Source of the DNA: Gammaproteobacteria bacterium
Lineage (GTDB): Bacteria > Pseudomonadota > Gammaproteobacteria > Enterobacterales > Psychrobiaceae
Length of the DNA stretch: 64,000 bases
Direction of reading: 5' to 3'
NCBI GenBank assembly: GCA_013214965.1
Contig: JABSRU010000005.1
Location: 1-64,000, forward strand
The notes beneath the pieces were generated by a model. The model was not told the DNA's origin. It did not search any database and was given only the letters and a program-made list of their open reading frames with translations. Shown piece by piece: positions 1-64,000 of the stretch. A program made the translations under genes and the position numbers. Each line of letters opens with the position of its first letter. Within the stretch, counting starts at the first letter, position 1.

Positions 1-112
1 CTTGTTTTTCATCCTGAGGTAAATATTGATCAAGTAACGGGACTATTTTCAAGTCCTCAATGACGCCGGCGACAATACCATGATGATCTAACCGTTTGAT
101 TTTCAGATTCAT
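1..112 (-). CDS. IS1634-type transposase, N-terminal fragment (cut by window edge)
   Basis: The visible 37 codons read from ATG at 110-112 toward the left edge. The protein begins MNLKIKRLDHHGIVAGVIED, which matches the opening of transposases of the IS1634/IS4-like group that carry an N-terminal DUF4277 domain. These proteins cut and join DNA at insertion-sequence ends through an RNase H-fold DDE site, which would lie outside the window. Terminal inverted repeats could not be assigned in the 113-370 stretch, so the element's right end is not fixed. Whether the gene is intact cannot be judged. Confidence 0.72.
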   Translation of the reverse strand, partial: MNLKIKRLDHHGIVAGVIEDLKIVPLLDQYLPQDEKQ

Positions 113-370
113 AAACACCTAAAAATTGAAGTATTACTATATCAAATAGGTTGAAAGTCAGTGATAAATTATTGGCTAAATTAAATCAATTTTTTTGACT
201 TTTCTCTGATCAATGTCTGATATAGAGCCCTAATTATGGCTAGCAATCCCTAAAGTAGTTGTAATGTAACCCCAGTTCTTGGTCGTAATATTGCCCCAAT
301 AAAGCTAATGTTGTTTGTTATTTAATCAATGACGGTATTTACTTAGTCAATCTATCGAATTTGTTTAACC

Positions 371-742
371 TCAGTCAGAACCACAACTCCAAATCAACCA
401 AAAACTAAACCCTGAAATGCCCCCAATAGCAGACATAGTAATTAATTCACTAATCCGAACTGAATTAGGCAATACTAAAATTAGTGTAATCAAAGCCCCT
501 ATAATTACCCCAGAACCAAGCGTTGACCAACAACTAATCATATTATAACGACGGAAGATCAAGAACGCAGGTACACCAAAGAAGAATGTTGCTAGTAAAG
601 AAAACCAATAAATTATTAGTAACAAGCCAATAAATGTAATTAAATCTAGGCTTCCAAAAACAGCAGTATGTATGATTACTATAGATGTAGAGACCAACGG
701 GGCTGTTATAAAACCTAAAATCGTTGTTTTATTTTTTGTCAT
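371..742 (-). CDS. small four-helix membrane protein, unknown function
   Basis: This 123-residue protein is almost entirely hydrophobic, with about four predicted membrane segments near residues 7-27, 33-57, 72-92 and 98-118. It has a short charged N-terminus (MTKNKTT) and ends in CGSD. I do not recognise a family. A GGAG Shine-Dalgarno lies 7 nt before the ATG and overlaps the TAG stop of a remnant reading frame (752-925), so it was probably the second gene of a pair. Small membrane proteins placed directly after a secreted toxin are often its immunity proteins, but that role is only a guess here. Confidence 0.55.
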   Translation of the reverse strand: MTKNKTTILGFITAPLVSTSIVIIHTAVFGSLDLITFIGLLLIIYWFSLLATFFFGVPAFLIFRRYNMISCWSTLGSGVIIGALITLILVLPNSVRISELITMSAIGGISGFSFWLIWSCGSD

Positions 743-751
743 TAAATACTC

Positions 752-925
752 CTATCTCCGACATTCACAATCGGATATAAAACTGCTCATCTGACTACCC
801 CAAAGAGCTTTATTACCAATATAATTAAGACCATACCCTGCTATAAGAGGCGACTGCTTCCAATTAGTACCCTCTCCAACAGTATATGCAGTTCCATTGT
901 TGACATATCGAGCAACATAGCTAGT
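752..925 (-). pseudogene. C-terminal remnant of an unidentified gene upstream of the membrane protein
   Basis: Read on the minus strand, an open frame bounded by TAA (926-928) and TAG (752-754) encodes about 57 residues. It includes the segment NNGTAYTVGEGTNWKQSPLI and ends FISDCECRR. No start codon lies at its head; the only internal ATG would leave 13 residues. The stop sits inside the Shine-Dalgarno of the next gene, which is the arrangement expected of a coupled gene pair whose first member has lost its 5' part. The amino-acid content looks protein-like rather than random, but I cannot name the family. Confidence 0.35.
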
Positions 926-963
926 TTAGAGATTGGTGGTTCATAGATTTTGTTCCCAATCTA

Positions 964-1229
964 ATGAAATATTATATTCATGACTTGGTCACTAACGAAA
1001 AATTAGCTCGGAGGATATCTCGTTATCTAACAAGTGAGCTTGCCAGCGGAAAGCAGAAAAGCTACTTTCCCTTAAGGGTAGGAAAATAGTTGATGAAATT
1101 GATTCGTTGAAGATAATTTCACACATCAGTAATACAACCGGCCTATTGAAGATTAATGGTGATTTGTTAGTTAAGCGGAAAGCTAAGCTTATCGAGCAAT
1201 TAAAGAGCATATTGGCGGCAGTTACTTAA
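964..1229 (+). pseudogene. possible frameshifted small coding remnant
   Basis: An ATG at 964 opens a frame (MKYYIHDLVTNEKLARRISR...) that stops at 1087-1089. A second frame, open from 1038 to TAA at 1227-1229, continues with a lysine- and leucine-rich, helix-like sequence (GRKIVDEIDSLKIISHISNT...AKLIEQLKSILAAVT). The two overlap and together look like one small helical protein broken by a frameshift near 1040-1085. No clear Shine-Dalgarno precedes the ATG and no family is recognised. It may simply be fortuitous open frame in decaying DNA. Confidence 0.22.
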
Positions 1230-1385
1230 CTAAACAAAATAAAGGGGCGATCAGTTCTTATTGTTTAAATTGAAAAGTGAGCGATTTGTTTTCTTGTTCT
1301 AGCAAATAATATTTTTATTATTAGGAATGTCGAACTCACAAAACTGGCTGAATTCGCTAAAAATAATAACTTGCGCGTTACTCGA

Positions 1386-2854
1386 TCACTTAACTAAAAC
1401 TTTAGTTCCTGAAGCAAAAAGCTGATCGACCGTGATGACAAGTGGGTTTAACTCATTAAAGTGTTGATTCCTGGTGACCCCTTCTGTTGTTATTAGAATG
1501 ATTCTGACATTGTATTTGTTACCTGTCTGTTCGTTGAACACCGTTCTCTTATTGATTAGCTCTTTCTTGTAAGCCTCAGTAATGGTGAAAACTCCATCGT
1601 AATATTTACACTCTATTATCTCAATATTTCTACTTCGGTTATCATGACTGAGCAATAGGTCTATTTGAGCGCCTTGTTCCTGTTCATTTTGTCCTCTGTA
1701 AGCCCAGTAATAGTTTGATGTTGGTATACCGCTAATGCCGAGCGCTAATTTTATTTGTGGCACATGGGAGTGGCATAATTTTTCAAAAGCATATCCAGAC
1801 CAAACGGCATATTCTTGTGACGATGATGAATGATTCTAATCTCTTGACTTGTTGGTGCCTGTCATCCAGCGGTTGTGGAAGTATGAAAAGAAGTCTGTTG
1901 CAACGTAAGTGTTTTTCCTACTTAGATTACCGAATTTTTGGTATTCAGTAATGAAGCCGGACGCTGTGAGTTCTTCAAGTATTTTTGTGATATGCCCGTT
2001 AGATACACCTAACTTAGCAGCAAGGCTTGATTTGGTGAGCCCGCTCCAACGGGAGGTGAGTGTCGTCATGATGTTATAGTGGTGTTGGGGGTTTCTAAAT
2101 AAAGACCGATAAAGCTCAGAGTATTCATCCTTGAGTAGTGCGTGTTTTGAAAAGCATATGTCATGAATTGCTTGTTGCGGAGTCATGGATTTATCAACAG
2201 CCTTTAGGTACTTAGCAATACCGCCTAGCGCCATGTAAATATTGATAATTGCTTTATGACTATAATGATCACAACCTTGGCTATTTAAAAATCTTTTCGT
2301 GTCATAAAGATCAAACTGTTCCATCGGTAATTTTCGTATCAGCCGGCCGTGAAGCGGCCCTTTGTTTCTAATAACCTTTTTAAGCATATAAGATGCGGCA
2401 GAGCCACATACTATAAGCATGATATTTGGGCGTCGGGAACAGTAAGTATTCCAAAAAACGCCCATTTCACTTAAAAGACCAGACCTTTGCGTGTCCATCC
2501 ACGGTAGCTCTCATCTATAAATATGACGAATTTTTTATCGTTATTGAATTCATCTAGATACTCTCTCAGAATACCAAAAGCATCCAACCAGTCATCGGCC
2601 TTTCGTTTTTTGAATTTTGGATTAGCTCTCGCTATTTGAACTAAAAAACTTTTTATTTGTGCTTTTCTCGTTTGCTCAAATTTTCCTGTGAATTCAATAT
2701 ATTTAATGCTATGTAGCTGGCAAGAATGCAAGATTGTTTCAGTTTTACCGATTCGGTGACGACCGTATAGAGCTATGAATGAAGGGTCAGGGTTAAGCAT
2801 TTGCTTTTCTAAAATTTCAAGCTCTGACTCTCGTCCAATAAAGTGTGTAGTCAT
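1386..2854 (-). pseudogene. AAA-type ATPase with C-terminal DUF234 nuclease-like domain, broken
   Basis: The three pieces add up to one protein of about 490 residues. The first part (from ATG at 2854) has the archaeal-type ATPase signature: FIGRESELEILE, a Walker A loop GRHRIGKTE, and a Walker B strand FVIFIDE. A duplicated CT dinucleotide at 2508-2511 (AGAG on the coding strand) shifts the frame; removing two bases gives FIDELPWMDTQRSG, joining it to the middle part. That part carries the sensor-like LIVCGSAASYM and a winged-helix stretch. It ends at an in-frame TAG (1836-1838), after which the same frame continues to 1386 with the DUF234 features D...IIECKYY, a PD-(D/E)XK-like motif. Members (PF01637 + PF03008) are of poorly known function. 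Two independent lesions indicate a dead gene. Confidence 0.85.
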
Positions 2855-3038
2855 TCCTGCGAACCTTCCAAAGCTAATGAGTTTGCGAAATAAGTAATAA
2901 AAAATGATAGATATTTATCAATCTAAGATGCTCTGTTAAAACAATAAGGGGTGGATACGAAAAAAGTCATTGGCATTTTCTAATTTATTACTTAAATGTA
3001 GAGCGATTTTTTGTGTGATAAATAAACAGGTGATAGTG

Positions 3039-3442
3039 ATGACGCGTGCCAGACATAGTCAGATTGACTTGGGATCAATGATTTCACGCTCTATTCAAGA
3101 GCGTATAAAACAACACAATACTTATCAGTAGCAAATCAACAAACCCATTCCTGATGTATCACTCCATAACAATAGCCATCGTTGTTGCCATTTTCAAGTG
3201 TCGATAATACCAATGCTATTCCGTTGAGTTTATCTGATTATTTAGCCTTAACAGATTGGAGTGGCCGACATATTGACCCAAACAAAACCGGTTATATCGA
3301 TACTAATAAACCTAAGATACTAAAAGAGTTAGGTATTGATGAAGAAACTTGGCTCGAAGCGATAATTAACTTCAGGCGACAATATGGTAGCTTTGCTGGC
3401 AGCGACAAAATATTACGTCGTAGCGATTCATTAAGTGACTAA
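3039..3442 (+). pseudogene. REP-associated (IS200-like, Y1) transposase remnant with internal deletion
   Basis: An ATG at 3039 starts MTRARHSQIDLGSM, close to the usual opening of REP-associated tyrosine transposases of marine gammaproteobacteria, but this frame stops at 3129-3131. A second frame from about 3182 to 3442 encodes the C-terminal part typical of the same family (PLSLSDYLALTDWSGRHIDP..., then a 'KPKILKELGI' block and a GSDKILRR end). The catalytic core with the HUH histidines and the tyrosine is absent, so about 200 codons have been lost and the frames no longer match. These enzymes mobilise short palindromic REP sequences. No REP array is seen nearby. Confidence 0.7.
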
Positions 3443-3533
3443 AAAAATTGATTGAATCTAGAAAGAGGGCTGTGAAGTGGTATAGCTTAGTAAGGCGACG
3501 TTAGTCACCCATACATTGGTATGCACCGTGGCG

Positions 3534-4403
3534 CTACATCGATATTTTTCCTCTAATGTTCTTGGTATTTACACTGCCACTGCCAGCTTCATTAATGGTT
3601 AAGCTGCCAACATCTTCGACATTAATGTGACCGCTACCATCTGAAATGGTGACATGGCCTGTAATGCGGTTAATATCGATGCCACCGCTGCCATCCTGAA
3701 CACTGACATCACCAGAAATATCATTAACGAGCATATTACCACTGCCATCTTTTATCATGACATCACCGCCAATGTTTAAAGCTTTAATGTCGCCGCTGCC
3801 ATCTTTAATATCAAGCGCTTGCGCGACATGATTGACGTGGATGCTGCCACTGTCGTCTTTGATAGACACGTTACCTGCGACATCATCTATGTTGATACTA
3901 CCGCTACCATCCTTAATTTCAAGCGCGCCACCGACATGAGCTACATGAATACTACCACTGCCATCATTTATCGATACATTACCGGTTATATTATCGATAC
4001 TGATATTGCCACTACCATCATTGACGTTTAATACTAAATGGCTGGGTACGCGTACCACGAGATTTAAATAGGGCGCATTATTATGACTAAACATGCTTGT
4101 ATCAGTTTTTGCGGTAATAACGGCGGTATCACGATGTTTAGTTAAAGAAAGCTCATAGTCATTACCGTTTTCACTGCCAATCACCGCATCAACCGTGATG
4201 ATAGAAACATTATCATCGCCGATGATTTTTAAATGGCCTCGCTCTGCGATTATTTCTAAATTTTTTAACCCATTGGCTTTCTTCAAAGTTAACTGCTGTT
4301 TCGTTTCTTTTAAGTCGTTGTCTTTATAATCATGAGCACCGACGACGAGAGCGCCACTGCTGATAAATAATAGGCTGACTGCTACTAACGATAATTTATT
4401 CAT
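3534..4403 (-). CDS. exported DUF4097-type beta-repeat protein
   Basis: This 289-residue protein has a signal peptide (MNKLSLVAVSLLFISSGALVVGA, cleavage near residue 23), a linker of about 100 residues, then nine tandem 18-residue units from residue 129 to the end. Each unit follows the plan DGSG-x-I-x-[VI]-x-x-[VI]-x-G-x-[VL]-x-[IV]-x. Regular DGSG turns with alternating hydrophobic residues predict a right-handed beta-solenoid, as in DUF4097/DUF2807 'putative adhesin' proteins. Unit 4 has DDSG and unit 9 has AGSG. The gene stands alone with its own upstream region. It is probably periplasmic or surface-exposed; no enzymatic motif is visible and its function is unknown. Confidence 0.85.
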   Translation of the reverse strand: MNKLSLVAVSLLFISSGALVVGAHDYKDNDLKETKQQLTLKKANGLKNLEIIAERGHLKIIGDDNVSIITVDAVIGSENGNDYELSLTKHRDTAVITAKTDTSMFSHNNAPYLNLVVRVPSHLVLNVNDGSGNISIDNITGNVSINDGSGSIHVAHVGGALEIKDGSGSINIDDVAGNVSIKDDSGSIHVNHVAQALDIKDGSGDIKALNIGGDVMIKDGSGNMLVNDISGDVSVQDGSGGIDINRITGHVTISDGSGHINVEDVGSLTINEAGSGSVNTKNIRGKISM

Positions 4404-4785
4404 TATTCTTCTTCCATTTATTTTAATAGGTACTAGCTGTGTTTAAGCAAAAAACAGACCAACTAAATTTGTTTTTTAATTACAGTCTATTAATGAGTTT
4501 TAAAGTTTTTAATTAGTTAAATTAACCTATCAGTTGTCAGATTAACCATTGATGAAAATTAAGTAATAATCCTTATCAAACACTATATGAAATTTCAGAT
4601 TTTTTTCAAGTAAGTAATAATCAATAAAATGCCTAAGCTTTATGATGTGGCCTCTTTATCATGATGGCGTAATGCAGCAACGAGCTAATTAATTGAATAA
4701 AAATGTGAAATAAATCAATTCTGCTAAGCTTTATAGTAACTATCATCGAGTCCAAATTCACTTCAACGGCACTAGGAAACCGCCA
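4404..4785. other. AT-rich intergenic region, no gene seen
   Basis: This stretch separates two divergent genes and probably holds both promoters. It is strongly AT-rich. The 11-mer CTAAGCTTTAT occurs twice (near 4633 and 4731), flanking a run that could not be assigned to a reading frame on either strand. No convincing terminator or operator was recognised. A purine-rich AGGAAA precedes the ATG at 4786. Confidence 0.4.
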
Positions 4786-5382
4786 ATGCAAACATCCCCT
4801 GAACTGATCAACGAAAAAGTCATTAGACGTGCCACAAAACAAGTTGATAATGAAGATTTAGTCAAAAGTAGTTTTTGGATTAGCCAAATATTTATGATTA
4901 TTGCCACCGTTGCTGGCGTTTACTTAGCGGCACAAGAAGGGCTTTCTTAAGCGCTATTGTTTGATAGTATTCAGGGTAAGGAAAAGAACTATTATCTCCA
5001 GCATGCGTTGGCTGATGAAATAAGCGACAACATTACCATTCTTAATGAGTATGCAGAGTTTATCAGTGAAAATGGAGCCCCTTATGATTTAAAAGCTCAT
5101 CATCCTGGGTTAGATTATTTTGTGTGGGAAAACATGAAATTTTCATCATCGTCATTGGAGACTCCAAGTTATATATTGACGGCGGCGCGCCGTTTTAATA
5201 AACAGTCGGCGAAGTTGGTTCATCAAATCGAGTCTCGTCAATACGGTCGAAAATTTGGCGCCAATTTAATCACTGAACTAACCGAAAAAACACAAAATAA
5301 CGGATTAAAGCAATTGGTAGATAATTACACAAGACTACATCAAGAATTGGCAGAAGCAGGGGTCAACGTTAATACATTATAA
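4786..5382 (+). pseudogene. single-pass membrane protein gene split by an in-frame TAA
   Basis: The first reading frame (4786-4950, 54 aa) has a cytosolic head MQTSPELINEKVIRRATKQV and one membrane helix at about residues 33-51. It ends in TAA (4948-4950). The same frame then continues without another stop to 5382, giving about 141 further residues (FDSIQGKEKNYYLQHALADE...) that begin only with a weak TTG at 4957 and no Shine-Dalgarno. The continuous frame, helix-then-soluble layout and lack of independent initiation suggest one ~198-residue gene interrupted by a nonsense codon. Alternatives are stop readthrough or two coupled genes. The rhomboid gene follows by 10 nt and has its own AAGGA site. 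Family not recognised. Confidence 0.6.
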
Positions 5383-5392
5383 GGATTTAATT

Positions 5393-6481
5393 ATGAAAAA
5401 GTGCCCTTGCTGCGCGGTAGATGAATTGATTTCACAAGATTTTTACGGTCAAGATGTTGAAAGTTGTCTCAATTGTAATGGACTGTGGTTTGAGCGTGAA
5501 GAGCTCAACAAAGCGCTTTCGGCAGCTGACAATGATGACGATAATGTCAAATTAGAAAACCGCTACGGCGAGCATCTCGGTGGCTCGGATAAACATTGCC
5601 ATGACTGTGATAACGGCTTAGGTAAGTATCATTTAATGCCGGGGTTTGAAATAGAAATTGACGCCTGTAGCGAGTGTCACGGAGTTTGGCTTGATAACGA
5701 TGAGCTTGATAAAGTGATTCATTCACCACTTATTCGAAAGTCATTACTGGAGTTGAATAAGCCGCTGAGTAAAAAAACTTGGTTCTTTCAAATTCTTTCA
5801 CAAATGCCTGTAGAATATAATCTAGAAGTAAAATCAACGCCTTGGGTTGTATATTGTTTATTGGTGCTGAATTTTTCCATTTTTGCCAGTTATTATTCCG
5901 GGTTAATGCCCGAGTTTTATGCTTATGATAATTTTGCGTTGTTTTCAGATCGTGTCACCGCTGGGTCACAATTATGGAGCCTAGTCACTCATATGTATAT
6001 GCATGGTGGTCTTATGCATATTATCGGCAATATGTATTTTCTGTATGTGATTGGCGATAATTTGGAAGATGTTTTAGGCAAAGGAAGGTTTTTAGCCTTA
6101 TATACGGTTTGTGGTTTTTGCGCCGCAGCTGTTCAAATTATCTCTGAACCAGGATCTTCAATACCCATGGTTGGTGCAAGTGGGGCTATCGCCGGATTGT
6201 TTGGTATGTATTTGGTGTGGTTCAGGCACGCGAGTTTATCGTTAATGATTGTTGTTTATCAAAAGAAAGTGAGCCCAATGGTATTTTTTTTAGTTTGGTT
6301 AGCCATCAATTTTATCGGGGTTTGGACCTCGCAAGCTCAAGGTGGTGGTGTTGCATATTGGGCTCACATTGGCGGTTTTTTCGCTGGCTTAGCGATTGGC
6401 CTAGCGTTAAAAAAGAGTCTCTTTGCCAGCAATCCATTGCTGGCGGTGTTAAATAGCAAAGAGCTTAAAATAACTCGTTAA
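5393..6481 (+). CDS. rhomboid intramembrane serine protease with N-terminal zinc ribbons
   Basis: The 362-residue protein starts with two TFIIB-type zinc ribbons (CPCC...CLNC near residues 4-34, and CHDC...CSEC near 65-100), each followed by the usual 'GLWFEREEL / GVWLDNDEL' tail. A rhomboid domain of six membrane helices occupies roughly residues 150-345. The catalytic serine is in GASG (S263) and the partner histidine in AHIGG (H325); the HGGLMHIIGNM motif of helix 2 is present. Such enzymes cut transmembrane helices within the inner membrane. The ribbons may bind metal or protein at the cytosolic face. A good AAGGA site lies 7 nt before the ATG. The substrate is unknown; the adjacent split single-pass membrane protein is a candidate by position only. 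Confidence 0.92.
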   Translation: MKKCPCCAVDELISQDFYGQDVESCLNCNGLWFEREELNKALSAADNDDDNVKLENRYGEHLGGSDKHCHDCDNGLGKYHLMPGFEIEIDACSECHGVWLDNDELDKVIHSPLIRKSLLELNKPLSKKTWFFQILSQMPVEYNLEVKSTPWVVYCLLVLNFSIFASYYSGLMPEFYAYDNFALFSDRVTAGSQLWSLVTHMYMHGGLMHIIGNMYFLYVIGDNLEDVLGKGRFLALYTVCGFCAAAVQIISEPGSSIPMVGASGAIAGLFGMYLVWFRHASLSLMIVVYQKKVSPMVFFLVWLAINFIGVWTSQAQGGGVAYWAHIGGFFAGLAIGLALKKSLFASNPLLAVLNSKELKITR

Positions 6482-6676
6482 TTAATTTTATTTGGCTTGG
6501 CTTTTAATTCGTCGGTTGTTATCGGGGAATTTTAATATTTTAAAGATCCTATTTGTTGCGTTAATTTCGTACAGATACTTGACCTGTTATGTATTCGCAG
6601 GTCATAATAATATACGAAAATAAAGTGATTTTATTTATAAAAAAATAATACACAACAAGATTTTAAGGAAGAAATC

Positions 6677-7258
6677 ATGAACCGTTATAACGTAATGGAT
6701 GAAGCTGAGTTTGAACAAAGCTTTCCTGAGATTTACAATCAAGTATGCACAGAATTAGGCATTGGTTTTGTACCTGATATCTTTCGATGTGTTGTCAATG
6801 CAAGCCCAGAGCTAGCATTATCGTCATGGAACATGGTGCGAATTAATCTCTGCTCAGGTCTACTACCTCGAATTACTAAAGAGTTAATCTTTTCTTTTGT
6901 TGCCAGAAAAAAGAATTGCGAGTATTGCGATATGGCTCATCATGCATTAGCAATACAACATGGATGCTCAATGGATAATATTGATGGAATGCTTAATGAT
7001 ATTCATTCTATAAATAACCCAGCTCTTAAAGCCGTTTTAGAATTTACTAATGCCGCAGTTGATAATGATTTTTCTAAAATCGCTGATTTAGATCGTGATC
7101 TTGGTTTCTTAGGGTTTGGCCAAGATGAAATTGCTGAATTAGTGGGAATGGTTTCATGTGCATTATATATGGTTAACATTGCTGACAGTTTACAGGTGTC
7201 GACAGATCAACGATTTAAAGATGTTGTAAACACTAAAACGCCATTAAAGATAGCATGA
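6677..7258 (+). CDS. AhpD / carboxymuconolactone decarboxylase-like protein
   Basis: This 193-residue all-helical protein has the AhpD peroxidase signature C-x-x-C-x-x-x-H (C81, C84, H88 in KKNCEYCDMAHHALA). Family members are thiol peroxidases or related redox proteins of the cytoplasm, usually acting as oligomers. A clear AAGGAAG Shine-Dalgarno precedes the ATG. The stop codon overlaps the start of the following GGDEF-EAL-like gene (ATGA, 7255-7258), so the two are translated together. That suggests a redox or peroxide sensing role linked to a regulatory protein rather than a generic detoxification enzyme, but this is inference. Strong -10-like AT-rich DNA lies upstream (6580-6640). Confidence 0.82.
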   Translation: MNRYNVMDEAEFEQSFPEIYNQVCTELGIGFVPDIFRCVVNASPELALSSWNMVRINLCSGLLPRITKELIFSFVARKKNCEYCDMAHHALAIQHGCSMDNIDGMLNDIHSINNPALKAVLEFTNAAVDNDFSKIADLDRDLGFLGFGQDEIAELVGMVSCALYMVNIADSLQVSTDQRFKDVVNTKTPLKIA

Positions 7259-9174
7259 TTCGTACTGTTTATAATAACCCTGATAAAAAATTAAGCGCCG
7301 ATATAATATCGCAATCAAATGCTAAAATAGTGGAGGCAGCGTTGCGTACGGCAAGCTTAGTTGATGTCAGTAAGGTCATCGAATCGGATTATCAACTTTC
7401 TAATGATTTACGGAGCCTCTACAAAACAACTCGGTTCTCTATTGATATTAACACCTGTGTTTTAATCAGGTTGGTTAATGGTCTATGGTGGGAATCGTGT
7501 GTTGTTATTAGAAACAATCGGCTTCGTGATAATATTAAGTGGCAAAAAGTTGATAAAACAATTTCAAATGTTATTGATTCGTTATTTGAAACAAAACAGG
7601 GCCTTAATAAAGAGTTGGCCGCCAGTGATCTCACGGCAGGAAGTACTGAATTAAGTGATATATTATCTCATGGTGATATTATATTTCAGCGCTTTAATAC
7701 GGTGCATGGTGGCGCAGTATTTAAACCCAGAGGGAAAAATAAATACTCCCAGTATGACGAAGATTTTCTAGTTCATTTCACCTCTCTAATTTCCTTTTGT
7801 GTTAACAAAGAACTTTCTAGTAACTATCTCAGTAATATATATCTAAATATTAAAGGGATTGCCGATAAAATTGGTCAGGGTGCAACCAATGAGCAGGCGA
7901 TAAGGAAAATGTTTTTTAATTATGAATTGGGTGTAAATACTAAGCTTGGTTTTCTTCGGATGCTAAAGTCATTTACCGAAACGTCCCATAAAACTGCGTT
8001 TGTAGTTGTGCTAAAAATAGATCAAGCAAACGGTGCTGTTTGCTTACTGAATGAATTTACTCATCGTCAATTTATAAAAGAATCCATTTCACGTATGGCC
8101 TCGGTAGAGGAATTGAGAAAAAATGCGACACTGTCTTATACTGATAAAAATGAATTTTCATTTATTTTAGTTCGCTCACAGGAGAGCGACGTTGTTGGTA
8201 TTTTAAATGAGTTAATTAATCGGTTTAATAAAAAATTAACCGTTGATAATTTTAATATCAAGTTCGAATTACAAGCTGGATATATAACAACCGCTGACGA
8301 GAATAATGATTCACAAACTCTTTTTAATAAGGCTAGCATCGCCTGTTGCCAAGCAAAAAAAAGTCATATACAAAAAATAATTGGATATCACGAACAAATT
8401 ATTCAGAGCTTGCAGTTAAATTTCGCAATAGCCAAAGGGCTACCTAAAGCTATATTGAATAACGAACTTGAACTCTGTTATCAACCGATAATAGATTTAG
8501 CAAACATGACTAAAAAACCTGAAAAATTTGAATCATTTATTCGTTGGAAACATCCTGAATATGGAATCGTTTATGATGATAAAATCATTGAGCTTGCTAA
8601 TCTCAGCCAGGAAATCATTCCGCTGGGCTATTGGGTTATCGAGAGTGTTTGTCGAGAGTTGTCATATATTAATATTGATGATGATATCAGTATTAGTATT
8701 AATTTATCGAGGGGGCAGTTGAGCGACCCTAAGCTTGTGTCGACAATTATAGAAATTGCTAAAAGATATAATGTAGCGCATCCAAGGATCATGTTCGAAC
8801 TGTCTGAACAATCAATAATGTTTGATATTAACTTATCGAAAGAAATTATTAGTACGCTCAAAAGTCATCATTTTAAAGTCGCTATCGATGATTTTGGTCT
8901 TGGTCAAATGTCCTTTAATTATTTGTTAGATGTTGACGTATTAAAGATGAGCAAAAATTTTATGAATAATGCTATTAAAAATAAAAAAACAGTAATTATT
9001 GGTGCATCAATCGTTAAACTTGCAAAAGATTTGAGCTTTAAAGTGGTTTGCCTGGGTATTGATAATAAGCAACAGCTTGAGATGGCTGAACGTTGGGGGA
9101 CGGATCTTGTGCAGGGTGACTTTATTGGTGAGGCTAAGTATTGGAGTCACTTGTTTACTAAGTTAGCGCTTTAA
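7255..9174 (+). CDS. degenerate GGDEF-EAL protein coupled to the AhpD-like gene
   Basis: The protein has 639 residues and no obvious membrane segment. Residues ~1-200 are unassigned and may form a GAF-like sensor. Residues ~210-390 form a degenerate GGDEF domain with the signature changed to DKNEF (~296-300), so cyclase activity is not expected. Residues ~395-635 form an EAL domain: the EAL motif reads ESF (~426), NLS, ELSE and IDDFG are kept, but the AEGVE segment reads CLGID, removing a metal/catalytic glutamate. It is therefore likely a c-di-GMP binding or protein-interaction module instead of an active phosphodiesterase. The 4-nt overlap with the upstream gene implies translational coupling. 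A bidirectional terminator follows. Confidence 0.85.
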   Translation: MIRTVYNNPDKKLSADIISQSNAKIVEAALRTASLVDVSKVIESDYQLSNDLRSLYKTTRFSIDINTCVLIRLVNGLWWESCVVIRNNRLRDNIKWQKVDKTISNVIDSLFETKQGLNKELAASDLTAGSTELSDILSHGDIIFQRFNTVHGGAVFKPRGKNKYSQYDEDFLVHFTSLISFCVNKELSSNYLSNIYLNIKGIADKIGQGATNEQAIRKMFFNYELGVNTKLGFLRMLKSFTETSHKTAFVVVLKIDQANGAVCLLNEFTHRQFIKESISRMASVEELRKNATLSYTDKNEFSFILVRSQESDVVGILNELINRFNKKLTVDNFNIKFELQAGYITTADENNDSQTLFNKASIACCQAKKSHIQKIIGYHEQIIQSLQLNFAIAKGLPKAILNNELELCYQPIIDLANMTKKPEKFESFIRWKHPEYGIVYDDKIIELANLSQEIIPLGYWVIESVCRELSYINIDDDISISINLSRGQLSDPKLVSTIIEIAKRYNVAHPRIMFELSEQSIMFDINLSKEIISTLKSHHFKVAIDDFGLGQMSFNYLLDVDVLKMSKNFMNNAIKNKKTVIIGASIVKLAKDLSFKVVCLGIDNKQQLEMAERWGTDLVQGDFIGEAKYWSHLFTKLAL

Positions 9175-9220
9175 TTTAATTGTATCAATGTGGCTATTAT
9201 CTAGGTTTTATTAAACAAAA

Positions 9221-9252
9221 AAAGCCCAATCAATTTTCATTGATTGGGCTTT
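9221..9252. terminator. bidirectional rho-independent terminator
   Basis: A 13-bp perfect stem (AAAGCCCAATCAA, 9221-9233, with TTGATTGGGCTTT, 9240-9252) closes a 6-nt loop, with A-runs and T-runs on both sides. It sits between convergent genes and can end transcription of both the GGDEF-EAL gene and fis. Confidence 0.85.
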
Positions 9253-9288
9253 GATTTAAGGATGTTACTAACTCTAGAAATTCTAGTT

Positions 9289-9597
9289 TTAGTTCATGCC
9301 GTATTTTTTAAGCTTCTTGCGTAATGTACCACGGTTGATGCCTAACAAGTTTGCTGCGCGAGTTTGGTTACCACGAGTAAACTGCATTGTAAGGTCTAGT
9401 AGTGGACGTTCCATTTCACATAAAACCATTTCGTATACTTCAGTCGGCTCTTCACCGTCTAGTTGAGCAAAAAAGTTGCTTACAGCGCGTTTTACAGAAT
9501 CACGTAATAATTGTGGCTTAACAGTACCATTGGCCAGTTGAATAGGGTCAATTGATAGTGGTGTTTCAGTGGTCGTTGTAGGTGTTTGATCAAACAT
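9289..9597 (-). CDS. fis: DNA-binding protein Fis
   Basis: At 102 residues this matches Fis (98 in E. coli) with a slightly longer N-terminus. The C-terminal helix-turn-helix is highly conserved ([20 protein letters not shown], ending KLKKYGMN), and the dimerisation core with [14 protein letters not shown] is present. Fis bends nucleoid DNA, activates rRNA promoters and assists site-specific recombination. It lies 18 nt downstream of dusB on the same strand, the classic dusB-fis operon, in which fis is the highly growth-phase-regulated gene. Confidence 0.98.
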
Positions 9598-9615
9598 GTG
9601 AACTTGCTCTTCTAT

Positions 9616-10575
9616 TTATATTTGTTGGTGAAAAAATGTGTCTAAAACGGTTAGCTGTTCGCTGGCTGTTTCAATCTTAAATAACTCTTGACGTAAATCA
9701 TCACGCCGATCCTTGAGATACCAGCCAATATGCTTTCGCGCAATGCGAACCCCTAAAAAATCACCATAAAATTGGTGGAGGGCTTGCACATGACCCAGTA
9801 ATGTTTCGTGAACTTCAGTATTAGATACTGGAGCTAACTTAGTTCCTGTTGTTAAGTAATGATTAATTTCTTGGAAAATCCAAGGGTTACCTTGGGCTCC
9901 TCGACCAATCATTATAGCGTCGGCACCAGTGTAATCTAACACTTCACTGGCTTTTTCCGGGCTAGTAATATCGCCATTTGCAACCACAGGAATCGAAATT
10001 GCCTGTTTAATTGCTTTAATGGTGTCGAACTCAGCAAAACCTTTATACATACAAGCTTTGGTTCTGCCGTGTACCGCCAAGGATTGAATGCCAGCATCCT
10101 GTGCTAACTGCGCAATAGCAACGCCATTACGATTATCAATATCCCAACCGGTACGAATTTTTAAGGTCACAGGAACATTAACGGCATTCACTACGCTATC
10201 CAATATTTCTTTAACTAATGTCGGATGTTGCAGCAGTGCTGAACCTGCTAATTTTTTGTTCACTTTTTTAGCGGGACAACCCATATTAATGTCGATGATT
10301 TGCGCACCTTGTTCAACATTGAACTGCGCGGCCATCGCCATCTCTTGTGGATCGGCTCCTGCTATTTGTACTGATCGAACACCTGCTTTATCAGTATGGC
10401 TCATGCGTTGTGCTGATTTACTGGTGTGCCATACTTTTGGGTTCGATGAACACATCTCCGATACAGTCATTCCAGCGCCTAGTTTAAAACATAACTCTCG
10501 AAATGGTTTGTCCGTTATGCCAGCCATTGGGGCTAAAATAAGTGGATTGGTTAATTGGTACTGACCAATCTTCAT
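9616..10575 (-). CDS. dusB: tRNA-dihydrouridine synthase B
   Basis: This FMN-dependent enzyme (319 residues) reduces specific uridines in tRNA to dihydrouridine. The barrel signatures are present: [16 protein letters not shown] near the start, QIAGADP, the active-site [20 protein letters not shown] with the catalytic cysteine, [20 protein letters not shown] and [14 protein letters not shown] helical tRNA-binding tail follows. It precedes fis in the usual operon. In relatives prmA normally lies just upstream; here that place is taken by the start of a 9.6-kb block. Confidence 0.98.
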
Positions 10576-10765
10576 AGGGCAACTCAGCTATATCAGGGAG
10601 CCGTATCTTACGCATTTTTTTGTCATTAGGAAAGCTCATTATTTAAACAAAAAGCAATTAAATGACTTGACTGTGTAAAAATGTGACGTTGTGCAATAGG
10701 TCGGGTGGAGATATTAATAAAAAGGTGCTTATTTATTAGAAAATAAATAGAAATAATATAAAAGG

Positions 10766-10792
10766 TTGTTTTACTGTATTTTTGACTATAAT
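10766..10792 (+). promoter_or_regulatory. candidate sigma-70 promoter of the CHAT operon
   Basis: A perfect -10 hexamer TATAAT (10787-10792) follows TTGTTT (10766-10771) with a 15-nt spacer, about 50 bp before the sigma-factor ATG. The spacing is short, and an operon led by an ECF-like sigma factor may also be autoregulated from another site not recognised here. Confidence 0.4.
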
Positions 10793-10842
10793 AATGAAAT
10801 CGGTGTTATCACCTTGTTTTATAAACCAAGAGTCATCAATTT

Positions 10843-11616
10843 ATGCAAAGAGATGAAACGTTAAAATTGGATATAGTAGACAAAGCGAAACTGGTCACTT
10901 TAATAGGTAAAGGCATTACTGAGGCTGAACAAGAATTAGTTAGCTTGTATTGGCACGGTATTTTTTTCTTACTCAATAAACGCACCGGTGATAGCGCGTT
11001 GGCCGCTGATTTAACTCAAGACACTTTTATTGTGGTGATTAAGCACGCTCGGCAGGGCACAATTAAAAATCCTCAGGCCATTGGCTGTTATATTCGCCGA
11101 GTTGGTATTAATTTGATGATTGCGCATTTTCGAAAGCAACAACGTCATCACACCGACAATGATGATCAAATTGATATTCACATTCCCTCCCAACTTCCAC
11201 CTTTTAGTCAAGCATTACACGCCGAACAGTTAGTTGAGTTAATGCAAACCCAGCTTAATTTAATGACGGTGCAACGAGATAAAGACATTCTGTATCAGTT
11301 CTATGTATTACAACTCGACAAACTCGATATCTGCGCTGCGCTTGATTTAAGTCCTAATCATTTTGATCGTGTGGTTTTTCGGGCTAGAGCACGTTTAAAA
11401 CAACAGATAATAAACAGCATTAACGACGATGACTGCCAAGAGCGCGGCACTATATTGCTGCAATTAGCCTTAGTCACGATGCTATCCCCGCTAGTCAGTT
11501 CGGTGACGCCAACAAAAATACCTCAATGGGTGGGAGAAATCCCATCCTTGTCTCACTGTAATGATATATCTGCTGCTAAGTTCTGTGTTATCAAGAGCCG
11601 GGGTGCAACATCATGA
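10843..11616 (+). CDS. ECF-like RNA polymerase sigma factor with C-terminal extension
   Basis: The 257-residue protein has a sigma region 2 (LAADLTQDTFIVVIKHARQG, residues ~52-72, and AIGCYIRRVGINLMIAHFRK) and a region 4 helix-turn-helix (LDICAALDLSPNHFDRVVFR, ~155-185). These direct core polymerase to a limited promoter set. After region 4 there is a tail of about 60 residues with a hydrophobic stretch (ILLQLALVTMLSPLVSSV) that is unusual for ECF factors and could be a membrane-proximal or regulatory element. It is the first gene of a tight operon; its stop overlaps the anti-sigma start (ATGA). Start codon spacing to a weak AAGAG site is long, so the exact start is less sure. Confidence 0.85.
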   Translation: MQRDETLKLDIVDKAKLVTLIGKGITEAEQELVSLYWHGIFFLLNKRTGDSALAADLTQDTFIVVIKHARQGTIKNPQAIGCYIRRVGINLMIAHFRKQQRHHTDNDDQIDIHIPSQLPPFSQALHAEQLVELMQTQLNLMTVQRDKDILYQFYVLQLDKLDICAALDLSPNHFDRVVFRARARLKQQIINSINDDDCQERGTILLQLALVTMLSPLVSSVTPTKIPQWVGEIPSLSHCNDISAAKFCVIKSRGATS

Positions 11617-12341
11617 ATGAAAATTTTGAAAATAATGATTTTATGGATCAAAAATATATTGAAGATCATCAAATCGTTGTTCGCTATAGCCGAGGACAAT
11701 TAACGCCTGAGGAAAGTATCGCTTTTGAGATTTATTTACTGGACAAACCTGAACTTATTGAGCAATTAGAGCTTGAACGATTACTGATTAAACATTTACC
11801 TCAGGTTGATTTTAGTCAGCAACAAAAAAAATCAGCTGTTAGCTGGCGGCCGTCATCCATTGCGATATTACAACCGATAACTCGCTGGTTAAGTGCGCCA
11901 ATAGGGGCTAGCGTAACGACTGCTGCGGTGTGTGTGATGTTGTTTAGTGGCTTTTGGCAATTATCAGCGCCAGCGCAATGGGCCGGACAAATATCGGCTA
12001 AGGTCGATATGATTTTTGTCGCGCCAATGCGTAGTAGTGACCGTCGAAACAATAATGCGGTGGCGACGTTAGCCCAATCGAAAAAGAGTGAGTTGACGAT
12101 GCTGGTGATCCAGCCAAGCAATGTCGTCGCAACAAGTTTTGATGTTCGCATTGTTAGCCAACAAAGTGGTGCAATCATTGTTAAACAGACTAAGGTTCAA
12201 ACTCAAGGAATGGGCGATGTCGTTCTTTCTGTCCCCAGTACTTTGTTAACCGCCGGATTGTGGGATATTGAACTGACTCCAACCAACAGTAATCAAGAAA
12301 AAGAAGTGTTGGTGTTAGAGGTAATAGCCATAAAACAATAA
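11613..12341 (+). CDS. membrane-anchored anti-sigma factor-like protein
   Basis: The N-terminal ~70 residues (VVRYSRGQLTPEESIAFEIY...) resemble the anti-sigma/zinc-finger-like 'GxLxPEExxxFExxLL' fold found beside ECF factors, but without the Cys/His zinc ligands. A single membrane helix follows at about residues 97-116. The remaining ~125 residues would be periplasmic and beta-rich (ELTMLVIQPSNVVATSFDVR...). The likely role is to hold the preceding sigma factor inactive until an envelope signal arrives. It overlaps the sigma gene by 4 nt and precedes the peroxidase by 8 nt. The pairing with the sigma factor is inferred from position and layout. Confidence 0.75.
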   Translation: MNENFENNDFMDQKYIEDHQIVVRYSRGQLTPEESIAFEIYLLDKPELIEQLELERLLIKHLPQVDFSQQQKKSAVSWRPSSIAILQPITRWLSAPIGASVTTAAVCVMLFSGFWQLSAPAQWAGQISAKVDMIFVAPMRSSDRRNNNAVATLAQSKKSELTMLVIQPSNVVATSFDVRIVSQQSGAIIVKQTKVQTQGMGDVVLSVPSTLLTAGLWDIELTPTNSNQEKEVLVLEVIAIKQ

Positions 12342-12349
12342 AGGGGAAG

Positions 12350-13711
12350 ATGATGACTGAATTGACAGATCAACAGATTGAAGATTTAACTAGAAGAATG
12401 ACAAAGGTTAGTCCTCATTATAAAAGCAATTTAGATGCCGGTTTAACGTATTTGGGCCAATTAATCTCTCATGATATTGTACCCGCGACGACTAAAGACT
12501 CAGCGTCACGTCATGTCACACCAGCGCTTAATCTTGATAGCTTTTATGGTGACATTTCACTTGATAACTTAAAGCATAATCCTGGTAGTAGCCCTTACCT
12601 TGATGATCATTGTCATGGTTATTTTTATCTTGATGATTGTACTAATTGTGATTTTAAACGCGTTGACAAAAATGGTAAACATATTGCGATAATTCCTGAA
12701 CAGCGTAACGATCAGCATATTATGATCGCCCAATTACAGGTGTTTTGGCTGAATTTTCATAACTATCTATTAAAAAATGAGCTAGTTACCGATGCATTAC
12801 AAGCCAGAAAAGTAGTGACCTTGGTGTTTCAATTAATCGTGATTGAAGAGTTTTTACGTGAACTGTTGACTCGCGATGTGTTCGAGTATTGTTTCAGGCA
12901 AAATCATCAATATGATTTAACTGAAATGTCTGAGTCTATTCCTGATTTTTTTTCCTATGCGAGTTTTCGATTTGGTCATAGCATGCCTCGTACATTTTAT
13001 GAGCTTAAAATGATTCCAAAAGATGCAGAACATAACTTTATTCCTTCTCATGTGTTTAAACCGGTTCCATTAATGGATTTATTTTCTAGTGGTAAAAAAA
13101 TCTGTATAGAAAAAAAGATTGATTGGTCAATGTTTTTCACCTCGGGTCATGATGATATTTTTTGCCAAAAATCATTTGCAATTAATACGCATATTACTGG
13201 AATAGGTATTAAAGAAGACATTAACATCGCTGAGCATGTTGTGAGTGGTAATTTGAAAGTTGCTCGTGCGGTGAAATTACCAACAGGAATTGAAATGGCC
13301 ACTAAAATACTGGAAAAACTACCCAGCTGCTCACATCATCATATCCAGTTAATCACCGATCAAGATTTCGCATCAACAGAATTAGGTCAAGTAGGAATAG
13401 GAATAAAAGAATTACCATTATGGCCATACATATTGTTAGAAGCTGAATTACAAAGTAAGAATAGAACGACCGGTCACGGTGGTCGGCACTTGGCGGGGTT
13501 AGGTAGTATTTTAAATGCGAGTGTTTTAAAGCGTTCAATGATGGCGGCTCAATTCTCGGTGTTTAAGCAGGGGCAATATGATTTTGATGACGTGATTGAG
13601 CGCTTAGGGAAATTTGGTGAAAAATATCAAGATGTTGATAACAGTGCCAAACAATTAACCATGATGACATTAATCACTATGATGAAATCAGGAGAAAATG
13701 ATGCACACTAA
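12350..13711 (+). CDS. animal-type haem peroxidase (An_peroxidase superfamily)
   Basis: The 453-residue protein carries the haem-peroxidase landmarks in order: a distal histidine in GLTYLGQLISHDI (H41), NLDSFYG (~61-66), a catalytic arginine in IPEQRNDQH (R119), QVFWLNFHNYL (~130-140), and the proximal histidine in FRFGHSMP (H210). These match cyclooxygenase/myeloperoxidase-type enzymes ('peroxidase-cyclooxygenase' superfamily), which use hydrogen peroxide to oxidise halides, tyrosines, thiols or lipids. No signal peptide is seen, so it should act in the cytoplasm. GGGGAAG precedes tandem ATGs (12350, 12353). Its last 14 nt overlap the next gene, whose product has a dense cysteine cluster and is a positional candidate substrate or partner. 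The substrate is not deducible. Confidence 0.8.
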   Translation: MMTELTDQQIEDLTRRMTKVSPHYKSNLDAGLTYLGQLISHDIVPATTKDSASRHVTPALNLDSFYGDISLDNLKHNPGSSPYLDDHCHGYFYLDDCTNCDFKRVDKNGKHIAIIPEQRNDQHIMIAQLQVFWLNFHNYLLKNELVTDALQARKVVTLVFQLIVIEEFLRELLTRDVFEYCFRQNHQYDLTEMSESIPDFFSYASFRFGHSMPRTFYELKMIPKDAEHNFIPSHVFKPVPLMDLFSSGKKICIEKKIDWSMFFTSGHDDIFCQKSFAINTHITGIGIKEDINIAEHVVSGNLKVARAVKLPTGIEMATKILEKLPSCSHHHIQLITDQDFASTELGQVGIGIKELPLWPYILLEAELQSKNRTTGHGGRHLAGLGSILNASVLKRSMMAAQFSVFKQGQYDFDDVIERLGKFGEKYQDVDNSAKQLTMMTLITMMKSGENDAH

Positions 13712-14264
13712 ATTTTCATGTATTAAGGATTGGGCATCGGTGCCATCAGATCCAGAACGTCGGGTAACCCAGTCGTGGAATCCGTTAATTGATCCCGAAG
13801 TGTTAATTTATTCGCCGTATCCTGAAGGTGACTATCTAGTGGCATCCTATGTGATGGAACCGACCGATGCGAAGCCTTACATCAAGCAAATATTGACAGG
13901 TGGCGATTGGGAACCATTAATGCGTTATGTTGCTGGCCAGTTAAAATTAAAACTTGAATCCGAATGTCGATGCTTGGTGGTGTGTCACTGTCCTTGTCCT
14001 TGTCCTTGTCAATCGAGTTGCCATTGTAGTGCCTCCCAAAAAACGTATTATTTGATTGATGAAAATTTTAATCAAAACGGTGATGGTAATTCTCCCCTGA
14101 TTTTTGGCAAGGTTAATAATTGGGAAATAAAATCTTGGCGCGTTGATGTTAATCGAGAAAGCCAAGAGTTTGTTGATAGCCTAACGTGGGTTAATACGAA
14201 TAAGGATAAAAATATAAAGTCGGAAGATACCACGCACAGTTGGCGGCTCTATGATGAGCGTTAA
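13698..14264 (+). CDS. protein with a nine-cysteine cluster, unknown function
   Basis: I do not recognise this 188-residue protein. Its outstanding feature is nine cysteines between residues 90 and 110 (C90, 92, 96, 98, 100, 102, 104, 108, 110), including CHCPCPCPC. The DNA for the Cys-Pro run is an imperfect tandem hexamer (TGTCCT). The flanks look globular (WNPLIDPEVLIYSP..., then KTYYLIDENF and WEIKSWRVDV). Such a cluster could bind metal or be oxidised or crosslinked. There is no signal peptide. The start overlaps the peroxidase end by 14 nt and the CHAT gene follows after 8 nt, so the three are co-translated or nearly so. Function as peroxidase substrate or redox sensor is inference. Confidence 0.75.
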   Translation: MMHTKFSCIKDWASVPSDPERRVTQSWNPLIDPEVLIYSPYPEGDYLVASYVMEPTDAKPYIKQILTGGDWEPLMRYVAGQLKLKLESECRCLVVCHCPCPCPCQSSCHCSASQKTYYLIDENFNQNGDGNSPLIFGKVNNWEIKSWRVDVNRESQEFVDSLTWVNTNKDKNIKSEDTTHSWRLYDER

Positions 14265-14272
14265 CCTATTGA

Positions 14273-17200
14273 ATGCCTAATTATAAACTTTGGTGTGCAT
14301 ATTCATTAGTCTTACTGCTATTTAGTGTTGGCGTACATGCACAACAGCAATTAATATTGCGAGATGTTCACTTAAAACCTCAACAAGTGAGGGTGTTTCT
14401 GACCGCAGGGCAGGGCATGAATGCTGACTTAAGCTTAAGCCAACAGGGACGTTTGTGGTTAGTTCAGGGGGATGCTCGCGTTTCTAGTGTACGTGAATTT
14501 ACGGTACTGGGTCCTTTTAAAACGCCAACGGATATTCAAATAGCATTAACGAAAGACTATACCCATCGCAATCTATTTCAATTAAAGCTGACTGAAATTA
14601 CGAAGCTTAATCCTACAAAAATTGCTGACTACCGCCTTTTATTTCTTGCTTCACAGTTATGGTACAAAAATAGTCAAGAGCCTCGTCAACAAGCGATTAA
14701 ACTATTGCAACAGCGACTCGAATTAACGAGTAAGCAATCGCCATTGACTGATGAAATCGCTTTATCATTAGCGCATATGACGAGAGGCATTAAGGATGAA
14801 ATTGCTTGGGGTTATCTAAATAAGGCCGCTATAGAGACCTTGGTATTAAAAGATGAATTGGCACTACTACAATCTTCGATAACCGCTCAGCTCGACAATC
14901 ACACTTTGATCGCAAAGCAATGTCAATATCTTGATTATTTAAGCTCGGCTCGCCCTAACACGTTATATCATCGCTTTGAGTCAATTAAGGCTAACGTTAA
15001 ATTAGCCATTTCGCTCATTGAATATACGCGTCATTCGTTATCACTCAATGATAGTAAACGTCTAGAAGAGATGGCCGAATGTCATCAGGTGTTGCCAGGA
15101 ATAAATAAAGAAACAGTAACCTCAAGCGCGAAAAAATTGTTAGATAGTGCGCAATTAGCAGTGGCGCTGTCGCCAGAATTACGGTTAGAGACTAATGTTT
15201 TTGGCGGTTACTGGCATTATTATAATGTAACTAATGAACATGTTGCCGCAGAAAAAGTCGCACGCTTGGCAATTAGTGAACAACATCAGGTTGTTGATCT
15301 ATCATTGTTGCGAGATCAATATAGCCGTCTGGCCACTTCATTGATTAGGCAGGGTGATTTGTTATCCGCTTTATATTACTTACGATTAAAATTAAATTTA
15401 GTAAATAGCGCGATGTCTGGAGAGGAGCAGTCAGCAATCTATTTTAATTTAGCCTATAACTATCGGCTGCTAGGGGAAAAAGCGTTGGCTCGGCGCTATT
15501 TTAAGCGGGCGTTGGCTATCGATGAACTCACTGAAGGAATTGTTGATTGGCAGCTTGATAAACATTGCACCAGCTCCGGGATAAATACCGCGATGGTGAT
15601 TTCACAATTAGGCATCTTAGATCGACTCGATAATAACTTAGCTAGAGCTTACAAAATGCACTTATGTGCACGGAATGTTTTTAGTCACACAGATCAATAT
15701 TATGAAATAGTGGCGATGCTGGAAACCGCGAAAGATGAGTTGTCACTTGGGTTAATTGTCGAATCTAAAGTGTCGGCTCAACAAGTGTTAGCCGATCCAC
15801 GCGTGATGCAACCTCAGCGATTAGATGCGCTATTAGTGTTATTAGAATTAGCGATTATCGATCGTGATAATGAAAGCGTCGAGCAACTGACCGAGGAAAT
15901 GTCGCGACGGTTGGGTTATCAAAACATTTATCAATCATCAAACCTTGAGCAAGCTATTAGTAATTATCCCGTACGACAAATTCAATTTTTTGAGTTATTG
16001 GTGCGCTATTATAGTGACAATGTATATCGTGCGGATATGATCCGTATCTTTGGCGATAAAGCGTTATCATTAATAGCAACTATCAACGCTAATATTGAAA
16101 ATACTCAAGCGTGGTCTGCCGCTCAATATTCATTGTTGAGTCAATATATTGATGCGCTGTTTCAAAAGGGTGCCATTAGTCATCGGGCTCATTATCCTAA
16201 AATATTTGAAATTCTAGAACGTTATTATTCGATTGATCTCACGAGAGAACGTTTGAAGTATGTGACTAACATGACGACGCCAGAATCTGCTGATAAATTA
16301 CAGCGATTATGGGCTGCTCGGTTAGATGCACAGCGAGCCGTTATTTCTGCTTCTTCGGAGAACAGAGATTTAGCGCGAAGCTTAGCGGATGCTGCCAATG
16401 ATCAATATCGTGCTTTCCTAATGGTTAAATCAGAGCGCGAAATCAAGCCAGTTATTAATCAATCGATTAAAGATATTCAGCGAAAAATGCCAGTTGGTGA
16501 TATTTTTATTCGGTATTTTATTGATCGTCGCGGGAGTTTTTCGTTAGTTATCACTAAAACACATTGGTCAATTAACCCCTTAGCAGACCAAGCTCAGATC
16601 CGGAAATCGACACAGGCATTCATGGCTCAGTTAGATCGCCGAAATTACCGCCAGCATATTATTGATAGTGATTTATCAAGCATCTTACCGCTTAAGTTAC
16701 TGCGCTCAGGTCAATATCGTCGTTTGATCTTCGTCGCCGACGACACCCTGCATAAAGTGCCTTTTTCTGCACTAAATATTGGAACTGCCAATAATCATCA
16801 ATACCAACCGCTGATAAATAACGTCGAATTAATTAGAGCTTATTCCGCCCAGAATTATTATCTCCCATTACAACACCAGTCGCTGTCCCGGATCAAAAAA
16901 ACGGCTGTGGTTAAAGATCTTGTGATGTTTGCCGATCCTATCTTTAAAAGCGCAGTTTCAAATACAGCAGGACAAGGGCGAGATATGAAATTTAAACAAT
17001 GGCTTAATCAACTTCCTCGGTTGCACCATACCGCGAGGGAAGCGGCGACAATTAGCAAATTATTTTCAATCAATTCGGTGATTACCGCATTAGAGCATCA
17101 AGCCACTAACCAATTTCTAATGTCAGATATTGCCCGTCGTGCCAAAATTTTACATATTGCGACCCATGGTTATTTCAATCCGAAAACCCCCGATATTGTT

Positions 17201-17611
17201 GGTTTAGTCACCGCGGCGCAAGCTGATGATAATGGTCAATCCAGTGGTTTTTTAAGCTTAGAGGAGTTACTGAGTAAGCCTTTTTATAATGATTTGGTGG
17301 TAATAAGTGGTTGTGAAACGATGTTGGGACAATATTATAAAGGGTCGGGTAATCGCAGCATTATTCGTGGCTTATTATCGCAAGGGGCGACATCGGTGAT
17401 TGGGACATTGTGGCAGGTAGCCGATCGACCTACGGCGCAATTTATGACGTTATTTTATCGTCATCTGAAACAAACACGGGGTAATATTGCTAAAGCACTA
17501 CAACTGACTAAACAGCAGTTTGCCCAATATGGACGTTATCGTCATCCTAAATATTGGGCAGGGTTTGTCTTAACCTCATCCCATACCCCGCTAGTGCAGG
17601 GTATGGATTAA
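14273..17611 (+). CDS. exported TPR-CHAT caspase-like protease
   Basis: The 1112-residue protein has a signal peptide (MPNYKLWCAYSLVLLLFSVGVHAQQ), a long helical middle with tetratricopeptide-like repeats (for example SAIYFNLAYNYRLLGEKALA near residues 385-405), and a C-terminal CHAT domain from about residue 730. The CHAT catalytic dyad is visible: histidine in LHIATHG (H965) and cysteine in VVISGCET (C1014), with the downstream GLLSQGATSVIGTLW and YWAGFVL motifs. CHAT proteins are clan CD proteases related to separase and caspases. Export to the periplasm separates it from most CHAT effectors acting in cytoplasm. It is the last gene of the five-gene operon. Target proteins are unknown. Confidence 0.9.
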   Translation: MPNYKLWCAYSLVLLLFSVGVHAQQQLILRDVHLKPQQVRVFLTAGQGMNADLSLSQQGRLWLVQGDARVSSVREFTVLGPFKTPTDIQIALTKDYTHRNLFQLKLTEITKLNPTKIADYRLLFLASQLWYKNSQEPRQQAIKLLQQRLELTSKQSPLTDEIALSLAHMTRGIKDEIAWGYLNKAAIETLVLKDELALLQSSITAQLDNHTLIAKQCQYLDYLSSARPNTLYHRFESIKANVKLAISLIEYTRHSLSLNDSKRLEEMAECHQVLPGINKETVTSSAKKLLDSAQLAVALSPELRLETNVFGGYWHYYNVTNEHVAAEKVARLAISEQHQVVDLSLLRDQYSRLATSLIRQGDLLSALYYLRLKLNLVNSAMSGEEQSAIYFNLAYNYRLLGEKALARRYFKRALAIDELTEGIVDWQLDKHCTSSGINTAMVISQLGILDRLDNNLARAYKMHLCARNVFSHTDQYYEIVAMLETAKDELSLGLIVESKVSAQQVLADPRVMQPQRLDALLVLLELAIIDRDNESVEQLTEEMSRRLGYQNIYQSSNLEQAISNYPVRQIQFFELLVRYYSDNVYRADMIRIFGDKALSLIATINANIENTQAWSAAQYSLLSQYIDALFQKGAISHRAHYPKIFEILERYYSIDLTRERLKYVTNMTTPESADKLQRLWAARLDAQRAVISASSENRDLARSLADAANDQYRAFLMVKSEREIKPVINQSIKDIQRKMPVGDIFIRYFIDRRGSFSLVITKTHWSINPLADQAQIRKSTQAFMAQLDRRNYRQHIIDSDLSSILPLKLLRSGQYRRLIFVADDTLHKVPFSALNIGTANNHQYQPLINNVELIRAYSAQNYYLPLQHQSLSRIKKTAVVKDLVMFADPIFKSAVSNTAGQGRDMKFKQWLNQLPRLHHTAREAATISKLFSINSVITALEHQATNQFLMSDIARRAKILHIATHGYFNPKTPDIVGLVTAAQADDNGQSSGFLSLEELLSKPFYNDLVVISGCETMLGQYYKGSGNRSIIRGLLSQGATSVIGTLWQVADRPTAQFMTLFYRHLKQTRGNIAKALQLTKQQFAQYGRYRHPKYWAGFVLTSSHTPLVQGMD
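17581..17606. terminator. weak hairpin over the stop codon region of the CHAT gene
   Basis: CCATACCC (17581-17588) pairs perfectly with GGGTATGG (17599-17606) across a 10-nt loop, overlapping the last codons of the CHAT gene. Only a scattered T-run follows (near 17616), so termination is uncertain. The next 50 nt repeat AAGTACT-like motifs. Confidence 0.3.
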
Positions 17612-17666
17612 GCACTATTTTAAAGTACGGTTGCTAAGGACTATTTCTAAGTACTATATTTAAGTA

Positions 17667-20206
17667 CTACTGTTTAGTGCCATTGACTAATACTTTGGCA
17701 TTAATACTCTCTTCTTGACCTGTTGGGGTGTTGACCTTAACCATAAATTTGAAATCAGCATGGATAATTGGGTAAAGTTGCATGATATATTTATTACCCT
17801 CATCATCAGTTTCAATGAAATTTAACAGCCCATTAGCATCAACCTGCCAGGTAATTGTTGAGGTGAAGCTATTATCGCAACAAACCGAGGTACCAGTGCC
17901 ATCTTGATTAAAGACAATGGTGTATTTTTGACTGTTTTTGATGTCTATATCATCAAATATCCAAGTGCCGACGACAGCTTCTTTAGTAAAAGGCATGCCA
18001 TGGATCAAGGTGACCTGCTGCGTGTTACCGTCTTGATCTTTTAGGGTTACATTAAAGGCTTTATTCGGGTTGTCATTAAGTGCTGAGTTTTGCCATAGCG
18101 ATGACCATTGACTTAAGTCATCTTCAAAGATGGTATTGAGCCGTGCTTTAATGTAGTAGCTATCATTTAACTTAGGATCGTCAGTGCCTGTAATGACAGA
18201 ATATTCGAGCACACTGGTGACACCATTCGCGCTAGCCAAAGGTAACCAAAAACGACTGCGAGTGTGGCGACGATTGCTGCCATATAACTTAACCCAGCCA
18301 TCGACTAACTCCCAGTTTGAGTGTGGACCAAAATTAGCGATACAATCTTGGGTGTTATCAGTACATATATCGCGATAGTTTTTATCGGTAGCGGTGATGC
18401 GGGTCATCGTGCCGTCGGTCTTGAACCAATAACCATTAATATTGTTTGGTAATACCTTGCCATTTCTGTCAAAAGAGGATGCCAGCCAGCTAAGATTGCC
18501 AGGGGTTAAGTATGTTGGTAATTTGGTGACCAACGATGCATTAAATGTATCACTGCTACTACTCTGCTTGGCAATAGGTTTAACGAAGCGATGGACTAGT
18601 TGATCATCTTGATAATATTCAACAATGGTGGTGTAAAAAAATCCGTTATCTTGCACCGGAATATAACGGTAGCGATTTTTATCTTGGTTTAACTCAATCA
18701 CGCCATCAACTAACGACCAGCTGATATTTTCAGTGGCGAATTTTGTCGTGGTGCTGCCGTCATTATGTAATTGCACTAAATCATGAAAGTTCGCTTGATA
18801 TTGCTCACCATTAAGAAAATAATCGGCTACTGAATAGTAGATTGGCAATGCCCATGTACCAACTGCATCGGCTTGGGTTAGCGCAATGGTTTTTAATCCG
18901 GCGTTAAACAACACTGAGTTTGGTTGGTTGGTGGTTATTGTGGTTATTGCAGCGGCACCAGTCCAACCTTGAGCGCTCAGCCAGTTTGAATCGATTGAAT
19001 AGGTCGCGGTTCTACTGGCGATAACTTGACCGACATTATTGGCACTAGAGACTAGTTGAAAAGCGAGGCTGCTAGTTTTTACTTGCATGGTAAACGTTGC
19101 AGAAGGGATTTTTTTAGCTTGATGTTGCTCAATTAAAAAATCAATCAGAGATTTCTCAAAGCCTACTTCATTAACGAGATAATCATCATTGTAGATATTT
19201 TCACGGATATCCATGGTATGCGCTGTGAGCGCTAGCGTTAAGCTGTTATCTCTTAGTTGCCAAGTTAATTTGCTTGATTGATTTATCTCTAAAAATTGCT
19301 GACTATAAAAGCCCGTACCATCGGCATTTAAGCTTAAGCTATCACCGCTATATAAAGGCTGTCCTAGTTGGACTAATGGCGTGATGATACTACGGCCAAC
19401 AATCATCGAATTGACGATGCCAGGCATCACTTTGGGATCTTTTAAGGTCGCTGCGACGGCTTGAGCAAAGTCCGCTTTATATTTGTCGCTTTGCTGGCCA
19501 TTACTGTCAATGGCACCATTTTGGGTTAAATAGGTGATCACTATATTGACGGTCGACTTGGTTTTGTTGTTTAACAAGGTCAAGGTCGTTTGTCCTGCCT
19601 CAAGGGTATAATCGCTATGATCAACAATCAGTTTAATAAATGCCGCTAAATCGAGTAATTTATCACTACTTATCGCCATTTCTGTATCAGCTTGTTGTTG
19701 ATTAGTGGCTGGTGCTACCCCGTTATTTATTTCAACGCTAAGCAAATGTTTCGCCGTACTGAGGTGCGTGACATTGAGTCGTTGATTGGTGTCACTTTTT
19801 ATTTCACCATCGCTGGCTGACAAATAGAGAGCGTCGATGGTACTGACACTACTGACTAATTCTGCATGGGCTTGGTTATCTTTACCTTTGGCATTAATGA
19901 CGACCATTTCTTTGGTGGCTATTTGCTTTTCGGTTAAAGAGAGCGGTAAACGGTAACTGCCGTCGGCGTCGGCGGTGGTGGTAAATTTTCTCCTGCAATC
20001 GCTACTGTGATACTCGCGTTAGCAATAGGCGCATCGGTGATGACTCCCTCGAGAATTAACTGTTTTTTAATCGGAGCAGTAGGCTCTGGAGCTGGTGGCG
20101 TGGTCGACTCTGAAGACGAACCACCACAAGCGGTTAAATAAACGCTAAATAAGCCGAGGGCGAAAAGTCGCAGTTGGTTGCTGGATTTATGCTGATAATT
20201 ACACAT
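17667..20206 (-). pseudogene. large lipoprotein gene with a single frameshift
   Basis: From ATG 20206 (AAGGAATATAAC before it) the product has a lipoprotein signal ending LTAC-GGSSS, a Ser/Thr/Pro linker and a carboxypeptidase-regulatory-like domain beginning LILEGVITDAPIANASITVA. In this frame it runs into a stop at 19934-19936. In the other frame the expected continuation of that domain (TTTADADGSYRLPLSLTEKQ) follows directly and stays open for about 760 residues to 17667. Restoring one base in the AAAATTTACC stretch near 19980-19987 rejoins them into a protein of about 850 residues. The long part contains several repeated 'WQLRDNSLTL / WSLVDGVIEL / WELVDGWVKL' units. It is converging on the CHAT operon. 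It is either a recent pseudogene, a sequencing slip, or a phase-variable gene; the short base run makes the last less likely. Confidence 0.82.
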
Positions 20207-20293
20207 GTTATATTCCTTCATTATTATAGAGCACACTTGATGTTGCTCAGTGATCAATGAAGGTAGTGATGTCAGGGTTTTGATTCTCTCACT

Positions 20294-20317
20294 TTAATGC
20301 AAAAAAAATGACCCGAA
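20294..20317 (-). terminator. terminator of the aroQ-accBC-prmA run
   Basis: AAAAATGACC (20294-20303) and GGTCATTTTT (20308-20317) form a 10-bp stem with a tetraloop (TTCG on the transcribed strand), followed by a T-run downstream of prmA on the minus strand. Confidence 0.85.
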
Positions 20318-20344
20318 GGTCATTTTTAAAGCTGAAGATAAAGA

Positions 20345-21226
20345 TTAACGTTTAATGCCGTTTAATCTAATCCATTCATCTTGCTCGGTTGCCGGTGCCA
20401 TGTCGAACCATTGACTGTAAACGTTTAGTAATCGGTCCGCTTGCGAGGGGAGTAGCCCCGATAAGGCTAATGGTCCGCCAGTCTTTACTAACCCTTGCAT
20501 CAATGGTGCAAGTTCTTCTAGAGGTCCGGCTAAGATATTGGCGACTAACACATCGCCGAGAATATCGTCGGGTTGATCCTGTGGCAAATACAGCTCAATT
20601 AAGCCCTCAACACCATTACGTCTGGCATTCTCTTTACTGGCAATAATTGCTTGGGGATCAATATCGATACCGACAACGCGCTTGGCACCCAGTTTTAAGG
20701 CGGCAATAGCTAAAATGCCAGAACCACAACCAAAATCAACCACAGTTTTATCGGTTAAATCGAGGCCATCTAACCATGTTAAGCATAGTGCTGTGGTTGG
20801 GTGGGTGCCGGTACCAAACGCTAAGCCAGGATCAAGCATCACGTTAACGGCCGTTGGGTCTGGCACATCGCGCCAGCTTGGACAAATCCACAGTCGCTTA
20901 CCAAATTTCATTGGGTGAAATTGATCCATCCATTCACGCACCCAGTCTTTGTCTTCGAGTGGTTCAATTTTGTGTGCAAAATCGGCACCTAACTCTGGCT
21001 GCGCCTTTAAAAAATTAAGCACTACCGTCATGTCTTGTTCGCCTTCGTAAAGAGCAACAATATCCGTTTCGCCCCACAGGCGAGTTTCACCGGGTAGGGG
21101 TTCAAACACTGGGTTGTCTTTTGCGTCTAAGAAAGTAACGGATAAGGCGCCGCTGTCGCTAAGAATATCACCGAGATGTTCGGCGGTATCGGCAGTAGCA
21201 TTTAATTTAAGTTGGATCCAAGGCAT
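20345..21226 (-). CDS. prmA: ribosomal protein L11 methyltransferase
   Basis: This 293-residue SAM-dependent enzyme trimethylates ribosomal protein L11. The N-terminal L11-recognition domain begins [20 protein letters not shown] and the methyltransferase domain has the classic GTGTHPTT loop, [20 protein letters not shown] (SAM binding) and VANILAGPL motifs. Length and sequence are typical. It is downstream of accC, separated by a terminator. In related genomes dusB-fis follows immediately; here those genes lie 9.8 kb away beyond the accessory block. Confidence 0.98.
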
Positions 21227-21293
21227 GAGCGATCTTTTAGGTTGGCTATTATTGTGGGAGATTATACCGTAAAGCCACTATTTTAGGCATAAA

Positions 21294-21317
21294 AAAACCA
21301 GCACAACGGCTGGTTTT
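21294..21317 (-). terminator. terminator after accC
   Basis: AAAACCAGC (21294-21302) pairs with GCTGGTTTT (21309-21317) around a 6-nt loop, followed by a T-run on the minus strand. It separates the accBC unit from prmA. Confidence 0.8.
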
Positions 21318-21337
21318 AAACATTGAGGGTTATTTGA

Positions 21338-22681
21338 CTAACTCATGCCAAGTTTTTTCTCAAGGTAGTGTATGTTAGCGCCACCATTTTGGAAGTTTTC
21401 GTCTTCCATGATGCTTTGTTGTAAAGGAGTATTGGTTTTTATCCCTTCAACCACTAATTCACTTAAGGCATTACGCATTCTAGCAATCGCGATACCACGG
21501 TTTTCACCGTAAGTAATTAGCTTGCCAATCATTGAATCATAATGAGGCGGTACTTTGTAGCCAGCATAAATATGAGAATCCCAACGAATACCTAAACCAC
21601 CAGGAGCATGGAAGCGCTTAATTTCACCCGGGGAAGGGATGAAAGAAACAGGATCTTCAGCATTTATACGACACTCAATCGCATGGCCACGAATTTTGAC
21701 TTCATCTTGAGTGATCGACAATGGCTGACCCGCGGCAATACGCAATTGCTCTTTGATTAAATCAACGCCGGTAATCATCTCGGTAACACAATGCTCAACT
21801 TGAATACGGGTGTTCATTTCAATGAAGTAGAACTCGCCGTTTTCATAGAGAAACTCGAAGGTACCAGCGCCACGATAGCCGATATCAATACAAGCTTTAG
21901 CACAACGCTCACCAATGAAGCGACGAATCTCTTCAGTAATGCCCGGTGCTGGAGCTTCTTCAACTACTTTCTGGTGACGACGTTGCATCGAACAGTCACG
22001 CTCACCTAAGTGAATAGCATGACCTTGACCATCGGCTAATACTTGAACCTCGATATGACGAGGATTCTCAAGAAATTTTTCCATGTATAGCGCATCGTTG
22101 TTAAAACAAGCTTTTGCTTCTGCTTTAGTTATCGCAATAATTTCGACCAGTTCGCCTTCGTTACGCACTACGCGCATACCACGACCACCGCCGCCGCCAG
22201 AGGCTTTGACGATAACAGGATAACCGATTCGCTTAGCGATTTTTTTATTGAGATCATGATCCGGTCCAAGTAGACCATCAGAGCCCGGTACGGTTGGTAC
22301 ACCGGCTTTTTTCATCGATTCAATCGCTGATACTTTATCGCCCATTAAGCGAATAACATCAGGTGTTGGACCTATAAAAATAAAGCCTGATTGTTCAATT
22401 TGTTCGGCAAAGTCAGCGTTTTCCGCTAAGAAGCCATAACCTGGGTGAATAGCAACAGCACCTGATACTTCAGCAGCACTGATAATCGCTGGAATATTGA
22501 GGTAGCTGTCGGTGGCTGATGGTGGACCAATACAAATGGTTTCATCGGCTAGTAATACATGTTTTAAATCGCGATCTGCAGTTGAATGAATCGCAACTGT
22601 TTTAATACCCATTTCTTTACAAGCACGTAAAATACGTAGGGCAATTTCGCCTCGATTGGCGATAACAACTTTATCTAACAT
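21338..22681 (-). CDS. accC: acetyl-CoA carboxylase, biotin carboxylase subunit
   Basis: The 447-residue ATP-grasp enzyme carboxylates biotin carried on AccB, the first step of malonyl-CoA and fatty-acid synthesis. Visible signatures are [20 protein letters not shown] at the N-terminus, the glycine-rich ATP lid [14 protein letters not shown], the [23 protein letters not shown] block, the metal/bicarbonate site [17 protein letters not shown] with the catalytic EMNxRxQVEH pattern. It is cotranscribed with accB, 11 nt upstream. Confidence 0.98.
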
Positions 22682-22692
22682 AATGGTTGCCC

Positions 22693-23133
22693 TTATTCGA
22701 TGATAACTAGAACCTGATCAAACTCAACGGCCGCACCGTCATCAACTTCAATCGCGACAACAGTACCCGCTTTATCAGATTCGATTTGATTCATCATTTT
22801 CATCGCTTCAACGATACAAAGTGTGTCACCGATTTTTACTTTGCTGCCAACTTCAACAAATGGCTTAGCATCTGGTGATGAAGCGCGATAGAAAGAACCA
22901 ACCATCGGTGATTTAACTTGATGACCGGCAACAACAGCTGGTGTTGTGTCAGCAACAGGAGCAGCTACAGCAGCAACTGGAGCGGCCATAGCAACAGGAG
23001 CGGCTACGGCAACGGCGGCAATAGGAGCTGCACGGCTGATGCGTACTGATTCTTCACCTTCTGAAATTTCTAATTCAGTGATGCCAGATTCTTCTACTAA
23101 TTCAATTAATTTTTTTATCTTACGAATATCCAT
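22693..23133 (-). CDS. accB: biotin carboxyl carrier protein of acetyl-CoA carboxylase
   Basis: The 146-residue protein has the N-terminal [20 protein letters not shown] domain, a long Ala/Pro/Val linker (residues ~35-65), and the C-terminal biotinyl domain with the biotin-acceptor lysine in VEAMKMMN. It carries the carboxyl group between biotin carboxylase and carboxyltransferase in the cytoplasm. It sits between aroQ (13 nt upstream) and accC in the standard order. Confidence 0.98.
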
Positions 23134-23146
23134 ATGAATTCTCTTT

Positions 23147-23599
23147 TTAATCAGTTTGGGGCTGTGACAATTGTGTCACAGCCGAATGTAAGGCGTATTC
23201 ATAGCCCGCTGCGCCTAAGCCACATATCACACCGACGGCAATGTCGGAGAAATATGAATGGTGGCGAAACGATTCACGGCGATGAACATTAGATAAATGA
23301 ACTTCTATAAAAGGAATATTTACTGACAAGATAGCATCTCTAAGCGCCACACTGGTATGCGTAAAAGCAGCAGGATTTATAATAATAAAATCCGCATCAC
23401 ATTGGTGAATAGCATCGATCAGTTCAAATTCTGCATTCGACTGAATATGGGATAGCGAAACCCCATGTTCTGTCGCTTTATTGGTTAAGTTGTCGACTAT
23501 CTGAGCTAAAGTCTGCTGACCATAGTGTCCAGGTTCGCGTTTACCTAGCATATTTAAATTTGGACCGTTTATCAATAGTATGTGCTTATTTTTACGCAT
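23147..23599 (-). CDS. aroQ: type II 3-dehydroquinate dehydratase
   Basis: At 150 residues this is a standard dodecameric type II enzyme, converting 3-dehydroquinate to 3-dehydroshikimate in the shikimate pathway. Signatures are [21 protein letters not shown] with the catalytic tyrosine and arginine, [51 protein letters not shown]. It leads the aroQ-accB-accC run, whose promoter should lie in the ~200 bp upstream. Confidence 0.98.
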
Positions 23600-23801
23600 C
23601 TTGCCGATATCCTCTGAGTATATCTGTTAACGTGTTTTTTTGTTAAAATTTCAGTCTAACTGGCTTGGGAATTGCTAGCAAGCATCAGATATTACTTTAT
23701 CACAGCACATTATATACAAATACTAACATTTAGCAGCCATATACTGGTCTTATCACCTAAGTTGTCTCGATTAAGGCTAGCACAAACAAATGAATCAGCG
23801 C

Positions 23802-24110
23802 TTAAGAAACCATATTCATAAAGGTGAAGTAGCCAGTAAAACCACTGGCAATCAAAATTAAGACATTAACTAAACGAAACGTTTTCCGAAGAGAGGGCTT
23901 AGCTTGGCTTTTGACACTGGCCAAAATCCCTAGAGCAGAAACCATCATCATACCTTCGGCTAAGGTAAAGCTGATGGCATAGGCGACAGCGGCATCGCCT
24001 CCAAGTTGGTATGTTAGGGCTAGGTTGATCAGTATTGTGACGATAATGGCGGCGATACTAGGAAGAAGGCATAAAGCTAACCAGGCTTTATTGACTAATG
24101 GTGAGGTCAT
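23802..24110 (-). CDS. small membrane protein, unknown
   Basis: The 102-residue protein has three predicted membrane helices (about residues 9-33, 40-64 and 80-99) with a basic loop (KSQAKPSLRKTFR) between helices two and three. No family is recognised. It follows the histidine kinase gene by 84 nt on the same strand and could be the last gene of that unit, although the gap contains no clear ribosome binding site beyond a weak purine run (CCTAT on the plus strand). Confidence 0.5.
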   Translation of the reverse strand: MTSPLVNKAWLALCLLPSIAAIIVTILINLALTYQLGGDAAVAYAISFTLAEGMMMVSALGILASVKSQAKPSLRKTFRLVNVLILIASGFTGYFTFMNMVS

Positions 24111-24193
24111 AGGAAATAGGCTCTGTTAATTTTTTCTATAGCTAAACATAGTTTTTAGTCATGAACCTTGATTTTAGATAGCTTTGGTAAAAA

Positions 24194-25537
24194 TTAATAA
24201 TGTTGTTTAGGAAACGAAACGATAAATTTAGCTCCTAACATACTTGATTCTTCAATGGTTAATGTACCCTGATAACTCGCGACAATATCAACCACCACAG
24301 CCATCCCAATGCCTTGACCTTGTTCTTGAGTGTCGAGACGAGCCCCGCGTTTAATAATTTCACCGCGTTCTTGTTCGTCAATACCGATACCGTTATCTTC
24401 AACAATCAACTCGATATATCCGCTAGGTTCATTGACGGTTATTTTGACCTCACCGGCACCATATTTATAGGCGTTATCCATTAAATTGCCGATCAACTCC
24501 ATGAGATCACCCTGATCCCCTTGGAAAAAACTGGTTTGTTTAATCCTCACTTCACACATCACTGCTTTAGCGTGATAAACCTTATCTAATGCATTTTTTA
24601 TTTGCATCGTGTGTTCAAGGATATTAACTCGGGTGATGCCGGTGACTTGTTGTGAGACCACAGCTCGCTGGAGCTGATAGCGGACAATTTGATCCATCCG
24701 TTGAGTTTGTTGTTTGGTTATCTCGACTAAGTCGCTGCTATTGTCGTTGGCTGCATTACTGAGCACCGCTAAGGGAGTTTTTAATGAGTGGGCCAGATCG
24801 CCCAAGCGTTGGTGATAGCGTTCGCGTTGTTTGCGTTCACTATCAATTAAGCGATTGAGATTGCCGGTTAAGCGACTTAATTCATTTGGGTAATCGCTAC
24901 TTAAGGCGTCGATATAGCCATCTTCAATTTTCTTTAGTTCACCAGCAAGATGTTGCAGGGGCTTTAATCCTCGACTTAATAAAACATGTTGAGCAGCCAG
25001 CAATGCTAATGCTACGCCGCCGAACCACAACCATAAGGTTGTTCTAAAACTATGGCGGGAGGCTTTGTAGGGCGCATTATCTTCCATTACTACAAAGGTA
25101 TATCGATAATCTTTACCACCACTTTCTTCTACGGTGCCATAGGTTGCGACAAACAACTCGATGCCGAGGTGGCTATTGTCAACTCGAAAGGCACGATGGC
25201 CAGGTTTTTGAGGATAAGCGGTGACGGCTGAGATATCTAGTGCTGATTTTGAACGCCATAGCTCAACACCGGCTCGATTTAATACATAGCCATATAACCC
25301 TGAGCTGACTTGATTAAAACGCGGTTCTTGTTGATATTCAGGAATGACTAAATTTTTGTCTTTTTGCTCTGAGCTAGAGATTAACCCTAAAATATGAAGT
25401 TGGAGTTTCTCTTCGGTGGATGAACGAACTGCACTACTATAAGCTGAATCAAGTACCGCGGCAGTGATACTAAAAAATACTAATGACAACAAGCTCGCGA
25501 TGATTAGAATGCGAGCTCGTAGTGAATATTGATTCAA
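24194..25537 (-). CDS. PhoQ-like sensor histidine kinase
   Basis: The 447-residue inner-membrane kinase has a first membrane helix at residues ~9-28, a periplasmic sensor (~30-165), a second helix (~167-187), a HAMP-like linker, the phosphoacceptor box LAHSLKTPLAVLSNA (histidine near 249), and an ATPase domain with NLMDNAYKYG, DNGIGI and GQGIGMAVV. Sequence and gene order resemble PhoQ, which senses low Mg2+, acid pH or cationic peptides. The symbol is withheld because the sensor domain's specificity cannot be read. It lies 22 nt after its regulator. Confidence 0.9.
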   Translation of the reverse strand: MNQYSLRARILIIASLLSLVFFSITAAVLDSAYSSAVRSSTEEKLQLHILGLISSSEQKDKNLVIPEYQQEPRFNQVSSGLYGYVLNRAGVELWRSKSALDISAVTAYPQKPGHRAFRVDNSHLGIELFVATYGTVEESGGKDYRYTFVVMEDNAPYKASRHSFRTTLWLWFGGVALALLAAQHVLLSRGLKPLQHLAGELKKIEDGYIDALSSDYPNELSRLTGNLNRLIDSERKQRERYHQRLGDLAHSLKTPLAVLSNAANDNSSDLVEITKQQTQRMDQIVRYQLQRAVVSQQVTGITRVNILEHTMQIKNALDKVYHAKAVMCEVRIKQTSFFQGDQGDLMELIGNLMDNAYKYGAGEVKITVNEPSGYIELIVEDNGIGIDEQERGEIIKRGARLDTQEQGQGIGMAVVVDIVASYQGTLTIEESSMLGAKFIVSFPKQHY

Positions 25538-25559
25538 CGTTAATTCTCAGTGATGCTGT

Positions 25560-26243
25560 TTAACTATTGGCTAACGCAGGACTAATGCGATAACCACGAC
25601 CACGTAAGGTTTCAATTGGTTCAAGGGTGCCATCTGGGTCAAGCTTTTTACGGAGGCGCCTGATGAATACTTCGATGACGTTTGAATCTCGATCGTAATC
25701 TTGATCGTAAATGTGTTCGGTTAAAATCGTTTTAGAGACCACTTGATGAGGATGGGTGAGTAGATATTCAATGACCTTATATTCGTAGGCCGTTAACTCG
25801 ACATCTTTATCATCCACTGACACCGATTGTGCATTGAGATCTAGTGTAATAGGGCCAAAGGTTTGCGTCGCAGAGGCCATGCCAACACTACGGCGTAATA
25901 GCGCTTTAATTCGAGCGCTTAATTCGTCCATTTCAAAGGGCTTGGTCAAATAGTCGTCGGCACCGGAGTCTAGGCCAAGAACTTTCTCTTGCCATTGATC
26001 ACGGGCGGTTAAAATAATAATGGGAAAATTTTTGTCTTGCTCTCTCAGCTGTTTAATAACCTCAATACCATCGATTTTAGGGAGTCCTAAATCGATAATT
26101 GCTAAATCATATGGAAATTCAGTTCCTTGAAATAAGCCATCTTCGCCATCGGTTGCACTATCAACCGCATAACCTTGTTTGGTTAAGCTTTTGTTAAGTT
26201 GTTCCAGTAGTTGTGGTTCATCTTCAATGATTAAAATTCTCAT
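25560..26243 (-). CDS. PhoP-like OmpR-family response regulator
   Basis: The 227-residue regulator has a receiver domain (MRILIIEDEPQLLEQL, phosphoacceptor D51 in LAIIDLGLPKIDG, ILTAR, and DDYLTKPFEMDEL) and an OmpR-type winged-helix DNA-binding domain (LTAYEYKVIEYLLTHPHQVV, SNVIEVFIRRLRKKLD, LRGRGYRI). It is encoded between the PepSY protein and the kinase and should control this operon and other promoters once phosphorylated by the kinase. Confidence 0.95.
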   Translation of the reverse strand: MRILIIEDEPQLLEQLNKSLTKQGYAVDSATDGEDGLFQGTEFPYDLAIIDLGLPKIDGIEVIKQLREQDKNFPIIILTARDQWQEKVLGLDSGADDYLTKPFEMDELSARIKALLRRSVGMASATQTFGPITLDLNAQSVSVDDKDVELTAYEYKVIEYLLTHPHQVVSKTILTEHIYDQDYDRDSNVIEVFIRRLRKKLDPDGTLEPIETLRGRGYRISPALANS

Positions 26244-26258
26244 TTTTGTCCTTTGAGG

Positions 26259-26531
26259 TTATGGAGCACGATCCGAAATTTCACCATTTTTACTATTAAT
26301 ATAGACAGTTTTTATTCTACCATTATCGAGTAATAATTTAATTTTAAAATGTTTTATTCCGGCTTTATTAATTGTTTTTATCGCAAGAACTTTAGCATGG
26401 TACTTTGACTTTGCAGCTTGAGATGCCTCTCGTTCATTCACGGCTGCAAATGCAATCGTTGGAAATAAGATTAAACTAACAAAAATAGTTAGAATAAATT
26501 TTTGAAATGCCATATTTCTCTCAGTACTCAA
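26259..26531 (-). CDS. small exported PepSY-domain protein
   Basis: The 90-residue protein has a signal peptide (residues ~1-29, ending TIAFAAV) and a single PepSY domain (REASQAAKSKYHAKVLAIKT...KIKLLLDNGRIKTVYINSKN). PepSY domains often inhibit proteases or act as small periplasmic regulators. It is the promoter-proximal gene of the two-component operon (16 nt before the regulator). This position fits a periplasmic modulator of the kinase, which is inference. Confidence 0.85.
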   Translation of the reverse strand: MSTERNMAFQKFILTIFVSLILFPTIAFAAVNEREASQAAKSKYHAKVLAIKTINKAGIKHFKIKLLLDNGRIKTVYINSKNGEISDRAP

Positions 26532-26798
26532 ATTTAATTAAAGACTTTATAAAGATCAATATATCTTTATTCTCATTCCTAGAGTATGTACATTGAATCA
26601 GTAAATGATTCTATTCCTTTAAAGTTAGGTTACAGTATATATTGCAATCAACAAAGGTTATTTAATTCTAAATCAAAGTTTTGATACTCTAAAGTTAAAT
26701 CCGGTAACTCACTGCAAAAAACGGGTTCGTGATTATACTTGCTATTGAATGTAACGCTATTATATCGATTGCTTTCTGAACTTTTGCTGAACTTAATG

Positions 26799-28007
26799 TC
26801 AGAAAAAAGTACTGGACTTTAGCACAGATCTAATGAAATTGTCGACCTCTTCAATCGTATTATACGGTGCGAACGCTGCGCGAACCGTGCCCGGTAAGCT
26901 TAGATGCTCCATTAATGGCATTGCACAGTGATGGCCTGCACGCACTGCAATATTTTGTTGATCAAGCAGAGTCGCAATATCCGATGGATGTTCTGACGCA
27001 AAAATAAAACTAATAATGCTTAATTTATTACTAATATCGCCAATAATTGACAACCCTTCAATTTTTAACAATTCCTTGCGGGCATATTGCATTAATTGAT
27101 ATTCATAATCAGCTAGGGCATGACGGTCGAATTGATTGAGAAATCGAATCGCGGCAGCTAGGCCAAGCACCCCACTAATATTTGGAGTGCCGGGCTCAAA
27201 CTTAAAGGGGAGTTGATTGAAAGTCGTACCACTAAAACTAACGCGTTTTATCATTTCGCCACCGCCTTGCCAAGGTGGCATCGCCTCTAGGATCTCTTGC
27301 TTACCATAAAGAACGCCGATACCGGTTGGACCATAAAGCTTGTGCCCTGAAAAAGCATAAAAATCACAATCAAGTTCAATCACATTAACTTCCAAATGTG
27401 CAATAGCTTGTGCACCATCAATCACGGTAATGGCACCGACTTGTTTGGCCATCGCAATGATTTTTTCGATCGGGTTAATGATCCCTGTGACATTAGAAGC
27501 ATGAGCTATGGCGACTATTTTGGTATTTTGATCAATGATGGTTGTTGCTTGGCTTAAATCAAATTCAATACTTGGTGTTAAGGAAATCACTCTTAATTCT
27601 GCACCAGTTTGTTGTGCTAATAGTTGCCATGGCACAATGTTGGCGTGATGCTCACTCATTGAAACAACAATATTTTCACCGGGTTTTAACTGATTGCGAC
27701 CGTAGCTTTGGGCAATTAAATTAATCGCTTCGGTGGTGCCCTTAGTAAAGATAATCTCTTTACTGCTACGGGCATGAATAAACTTAGTGACCGTACTACG
27801 AGCGAGTTCAAACTGTGCCGTTGCCCGTGCACTTAATTGATGAGCTGCGCGATGGACATTTGCGTTATTTTTAGTATAAAACTCACTAATTGCATCGATA
27901 ACTTGCTGCGGCTTTTGAGTGGTCGCAGCACTGTCGAGGTAGATCTGTTGACTCTGTTCGATCAATGGGAAATGACGACGAAAATCTTGAACCTTCAACA
28001 TCCTCAT
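26799..28007 (-). CDS. cysteine desulfurase, SufS/CsdA class
   Basis: The 402-residue PLP enzyme removes sulfur from cysteine for iron-sulfur cluster or other thio-cofactor assembly. Visible are IYLDSAATTQKPQQVIDAI, the PLP pocket (MSEHHANIVPW), the Schiff-base lysine in DFYAFSGHKLYGPTGIG and the active-site cysteine in VRAGHHCAMPLM. No suf partner genes are adjacent, so it may be a stand-alone SufS/CsdA paralogue. It starts 8 nt after uvrA's stop and is preceded by AAAAGGAAAC, so it may be cotranscribed with uvrA. Confidence 0.92.
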   Translation of the reverse strand: MRMLKVQDFRRHFPLIEQSQQIYLDSAATTQKPQQVIDAISEFYTKNNANVHRAAHQLSARATAQFELARSTVTKFIHARSSKEIIFTKGTTEAINLIAQSYGRNQLKPGENIVVSMSEHHANIVPWQLLAQQTGAELRVISLTPSIEFDLSQATTIIDQNTKIVAIAHASNVTGIINPIEKIIAMAKQVGAITVIDGAQAIAHLEVNVIELDCDFYAFSGHKLYGPTGIGVLYGKQEILEAMPPWQGGGEMIKRVSFSGTTFNQLPFKFEPGTPNISGVLGLAAAIRFLNQFDRHALADYEYQLMQYARKELLKIEGLSIIGDISNKLSIISFIFASEHPSDIATLLDQQNIAVRAGHHCAMPLMEHLSLPGTVRAAFAPYNTIEEVDNFIRSVLKSSTFF

Positions 28008-28015
28008 GTTTCCTT

Positions 28016-30847
28016 TTAACTTAGTAGTGGCTTTAAAAATCGTGCTGTGTGTGAGGTCGGATGTTGAGCGACATCTTCAGGTGTGCCTGCACACAATATT
28101 TCACCGCCACCAGAGCCACCTTCAGGGCCTAAATCAATGATCCAATCGGCGGTTTTAATGACATCGAGATTGTGCTCGATCACTACGATCGTGTTGCCAT
28201 GATCGCGTAAACGGTGCAACACATCCAACAACATTTGAATATCTTTAAAGTGTAGTCCGGTGGTAGGTTCATCAAGAATATATAAGGTTTGTCCGGTATC
28301 ACGTTTTGATAATTCTTTTGCCAATTTAACTCGCTGTGCTTCACCGCCCGACAAGGTAACTGCCGACTGACCCAGTTTAATGTAGGAGAGTCCGACATCC
28401 ATTAGGGTTTGCAGTTTGCGCGAAATGGCGGGAACTGGTTTGAAAAATTCATTAGCGTCTTCAACGGTCATGTTTAGTACTTGATGAATGTTTTTGCCTT
28501 TATAGAGCACTTCGAGGGTTTCTCGGTTGTAGCGTTTAGAACTACAAACATCACAAGGGACATACACGTCTGGTAAAAAATGCATTTCAACTTTGGTAAC
28601 ACCATCACCTTGACAGGATTCACAACGACCGCCTTTAACATTAAAGCTAAAGCGACCTGGTTTATAACCCCGGGAGCGAGATTCTTGGGTGGCGGCAAAT
28701 AGCTCTCGAATCGGGGTAAAAATGCCGGTGTAAGTTGCTGGATTCGAGCGTGGGGTGCGACCAATCGGGCTTTGATCAATATCGACCACTTTGTCGCAAT
28801 TATCGATCCCTTCTATTCTGTCGTAAGGTGCTGGCTCATCATTAACTGCATTATTTAGTGCTAAGTGAGCAATGCGATAGAAAGTATCATTAATTAAGGT
28901 TGATTTTCCTGATCCGGAAACTCCGGTAACACAAGTGAGTAAGCCATTAGGGATCGCCAAATCAACCGATTTTAGATTATTACCTGTCGCCCCAAACAGC
29001 TTAATCCATTTTTCGTTGGGTTTGGTACGCTGACTTGGATATTCAATTTGCTTAGCGCCGGATAAATACTGACCAGTTAAAGAATTCGGATTATCGATAA
29101 TATCTTGATAGCTACCTTCTGCAATAATTTCACCACCATGAACCCCTGCACCCGGACCAATATCAATAATGTAATCGGCACTGCGAATCGCATCTTCATC
29201 GTGCTCTACTACAATTACGGTATTACCTAAATCACGTAAATGATTAAGGGTTTTGAGTAAGCGCTCATTATCACGTTGATGAAGACCAATCGATGGTTCA
29301 TCGAGGACATACATCACGCCAACAAGTCCGGCGCCAATTTGACTCGCGAGTCTAATACGTTGCGCTTCACCGCCCGATAACGTATCAGCACCACGAGATA
29401 GGCTTAAATAATTCAATCCGACATTGACTAAGAAACCAAGACGATTGTGAATTTCATTGAGAATTTTTTCTGCGATTTGGGCTTTTTGACCAGTAAACTT
29501 TAATTTATCAAAAAATTCAAAACACTCACCAATGGAATATTCGGTGATTTCAGGTAAATTAATTTTTCCCAAAAAGACATGACGTGCCTCAAGGCGCAAA
29601 CGACTGCCATGACAGCTCGGGCAGGATTGCTGATTAAGATATTTTGCTAACTCTTCACGGACTGAGTTTGATTCAGTTTCATGATAGCGTCGATCCATAT
29701 TATTAATAATCCCCTCAAACGGGTGATTACGAATCACGACATCACCACGGTCATTCATGTATTTAAATTCGAGGGATTTATTGCCACTGCCATAAAGTAC
29801 GATGTCTTTATGGGCCTGTGTGAGCGAGGCATAAGGTGCTTCTAAATCAAAGCCATAATGCTGACTTAATGCCGTTAACATTTGAAAGTAATAGAAGTTG
29901 CGACGATCCCAGCCACGAATAGCGCCGCCGGCTAAGCTAATTTCATCGTTGGCAATGAGGCGTTGTGGATCAAAAAACTGTTTGATCCCCAAGCCATCAC
30001 AGCTGCTACAAGCTCCCGCTGGATTATTGAAAGAAAATAAACGCGGCTCTAATTCGGCCATTGAGTAGCCACAATGGGTACACGCGAAGTTGGCGGAGAA
30101 CAGAATAGGGTCTAATGTGTCATCTTGATCCATTGCGACAATACTCGCCACGCCACCGGATAAATCCAGTGCAGTTTCAAAAGACTCAGCCAGCCGTTGC
30201 TGTAAATCATCACGGACTTTAAAGCGATCAACAACCACTTCTATATTATGCTTCTTTTGCAGTTCTAGTTTCGGTGGATCGCTTAAATCACACACTTCGC
30301 CATCGATTCTGGCACGAATGAATCCTTGAGCAGCGAGGTTATCTAATAATTTGGCGTGTTCACCTTTGCGTTGCTGTACCACTGGTGCTAGTAGCATTAG
30401 CTTGCTGCCTTGTGGCAGGGACAATACTTTGTCAACCATTTGGCTGACAGTTTGTGCGGCTAGTGGTGTGTCATGTGTTGGACAACGCGGCTCCCCGACA
30501 CGGGCGAACAATAACCGGAGGTAATCATGTATTTCGGTAATTGTGCCGACCGTTGAACGGGGGTTATGAGATGTTGATTTTTGCTCAATGGAAATAGCGG
30601 GGCTTAATCCTTCAATGGAATCAACATCTGGTTTTTCCATTAATGACAAAAATTGACGGGCATAGGCAGATAACGATTCAACATAACGGCGCTGCCCTTC
30701 GGCATATAACGTGTCAAACGCGAGTGATGATTTTCCTGAGCCCGAAAGCCCTGTTATCACTATCAGTTTGTCCCGTGGAATCGTTAAATTGATATTTTTT
30801 AAATTGTGAGTTCTGGCCCCACGTATCTCAATATTATTTACCCGCAC
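28016..30847 (-). CDS. uvrA: excinuclease ABC subunit A
   Basis: The 943-residue damage-recognition ATPase of nucleotide excision repair is full length. Both ABC ATPase modules are seen (Walker A in [15 protein letters not shown] and [14 protein letters not shown]; signature motifs [14 protein letters not shown] and [14 protein letters not shown]), as are the zinc-binding cysteine clusters ([18 protein letters not shown] and [17 protein letters not shown]). The gene is divergent from the MFS exporter. I could not find a convincing LexA box in the 190-bp intergenic region. Confidence 0.99.
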
Positions 30848-31039
30848 ACTATTTCCCTATTACAACCAATGACCGAACAGGCGATTATCGCATAAATTAT
30901 TGACTTTATCTGTCTAAATCAACCTGTGATAGTTAATATATCTTTTGATTAAAATCATAACTTATTCAATGGAGGCTTTGGGATCAAAATCGGCTCATGT
31001 TATAATCCGCATTTTATTATTGAGAGCCATTATCATCTT

Positions 31040-32416
31040 ATGAGCATTTCCGGTGGTTTAAATTCGATCGAAAAGCGCGCAGCCCTATCGCTGGCGTTGG
31101 TTTTTGGGCTAAGAATGCTTGGCCTTTTTATGATTATGCCTGTCTTTGCTATTTATGGTCAGCAACTCGACGGTTACTCACCAATGTGGGTTGGATTGGC
31201 GATTGGTGCCTATGGCCTATCGCAAGCAATCTTACAAATTCCGATGGGAATGTTGTCGGATAAGTATGGCCGAAAACCCGTTATTTTAGTGGGGTTAGTG
31301 ATATTTTGTATCGGTAGTTTAGTGGCGGGAATGTCAGAATCTGTCTACGGGGTGACATTAGGACGTGCTATTCAGGGAATGGGCGCGATTGCTAGTACCG
31401 TGTTAGCACTGGCAGCTGATGTCACACGTGATGAACATCGACCAAAAGTCATGGCAACTATTGGCATGTGTATTGGCCTATCTTTTGCTATTTCTATTAT
31501 TGTTGGTCCTATTTTAGTCGCTTATATTGGCCTGTCCGGATTGTTTAACTTAACGGCAGTGTTAGCTATTTTAGGTATGCTGGTGATTATGTTTATTGCG
31601 CCTAATGCGGTGAGTAAAGCGCCTAAAGGTGATACCAGAGCAGCGCCGGAGCTTATTAAAGATTTGCTTAAAGACGGTCAATTATTACGACTCGATGTTG
31701 GTATATTTGTACTGCATTTAGTGATTACCTCAGTTTTTGTGGTGCTACCGGTGATGTTGATTAAAAATGACTTTGCGACCCCAGAGCATTGGCAGCTATA
31801 TTTCCCAACGCTGTTAATTTCATTTTTGTTAATGGTGCCATTAATTATTATTGGCGCTAAAAAAGAGCGGATGAAATCGATTTATCGCTTTTCTTTATTA
31901 TTGTTAGCAACATCCTTAGTGATGATGTATTTACTACAAGATTCCTTAATTGGACTTTTTGTGGCGGTTATTGTGTTTTTTACTGCGTTTAATTATTTAG
32001 AAGCATCGCTGCCTTCATTAATCGCTAAATTTTCGCCAGCGGGTAAAAAAGGCACCGCAATGGGAATTTATTCTTCGAGTCAGTTTTTCGGCGCTTTTTG
32101 GGGCGGAATGTTAGGGGGCGTTTGTTACCAGTGGCTCGGACTTGAAGGGGTGTTTTTATCGGCAACGACTCTCGTTTTATTATGGTGGTTTTACACCAAA
32201 GGAATGGTCGACCCTAAAGTATCAAAAACCTTTACTCTAGATGCTAATGCTCAAGATAAACAAAGTGCCGAAATAATGGCTCAACAGTTGATGTCACTGC
32301 CTGGCGTCAATGAAGCAATTGTCATTTTTGATGACAAAGCCGCATATTTAAAAGTAGATGCTAAGTTATTTAATGTAACTAGTGCACGGGCTGTGTTACT
32401 CTCTACGGCCAGTTAA
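31040..32416 (+). CDS. YajR-like major facilitator exporter
   Basis: The 458-residue transporter has twelve predicted membrane helices (residues ~18-390), the MFS motif A between helices 2 and 3 (GMLSDKYGRKPVI), and a soluble C-terminal domain of ~65 residues (QLMSLPGVNEAIVIFDDKAA) resembling the ferredoxin-like YAM domain of YajR. It probably exports a small molecule with proton antiport; the substrate is unknown. It lies between uvrA (divergent) and ssb (28 nt downstream), a gene order shared with Shewanella relatives. Confidence 0.88.
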   Translation: MSISGGLNSIEKRAALSLALVFGLRMLGLFMIMPVFAIYGQQLDGYSPMWVGLAIGAYGLSQAILQIPMGMLSDKYGRKPVILVGLVIFCIGSLVAGMSESVYGVTLGRAIQGMGAIASTVLALAADVTRDEHRPKVMATIGMCIGLSFAISIIVGPILVAYIGLSGLFNLTAVLAILGMLVIMFIAPNAVSKAPKGDTRAAPELIKDLLKDGQLLRLDVGIFVLHLVITSVFVVLPVMLIKNDFATPEHWQLYFPTLLISFLLMVPLIIIGAKKERMKSIYRFSLLLLATSLVMMYLLQDSLIGLFVAVIVFFTAFNYLEASLPSLIAKFSPAGKKGTAMGIYSSSQFFGAFWGGMLGGVCYQWLGLEGVFLSATTLVLLWWFYTKGMVDPKVSKTFTLDANAQDKQSAEIMAQQLMSLPGVNEAIVIFDDKAAYLKVDAKLFNVTSARAVLLSTAS

Positions 32417-32444
32417 AAAAACAGATTAATTTTAGGAGAAATGC

Positions 32445-33122
32445 ATGGCCAGCAGAGGCGTGAATAAAGTAATCATAGTGGGTAACTTAGGACAAGATCC
32501 TGAAGTTCGCTACATGCCTAGTGGCGGTGCTGTTGCTAACATTACTGTTGCAACGAGTGAATCATGGAAAGATAAGCAAACCGGTGAAAACAGAGAAAAA
32601 ACAGAATGGCACCGTATTGCCATTTTTGGCAAGTTAGCTGAAGTTGCTGGTGAGTACTTACGTAAAGGTTCTCAAGTTTATATTGAAGGTGCCTTGCAAA
32701 CGCGCAAATGGAAAGATCAAAGTGGTCAAGACCGTTTTACGACTGAAGTTGTCGTGCAAGGTTTTAATGGTGTGATGCAAATGCTTGGCGGACGTCAAGG
32801 TGGTGGTCAAGGTCAGACTCAGGGTCAGAGCCAAGGTGGTTACCAGCAGCAACAGGGCGGTTACCAACAACAAGCATCACAACAGCAAGGCGGTTACCAA
32901 AACGCACCTGCCGCAGCAGCACCACAACAACAGTCAGCCCCTCAACAAGGCGGTTTTAGTGGTCAACAGCAAGGTAACTTTGGTGGTCAGCAATCTGGTG
33001 GTTTCCAACAGCAAGCACCACAATCAGCGCCACAGCAATCAGCCCCGCAACAGCAGCCTGCACAACAACCTGCTAAAGCCCCTGATTTAGATGATGGCTG
33101 GGACGACGACATTCCGTTTTAG
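32445..33122 (+). CDS. ssb: single-stranded DNA-binding protein
   Basis: The 225-residue protein has the OB-fold ([40 protein letters not shown], residues ~5-110), a long glutamine/glycine-rich linker (~112-205) and the acidic C-terminal tip [10 protein letters not shown] that recruits repair and replication proteins. The linker is longer than in E. coli (178 residues total) and is made of irregular GGYQQQ / QSAPQQ units encoded by repeat-rich DNA that can change length by slippage. AGGAG precedes the ATG. A terminator follows. Confidence 0.98.
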
Positions 33123-33167
33123 CCCATAGTTAATTAATAACTGTAAAGTTCAACGTTAAATACGATC

Positions 33168-33196
33168 AAAACCCACTGTTATTAGTGGGTTTTTTT
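33168..33196 (+). terminator. rho-independent terminator after ssb
   Basis: AAAACCCACT (33168-33177) pairs with AGTGGGTTTT (33184-33193) across a 6-nt loop, followed by T residues to 33196. Confidence 0.9.
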
Positions 33197-33471
33197 GTGC
33201 CTATAATCATTATGTATGTTAAATATAGACCCAGAAAATATCAAAATAACGGTCAAAATTGTATTCTCTGCTAATCAAAAAAATCAATATAACTATTAGA
33301 ACGCTAAACTGGTTTCCTTTTTAAATTAAAGTAATCATAACCTGATGTAACTAAAGTGTTTTATTTGTCAGTGAACAGCTTTACACTCATTATTGGTCTA
33401 CATTTAATGACTACACGGTAGTACAGCTACACTCTCAGGATATAAAAATCAAATAAATCTGGAGTCGTTAT
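33197..33471. other. AT-rich intergenic region upstream of a decayed gene
   Basis: With the preceding terminator this makes about 350 bp without a gene. No open frame, palindrome or known site was recognised. A GGAG precedes the ATG at 33472, the old start of the dipeptidase-like pseudogene, so the old promoter probably lies here. Confidence 0.4.
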
Positions 33472-34707
33472 ATGAACGACTTTGTCAATTCCTATGATGT
33501 TACTTGGTTGTGAGGAACATGATGAGTTTGATCCCAATCAGCAGGCATTTGGTTTGGCTGATAACTGTTATAAATTAAGTCATGGTAATAAATACCTCGG
33601 GAGTCCCTATGGTGAACATGCTATACATTTAGTGAAACAACAAGTAATGCTTACGAATATCTTTGTCACCGCAACAGATCTTGGGACATATTTAATCTAT
33701 GGCGATGCCCAAAAATCTTATTTAAAAGCCGGGTGAAAAGTCACTGAGGGCGAATATAAGGGGGACATCATCTTGAGTTTCCACGTAATCTTGCATCAGA
33801 AGTGACTATGGTTAATTCATCAGAAGCGGAAATGTTACTTTCGCCTGCGGAATGGATATTATAAAAAACCGATACTACCAATGAATATAGCTTTTATAAC
33901 ATGGTGATAAAGCTGTGGTTAGCCTTAAATAATCAAGGTGCTATAGATATTAGTCCGAAGAAAATTTATCGACAAAATCATACGTCAATTCAGATTTTCC
34001 ATATAACAGTATCCCCCATCAAATAACTTATTATAAATGGATTGAGCGTTCTTATTTAGGTGGTCTACGGATCATTACGGAATATATTAAGGCCAGTAAA
34101 GAGTCATGTGATGTTCTCAATACATTGGTGCCAAAAACTTATGATTGTAAAAGTTGTGATGAAATTCCCTTGCTGAAGCTTTTGAATTATATGAACATTA
34201 CTATTATCCGCCAATCATGAGTCATGGTCGAAATTATGCAGGTAAATTACTTGATTTAGGGGGGATAAAACAAACCAGTCTAGTTGACCGTTGTGAAAAC
34301 AAACGTACATCTTTCTCAGGGTATTCAATATATCGTGAAATTATCAAATGCTTGCGGAGCATCCTACCGCGTATCGTGTATTAGCATTTGGCCATGACAT
34401 GAATGAGATTGCGCCATTAGCTGTACCACGTTTTGGTGATAATGCTCAGTGTGATAACTCACCAAATCCGGTCTCCAAGGTTGAATATCCATTTACCACT
34501 TATGGCAATGATTTTGTGATGGATAAGTAAGAGACCGGTAATCGTGTCTTTGATATTGATATTAATATTGATGGCATGGCTACTATCGGCTTGTTCCCTG
34601 ATTTTATCGAGCAAGAATGCCGTAAAGGGTTAACCGATGATATGTTGCAAACGATGTATCGTGGTGTCGAAGGTTATGTTTGTGCTACTCAACATCGCCA
34701 AGAATAA
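33472..34707 (+). pseudogene. decayed M19 dipeptidase-like lipoprotein gene
   Basis: Fragments in all three frames assemble into one gene. A start at 33472 runs into a stop after 13 codons, while the next frame encodes a lipobox-like IPMMLLGCEEHDEFDPNQQA and continues to TGA at 33734. Further broken segments follow, then AFGHDMNEIAPLAVPRFGD (34348-34530), a TAA at 34528, and in the same frame TGNRVFDIDINIDGMATIGL ending at 34707. The last blocks resemble the C-terminal part of membrane-dipeptidase-like (peptidase M19 / amidohydrolase) proteins, where 'D-N-G' and 'FxEECRxxGL' segments occur. At least two frameshifts and several stops show a dead gene. The family call is moderate. Confidence 0.65.
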
Positions 34708-34738
34708 TGGTTTTATTATTAAAATATTTGACCATTCG

Positions 34739-34775
34739 ATAGATTATTCCAATCACAATGATTGAAAAAATCAAT
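34739..34775 (+). promoter_or_regulatory. OxyR-like operator and promoter of katG
   Basis: Four tetramers at exact 11-bp steps, ATAG (34739), CAAT (34750), ATTG (34761) and CAAT (34772), follow the OxyR layout ATAG-N7-CTAT-N7-ATAG-N7-CTAT with one mismatch in each of the last three. The site ends where the -35 region would lie for a perfect -10 TATAAT at 34799-34804 with a poor -35, the arrangement of an activator-dependent promoter. OxyR control of catalase genes is established in relatives; binding here is inferred. Confidence 0.5.
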
Positions 34776-34797
34776 TTATATTTTTTTTTTCACTATC

Positions 34798-34839
34798 CTA
34801 TAATTTAAATGCTCTGTTAAGTGAGCATTTAAATTATAG
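34798..34839. repeat. perfect 17-bp inverted repeat overlapping the katG promoter
   Basis: CTATAATTTAAATGCTC (34798-34814) is followed after 8 nt by its exact reverse complement (34823-34839). The left arm contains the -10 TATAAT, and the right arm ends 18 nt before the katG ATG. It may be an operator for a dimeric regulator, a cruciform-prone element or, if transcription starts upstream, an mRNA hairpin. No T-run follows, so it is not a terminator on the plus strand. Confidence 0.8.
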
Positions 34840-34842
34840 TAA

Positions 34843-37080
<2,238 letters not shown>

Positions 37081-37107
37081 CCTCTTAATTTTTTACCCCT
37101 TAAAGCC

Positions 37108-37132
37108 AAGCCTCCATTATGGAGGCTTTTTC
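37108..37132 (+). terminator. rho-independent terminator after katG
   Basis: AAGCCTCC (37108-37115) pairs with GGAGGCTT (37121-37128) around a 5-nt loop, then a T-run. Confidence 0.88.
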
Positions 37133-37256
37133 CGTAATAAAACCCAATAATATGCAATAGAGCTAATTTACAGAAAAAGGGACTTTACAACCGCTGTGGC
37201 GCTGGTATGGTGCGCGATTGAATTTTTATCACTGTATCTTTGTAAGGAAAATATCT

Positions 37257-37820
37257 GTGTCACAACCTCTTCAATTTGCTAATCCTGGTCCGCTTGGGCT
37301 GATGGGATTTGGTATGACCACCGTGTTACTTAATATTCATAATGCTGGCTTCTTCACTTTAGGTGCAATGATCCTCGCGATGGGATTATGCTATGGCGGC
37401 ATCGCTCAAGTGATTGCTGGAATTTTAGAATTTAAAAAGGGCAATACCTTTGGCTTAACCGCTTTTACTTCTTATGGTTTTTTCTGGATTAGCTTAATCG
37501 TATTGATTATGTTGCCTAAGTTGGGATTAGCAACGGCACCTGAGCCATCAGCAATGGGTTGTTATCTTTTAATGTGGGGTGTCTTCACGGCATTTATGTT
37601 TATTGGTACGTTAAAAAGTAACTTTGTACTGCAATTTATCTTTGCCAGTTTAACGCTATTATTTGTTTTATTGGCAACTCATCACTTTACTGGTTCGGCA
37701 TTAATCGGAAAAATCGCTGGTTTTGAAGGAATAATTTGTGGTTTAAGCGCTATTTATTTAGCGATGGCTGAAGTCATTAATGAGCAGCATGGCCGTACTG
37801 TACTGCCAATTGGTGACTAA
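37257..37820 (+). CDS. SatP/GPR1-FUN34-YaaH-type acetate transporter
   Basis: From GTG at 37257 the protein has 187 residues and six membrane helices. The family signature [23 protein letters not shown] opens it, and [20 protein letters not shown], the central conserved loop, follows. Such channels or symporters move acetate or succinate across the inner membrane. The GTG start is chosen because AAGGAAA lies 7 nt upstream and the family motif begins right after; an ATG at 37218 would add 13 residues but has no Shine-Dalgarno. It lies beside the GABA genes and may take up the carboxylates they produce, which is inference. Confidence 0.9.
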
Positions 37821-37828
37821 ATTATCGT

Positions 37829-38755
37829 TTACGATAAATCAAATACCTTAGAAAACATCTGATTCAGCAAATTAACCTTATTAACTTCTCTTGGTGTCTT
37901 TTTAAACACCAACGATAGATTAAATTGATAAGTGAGAGTGCTGGGTTGGATTATTCTAATCTCTCCTTGGTTCAATTCTGATTGGATAAAACTCTGCGCC
38001 ATATAACCAATATATTTTCCAGACAGGATCATTGCTTTACGTGTATCAAATTGATAAGACTTTGCTGCTAGGTTAAGTTTTTTTAGTTGCTCTTTTCCTG
38101 CCAAATCAATATCAATACCAGGGTGGATAGCTGGAGTAGTCGCCAATTCATCATCACTAATATCGTTGTCTACTCGATCAAAAAATGGATGTTGATGGCT
38201 ACAGCATAAATAAATGGGTTCGCTAAATAAGGGAGTATAACGTAATCCTTCAATTTGTTGATAGCCAGGGAAAATGCCAATGTGAGCTTTGTCTTTTAAT
38301 AGGGCTTGCTCAATATTAGAAATGGCATCACTGTCGAACACGATATGGAGATTGGGAGAACTATCATGAATTTGAGAGATGACCTCTGCCATTTTTTTTT
38401 GCCGAGCACTGTCTAATTGTTCGGCGCACAAAATCACTAACTCGCCACTGAGTTCTTTACCTAATGTCCCCACCAGTAATGAGAAATCATCGAGAGAATC
38501 AAATAAATTAATCACCGCACGATAAACGGCTTGACCATCTTCGGTGAGTGAAAATCCGCCTCGACCGCGCAAACAAAGAGTTAATTTCATCCGCGATTCA
38601 AGATTAGACATATGAATACTAATGGTTGAACGTGTGACGCCTAGCGATTTTTCTGCCGCTGCAAAGCCTCCATGTTCAACCACGGCCACGAAAATCCGTA
38701 ATAACCTTAAATCATATTCAGCGATTGGCTTTGGAATAATTGATGTTGTTTTCAA
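37829..38755 (-). CDS. LysR-family transcriptional regulator
   Basis: The 308-residue regulator has an N-terminal winged helix-turn-helix (DLRLLRIFVAVVEHGGFAAAEKSLGVTRSTISIHMSNLE, here positions ~14-52) and a LysR substrate-binding domain (~95-300). It is divergent from gabD with 97 bp between, the usual arrangement in which the regulator controls the neighbouring pathway from a shared intergenic operator. Control of gabD-gabT by a GABA-derived ligand is a likely inference. No specific T-N11-A site was assigned. Confidence 0.92.
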   Translation of the reverse strand: MKTTSIIPKPIAEYDLRLLRIFVAVVEHGGFAAAEKSLGVTRSTISIHMSNLESRMKLTLCLRGRGGFSLTEDGQAVYRAVINLFDSLDDFSLLVGTLGKELSGELVILCAEQLDSARQKKMAEVISQIHDSSPNLHIVFDSDAISNIEQALLKDKAHIGIFPGYQQIEGLRYTPLFSEPIYLCCSHQHPFFDRVDNDISDDELATTPAIHPGIDIDLAGKEQLKKLNLAAKSYQFDTRKAMILSGKYIGYMAQSFIQSELNQGEIRIIQPSTLTYQFNLSLVFKKTPREVNKVNLLNQMFSKVFDLS

Positions 38756-38852
38756 TGTTTTATAAACCTCAAACTTAACGTTGAATGTTTTGTATTTAAC
38801 CGCAATCTGTTTTGTTATTCAATAGTGATCATGATTTTTGTTGGAGCATAAA

Positions 38853-40307
38853 ATGCGTGAATTAAAAGATAGTCAATTATTAAAGTGTTTTTCTTATATT
38901 AATGGTAGTTGGCACAGCAGCGAAACTAACTTTATTGTTACTAATCCTGCCAATGGTGAAGTGATTGCTAAGGTCAGTAACGCTGGGGTTGTCGAAACAG
39001 AGCTAGCGGTTCAAGCGGCGAGCAATGCATTAAAGATGTGGTCGAGTAAATCGGCCAATGAACGAGCGGCGTTAATGCGTAAGTGGTTCGACTTAATGAT
39101 GGCGAATCAAGATGATTTAGCGCGTATTTTAACTCTAGAGCAGGGGAAACCTTTAGCAGAAGCCAAAGGTGAAATTGCTTATGGTGCTGCCTTTATCGAT
39201 TGGTTCGCCGAAGAGGGGAAGCGGGTTTACGGTGATGTGATCCCATCAGGCTCAGGTGACAAACGGATTATCGTGATTAAGCAGCCTGTGGGTGTGGTTG
39301 CTTCCATTACCCCTTGGAATTTCCCCAATGCAATGATCGCGCGTAAAGCTGCGGCGGCTTTAGCAGCGGGTTGTACTTTTGTGGTACGCCCTGCAACGCA
39401 AACGCCATTGTCAGCATTGGCGATGGCTGAATTGGCCGAACGTGCAGGGATCCCCGCTGGTGTTTTTAATGTCGTGGTGGGAGAAGATGCTCGTGGCATG
39501 GGTAAAGTGTTAACCCAACATCCTGATGTCGCTAAATTTACCTTTACTGGCTCAACCGCCGTGGGTAAATCGCTGATTGAACAATGCGCCAGTACGGTTA
39601 AAAAAGTGTCGATGGAACTCGGTGGTAATGCACCCTTTATTGTGTTTGATGATGCCGATATTGATGCTGCCGTTCAGGGGGCTATTGCATCTAAATACCG
39701 TAATGCTGGTCAAACTTGTGTTTGTACGAACCGTATTTTTGTTCAAGATGCAGTCTTGGCTCAGTTTACTGAAAAATTTATCCAAGCGGTATCAGAGTTA
39801 ACCATTGGCAATGGCTTAGATGATGTCAACGTTGGACCGATGATTACAAGTGCTGCTGTCGCTGGGGTTGAGCAATTGGTTAATGACTCTATTGCTGTTG
39901 GTGCCACCGTTGTACTCGGTGGTGAACGTGATCAACAGGGCGATAATTACTATTTACCGACCATTTTAACCAATGTTACTAATGATATGCCGATTGCGGC
40001 TAATGAAATTTTTGGTCCCGTGACGCCAATCATTGCATTTTCCGATGAAGAGCAAGTGATTGCCATGGCTAATGATACCGAATATGGACTGGCATCTTAT
40101 TTTTATGCTCGGGATATTGGTCGAATTTGGCGCGTCGCAGAAGGACTCGCTTTCGGCATGGTCGGGGTTAATGAAGGAATTATCTCCAACGCCGCCGCAC
40201 CTTTTGGCGGTGTAAAACAGTCAGGTAGTGGTCGTGAAGGCTCAAAATATGGTCTCGATGATTATCTCGAAATTAAATATATCTGTATTGGTGGTTTAAA
40301 CCAGTAA
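38853..40307 (+). CDS. gabD: succinate-semialdehyde dehydrogenase
   Basis: This NAD(P)-dependent aldehyde dehydrogenase (484 residues from ATG 38853) oxidises succinic semialdehyde to succinate, the second step of GABA breakdown. Seen are VASITPWNFPNAMIARKAAA, FTGSTAVGK, the catalytic glutamate in MELGGNAPFIVFDDADID and the cysteine in NAGQTCVCTNR, plus the late IFGPVTPI and PFGGVKQSGSGREG motifs. ATG 38853 is chosen over an upstream TTG (38838), because TTGGAG gives the correct spacing. GabT follows by 14 nt. Confidence 0.95.
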   Translation: MRELKDSQLLKCFSYINGSWHSSETNFIVTNPANGEVIAKVSNAGVVETELAVQAASNALKMWSSKSANERAALMRKWFDLMMANQDDLARILTLEQGKPLAEAKGEIAYGAAFIDWFAEEGKRVYGDVIPSGSGDKRIIVIKQPVGVVASITPWNFPNAMIARKAAAALAAGCTFVVRPATQTPLSALAMAELAERAGIPAGVFNVVVGEDARGMGKVLTQHPDVAKFTFTGSTAVGKSLIEQCASTVKKVSMELGGNAPFIVFDDADIDAAVQGAIASKYRNAGQTCVCTNRIFVQDAVLAQFTEKFIQAVSELTIGNGLDDVNVGPMITSAAVAGVEQLVNDSIAVGATVVLGGERDQQGDNYYLPTILTNVTNDMPIAANEIFGPVTPIIAFSDEEQVIAMANDTEYGLASYFYARDIGRIWRVAEGLAFGMVGVNEGIISNAAAPFGGVKQSGSGREGSKYGLDDYLEIKYICIGGLNQ

Positions 40308-40321
40308 TTAAGGTGAACAAA

Positions 40322-41602
40322 ATGACAAACGAAAATTTACAACAGAGAAAAACTAAAGTAATCGCCCGTGGTCAAGGCAATATGTACCCAGTGTATGTTG
40401 AGCGAGCATTAAATGCTGAGCTGTGGGATGTTGAAGGTAACCGCTATATCGATTTTGGCGCGGGTATTGCTGTTTGCAATACTGGTCATAGTCACCCTCA
40501 AGTGGTGGCAGCTGCTAAAGCGCAACTGGATAAATTTAGTCACACTTGCGTGATGGTAAATCCTTATGAAGTTGCAGTTGAATTAGCTGAAAAATTAACG
40601 ACATTAGCACCGGGGAATTCACCTAAAAAAGCGATTTTTGTCTCGACTGGCGCTGAAGCCGTTGAGAATTGTATTAAGATTGCTCGTGCTCATACAGGTC
40701 GTCGTGGGGTGATTGCTTTTAATGGCGCATTTCATGGCCGTACTAACTTAACCATGGCATTAACGGGTAAAATTACCCCTTACAAAAATCTGTTCGGGCC
40801 TTTTCCTGGCGATATATTCCATGCTCCATTCCCAATCGAGTTGCATGATATCTCGGTTCAACAATCGTTAAAGGCACTGGACAATCTATTTAAAGTCGAT
40901 ATCGCCCCGAGTGATGTCGCCGCCATTATTGTTGAACCAGTGCAAGGCGAGGGCGGTTTTTACGCGGCGCCCACTGAGTTTTTACAGGCACTTAGAACGC
41001 TATGCGATCAACACGGAATTGTATTAATTGCCGATGAGATTCAAACGGGCTTTGGTCGTACTGGCAAAATGTTTTGCTTTGAACACTCTGGGGTTGAAGC
41101 AGACTTGATGACCATGGCGAAAGGAATTGCAGGTGGTTTCCCGATTGCGGCTGTCGTGGGTAAAAGTGAAATTATGGATGCACCATTACCCGGTGGCTTA
41201 GGTGGTACTTACGGCGGTTCTCCCGTTGCCTGTGCCGCGGCGCTTGCCGTGCTAGATATTATTGAGCAAGAAAATTTAATCATGCGTTCAGCGCAAATTG
41301 GTGCTATTTTTAATGAGCGCTTAACGGCACTGCAAGCTAAGTATCCACAGCTTATTTCGCAAGTGCGAAACCAAGGATCTATGATTGCGATTGAGTTAAT
41401 GTCTGATGGTGATATTGAACAACCAAATACGGAATTAACCCAAGCGATTATTGCCAATGCCGCTAAACATGGCTTAATATTATTAGCCTGTGGTTTCTAT
41501 GGCAATGTGATCCGCTTTTTGCCGGCACTAACAATTAGCGATGAAATTATTAATGAAGGACTGACGCAGTTCGAAAGCTTATTTAGCACCGTCGCCAAAT
41601 AA
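40322..41602 (+). CDS. gabT: 4-aminobutyrate aminotransferase
   Basis: The 426-residue PLP-dependent enzyme transfers the amino group of GABA to 2-oxoglutarate, giving succinic semialdehyde for GabD. Signatures are IDFGAGIAVCNTGHSHPQVV, FVSTGAEAVENCIKIARAHT, IVEPVQGEGGFYAAP, LIADEIQTGFGRTGKMF and the Schiff-base lysine in TMAKGIAGGFP. An AAGGTG Shine-Dalgarno supports ATG 40322; a GTG at 40313 is inside that site. It forms an operon with gabD. Confidence 0.95.
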   Translation: MTNENLQQRKTKVIARGQGNMYPVYVERALNAELWDVEGNRYIDFGAGIAVCNTGHSHPQVVAAAKAQLDKFSHTCVMVNPYEVAVELAEKLTTLAPGNSPKKAIFVSTGAEAVENCIKIARAHTGRRGVIAFNGAFHGRTNLTMALTGKITPYKNLFGPFPGDIFHAPFPIELHDISVQQSLKALDNLFKVDIAPSDVAAIIVEPVQGEGGFYAAPTEFLQALRTLCDQHGIVLIADEIQTGFGRTGKMFCFEHSGVEADLMTMAKGIAGGFPIAAVVGKSEIMDAPLPGGLGGTYGGSPVACAAALAVLDIIEQENLIMRSAQIGAIFNERLTALQAKYPQLISQVRNQGSMIAIELMSDGDIEQPNTELTQAIIANAAKHGLILLACGFYGNVIRFLPALTISDEIINEGLTQFESLFSTVAK

Positions 41603-41628
41603 CGGCTCTGTTGCGCTATACTTTTGGG

Positions 41629-42072
41629 ATGAAAAAAAATCATCCATGGTATAGTGCAAATGTCTCCTCTTCCCGGTTAATGCCGCAAGTCTTCTGTTGT
41701 TTAAGCTTATTTATCATTGTTATTATGGTCTTTGTACTTTGGCTAAATCAGGTTCAATGGGGCTTTATTTTGTGGAACTCGGGCTTAGTGATTAGTGTAC
41801 TGGCTTATATGTTTTTACGTCACCTTCCCATTGTCACCATCAATAAAATAAGCTTTGAAGAGTCCGGCAGTATTATTATTGGCTATGGTGAGCAATTTCA
41901 CAAAGGGACGATCAATCAAACCAGCTTAGTATGTGATTGGTGGTGTTGGTTGGAGGTGACGGTGTACGGGGCGAGTCAACCGATCAATCAATTGGTCTGG
42001 CGAGATATGATTGATCAGCGCTCATATCGTCGCCTCGCGCGAATAGTGCGAATAAGGCGACGACTCATTTAG
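41629..42072 (+). CDS. YgfX-like membrane protein
   Basis: From ATG 41629 the protein has 147 residues with two membrane helices (~residues 21-64) and a C-terminal soluble part rich in tryptophan and ending in a basic run (RLARIVRIRRRLI). Placement beside nadB and rpoE, size and topology fit the YgfX (CptA) family, which in E. coli is encoded with SdhE and affects cell shape and respiration-related assembly. No sdhE partner is seen immediately upstream, so the assignment rests on topology and neighbourhood. The gene is convergent with nadB, with only 3 nt between stops. Confidence 0.6.
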   Translation: MKKNHPWYSANVSSSRLMPQVFCCLSLFIIVIMVFVLWLNQVQWGFILWNSGLVISVLAYMFLRHLPIVTINKISFEESGSIIIGYGEQFHKGTINQTSLVCDWWCWLEVTVYGASQPINQLVWRDMIDQRSYRRLARIVRIRRRLI

Positions 42073-42075
42073 GCG

Positions 42076-43677
42076 TTATTTTAACGACGGGGTTAAAATA
42101 GAGGGTTTACTATCTGGTAATGTTTCGGGGTAATCAAGATTATAATGCAAACCAATGCTTTCCTTACGGGACATTGCACAGGCGATAATTAATTCGGCTA
42201 CTTGGACTAAATTTCTAAGTTCTAATAAATTATTAGAGACTCGGAAATTTTTATAATAATCGTGAATCTCTTGCTGGAGCAATTGAACCCGATGTTGTGC
42301 CCGTTGTAAACGTTTGTCTGTGCGAACGATACCGACATAATCCCACATGAATAACCGAAGTTCATGCCAGTTGTGCTGTATTACTACCTCTTCATCGGAG
42401 TCGGTAACCATCGATTCATCCCAAGGCGTGATCTCAACATTCTCGGGAAGTTCATCGATCCGTTGCGCAAGATGTTTCGCCGCCGCTTGAGCAAACACCA
42501 AACACTCGAGTAACGAATTACTGGCCATCCGATTGGCGCCATGCAAACCGGTGTAAGCAACTTCGCCGATGGCATAAAGCCCAGCTATGTCAGTTGCACC
42601 ATTTTGATCGGTCATCACGCCACCGCAAGTGTAATGAGCTGCGGGCACAACCGGCATTGGTTCCTTCGTGATATCAATCCCAAACTCTAAACAATGCCGA
42701 TAAATAGTCGGGAAATGTTTGATAATAAACTCATCGGTTTTATGACTAATATCGAGATAAAGGCAATCGACCCCTAATCGTTTCATTTCATAATCGATTG
42801 CTCGAGCGACGATGTCTCTTGGCGCTAATTCGCCACGGTGATCAAATTCATCCATAAATCGCGAACCATCAGGGCGCTGCAAATAAGCACCTTCGCCACG
42901 CAGGGCCTCTGATAGTAAAAAGTTATTTGATTGCGGATGATATAAGCTGGTGGGATGAAATTGATTAAACTCTAAATTAGCCACACGACAACCTGCGCGC
43001 CATGCCATGGCGATACCATCGCCACTAGCAACATCAGGATTGCTGGTATATTGATAAACTTTACTGGCCCCACCGGTCGCTAAAGCAACATTTTTAGCTT
43101 TAATCGTTTCAACTTTCTCTGCTTCCCGGTTCCAAACATAGGCACCGATAGCATGAGGTTTATCTTGATATTCGGTGGTAATGATATCAACCGCATTATA
43201 GCGCTCTAAAATGGTGATGTTCGGGTGCTTTAGGACTTGGGCTTGTAGGGTCGTTTGAACTTCTTTCCCTGTGGCATCAGCCGCATGAAGAATTCGCCGA
43301 TGACTATGGCCGCCTTCTTGGGTCAAATGATATCGTTGCTCGCCCTTGCTTGACAATTCCTGATCAAAATCTGCACCACACTTGATCAGCCATTCGAGGG
43401 ATGATTTAGCATTGCGAGCGGTCATTTCAACCACTGAACGATCACATAAGTTTGCGCCAGCAATCAAGGTGTCGGCAACATGAGATTCAATGCTGTCTTT
43501 TTTGTCAAAAACGGCCGCGATACCGCCTTGGGCATAAAATGTTGAACCGTCGTTGAGTAATGCTTTACTCAGAACGATAATTTTTGAATGGTTAGCCGAT
43601 TGTAACGCCAGTGTTAATCCTGCTGCGCCGCTACCAATTATTAGTAAGTCACAGGTATGTTCAATAACTTGTTTCAT
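42076..43677 (-). CDS. nadB: L-aspartate oxidase
   Basis: The 533-residue FAD flavoprotein oxidises aspartate to iminoaspartate, the first step of de novo NAD synthesis. The FAD-binding dinucleotide fold ([19 protein letters not shown]), the [13 protein letters not shown] block, the active-site [15 protein letters not shown] region, [13 protein letters not shown] and the C-terminal flavin site [20 protein letters not shown] are all present. It is divergent from the rpoE operon, as in E. coli and Shewanella. A symmetric intergenic region holds the sigma-E promoter. Confidence 0.97.
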
Positions 43678-43788
43678 TTTGATCGTTGCTTGAGTTAGCT
43701 TGGTGTACTATGGTGGCTAAAATATACTATATTTGTGGTCCAAAAACAGTTATTGCGACAAATTTTGTAACAAATAGTAAAATTAATA

Positions 43789-43816
43789 GAACTTTTTTGA
43801 AAAGAGTCAGTCTATT
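43789..43816 (+). promoter_or_regulatory. sigma-E autoregulatory promoter
   Basis: GAACTT (43789-43794) and TCTATT (43811-43816) are separated by exactly 16 nt, close to the sigma-E consensus GGAACTT-N16-TCTGA/TCTAA. It lies about 60 bp upstream of rpoE, where an autoregulatory sigma-E promoter is expected. Confidence 0.7.
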
Positions 43817-43875
43817 ATTGTGCGTTTACTTCGAGCAATCGGTAAAAGAGCCAATCAATTGGAGATAATGCTTGA

Positions 43876-44454
43876 ATGAGCGAACAAAAAACTGATCAAC
43901 AACTTGTAGAGTTGGTCCAGCAGGGGAATAAAGCTGCATTTGATTTATTGGTCAGAAAGTACCAACAAAAAGTGATAAATTTGGTAAGTCGCTTTGTTAA
44001 GAACCAAGGTGATGTTGAAGACGTTGCCCAGGAAGCTTTCATTAAAGCTTATCGCGCCCTACCTAATTTTCGTGGGGAGAGTGCTTTTTATACTTGGTTA
44101 TATCGAATAGCCGTGAATACGGCAAAGAACTATTTAGTGGCGAAAAAGCGTCGACCTTCGAGCTCTGATATTGACGTCGCAGATGCGGAATATTTTGAGC
44201 AAGGGGAGCTGTTACGTGAGAATGCGTCACCTGAACGGTTGTTATTGTCAGAAGAATTGAAAAAAGTGGTGTTTAAGACACTTGAGCAGTTACCTGAGGA
44301 TTTACGTACCGCTATTACGTTACGTGAATTGGAAGGACTAAGTTATGAAGATATTGCAGATGTGATGGAGTGCCCCGTTGGGACTGTTCGTTCACGTATT
44401 TTTCGAGCACGAGAAGCGCTCGATAAGCAAATTGAACCACTAATGCAAAGGTAG
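43876..44454 (+). CDS. rpoE: RNA polymerase sigma-E factor
   Basis: The 192-residue ECF sigma factor directs the envelope-stress regulon. Region 2 (VEDVAQEAFIKAYRALPNF), region 2.4 (WLYRIAVNTAKNYLV) and region 4 (LEGLSYEDIADVMECPVGTV) are all typical. Just upstream, GGAG is followed at 43868 by a three-codon mini-frame (ATG CTT GAA TGA) whose stop overlaps the rpoE ATG, so initiation may be by coupling. It heads rpoE-rseA-rseB-rseC. Confidence 0.98.
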   Translation: MSEQKTDQQLVELVQQGNKAAFDLLVRKYQQKVINLVSRFVKNQGDVEDVAQEAFIKAYRALPNFRGESAFYTWLYRIAVNTAKNYLVAKKRRPSSSDIDVADAEYFEQGELLRENASPERLLLSEELKKVVFKTLEQLPEDLRTAITLRELEGLSYEDIADVMECPVGTVRSRIFRAREALDKQIEPLMQR

Positions 44455-44464
44455 GATAACTTTT

Positions 44465-45052
44465 ATGGTTTGTGAAAATAAGCAACAAATTTCTGAGTTT
44501 ATAGATGGTGAAGCTTTGTCAGATGAGATGCTGATCGAACTCGCTAGTAATGAGCAATTAAAAGATGATTTCGAACATTATCAATTGATTGGAGATATAC
44601 TTCGTGATGAATTACCCCCTGCCCTTAATTTAAGTTTCGCTGCTAAAGTGGCTGCTGTTATTGAACTAGAACCGACTGTTTTAGTCCCGAGAACAGCTAA
44701 AAATACTGTGGTAATCAGTGAGAAAAAACCAGCAAAGGTTATTCCACTATTTAGTCGCCTTGGTCAATATGGCATTGCAGCAAGTATTGCCGCGGCGATG
44801 GTTATTGGGGTTCAGCAGTTGAACATTGAAGATTCTGCTAATAAACAACCACAAGTGCTACAGACATACCCGATGGGTGGTTTTATTTCGCCGGTTAGTT
44901 TACAAACGAACGCGAGTCTTGAATCTAAGCAGCGAGCAGAACAAAAGCAACGTTTACAACAACGTCGCCAAGTGAATGCTTATCTTCAGGATCATATTTT
45001 ACAGCAGCGTTTAAAATCTCAAATGATTTCAACCACAGAACAAAAACAGTAA
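44465..45052 (+). CDS. rseA: anti-sigma-E factor RseA
   Basis: The 195-residue inner-membrane protein binds and silences sigma-E. The cytoplasmic domain (KQQISEFIDGEALSDEMLIE, LIGDILRDELP) is typical, a single helix lies near residues 100-118 (YGIAASIAAAMVIGVQQL), and a periplasmic domain of ~75 residues follows. Release depends on successive cleavage by DegS and RseP in relatives. It starts 10 nt after rpoE. Confidence 0.95.
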   Translation: MVCENKQQISEFIDGEALSDEMLIELASNEQLKDDFEHYQLIGDILRDELPPALNLSFAAKVAAVIELEPTVLVPRTAKNTVVISEKKPAKVIPLFSRLGQYGIAASIAAAMVIGVQQLNIEDSANKQPQVLQTYPMGGFISPVSLQTNASLESKQRAEQKQRLQQRRQVNAYLQDHILQQRLKSQMISTTEQKQ

Positions 45053-45064
45053 CCGAGGTATGGA

Positions 45065-46009
45065 TTGGTGAGAAAATATTGGTTAGCTTTGGTGTTATTA
45101 ACTGTGACTGGCAGTGCCTTGGCTGAAACGACCCCGATACAATGGTTAGAGAAAATGAACGCTGCTTATCATCAGAGTAATTTTTCACTCTCTATTATTC
45201 ATTTGCAGCGTAATCATATCCAATCATTTTCCTTTGAACATGGCATTGTTGGTGAAGATAAGGTGGTTTATATTAATTCCTTAACTGGGCCCGTGAGTCA
45301 CAGTTATCGAATTAACAATCAAGTGACTTATATCGATCCTGAAATTAAGCCCTATCGCGTTGAATCTGCTACTATAGTAATAGCTTCGCCAGCCTTTTTT
45401 GTTGATAAAGAAGCGGCGGTTATCGCTAATTATCAACTGACCTTAGGTGGTCAAGGGCGTGTTGCTGGTCGGGCGGTGCAGTTACTGCGTTTAACGGCTA
45501 AGGATGAGCATCGTTTTAATTATTTATTATGGCTTGATGTCGAAACGTCGCTATTGTTACGTTACGACTCTTACGATCTTAACAATAACTTGATTGAACA
45601 AATGCAAGCTATAACGTTTGAATTACGGGATCAACCCGATGAAAAATTGGTTAAGCTAGTTAATTCTGATCTTAAAAATGTCGTTAAAGCTCCTCAGGTC
45701 AGTACCTCTACCCGCTGGCAGTTTAACTGGCTACCCAGTAATTTTTCAGTGGCAGCAAGCGACAGTCATCGTTTGTTTACCACCACTCAACCCGTTGATT
45801 ATATTTTGTTAACCGATGGCGTGTCTGAAATATCGGTTTATGTTGCTCGCGCTGATGATGTCGCTTTTCCAGAACGTTTGATTACACCCGGTGGTATTGC
45901 TGTTGCTCGTCACCGTGAGTCGGGCATCGATTTTACCGTGGTTGGAAAAATCCCATTGGAAACAGCAATTAAAATATCTCATTCAATGGTTTTAAAACAA
46001 ACCAATTAG
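45065..46009 (+). CDS. rseB: sigma-E factor negative regulatory protein RseB
   Basis: The 314-residue periplasmic protein has a signal peptide (ending GSALAE, residue ~20), a LolA-like N-terminal domain and a C-terminal domain. It protects RseA from DegS cleavage until lipopolysaccharide signals release it. Key parts are WLEKMNAAYHQSNFSLSIIH and the C-terminal ISVYVARADDV. TTG at 45065 follows GAGG at good spacing; GTG 45068 is an alternative. Confidence 0.95.
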   Translation: MVRKYWLALVLLTVTGSALAETTPIQWLEKMNAAYHQSNFSLSIIHLQRNHIQSFSFEHGIVGEDKVVYINSLTGPVSHSYRINNQVTYIDPEIKPYRVESATIVIASPAFFVDKEAAVIANYQLTLGGQGRVAGRAVQLLRLTAKDEHRFNYLLWLDVETSLLLRYDSYDLNNNLIEQMQAITFELRDQPDEKLVKLVNSDLKNVVKAPQVSTSTRWQFNWLPSNFSVAASDSHRLFTTTQPVDYILLTDGVSEISVYVARADDVAFPERLITPGGIAVARHRESGIDFTVVGKIPLETAIKISHSMVLKQTN

Positions 46010-46016
46010 GTCATAT

Positions 46017-46433
46017 ATGCTCAAGCAACCCGCCTTAGTCACCAAGGTGATGAATGGAAAAGTCGAAGTGGAAGTCGCTATCGAATCAAGCTGTAGTGGC
46101 TGTAATGCCGCTGACACTTGTGGTGTCGGCACGGTGGCGAAAGCATTTAGTGGCCAAACTCAGCATTTAATCGTAAATACCGACCGTATCGTTGCTGTCG
46201 GTCAGTGGATAACGATAGCCACTCAAGAAAGTAATTTATTGAATTTAGCTGCAATCACCTATCTATTACCGTTATTTGGTTTACTAGTGACGGGTCTAAT
46301 TGCGCAGCAGATCTTTACCAGTGAAGGTCCTGCTATTATCGCGAGTCTTATTGGTGGTTATGGCTTACATTTGATAGCCAAGCACTTGATCAAACTCCGA
46401 GAAAAAAAACTACCCACCATTTCTATTGTTTAG
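46017..46433 (+). CDS. rseC: sigma-E regulatory protein RseC
   Basis: The 138-residue inner-membrane protein has the cysteine cluster (SSCSGCNAADTCGVG, residues ~24-38) and two membrane helices (~73-92 and 98-117). RseC (SoxR-reducing system/MucC family) modulates sigma-E or redox signals. It ends the operon 3 nt from the stop of the opposing FinO-like gene. Confidence 0.9.
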   Translation: MLKQPALVTKVMNGKVEVEVAIESSCSGCNAADTCGVGTVAKAFSGQTQHLIVNTDRIVAVGQWITIATQESNLLNLAAITYLLPLFGLLVTGLIAQQIFTSEGPAIIASLIGGYGLHLIAKHLIKLREKKLPTISIV

Positions 46434-46435
46434 GC

Positions 46436-46918
46436 TTAGCAAAATTGTTTTAGGGCTGTCGTTTTCCGGCGTTGTTCAATATCAATAATGGTATTTTTGC
46501 GCTTACGTCTGGCCTGCATAAATGATGAGTGATGTTGATGTAACTGCTCTAAGGCATTTTGGTACTGATCGGTAGTTACTGTGCCTGACTTTTCACCATC
46601 AATATCATAACGATTAGCATCGGCCCGTAGCATTAATAAATATTTTGTTGATTTTACATGATATCGAATAGCGCTATTGAGGTTTTTTGAAGAAATAAAA
46701 TCGCTTGCTAATGTAGCTCGAATAGCATGGTAAATATTGACCGACAGTGGACAGTCCCACTTCGTGTTTATCCCACTATTTTTTAACTTTTTCATCAGCT
46801 TAATCAGCCAGCGATGGGCATCGTTGGCTTTTCTCGTTGGTTTTGGCTTAGAGTAATGAACCTCTTTGGTTTTTTTATCGGTGTTTTTTACTAATTTTAA
46901 GGTTTTTAGCGTAGTCAT
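46436..46918 (-). CDS. FinO/ProQ-domain RNA chaperone-like protein
   Basis: The 160-residue basic protein carries a FinO/ProQ domain at residues ~50-130 (CPLSVNIYHAIRATL, YHVKSTKYLLMLRADANRYDIDGEKSG), which binds 3' ends of structured RNAs and sRNAs. A basic N-terminal extension (KPKPTRKANDAHRWL) and a C-terminal basic tail (QARRKRKNTII...QRRK) would add RNA contacts. It is shorter than E. coli ProQ and lacks the Tudor-like tail, resembling plasmid and chromosomal FinO paralogues. GAGG precedes the start. A Fur-box-like site lies 81 bp upstream. Confidence 0.82.
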   Translation of the reverse strand: MTTLKTLKLVKNTDKKTKEVHYSKPKPTRKANDAHRWLIKLMKKLKNSGINTKWDCPLSVNIYHAIRATLASDFISSKNLNSAIRYHVKSTKYLLMLRADANRYDIDGEKSGTVTTDQYQNALEQLHQHHSSFMQARRKRKNTIIDIEQRRKTTALKQFC

Positions 46919-46998
46919 TTTTTACCTCGTTATAGGTCGGGATAACGATTAATCAAGAGATAGATATAAATATATCATTGAAGAAAACCAAACGCTAA

Positions 46999-47013
46999 TG
47001 ATAATGATTATTG
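46999..47013. promoter_or_regulatory. Fur-box-like 7-1-7 element
   Basis: TGATAAT-G-ATTATTG matches the 7-1-7 Fur repeat TGATAAT-N-ATTATCA in 12 of 14 positions, in an intergenic region 81 bp upstream of the FinO-like gene. It could control that gene or a short transcript toward the terminator at 47137. Fur binding is inferred. Confidence 0.45.
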
Positions 47014-47428
47014 ATTTGGATCAAGTTTGGGTTAGGTATGTCGATGTAAATGCTCTATCGAGTGGATTAGTTGACTGGTTTGTATTATTTTTGTTTTAGA
47101 TTTGAGCGGTTGTAAAATCTTTCAATCTTGAGTTGGCCTCGATACATTGTATCGAGGTTTTTTTATTAAGCCCTCCCATCTATTATCATTTCGGACATTG
47201 AATTTTCAGTGATGTTTTATCTTAGCTTGTGATAAACATTGGGTAATTAGCCCATTTTTTGCTGATATCAGCGCCAGTGCTTTCTTTTTTATCTGCTCAA
47301 AATAGAGTATCATCTACCCAAAATAAGAACCGTATTGTGATTTACCATTATTAGGTACATTGGAAGCTTGTGCTTAACCCTGTACATTTCTTTGAAATTT
47401 CAATCTTATAAGTGAAAAAACTTTAAAA
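47014..47428. other. intergenic region before lepA, possibly with an sRNA
   Basis: Together with 46919-46998 this is 510 bp without a protein gene. It holds the Fur-box-like site and a strong terminator hairpin at 47137, about 120 bp downstream, which belongs to no protein gene on the plus strand. No open frame of note was found. The lepA promoter is expected in 47165-47400. Confidence 0.45.
47137..47164 (+). terminator. orphan rho-independent terminator
   Basis: CCTCGATA (47137-47144) pairs with TATCGAGG (47150-47157), followed by seven T residues (47158-47164). The nearest upstream plus-strand gene (rseC) ends 700 nt earlier and the minus-strand FinO-like gene lies between, so it probably ends a short untranslated transcript. 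Confidence 0.75.
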
Positions 47429-49219
47429 ATGAAGAATATACGTAATTTTTCGATTATTGCTCATATCGATCACGGCAAATCTACTTTATCAGATCGCTTA
47501 ATTCAATTTTGCGGTGGCTTATCAGATCGTGAAATGGATTCACAGGTTCTAGACTCAATGGACATTGAGCGTGAACGCGGGATCACCATTAAATCTCAAA
47601 GCGTCAGCTTAGATTACAAAGCAATTAATGGTGAAACCTATCAGCTCAATTTTATCGATACTCCTGGGCATGTTGATTTCACCTATGAGGTGTCACGTTC
47701 ATTAGCGGCTTGTGAAGGCGCCTTGTTAGTTGTTGACGCTGCACAAGGCGTTGAAGCTCAAACCTTAGCAAACTGTTATACCGCGCTTGAGCTGGATCTT
47801 GAAGTTGTGCCGGTGCTAAACAAAATTGATTTGCCGTCGGCCGATCCTGAATCTGCCTCGGAAGAAATTGAAGACTTAGTTGGTATTGAAGCAATCGAGG
47901 CGGTGCGTTGTTCAGCAAAAACAGGCTTAGGCATTCAAGATGTTTTAGAAGAAATTGTAAAAAAAATGCCACCACCTGAGGGGGATGTTGATGGTCCGCT
48001 TCAGGCGCTAATCATTGACTCATGGTTTGATAATTATCAAGGTGTGGTGTCATTAGTGCGGGTTAAACATGGCAGTATTAAAGTTGGTGATAAAATGAAA
48101 GTAATGTCAACGGGTGAAATTCACCAGGTTGATAAAATTGGTATTTTTACGCCTAAGCAAACTGAAACAGGTACCCTAAAAGCCGGCGAAGTTGGTTACA
48201 TTATTGCCGGGATCAAAGAGATCCACGGTGCGCCAGTGGGTGATACATTAACCTTGTCACGTAATTCAGCATCTGAGCCATTACCTGGTTTCAAAAAAGC
48301 GACACCACAGGTTTATGCGGGGCTATTTCCAATTAGTTCTGATGATTATGAAAACTTCCGTGATGCGCTGAATAAATTAAGCCTAAATGATGCATCATTG
48401 CAATTTGAGCCTGAGTCATCAAGCGCGTTAGGCTTTGGTTTCCGTATTGGTTTCCTTGGCATGTTGCACATGGAGATTATTCAAGAGCGTTTGGAACGTG
48501 AATATAATCTTGATCTAATTACGACAGCCCCGACCGTAAATTATAAAGTGATCACGACGAATGGTGAAACGGTTGATGTGGATAACCCATCTGATTTACC
48601 ACCAATACAAAATATTGAAGAAATACTTGAGCCGATGGTTGAAGCGAACATCTTAGTTCCGCAAGAATACTTAGGCGCGGTTATTACTCTATGTATTCAG
48701 AAACGTGGTGTGCAAACCAATTTGGTTTATCACGGTAAGCAAGTGGCTGTTACTTATGAGCTGCCAATGGCCGAAGTGGTATTAGATTTCTTTGATCGTC
48801 TAAAGTCGACCTCTCGTGGTTATGCATCACTTGATTATAACTTTAAGTGTTTTAAAACTGCGGACATGGTACGCGTTGATATGTTGATTAATGGCGAGCG
48901 AGTGGATGCATTAGCGATGATTACTCACCGTGAAAACGCGCAACGTCGTGGCCGTGCCGTGGTTGATAAAATGAAAGAACTTATACCTCGTCAAATGTTT
49001 GATATTGCCGTGCAGTCTGCAATTGGTGGTCAAATTATAGCCCGTACCAACATCAAAGCACTACGAAAAGATGTCACTGCAAAATGTTATGGTGGCGATA
49101 TCAGCCGTAAGAAAAAACTGTTACAGAAGCAGAAAGCGGGTAAAAAGCGCATGAAGTCAGTCGGTAATGTTGAATTACCACAAGAAGCATTCCTAGCGGT
49201 ATTAAAAGTCGGAGATTAA
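47429..49219 (+). CDS. lepA: elongation factor 4
   Basis: The 596-residue translational GTPase back-translocates or rescues stalled ribosomes. The G-domain motifs are [15 protein letters not shown] (G1), GITIKSQSV (G2), DTPGHVDFT (G3) and [10 protein letters not shown] (G4). The LepA-specific C-terminal domain is complete ([20 protein letters not shown]). It begins the lepA-lepB-rnc-era-recO-pdxJ run. Confidence 0.98.
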
Positions 49220-49222
49220 TTA

Positions 49223-50137
49223 ATGGCAGCCTATTTCGAATTATTTTTAGTATTAGCAACCGTCGTTACTGGCCTCGTTTGGTTAGTGGATCGATTGGTG
49301 TTTTTACCACAACGCAAAGCAGCGGTTGCTGGTTTACCTGAAAATATAGACCAAGAAGCTAAAGATAAAGTATTGCTTGAATCTGTGTTGGTTGAAAATT
49401 GCCGCGGTATCTTCCCGGTGATTGGCTTTGTGCTAGTGTTACGTTCGTTTATTTATGAACCGTTTCAAATTCCGTCTGGCTCAATGATGCCAACGTTATT
49501 AGTCGGCGACTTTATCTTGGTTGAAAAGTTTGCCTATGGGATTAAATTACCGGTGTTGCGAAATACCGTGATTGAAACAGGTAAACCTGAACGTGGCGAT
49601 GCCGTGGTATTTAAATATCCACCACAGCCGAATGTCGACTATATTAAACGAGTTATCGGTTTACCGGGTGATACCGTGCTTTATCGCAATAAAAAACTGT
49701 ATATTAAACAGGCTTGTGTTGAAGCGACTAATCATTGCGGAAAATTTGAAGAAGTATCGTTAGATATTGTTGACCAAGGTAAGTTTTTCCAAGAGGGGAC
49801 TTACCCACTAACACAAGCGAATGAAGACTTGTTAGGGGTTAACCATCAGATCTTGTTTAATCCGGCATTTGCAGGAAGACCAAGTCAGTATTTCCGACAA
49901 GATAATACCCGTCAAGCCGAATGGATTGTACCGCAAGGGCAATACTTCGTGATGGGTGATAATCGCGATAACAGTTTAGATAGTCGTTATTGGGGCTTTG
50001 TCCCAGAACAAAATATGGTTGGTAAAGCAGTCTTTATATGGACTAGCTTTGACTTTTCTCGCGCAAGTGAAGATTGGTTACCGAGTTGGGTGCCAAAAAC
50101 AGTACGTACAGAACGCATAGGTAAAATTGGTCAGTAA
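49223..50137 (+). CDS. lepB: signal peptidase I
   Basis: The 304-residue inner-membrane protease removes signal peptides from exported proteins. A first membrane helix (residues ~2-22), a second at ~62-80, the catalytic serine in QIPSGSMMPTLLVGDFI, the lysine in VDYIKRVIGLPGD, and the box FVMGDNRDNSLDSRYWG are present. It starts 3 nt after lepA and its stop overlaps or touches rnc. Confidence 0.98.
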   Translation: MAAYFELFLVLATVVTGLVWLVDRLVFLPQRKAAVAGLPENIDQEAKDKVLLESVLVENCRGIFPVIGFVLVLRSFIYEPFQIPSGSMMPTLLVGDFILVEKFAYGIKLPVLRNTVIETGKPERGDAVVFKYPPQPNVDYIKRVIGLPGDTVLYRNKKLYIKQACVEATNHCGKFEEVSLDIVDQGKFFQEGTYPLTQANEDLLGVNHQILFNPAFAGRPSQYFRQDNTRQAEWIVPQGQYFVMGDNRDNSLDSRYWGFVPEQNMVGKAVFIWTSFDFSRASEDWLPSWVPKTVRTERIGKIGQ

Positions 50138-50821
50138 ATGAATCAAATAGCAATGGAAAAGCTAGAACGTATAATTGGTTACAGTTTTAGCAACCGTGAG
50201 TTTTTAATCCAAGCCTTAACTCATCGTAGTATGGGTGGTGCTCACAATGAACGTTTAGAGTTTTTAGGTGACTCTTTGTTAGGAATGTTTATCGCAGAGG
50301 CATTATATAAGCAGTTTCCTAAGGTTTCAGAAGGTGATCTTAGTCGGATGCGCGCGACATTAGTACGTGGGCAGACATTGGCCGAAATTGCCATTGAGTT
50401 TTGTTTAGGCGATCATTTGCGTTTAGGCCCTGGCGAGTTGAAAAGTGGCGGTTTTCGTCGTGAATCGATCTTAGCCGATGCCGTTGAAGCGATTATTGCC
50501 GCGGTTTATCTTGACCAAGGCATGGACGCTTGTAAAAAGTTGGTGATCGCTTGGTATCAAACACGCTTAACGAATATTGAGCCAGGTAATAGCCAAAAAG
50601 ATCCGAAGACTCAGCTACAAGAATGGCTACAGGGGCGTCGCTTAGCGCTGCCACTGTATCAAGTGATTGAAGTAACCGGTCAGGCACATAATCAAAAGTT
50701 TACCATGTCTTGTCAAGTCGAAGGGATCGACCAACAACTTATTGGTAGCGGTACCTCTCGTCGTAAGGCAGAGCAAGATGCAGCGTATAAAGCGCTGGAG
50801 ATAATTAATGCAACAAAATGA
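50138..50821 (+). CDS. rnc: ribonuclease III
   Basis: The 227-residue double-strand-specific endonuclease processes rRNA precursors and sRNA-target duplexes. The signature [19 protein letters not shown] and the acidic residues in [15 protein letters not shown] are seen, with a C-terminal dsRNA-binding domain ([13 protein letters not shown]...[12 protein letters not shown]). Abuts lepB and overlaps era by 14 nt. Confidence 0.98.
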
Positions 50822-51722
50822 TCCACAAACCCATTGCGGTTTTATCGCCATAATCGGCCGTCCTAATGTTGGCAAATCGACTTTGCTTAATAAGATATTA
50901 GGGCAAAAAATTAGTATAACTTCTCGTAAGCCACAAACCACTCGTCATCGTATGATGGGGATTGATACCGAGGGTGATTATCAAGCCATTTATGTTGATA
51001 CTCCGGGTCTGCACAGCGAAGAGAAACGGGCAATTAACCGTTTAATGAACCGTGCGGCTGCTAGTGCGATTGGTAACGTTGAAATGGTGTTCTTTCTCGT
51101 TGAAGGTACGCAGTGGACTGGCGACGATGAAATGATCCTTAATAAATTACGTAAAAGCTGTCAAGACACGCCGGTAATTTGTGTGGTTAATAAAGAAGAC
51201 AACGTTCAAATTCGCAGTGAATTGTTACCACACCTGAAATGGTTGTCTAGCCAATATGAATTTGAGCAAATTATTCCTATTTCAGCGAAGAATGGCGATG
51301 GCGTTGATACGTTAAAAGCATTGGCTCGTGGTGCACTGCGACCCGGTCAACATCACTTCCCAGAAGAGTATATTACCGATCGTTCACAACGTTTTATGGC
51401 CTCTGAAATTATCCGTGAAAAGTTGATGCGTTTTACCGGCGATGAAATACCTTATTCCGTGACGGTTGAAATTGAAACTTTTACCATGCAGCCTAATGGC
51501 GTGTTTAACGTTAGCGCTTTAATCATGGTTGAACGTGAAGGTCAAAAACGAATGATCATCGGTAAAAAAGGTGAAAAACTCAAGCAAATTGGTCGCGAAG
51601 CCCGCAAAGATATGGAAGAAATGTTCGATAATAAAGTGTTTCTTCAACTATGGGTCAAAGTTAAATCAGGTTGGGCCGATGACGAACGCGCACTCCATAG
51701 CTTAGGTTATGGTGATTTTTAG
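50808..51722 (+). CDS. era: GTPase Era
   Basis: The 304-residue GTPase binds the 3' end of 16S rRNA and couples ribosome assembly to the cell cycle. The G1 loop [16 protein letters not shown]3 DTPG and G4 NKED, followed by the KH RNA-binding domain ([20 protein letters not shown]), are all seen. It overlaps rnc, implying coupled translation. Confidence 0.98.
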
Positions 51723-51731
51723 TCGAATCAT

Positions 51732-52466
51732 GTGACGATGAATTACCGCATTAATACATCGTCACACGCGGCATCACCTCTGAGTGCCGCTTATTTAATT
51801 CACTCACGTCCCTTTGGTGAAACTGGCTTAATTGTCGAGTTAATCACCGAAACTCACGGTCGGGTTGCTGCGGTGGCCAATGGCGTTAAACGCAAAAAAA
51901 GTCTAACCAAAAGTATTTATCAACCTTTTCGACCCATTCTCGTGTCGTGGCGTGGTCATGGCGACTTAAAAACCATTGTCCGGGTTGAATCGCCGACGTT
52001 AGCGTTACCCTTGAGTCGACATTTCTTATTTAGTGGTTTGTATTTAAATGAATTGATATTACGGTTATTGGTTAAAGAAGTGCCGCAACCTCAAGTATAC
52101 AGTGCCTATCATGCGACATTAATCGCGTTATCCCGACAGCAAGACATTGAGCCATCGTTACGTTTATTTGAACTATCGTTGATGCAGGATCTTGGCCATG
52201 GTTTCCCACTTGATTTTGATAATACCGGGTCGCGCATCGAACCGGATTGGCAGTATCGCTTTCACCCTGAGGTTGGTTTAATGCCAAAAATTGGGGCTAA
52301 ATATAACGGTCACCACCTTTTGGCTATTGCAAAGCATGATTTTTGTGACAAGATAACCCGCAAACAGGCTAAAGCCCTCACTCGTGAAATGCTAGCGCCA
52401 TTATTGGGGTCTAAACCCTTATATAGCAGAGCGCTATTTACACGAACAAAAACTATTTCAGAATGA
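51732..52466 (+). CDS. recO: DNA repair protein RecO
   Basis: The 244-residue protein has the N-terminal OB-fold ([33 protein letters not shown]) and a helical C-terminal part. It loads RecA onto SSB-coated single-stranded DNA with RecR. GTG at 51732 or ATG at 51738 can start it; neither has a strong Shine-Dalgarno. It follows era by 9 nt. Confidence 0.93.
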
Positions 52467-52482
52467 TTTTATAAGGATTTTC

Positions 52483-53229
52483 ATGAACCCAATTTATTTA
52501 GGCGTTAATATCGATCATATAGCTACCTTACGCCAAGCTCGTGGCACCAAGTATCCTGATCCGGTTCATGCTGCTGCTGTGGCTGAATTAGCGGGGGCTG
52601 ACGGTATTACTATTCATTTGCGTGAAGACCGTCGTCATATTCAAGATCGTGATGTTTATACGCTAGCAAACACCTTACAAACACGAATGAATCTTGAAAT
52701 AGCCGTTACTCAAGAAATGATTTCGATTGCTTGCCATGTTAAACCTGAATATGTTTGCCTAGTCCCTGAAAAACGTGAAGAGCTAACCACTGAAGGTGGT
52801 TTAGATGTTGCTGGTCAATTAGACACCATGCTTGAAGCGATAGCCGAATTAAAGGGCGCAGGGATTAAAGTGTCATTGTTTATTGATGCCGACAAAGAGC
52901 AGATTGATGCCGCTGTGACTGTGGGTGCACCTTATATCGAATTGCATACGGGCTGTTACGCTGATGCCGAAAATCCGACTATTCAACAACGTGAGCTTGA
53001 ACGGATTCAAGACATGGCAAAATATGCGCACAGTAAAGGGTTAGTGGTTAATGCGGGTCATGGTTTGCATTATCACAATGTTGAAGCTATTGCCGCTATC
53101 CCTGAAATATATGAGTTAAATATTGGTCATTCGATTATTGCTCGTGCCGCTATTTACGGGTTAGATCAGGCGGTTCGTGATATTCGGCAAAAAATGGTTC
53201 AGGCCCGTGCGATGGCGAATCCTGGTTAA
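52483..53229 (+). CDS. pdxJ: pyridoxine 5'-phosphate synthase
   Basis: The 248-residue TIM-barrel enzyme condenses 1-deoxyxylulose phosphate with 3-amino-2-oxopropyl phosphate to give pyridoxine phosphate. Motifs are [62 protein letters not shown] and [12 protein letters not shown]. It ends the run; its stop overlaps that of the opposing DUF3530 gene by 4 nt. Confidence 0.98.
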
Positions 53230-54035
53230 TTCATCTCGGAATTAGTGGTTTTCAACCAACCATAAACCGTGGTGATTAGTCGTTGACTATGATCTGCGCT
53301 AAATAGCTCAGTTTGGCGATAGGCGGCTTGCTTATTTTTAATACTGAGCTTCTTTCTTAATGCCATTTTTACGTTCAAATTATCTTGTAAGCGATAAATG
53401 TCTAATACTGATAGTGGCAGTTGGCTTATTTGTTCAGATAGATCTAAATAGGTTGCTGGAAATGCTGTTTTATCTTTTTCTATTTTTATCACTGATAATA
53501 AGGGTAAAGCATCGAGTAAAATAACAGCTTCAGGTTGTTCTATTAATTGATCGAGCATAAATCTGGTTAGATAACTGACTTGACGCCCTTGAGCAATAAT
53601 AATAATTTTGAATTCATTATCAGCATCTTGACAGAATTTTATTGCACTTTTTAGCCGAGTTAACAGTTGTTGATGATAACTAGCATCGGACAGATTTAGA
53701 TTAGGTGGCATGAGCGATAGCGTGTCCCAACCAACATCATTAAGACCGATTCGCAGTTGTTCGATCCCTTGCTCGTTGGTGGGTAAATTGCCGATGTCAG
53801 GTAACATAATGGCAACCCCTAGTTTAGTCGCGGCTAAATACTCCCGCTTCAATGCTAAAAATTTGCCATCGTTATAGGGGATCCAAGTGACTTCTGTTTT
53901 AATCACACCATTGGCGAGGGCAAAATTGTGTTCCAGCGCGCTGACTTTTTCGGGGATAGTTTGAAGTGTTGCACTACTTAAGGCATTAACATATAAAGTT
54001 AAAAATAACATGGTGATTTTGCTAGTTAATTTCAT
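53226..54035 (-). CDS. exported DUF3530-family protein
   Basis: The 269-residue protein has a signal peptide (residues ~1-21) and an alpha/beta-hydrolase-like core as in DUF3530: [28 protein letters not shown], and an elbow-like [13 protein letters not shown] where the usual catalytic serine is replaced (AQGR). A later LDALPLL segment follows. The family is of unknown function, common in Alteromonadales next to pdxJ or recO. The missing nucleophile suggests it may not be an active hydrolase. Confidence 0.82.
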
Positions 54036-54081
54036 ATGTCTCCCTCCCTTTTATGTCACTATGCCATAGTCAGTGCTTTTT

Positions 54082-54735
54082 TCAAAATGGGCAGTCAGCG
54101 ACAAACTTTATTGCTTGCTCTGTTCCTGGATGAATAATTTCAAGCTGGTGAGCGTGTAACTGTAGTCGATCCGCCATGGTGACCGCTAATGGTTTACCAT
54201 AAAATCGGTCGCCAAGAATTGGGTGGTCTATTTGTTGCATGTGTACCCGTAGTTGATGGGACCGGCCGGTAATTGGCGTTAACTCAATTAGGGAAGATGT
54301 TTTATCCGAGGACAGCACTTGCCAGTGTGTTAACGATGGCTTGCCATCGGTGTAGCAAACTTTTTGTAAAGGGCGGTTAGGCCAATCACAAATCAGCGGT
54401 AAATCAACACTGCCGCAGGGCTCGCAAGGACAACCTAAGACTCGGGCTAAATAAGTCTTACTGGTGGTTCGTTGTTGGAATTGCCGTGAAATATGACTTT
54501 GGGCTGCTTTGGTCAAGGCAAATAACATAATGCCAGAAGTGTCCATATCAAGACGATGAACGACGACAGCTGTTGGTAAAACGCTCATTAAACGTAAGGT
54601 CGCGCTATCTCGATGATGTAATTCACGACCTGGTACCGACAGTAACCCGCTGGGTTTGTTGATCACAACAATATCGTTGTCTTGATACATAATATCGAGC
54701 CATGGCGTGGTTGGCGGATTATAAACAAAAGCCAA
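54082..54735 (-). CDS. rluA: RluA-type rRNA/tRNA pseudouridine synthase
   Basis: The 217-residue enzyme converts uridine to pseudouridine; the RluA subclass acts at 23S U746 and tRNA U32. The catalytic aspartate is in VVHRLDMDTSGIMLFAL, and ELTPITGRSHQLRVHMQQID and ILGDRFYG motifs follow. The short length (no S4 domain) fits RluA rather than RluC/D. Confidence 0.92.
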   Translation of the reverse strand: MAFVYNPPTTPWLDIMYQDNDIVVINKPSGLLSVPGRELHHRDSATLRLMSVLPTAVVVHRLDMDTSGIMLFALTKAAQSHISRQFQQRTTSKTYLARVLGCPCEPCGSVDLPLICDWPNRPLQKVCYTDGKPSLTHWQVLSSDKTSSLIELTPITGRSHQLRVHMQQIDHPILGDRFYGKPLAVTMADRLQLHAHQLEIIHPGTEQAIKFVADCPF

Positions 54736-54834
54736 GAGAAAACCTATAAAGCAGTTAAATAAAGGCTTATTGTAACATTAAAGTTTTCAATTAATCAGAC
54801 GATACCAAGAAGAGAAGCTAACTAATGAGTCACT

Positions 54835-55470
54835 ATGAATAAATTAATGATAAAAGTCTTGTTCGCTACCTTAGTGCTTACCGCGATGGTGCCGAATCTA
54901 CGTGCCGCCGATGAAGATCGGGTTATTCAGCTTTATTCGCAACCTGAACTGTTAGCGCTAATTGCTAAGAATAAACACTTACAACGGGTCAAAGCAGATG
55001 ATTGCCAATTAGTGGAAGATATTAAAGCCCGTGCTGAAATCGTTAAGCTACCCAGTTATCAATTTCTGTATGGTGATATGTTAGCTTATGGTGTTTGTGT
55101 CGAGCGCGATGCTCAATATGGCATTTATATGATGGAGCAAAGCGCCCATCAAGGCTTAGTCGAAGCGATTGAGCAAATTGGCCGTTATTATCATATTGGT
55201 CGCTTTTTTCAGCAAGACACCCAACGGGCATTACGTTATATCAATGAAGCTGCCGGACTAGGTAACATTGATGCTCAAATCCGCTTAGTCGATATTTTAG
55301 CCCAAGAACAGGGCAGCCCGGTTGACTATGAAGAAGCTTATCATTGGTTACATAATTCAATTATTAGCGACAATAGCAAGCGAAAAAAAGCGACCCGTTT
55401 ACTGGCTAAGCTCGCCAAGTTAATGCCACAACGCGTAATCGAACGCGCTAAACGACCATTGTTGAAGTGA
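54835..55470 (+). CDS. motX: sodium-driven flagellar motor protein MotX
   Basis: The 211-residue protein has a signal peptide (ending NLRAAD, ~25) and Sel1-like repeats (for example EQIGRYYHIGRFFQQDTQRA). NKHLQRVKADDCQLVEDIKA and YQFLYGDMLAYGVCVERDAQ match Vibrio/Shewanella MotX, which with MotY forms the T-ring that holds the PomAB stator. It implies a polar sodium-driven flagellum encoded elsewhere. Confidence 0.93.
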   Translation: MNKLMIKVLFATLVLTAMVPNLRAADEDRVIQLYSQPELLALIAKNKHLQRVKADDCQLVEDIKARAEIVKLPSYQFLYGDMLAYGVCVERDAQYGIYMMEQSAHQGLVEAIEQIGRYYHIGRFFQQDTQRALRYINEAAGLGNIDAQIRLVDILAQEQGSPVDYEEAYHWLHNSIISDNSKRKKATRLLAKLAKLMPQRVIERAKRPLLK

Positions 55471-55566
55471 ATATTCAGATTGCTTTTCTTATTCCTCGAT
55501 TCATTTTTAGGCGGTGGCGCAGAAGCCTGTTATACTGTCGGCAATTTTTATTAACAACGCGAAAAC

Positions 55567-57996
55567 ATGTCTAACAAATTTAGCCAAAAACAAGATCCAT
55601 TCCTTGCTCGCGAGCAGCAAAACTATGACAACCCTATTGCCAGTCGTGAGCTTATATTAGAGCTATTAAAAGATTCGGATGCGCCACTGAAACGTGAGCA
55701 GATTGCCGAAGCGTTTGATATTACTGATCCCGATTCGCTAGAAGGGTTACGTCGTCGCTTGCGAGCGATGGAACGTGATGGTCAAGCGGTTTATATTCGT
55801 AATGGCAGTTATGGTCTCCCTGAGCGAATGGATTTGATGCGTGGTCGAATTTTAGGCCACCGTGATGGTTTTGGTTTTTTCCGTCCTGAAGAGGGTGGTA
55901 AAGATTTGTTTATTGACCAAAAGCAAATGCATGCTGTGTTACACGGCGATATCGTATTAGCGCAAACTGGCGGTAATGATCGACGTGGTAAACGTGATGC
56001 GCGGATTGTGCGCGTTGTTGAACACGGAAAAACAGATTTTGTTGGACGTTTCTTTGTCGATGGTGACATTAATTTTGTGGTGCCCGATGAATCACGAATC
56101 GCGCAAGACATTATCATTACCGAAGGTGGCGTTAATGGCGCACGTAATGGTCAAGTAGTTATTGTTCGAGTGACACGTCGTCCGAGTCGTCATCAAAGCC
56201 CGCTCGGTGAAATCATCGAAGTCATGGGTGATGAAATGGATCCTGGGATGGAAATCGAGATGGCCTTGCGCAATCATGATTTACCTCATCAATTTTCCGA
56301 TAAATTGCAGGCTGAAATTGCTGACTTAACACCACAAGTACCAGAAAGTGCCAAAGAAGGCCGGATTGATCTGCGTGGTTTGCCGCTGGTCACTATTGAT
56401 GGCGCCGATGCCCGTGATTTTGATGATGCGGTTTATTGTAAGCGCAAGAAAAGCGGTGGCTGGCGTTTATGGGTCGCGATCGCTGATGTTAGTAGTTATG
56501 TTAAAATTGGTACAGCATTAGATGATGAAGCCTTAGAACGTGGTAATTCAGTTTATTTCCCTGACAACGTTATCCCGATGCTGCCAGAAGTACTATCTAA
56601 TGGTTTGTGTTCATTAAACCCTAATGTTGATCGTTTATGTATGGTTTGTGAAATGACCATCAGCGAAAAAGGTAATTTATCGGGTTATAAATTTTATCCA
56701 GCATTAATGAATTCTCATGCTCGCTTTACCTACAATAAAGTGGCTGCGATTCTTGATGGTGATAAAGAGTTACGCCAGGAATACTCAGCGCAAGTTAGAG
56801 ATCTGGAAGAATTACATAAGTTATATACTGCGTTAAATGCCCGTCGTCTCGAACGTGGTGCGATTGCATTTGAAACCACTGAAACTCAGTTTGTATTTAA
56901 TGAGCAACGAAAAATTGAAAACATTGTGCCATTAGTGCGTAACGATGCTCATAAAATGATTGAAGAATGCATGATTCTAGCCAATGTATCGTCGGCTCGT
57001 TTCGTTGAGAAGAATGAAGGGGTTGCATTATTCCGTGTTCATGACTCTCCGGGCGATGAAAAACTAATTAACTTCCGTGCTTTCCTTGGTGAACTTGGTT
57101 TATCGTTAAGTGGTGGTGACAAACCAACCCCAAGTGACTACAGTGAATTACTGAATAAAATCAGTGGTCGTGATGATGCTGAGTTAATTCAAATTATGTT
57201 ATTGCGTTCGATGAAGCAAGCCGTATATGCGCCGGATAATGAAGGTCACTTTGGACTGGCGCTCGATCATTATAGTCATTTTACTTCTCCAATTCGTCGC
57301 TATCCTGATTTGATTTTACATCGTACGATTAAATCGTTATTGGTCAAGAAAAAGCAATTAAGCGCTAGTGAAGGCAAAAAAATTGGTGCCTACCCTTATT
57401 TAGCCGAACAAGTGGCGAACTTAGGTGAACATTGTTCAATGACCGAACGCCGCGCTGATGATGCGACCCGTGATGTTGCTGATTGGTTAAAATGTGAATA
57501 TATGCTGGAACATGTCGGCGATAGCTTTAAGGGCACCATCAGTACCGTCACAAGCTTTGGTTGCTTTGTACGTTTAGACGACGTCAATATTGAAGGCTTA
57601 TTACATATTAGTGCGCTGCCTGGTGATTACTATCACTTTGATGCGGCTAAAGCGCGTTTAGTCGCTGAGCATTCTAATAATACTTATCATATGGGCGATC
57701 GAATTGAAGTTAAAGTTGCTTCCGTTAATCTTGATGATAAAAAAATCGATTTAACGTTAATAGAGTTTGCTGGTAACAAAAAACGTTTGCGTGGCAACAA
57801 CAAACGCTCAAGTGGCAAGCCTAATGAAAAAAAATCTGCTGGCTATAAAAGCGGTCACCAGCCAACAGATAAGCCTGCAGGAAAAAGAAATCCAAACGGG
57901 CGTAAAAGCGATGGCTCAAAAACGAGCAAACCAAAGTCTCGTTCAGGCAGAAATTCACGTCATAAAGATAAAAAAGAGCAAGGTAGTAATAAATAA
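55567..57996 (+). CDS. rnr: ribonuclease R
   Basis: The 809-residue 3'-5' exoribonuclease degrades structured RNA. Domains in order: N-terminal helix-turn-helix and cold-shock domains, RNB domain with the catalytic aspartates in IDGADARDFDDAV, the late motif DHYSHFTSPIRRYPDLILHR, an S1 domain (FKGTISTVTSFGCFVRLDDV) and a long basic Lys/Arg/Gly/Ser-rich tail (~735-809). The tail favours structured substrates. It abuts rlmB. Confidence 0.98.
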   Translation: MSNKFSQKQDPFLAREQQNYDNPIASRELILELLKDSDAPLKREQIAEAFDITDPDSLEGLRRRLRAMERDGQAVYIRNGSYGLPERMDLMRGRILGHRDGFGFFRPEEGGKDLFIDQKQMHAVLHGDIVLAQTGGNDRRGKRDARIVRVVEHGKTDFVGRFFVDGDINFVVPDESRIAQDIIITEGGVNGARNGQVVIVRVTRRPSRHQSPLGEIIEVMGDEMDPGMEIEMALRNHDLPHQFSDKLQAEIADLTPQVPESAKEGRIDLRGLPLVTIDGADARDFDDAVYCKRKKSGGWRLWVAIADVSSYVKIGTALDDEALERGNSVYFPDNVIPMLPEVLSNGLCSLNPNVDRLCMVCEMTISEKGNLSGYKFYPALMNSHARFTYNKVAAILDGDKELRQEYSAQVRDLEELHKLYTALNARRLERGAIAFETTETQFVFNEQRKIENIVPLVRNDAHKMIEECMILANVSSARFVEKNEGVALFRVHDSPGDEKLINFRAFLGELGLSLSGGDKPTPSDYSELLNKISGRDDAELIQIMLLRSMKQAVYAPDNEGHFGLALDHYSHFTSPIRRYPDLILHRTIKSLLVKKKQLSASEGKKIGAYPYLAEQVANLGEHCSMTERRADDATRDVADWLKCEYMLEHVGDSFKGTISTVTSFGCFVRLDDVNIEGLLHISALPGDYYHFDAAKARLVAEHSNNTYHMGDRIEVKVASVNLDDKKIDLTLIEFAGNKKRLRGNNKRSSGKPNEKKSAGYKSGHQPTDKPAGKRNPNGRKSDGSKTSKPKSRSGRNSRHKDKKEQGSNK

Positions 57997-58743
57997 ATGA
58001 GTAAACATGATCTTCTGTTTGGGTTACATAGCGTTGAAGCTGTTTTAACCAATGAACCTGAACGTATTTTAGAAATATTCGCCCTTAAAGGTCGTGATGA
58101 CCAACGGATGAGCAAAGTGATTAGTATGGCTCGTCGCAATGGTATCAGTGTTGCTTTCGTCGGTAAAAAAACCTTAGACGATAAAGCTGAAGGCGAATCA
58201 CATCAGGGGATTATTGCTAATGCCCGTGCGGCAAAAGTTAAAAATGAAGCCGATTTAGATGACATCATTGCTAACAATGACCAACCGTTTTTATTGATTT
58301 TGGACGGTGTGACTGATCCGCATAACTTAGGTGCTTGTATTCGTAGTGCTGATGCTGCCGGTGTCCACGCTGTGATTGTTCCTAAGGACAAATCTGCCTC
58401 ATTAACCCCAGTGGTTCGTAAGGTTGCCTGTGGCGCCGCTGAAACAATGCCATTGATTCAAGTGACTAACTTGGCGCGTACGATGCGTGAAATTCAACAG
58501 CAAGGTGTTTGGATTATTGGTACCGCTGGTGAAGCTAGTGTGCCATTATTTGAGACTAAACTTGAAGGGTCTGTTGCCTTGGTTATGGGCGCTGAAGGTA
58601 AAGGGATGCGCCGTTTAACACGTGAACATTGTGATGAACTCGTGTCGCTGCCAATGGCTGGTAGTGTTTCAAGCTTAAATGTATCTGTCACAACGGGTAT
58701 TTGTTTGTTTGAAGTCGTTCGTCAGCGTGGCAGCAAGAAGTAG
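57997..58743 (+). CDS. rlmB: 23S rRNA (guanosine-2'-O-)-methyltransferase
   Basis: The 248-residue SPOUT enzyme methylates G2251 of 23S rRNA. The N-terminal substrate-binding domain ([20 protein letters not shown]) and the knotted catalytic domain ([60 protein letters not shown]) are typical. It follows rnr directly. Confidence 0.98.
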
Positions 58744-58778
58744 TTTTAAGTCGAAAATTGCACGTAAAATGTGATAGT

Positions 58779-58817
58779 GGTCGTTGATTTTAGAATTGAC
58801 GGCCATTTTTGTTTTTT
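58779..58817 (+). terminator. terminator after rlmB
   Basis: GGTCGT (58779-58784) pairs with ACGGCC (58799-58804; one G-U pair) and is followed by T-rich ATTTTTGTTTTTT. Confidence 0.55.
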
Positions 58818-58891
58818 ATCGTTGCTCTTATTTGATTCCTGCTATATAATTTCGCCTCCAAATTCGGCTTATCATTAGTTCCTTGCCCTAT

Positions 58892-58930
58892 GACTGGTTT
58901 CGCCGAGCCACGTTGGGGGTAACAACCGTA
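58892..58930 (+). promoter_or_regulatory. rpsF leader, candidate S6:S18 binding structure
   Basis: The 50 nt before rpsF can fold with GTTG pairing CAAC around GGGGTAA, next to an ACCG trinucleotide just before the Shine-Dalgarno (AAGGAA). Ribosomal proteins S6 and S18 bind a hairpin with a CCG bulge in rpsF leaders and repress the operon in several bacteria; the identity of this structure is inferred. Confidence 0.35.
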
Positions 58931-58941
58931 AGGAATAATAA

Positions 58942-59337
58942 ATGCGTCATTACGAAATCGTATTTATGGTTCACCCTGATCAGAGTGAACAAGTACCTGC
59001 AATGATTGAGCGTTACACTGCTTCAATCAAAGATTCTGGTGGTTTAATCCACCGTCTAGAAGACTGGGGTCGTCGTCAATTGGCATACCCAATCGAAAAG
59101 CTTCATAAAGCTCACTACGTTCTTATGAATGTTGAAGCTGGCCAAGAAGTAATGGACGAGTTAGAACATAACTTCCGTTACAACGATGCTGTATTACGTA
59201 GCCTAGTGCTTCGTACTAAAGGCGCTATCACTGAAGCTTCTGACATTGCTAAAGCAAAAGAAGAACGTCGCGATTCAAAGCGTCGTGAAGCACCAGTTAG
59301 CGAAGAAGCTAAAAAAGAACAACCAGCTGCAGAGTAA
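58942..59337 (+). CDS. rpsF: 30S ribosomal protein S6
   Basis: The 131-residue protein ([62 protein letters not shown]) is a standard S6 with an acidic C-terminal extension. It heads the rpsF-priB-rpsR-rplI operon. Confidence 0.99.
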
Positions 59338-59361
59338 TCTGTAAAGGCAATTTGAATATTG

Positions 59362-59909
<548 letters not shown>

Positions 59910-59939
59910 GCCGGTTATTGAATTTTTAGGAGATAGGTA

Positions 59940-60389
59940 ATGCAAGTTATTTTACTTGATAAAATTGCTAAGCTTGGTGGTTTAGGCGACAAGGTTTCTG
60001 TGAAATCTGGTTACGCTCGTAACTTCCTTATGCCACAAGGCAAAGCTGTTTTTGCAAACAAAGAAAACATCGCTAAGTTCGAAGAACGTCGTGCTGAACT
60101 AGAAGCTAAATTAGCTACAGTTCTTGCTGAAGCTCAAGCCCGTGCTGAAAAAGTTGCAGCGTTATCAAACGTTGTTATTTCTTCAGTTGCTGGTGACGAA
60201 GGTAAGCTATTCGGTTCTATCGGTACTCGCGACATCGCTGATGCAGTTTCTGCAGCTGGCGTTGAAATCGTGAAGAGCGAAGTACGTCTTTCTGAAGGCG
60301 CACTACGTCACACTGGCGAAACTGAAGTTGTACTTCATCTACATGCTGAAGTAAACGCAACTGTTACTATCGAAATCGTTGCTGAATAA
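59940..60389 (+). CDS. rplI: 50S ribosomal protein L9
   Basis: The 149-residue protein begins [20 protein letters not shown] and has the long connecting helix and C-terminal domain of L9 ([33 protein letters not shown]). Last gene of the operon, followed by a terminator. Confidence 0.99.
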
Positions 60390-60411
60390 TATTTAGCACA
60401 TTGATAGTCAT

Positions 60412-60447
60412 AAAAGACCACTTGAGCAATCAAGTGGTCTTTTTTTA
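60412..60447 (+). terminator. rho-independent terminator after rplI
   Basis: A 14-bp stem (AAAAGACCACTTGA, 60412-60425, with TCAAGTGGTCTTTT, 60430-60443) around a GCAA tetraloop is followed by a T-run to 60447. Confidence 0.95.
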
Positions 60448-60568
60448 TTTTATATTGTTAAACTAGAGATAATACTCTAAATATTGTATATTATTATTTG
60501 GTTAAGATTGTTAATTGATATAGATTTTAATAGTGCTTATAAAAAAGTAGTGCTTATGGAAAAGCGAC

Positions 60569-61750
60569 ATGAAAAATAAACTGTTCCTTTTATTTTCCTC
60601 ACCAAGTAATGAGTTCGAGACCCGCTTGTTTATTGCAAGGTATGAGCGTTATTTCACTCAAAGTAAGAGAAACTCGCCCTTACTGTTGTTAGCCTCTGTG
60701 GTTTTAACGGTTTATCAAATATATTTAGACAGTTCTTTAGTTATTATTTTAGCGTGGCAATTTATGTTAATTGTCATTACCGGCATTATTTATTACATCG
60801 ATTATTTACAAACTCATTCCCCCGTTATAGAAAAATATTATCAAATTTTAAAAACTCGAATTAAGTATCGACTATTTTTTGGTTTGTTAGTTGCCGCTAT
60901 GTTTGGCGGGAGTAGTTTTATCTTATCCAGTGATGTTCCGCTCGATCATGCGCAACTGTATTATATTTATTTAATTTGCCTTTTTGCTGTGATCTTGATT
61001 AGTAATATTAATTTCCCTGAGTACTACATGGCTTATGGCATGATTGTTATGTCGTTGCTTTACGCTCATGCGTTAACTCGGCTAGCGGATCATAGTGAAG
61101 GATTCATGGTTATTGCCTCATTCATGTATCCCGTTGGGGCAACTATGATGACAATGAAAGCGATTGAAATGTCGAAAATGGCCATCAATGAAGTTGCATT
61201 AGGTTTGATTCTAAAGAAGCAAATGCATGAAATGCTGGAGTTGCAACAAGTCATTAAGCATCAGTCTGATCATGATGAACTTACTGGCTTAGCAAATAGA
61301 CGAAAATTTGAAGAAACAGCCTTGGAGTTTGAACGGAACTCGAAGGCATTAAATAGTCAATTTGGCGTGATATATATTGACTTAGATAAGTTCAAACCGA
61401 TCAATGATACCTACGGCCATGCTTATGGGGATTTAGTGTTACAAGAAATGGCTAATCGTTTAAGTGGTTGCTCTAGAGCGAGTGATTTAGTGTGCAGAAT
61501 GGGTGGTGATGAGTTTTGTATTTTGCTTAAAAATGTCCTCGATCAGAATGAACTGACAAACATTGCTACTTCCCTTGAGGAGCGGTTAATTGAACCCTTT
61601 ATGATTAATGATATTAAATTTTCGGTTGGCGCCAGCTTTGGTGTCGCGACATTCCCATTGGATGGTAACAATATCGATGAATTAGTCTCAGTAGCTGATC
61701 ATCAAATGTATTTGAAAAAACATCAAAAGCACACGTCGGATACGGTATAA
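60569..61750 (+). CDS. membrane diguanylate cyclase (GGDEF)
   Basis: The 393-residue protein has about five or six membrane helices (residues ~32-205) and a C-terminal GGDEF domain (~225-390). The active site GGDEF lies in CRMGGDEFCILL, and an inhibitory RxxD site (RASD) lies five residues before it, so it should make cyclic di-GMP with product inhibition. DELTGLANRRKFEE, DLDKFKPINDTYGHAYGD and ASFGVATFP motifs are intact. It stands alone between the rplI terminator and the exosortase-associated genes, which it may help regulate by inference. Confidence 0.93.
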   Translation: MKNKLFLLFSSPSNEFETRLFIARYERYFTQSKRNSPLLLLASVVLTVYQIYLDSSLVIILAWQFMLIVITGIIYYIDYLQTHSPVIEKYYQILKTRIKYRLFFGLLVAAMFGGSSFILSSDVPLDHAQLYYIYLICLFAVILISNINFPEYYMAYGMIVMSLLYAHALTRLADHSEGFMVIASFMYPVGATMMTMKAIEMSKMAINEVALGLILKKQMHEMLELQQVIKHQSDHDELTGLANRRKFEETALEFERNSKALNSQFGVIYIDLDKFKPINDTYGHAYGDLVLQEMANRLSGCSRASDLVCRMGGDEFCILLKNVLDQNELTNIATSLEERLIEPFMINDIKFSVGASFGVATFPLDGNNIDELVSVADHQMYLKKHQKHTSDTV

Positions 61751-61987
61751 TTTTTATCTCAGACATTAATCCCGCTAGAACCATTGCACATCTTGTTTAA
61801 AATGCTGTAGCCCAGTAGAGGGTGTATTAAGTAACAGTCTAATATGATTGGCATATATATTAACCACAATGATATACTCGATTCAGATTATCAGAGCTGC
61901 GCAGTAAATAATTTTAACTGGCTTTGATATCATTTAAATAGTGAGTACATTGACGTGCTTATTTTTTTATTAATATTAGGGATCAAA

Positions 61988-62224
61988 ATGTTAAATGACA
62001 TTATCGTAATCTTACAACAATCATTACAAATAGAAGATGTTAGCGATTGGGATGAATCAACACCATTAATTGGCGCGATAGCTGAATTTGACTCGATGGC
62101 CGTTGTGACGGTGATTACATTATTGGAAGAGAATTATGGTTTCATGGTCAATGATGATGAAATTAGTGCCGAAGTTTTTGAAACGATTGGTAGTTTAACG
62201 ACGTTTGTTGAACAAAAAGTATAG
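61988..62224 (+). CDS. acyl carrier protein of the exosortase-associated cluster
   Basis: The 78-residue protein has the ACP fold with the phosphopantetheine serine in EFDSMAVV (S36). ATG 61988 is chosen because AGGG lies 6 nt before it; a GTG at 61955 would add eleven hydrophobic residues without a ribosome site. A stand-alone ACP leading the two hydrolases is a feature of exosortase/polysaccharide loci, where it probably carries an acyl group for a polymer or lipid. The last base of its stop overlaps the next start. Confidence 0.88.
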   Translation: MLNDIIVILQQSLQIEDVSDWDESTPLIGAIAEFDSMAVVTVITLLEENYGFMVNDDEISAEVFETIGSLTTFVEQKV

Positions 62225-63060
62225 TGCGGCCTCATTTATACTTTCTAGGCACTAGCCATGGCGATTTACTTATTACTGAATTTTCCCCTGACAGTCTTAA
62301 TGATCGTTTACTAAATCTTATTGTTGTTCCACCATTTTGCGAAGAAATGAATAAAAGTCGTAAAATGATCGCGGATTTTTCCCGTTTAGCGGCAAAAAAC
62401 AACATTACTGTTAGTGTGATTGATTTATTTGGTACCGGTGATAGTGCTGGAGAGTTAGCTGAGGCAACTTGGGAAATTTGGCAAGATAATCTGGTTGCGA
62501 TGGTTAATCAGTTAAAGGATTCAATGCCAGAGATTCCGATTGCTATGTTAGGGATCAGAACTGGCGCGCTATTAGCTCTCGATTGCTGCATTACTAATAA
62601 AATGTCGCTGCCCAACAGCCTAATGATGTGGCAACCTGTGTTGAATGGTCAACAGTTTATCAATCAATTTATGCGATTGCGCTTGGCCGCAGAAATGATG
62701 TCCGCAAGCACTAAAGTCACGATGGCTGATTTAATGACCGAACTAGAACAAACATCTTTGATCGAAATTGCGGGTTATACCGTGAATAAGTCTTTAGTTG
62801 ATGCATTGATTAGCCTTAATTATCAGAAACTGGAACAGTTGCCTCCCAGATTAAAGCTATCTTGGTTCGAAGTTGGCTTGGCTCCTAAAACAAATTTGCT
62901 ACCTATTAGTCAAAAATTAATTGAGCGCTGGCAACAGGCACATTCGGTGCACAGTGAATTTATTTCGGGTGATGTTTTTTGGCAAACTCAAGAGATAACC
63001 ACTGCCGAGATTTTGTCTCAACGTAGTGTCGAACGATTGTTAGGAAGTCTCAATGAATGA
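62224..63060 (+). CDS. exosortase A system-associated hydrolase 2-like protein
   Basis: The 278-residue protein resembles hydrolase 2 of exosortase (PEP-CTERM) gene clusters: the HPF-like VVPPFCEEMNKSRKMIADFS, VIDLFGTGDSAGELAEATWE, and the elbow position LGIRTGALLAL. The nucleophile is absent (GIRTG), as is common in this subfamily, so activity is doubtful. It may modify or tether exopolysaccharide. It starts at GTG overlapping the ACP stop and overlaps hydrolase 1 by 8 nt. Confidence 0.82.
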   Translation: MRPHLYFLGTSHGDLLITEFSPDSLNDRLLNLIVVPPFCEEMNKSRKMIADFSRLAAKNNITVSVIDLFGTGDSAGELAEATWEIWQDNLVAMVNQLKDSMPEIPIAMLGIRTGALLALDCCITNKMSLPNSLMMWQPVLNGQQFINQFMRLRLAAEMMSASTKVTMADLMTELEQTSLIEIAGYTVNKSLVDALISLNYQKLEQLPPRLKLSWFEVGLAPKTNLLPISQKLIERWQQAHSVHSEFISGDVFWQTQEITTAEILSQRSVERLLGSLNE

Positions 63061-63958
63061 AAAACCAATTGTATTTGAAAGTAATAACAAATATTTAACC
63101 GGGATTGTTCATCATGCATTAGGCCCTAATGCTGGTAGTAATAAAGGTGTTATTATTGTCGTTGGTGGACCACAGACTCGGGTCGGAAGTCATCGTCAAT
63201 TTGTATTATTAGCAAGGTTATTAGCAAGTAACGGTGTTAATGTATTACGTTTCGACTACACTGGTATAGGAGATAGCGAAGGAGCGCTAACAGATTTTTT
63301 GTCGGCGGCTCAAGACTTTGATGCGGCGATAACTGAGCTCTCTCGGCAATGCCCTAAGGTTGATGATGTAACGTTGTGGGGGCTATGTGATGGTGCTTCT
63401 GCAATCTTACTCTATCTTAGTCAGCATCAATCGCCATTAATTAAGCGTATTGTCATTGCTAATCCTTGGGTCGAACAGCAGCAATCAAAAGCTAAAACAG
63501 TGTTAAAACATTATTATTTACAGCGTTTTTTATCACCAATCATGTGGCGAAAAATATTAACGGGTAAATTTGATTTTTTAGGTGCTGTGAGTGGAGTGTT
63601 TAGTGCCCTTAAGTTGATGTTGCCGAGCACTGGTGAATCTCAAATGAATACGAATACCAATATAACGTCAACCATGACATGGCCGACATTCACGAATCAA
63701 AACTATGTGATGTATATGAAACAAGGTTTGGTTAACTTCTCCGGCAGCGGAGGCCTGGTTCTAAGTGGTCAAGATTTGGTGGCTAAAGAATTTTTATTAC
63801 TCGTCGATAGTGATGACGAGTGGCAACAGTTATTATCGAAAAAAATAGATAGCAGATTAGATATTGCGCTATCAAATCATACATTTTCCAGTGCTGCATG
63901 GCGCGGCACTGTTGAAAAGTTTACTCTGGATACAATATTTACTAGCAAGGATAAATGA
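63053..63958 (+). CDS. exosortase A system-associated hydrolase 1-like protein
   Basis: The 301-residue alpha/beta hydrolase carries VVGGPQTRVGSHRQFVLLAR, VLRFDYTGIGDSEGAL and a cysteine nucleophile elbow LWGLCDGASA, which are diagnostic of hydrolase 1 of exosortase A clusters. Its substrate is unknown. The pair of hydrolases with an ACP predicts that exosortase, glycosyltransferase and polysaccharide-export genes follow beyond the window. Confidence 0.88.
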   Translation: MNEKPIVFESNNKYLTGIVHHALGPNAGSNKGVIIVVGGPQTRVGSHRQFVLLARLLASNGVNVLRFDYTGIGDSEGALTDFLSAAQDFDAAITELSRQCPKVDDVTLWGLCDGASAILLYLSQHQSPLIKRIVIANPWVEQQQSKAKTVLKHYYLQRFLSPIMWRKILTGKFDFLGAVSGVFSALKLMLPSTGESQMNTNTNITSTMTWPTFTNQNYVMYMKQGLVNFSGSGGLVLSGQDLVAKEFLLLVDSDDEWQQLLSKKIDSRLDIALSNHTFSSAAWRGTVEKFTLDTIFTSKDK

Positions 63959-63960
63959 TA

Positions 63961-64000
63961 ATGAGCATTAAACGTTTTAATCTAGCAATTATAGCCACGG
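63961..64000 (+). CDS. start of an exported or membrane protein (cut by window edge)
   Basis: ATG at 63961 begins MSIKRFNLAIIAT, a basic-then-hydrophobic start typical of a signal peptide, two bases after the hydrolase 1 stop with AAGGA upstream. In such clusters a polysaccharide export protein often comes next, but 13 codons do not identify it. Confidence 0.5.
   Translation, partial: MSIKRFNLAIIAT

Follow-up and report, generated by a model that had tools for sequence, protein, structure and literature searches.

What role could a tight cluster of cysteines play in a small protein encoded next to a haem peroxidase? The question arises from gene X (13698..14264, forward strand) of the window, which is the whole 64,000-nucleotide stretch of gammaproteobacterial DNA analysed here. 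The gene encodes a protein of 188 aa, predicted to form a beta barrel or roll, without a signal peptide, a TM segment or a match in Pfam, NCBIfam or PADLOC. Searches against plasmid and phage sequences gave no match, and none was obtained with the defence-system models. The weak matches to X (E values from 6 × 10−4 up to 0.1, several of them containing stops) were ascribed to chance. The reading frame is genuine: two conserved genes flank it, and other species have homologues in the same position.

Nine of the ten cysteines of X fall within residues 90-110 (CRCLVVCHCPCPCPCQSSCHC), at positions 90, 92, 96, 98, 100, 102, 104, 108 and 110. The segment as a whole comprises residues 90-111 (CRCLVVCHCPCPCPCQSSCHCS; 13965..14030, forward strand) and is predicted to be a floppy loop separating the beta strands at 84-90 and 115-121. 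Both the nine cysteines and the codon start at 13965 that the original prediction had given were borne out by counting, as was the Cys-Pro run encoded by tandem TGTCCT, which is slightly longer (CPCPCPC) than the CPCP first noted. At a cysteine frequency of 1.06%, taken from the window, on which the genome-wide codon and repeat statistics also rest, the chance of at least nine cysteines in 21 residues is 4 × 10−13 per position and ~6 × 10−7 over ~1.4 million residues. The density is far beyond chance.

X is the fourth of five genes, all on the forward strand. They encode an ECF sigma factor (10843..11616; Sigma70_r2 and sigma70-ECF), an anti-sigma-like protein with one predicted TM segment near residue 93 (11613..12341), the haem peroxidase (12350..13711), X itself, the start of which overlaps the peroxidase gene by 14 nt, and an exported TPR-CHAT protease-like protein (14273..17611) with an N-terminal signal peptide and His (ILHIATHG) and Cys (ISGCET) motifs. 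Compared with its Arenicella homologue, the sigma factor is longer, and its C-terminal extension (window 11443-11616) includes a hydrophobic stretch at residues 204-222. The interval separating the CHAT gene from the convergent gene contains a degenerate tandem repeat of 13 nt (TAAGTACTATTTC, 4.7 copies, window 17609-17669).

The TGTCCT hexamer is present as 3.7 perfect copies at 13989..14010 on the forward strand (TRF, 100% match, score 44), encoding the CPCPCPC core, and there was no second occurrence of TGTCCTTGTCCT in the 4.25-Mb genome. The 66-nt segment showed a 6-periodicity of 0.50, compared with a mean of 0.485 in random codings of the same peptide, and 42% of the recodings reached 0.50. 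Outside the core, the peptide fully accounts for the 6-nt periodicity, and the recoding control did not support the whole Cys segment as a decayed hexamer array. Identical codons throughout (seven) were found in the CPCPCPC core only (p ~0.008 by chance in the recoding control); a recent local duplication of this 22-nt core is therefore likely, and the part of the loop that carries it is, judged by its codons, recent.

Such a perfect core with identical codons fits a mostly neutral repeat expansion in an insertion-tolerant loop, the cysteines being a by-product of the TGT in the hexamer. This account is weakened by the periodicity outside the core, for which the peptide is sufficient, and by the codons themselves. 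Cysteine occupies nine of the 11 odd codons of the segment, two of them as synonymous TGC, and fewer nucleotides differ from the hexamer unit in these odd codons (8/33) than in the intervening codons (17/33; Fisher p 0.04). The retention of the cysteines while the alternate codons diverged is somewhat more in keeping with selection for cysteine than with the decay of a pure array.

The same repeat had been read as a slippage-prone hexamer that gains or loses units and so changes the cysteine number in frame. The hexamer is indeed tandem and in frame, with its core apparently duplicated in the DNA, and as in a simple-sequence contingency locus the repeat lies within coding sequence; however, it amounts to just 3.7 units over 22 nt, and at the DNA level the longer Cys pattern does not form a repeat. 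A search of nine congeners and about 460 other genomes brought up no strain or homologue in which the copy number differs, and in none of these was there an X with the Cys cluster, so that repeat variation no longer serves as an argument for a metal-binding or redox segment. The slippage idea is weak, and a contingency repeat whose copy number differs between cells, tuning the number of cysteines, is very improbable.

The homologues indicate how the loop sits within the protein. At the same operon place in other species, the small proteins align with X along the scaffold and the Cys block appears as a gap. The shared scaffold marks include a (S)YHP-like motif, Trp 71, W-x-I-x-x-W at 142-147, L-T-W at 162-164 and a C-terminal S-W, while pairwise identity among the proteins in the X position is only 12-27%. 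Sixteen homologues clearly belong to the family; the remaining small proteins were assigned by position only, and those of loci L080, L103-L110, L112, L114 and L115 are too distant for confident alignment with X. The stretch between the two strands (84-90 to 115-121) has 30 residues in X versus 4-14 in the 16 aligned homologues, which contain at most three cysteines per 21 residues. The Cys cluster is therefore, on this alignment, a lineage-specific loop insertion, and the Cys loop is known from one genome only. Homologues lacking the cluster had been named beforehand as counter-evidence to the idea of repeat variation, and these 16 proteins are of that kind. The variation in loop length within the family does fit a neutral expansion.

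An AlphaFold model of X, built with 17 sequences, gave a pLDDT of 82.8 and a pTM of 0.79, with eight strands and short helices in a small barrel or roll; an earlier run with 10 sequences (pLDDT of 46.6) was set aside. The confidence was ~90 in the core and ~55 in the Cys loop, and the floppiness of the modelled loop again fits neutral expansion. No significant PDB or viral match to the model was found by Foldseek. The top Foldseek row was the similar small barrel or roll of Bdellovibrio Bd0675 (7oc9; E value of 0.09, Z of 5.7), a likeness that may go no further than a common arrangement. The function of Bd0675, a secreted beta-roll with disulphide bonds, is unknown (PMC8616854). With VIA-align, Z scores against many small barrels, including those of FABP/CRBP and avidin, reached 6.4 at most, and may likewise reflect only a common arrangement.

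Could the neighbouring peroxidase account for the cysteines? The enzyme belongs to the peroxidase-cyclooxygenase superfamily (An_peroxidase, PF03098), with a score of 39.8 bits against a cut-off of 25. The distal Gln and His (Q37, H41), the distal Arg (R119) and the proximal His (H210) are invariant in eight homologues, D42 is also conserved, and the region of R119 and H210 aligns with myeloperoxidase and peroxinectin A. Like the short bacterial 'peroxicins' (PMC4420034), it has a GQxxxHD distal motif, a distal Arg and a proximal His in FRFGH. The Asp (DHD) and Glu (RxxE) that form haem esters characterise most members of the superfamily, though not every one (PMC4420034). Unlike that signature, the window peroxidase reads S-H-D and R-N-D-Q, with S40 and Q122 replacing the ester-forming Asp and Glu; covalent haem is therefore not expected, and the enzyme probably holds its haem non-covalently.

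With its key residues conserved and its gene overlapping that of X, the peroxidase might deliver products that oxidise the cysteines of X, the loop acting as a thiol redox switch or oxidant sink, and nine closely placed cysteines would be oxidisable. The distribution of Cys clusters speaks against this. The 28 other peroxidase-linked small proteins, a few of them near-identical, have at most three cysteines in any 21 residues, whereas Cys-clustered small proteins with no detectable homology to X are found in four peroxidase-free sister operons, three in Arenicella and one in Marinicella (CEDKCECCCCG, CECNCNCCCCGG, CEKCCCECCCP and CSCESNDCNCLGC). The adjacency of the peroxidase, which the original prediction had offered as an argument for a redox-modified or metal-binding segment, thus loses its force: the Cys cluster does not track the peroxidase, their tie is doubtful, and a peroxidase-linked redox role is disfavoured.

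The three Arenicella operons are arranged as CHAT, sigma, anti-sigma and small protein, with no adjacent peroxidase. Their small proteins (152-153 aa; L054:4891-5349, L055:5303-5764 and L071:11319-11780) are 42-48% identical overall and keep the C-terminal Cys cluster; they also share a Gly-rich end, DGDxGxGG. Homology between X and the Arenicella Cys-tailed protein was considered and rejected: the hhalign probability was ~0, and the BLOSUM score beat shuffled sequences only through the cysteines, 4-18% of shuffles reaching the score once these were masked. The Marinicella sediminis operon comprises sigma, anti-sigma and CHAT genes followed by two paralogous small proteins, one of which has an N-terminal Cys cluster. 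Both paralogues (L077:14543-16407) end in SHDGTIHP, and a trypsin-like gene follows them.

At least five cysteines per 21 residues were found in five of 273 ORFs (≥100 aa, 14 loci), and all five were small proteins of these operons, X included. The enrichment (Fisher 2 × 10−7, or 9 × 10−5 with the three Arenicella proteins collapsed to one) comes from a small set and a mechanical ORF list, in which the loci were picked through the sigma factor and the window itself through its cysteines, so that two independent lineages remain once the window is removed. This recurrence in sister operons counts against a by-product of neutral expansion as well. We consider neutral expansion and a peroxidase-driven redox role equally likely, and each of them rather unlikely.

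We tentatively favour a metal-thiolate site, carried by the exchangeable small protein of the operon, as the explanation of the Cys loop; the retention of the cysteines and the recurrence of unrelated Cys clusters in the sister operons are in its favour. Sequence and model speak for a cytoplasmic beta protein to which a flexible, thiol-rich loop has been added. CxC and HxC spacings are a usual mark of soft-metal binding in a reducing compartment. We infer that X is cytoplasmic because it has no signal peptide, and that its loop binds metal because of its CxC/HxC pattern. In the proposed scheme, X would be a small interchangeable 'cargo' protein of the operon, in which one beta-hairpin loop has been lengthened by ~20 residues in this lineage into a CxC-rich segment of reduced thiols; the loop could bind ions of soft metals such as Zn or Cu(I), and the conserved beta scaffold would thereby have acquired a metal-binding function. 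Metal-binding templates gave no match to X, and its cysteines follow no named metal motif. The clustered cysteines could equally be redox-active instead of metal-binding, and the recent origin of the duplicated core is a further point against the metal site. A metal-binding or thiol-reactive segment is still the best reading, but the peroxidase and repeat-variation arguments once attached to it fail. X shares with metallothioneins the dense CxC cysteines in a flexible segment; it differs from such small, largely Cys-rich metal-binding sequences in that it is predicted to be a folded beta protein of 188 aa with 5% cysteine (10 residues), nearly all in one loop.

For the remainder of the operon, the nearest precedent for a CHAT, anti-sigma and sigma mechanism is, by analogy, the CASP locus, in which a TPR-CHAT protease cleaves Csx30, a protein that binds and inhibits an ECF sigma factor (PMC10028731). 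By this comparison, the exported CHAT protein might target the part of the membrane anti-sigma protein that faces the periplasm and so release the sigma factor, which would place the operon under the control of envelope signals through the two proteins. The Craspase/CASP locus (Csx29 TPR-CHAT, Csx30 and ECF CASP-sigma; PMC10028731) shares with the window a TPR-CHAT protein, an ECF sigma factor and a sigma regulator. In contrast to the cytoplasmic CHAT of Craspase, which lacks a signal peptide, the CHAT protein here has a signal-peptide-like N-terminus in all 12 operons checked (the window and 11 others). The anti-sigma protein has a TM segment, the place of the cargo is taken by the haem peroxidase and the small beta protein, and no Cas7-11 (gRAMP) gene was seen within the five-gene row. 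A literature search, with most subscription journals outside its scope, found no report joining an ECF sigma factor, CHAT and a haem peroxidase; only the Craspase papers join CHAT with a sigma factor. The operon consists of known parts in an apparently undescribed type, plus a lineage-specific Cys loop.

A peroxidase search recovered the same five-gene order in an uncultured Arenicella, with 47% identity to the window for the sigma factor, 53% over 49 residues for the anti-sigma protein and 31% for CHAT. The sigma-alignment scan gave 22 loci in Aliiglaciecola, Alteromonas, Aestuariibacter, Marinicella, Arenicella, Lysobacteraceae and MAGs, many with the same or a related row. A single-sequence peroxidase scan of genome contigs gave no match. 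In the family of Aliiglaciecola, the peroxidase was found at E ≤ 1 × 10−30 in 27 of 347 sampled genomes, most of these loci having the sigma and anti-sigma genes upstream and a small gene and the start of a CHAT-like gene downstream. The five-gene row is thus conserved in Alteromonadaceae, Arenicella, Marinicella and MAGs. Among the ten genomes (one genus) of the window's own family, the operon is present in the window genome only, X being absent from the nine congeners; it is therefore patchy and probably mobile.

A broader proposal, which we regard as possible but doubtful, is that of a widespread, apparently undescribed marine gammaproteobacterial system of ECF sigma factor, TM anti-sigma protein and exported TPR-CHAT in which the peroxidase is optional and the small beta protein variable, with Cys clusters gained independently at least three times and metal or thiol chemistry forming part of the cargo function. 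Here a sigma/anti-sigma pair is linked, outside CRISPR, to an exported CHAT protease of caspase-like type, and the same operon includes both an animal-type haem peroxidase that looks active from its residues and a small protein that is uncharacterised. Should the recurrent Cys clusters prove functional, they would offer a clue to the cargo chemistry, and metal content or thiol state would provide a simple assay for a system with no assigned function. In two genomes of the Aliiglaciecola family (L101, on the reverse strand, and L102:1357-3345), the peroxidase ORF is 622-662 aa long and the CHAT-side gene comes directly after it. These long ORFs, which have no separate small gene, are possible peroxidase-X fusions.
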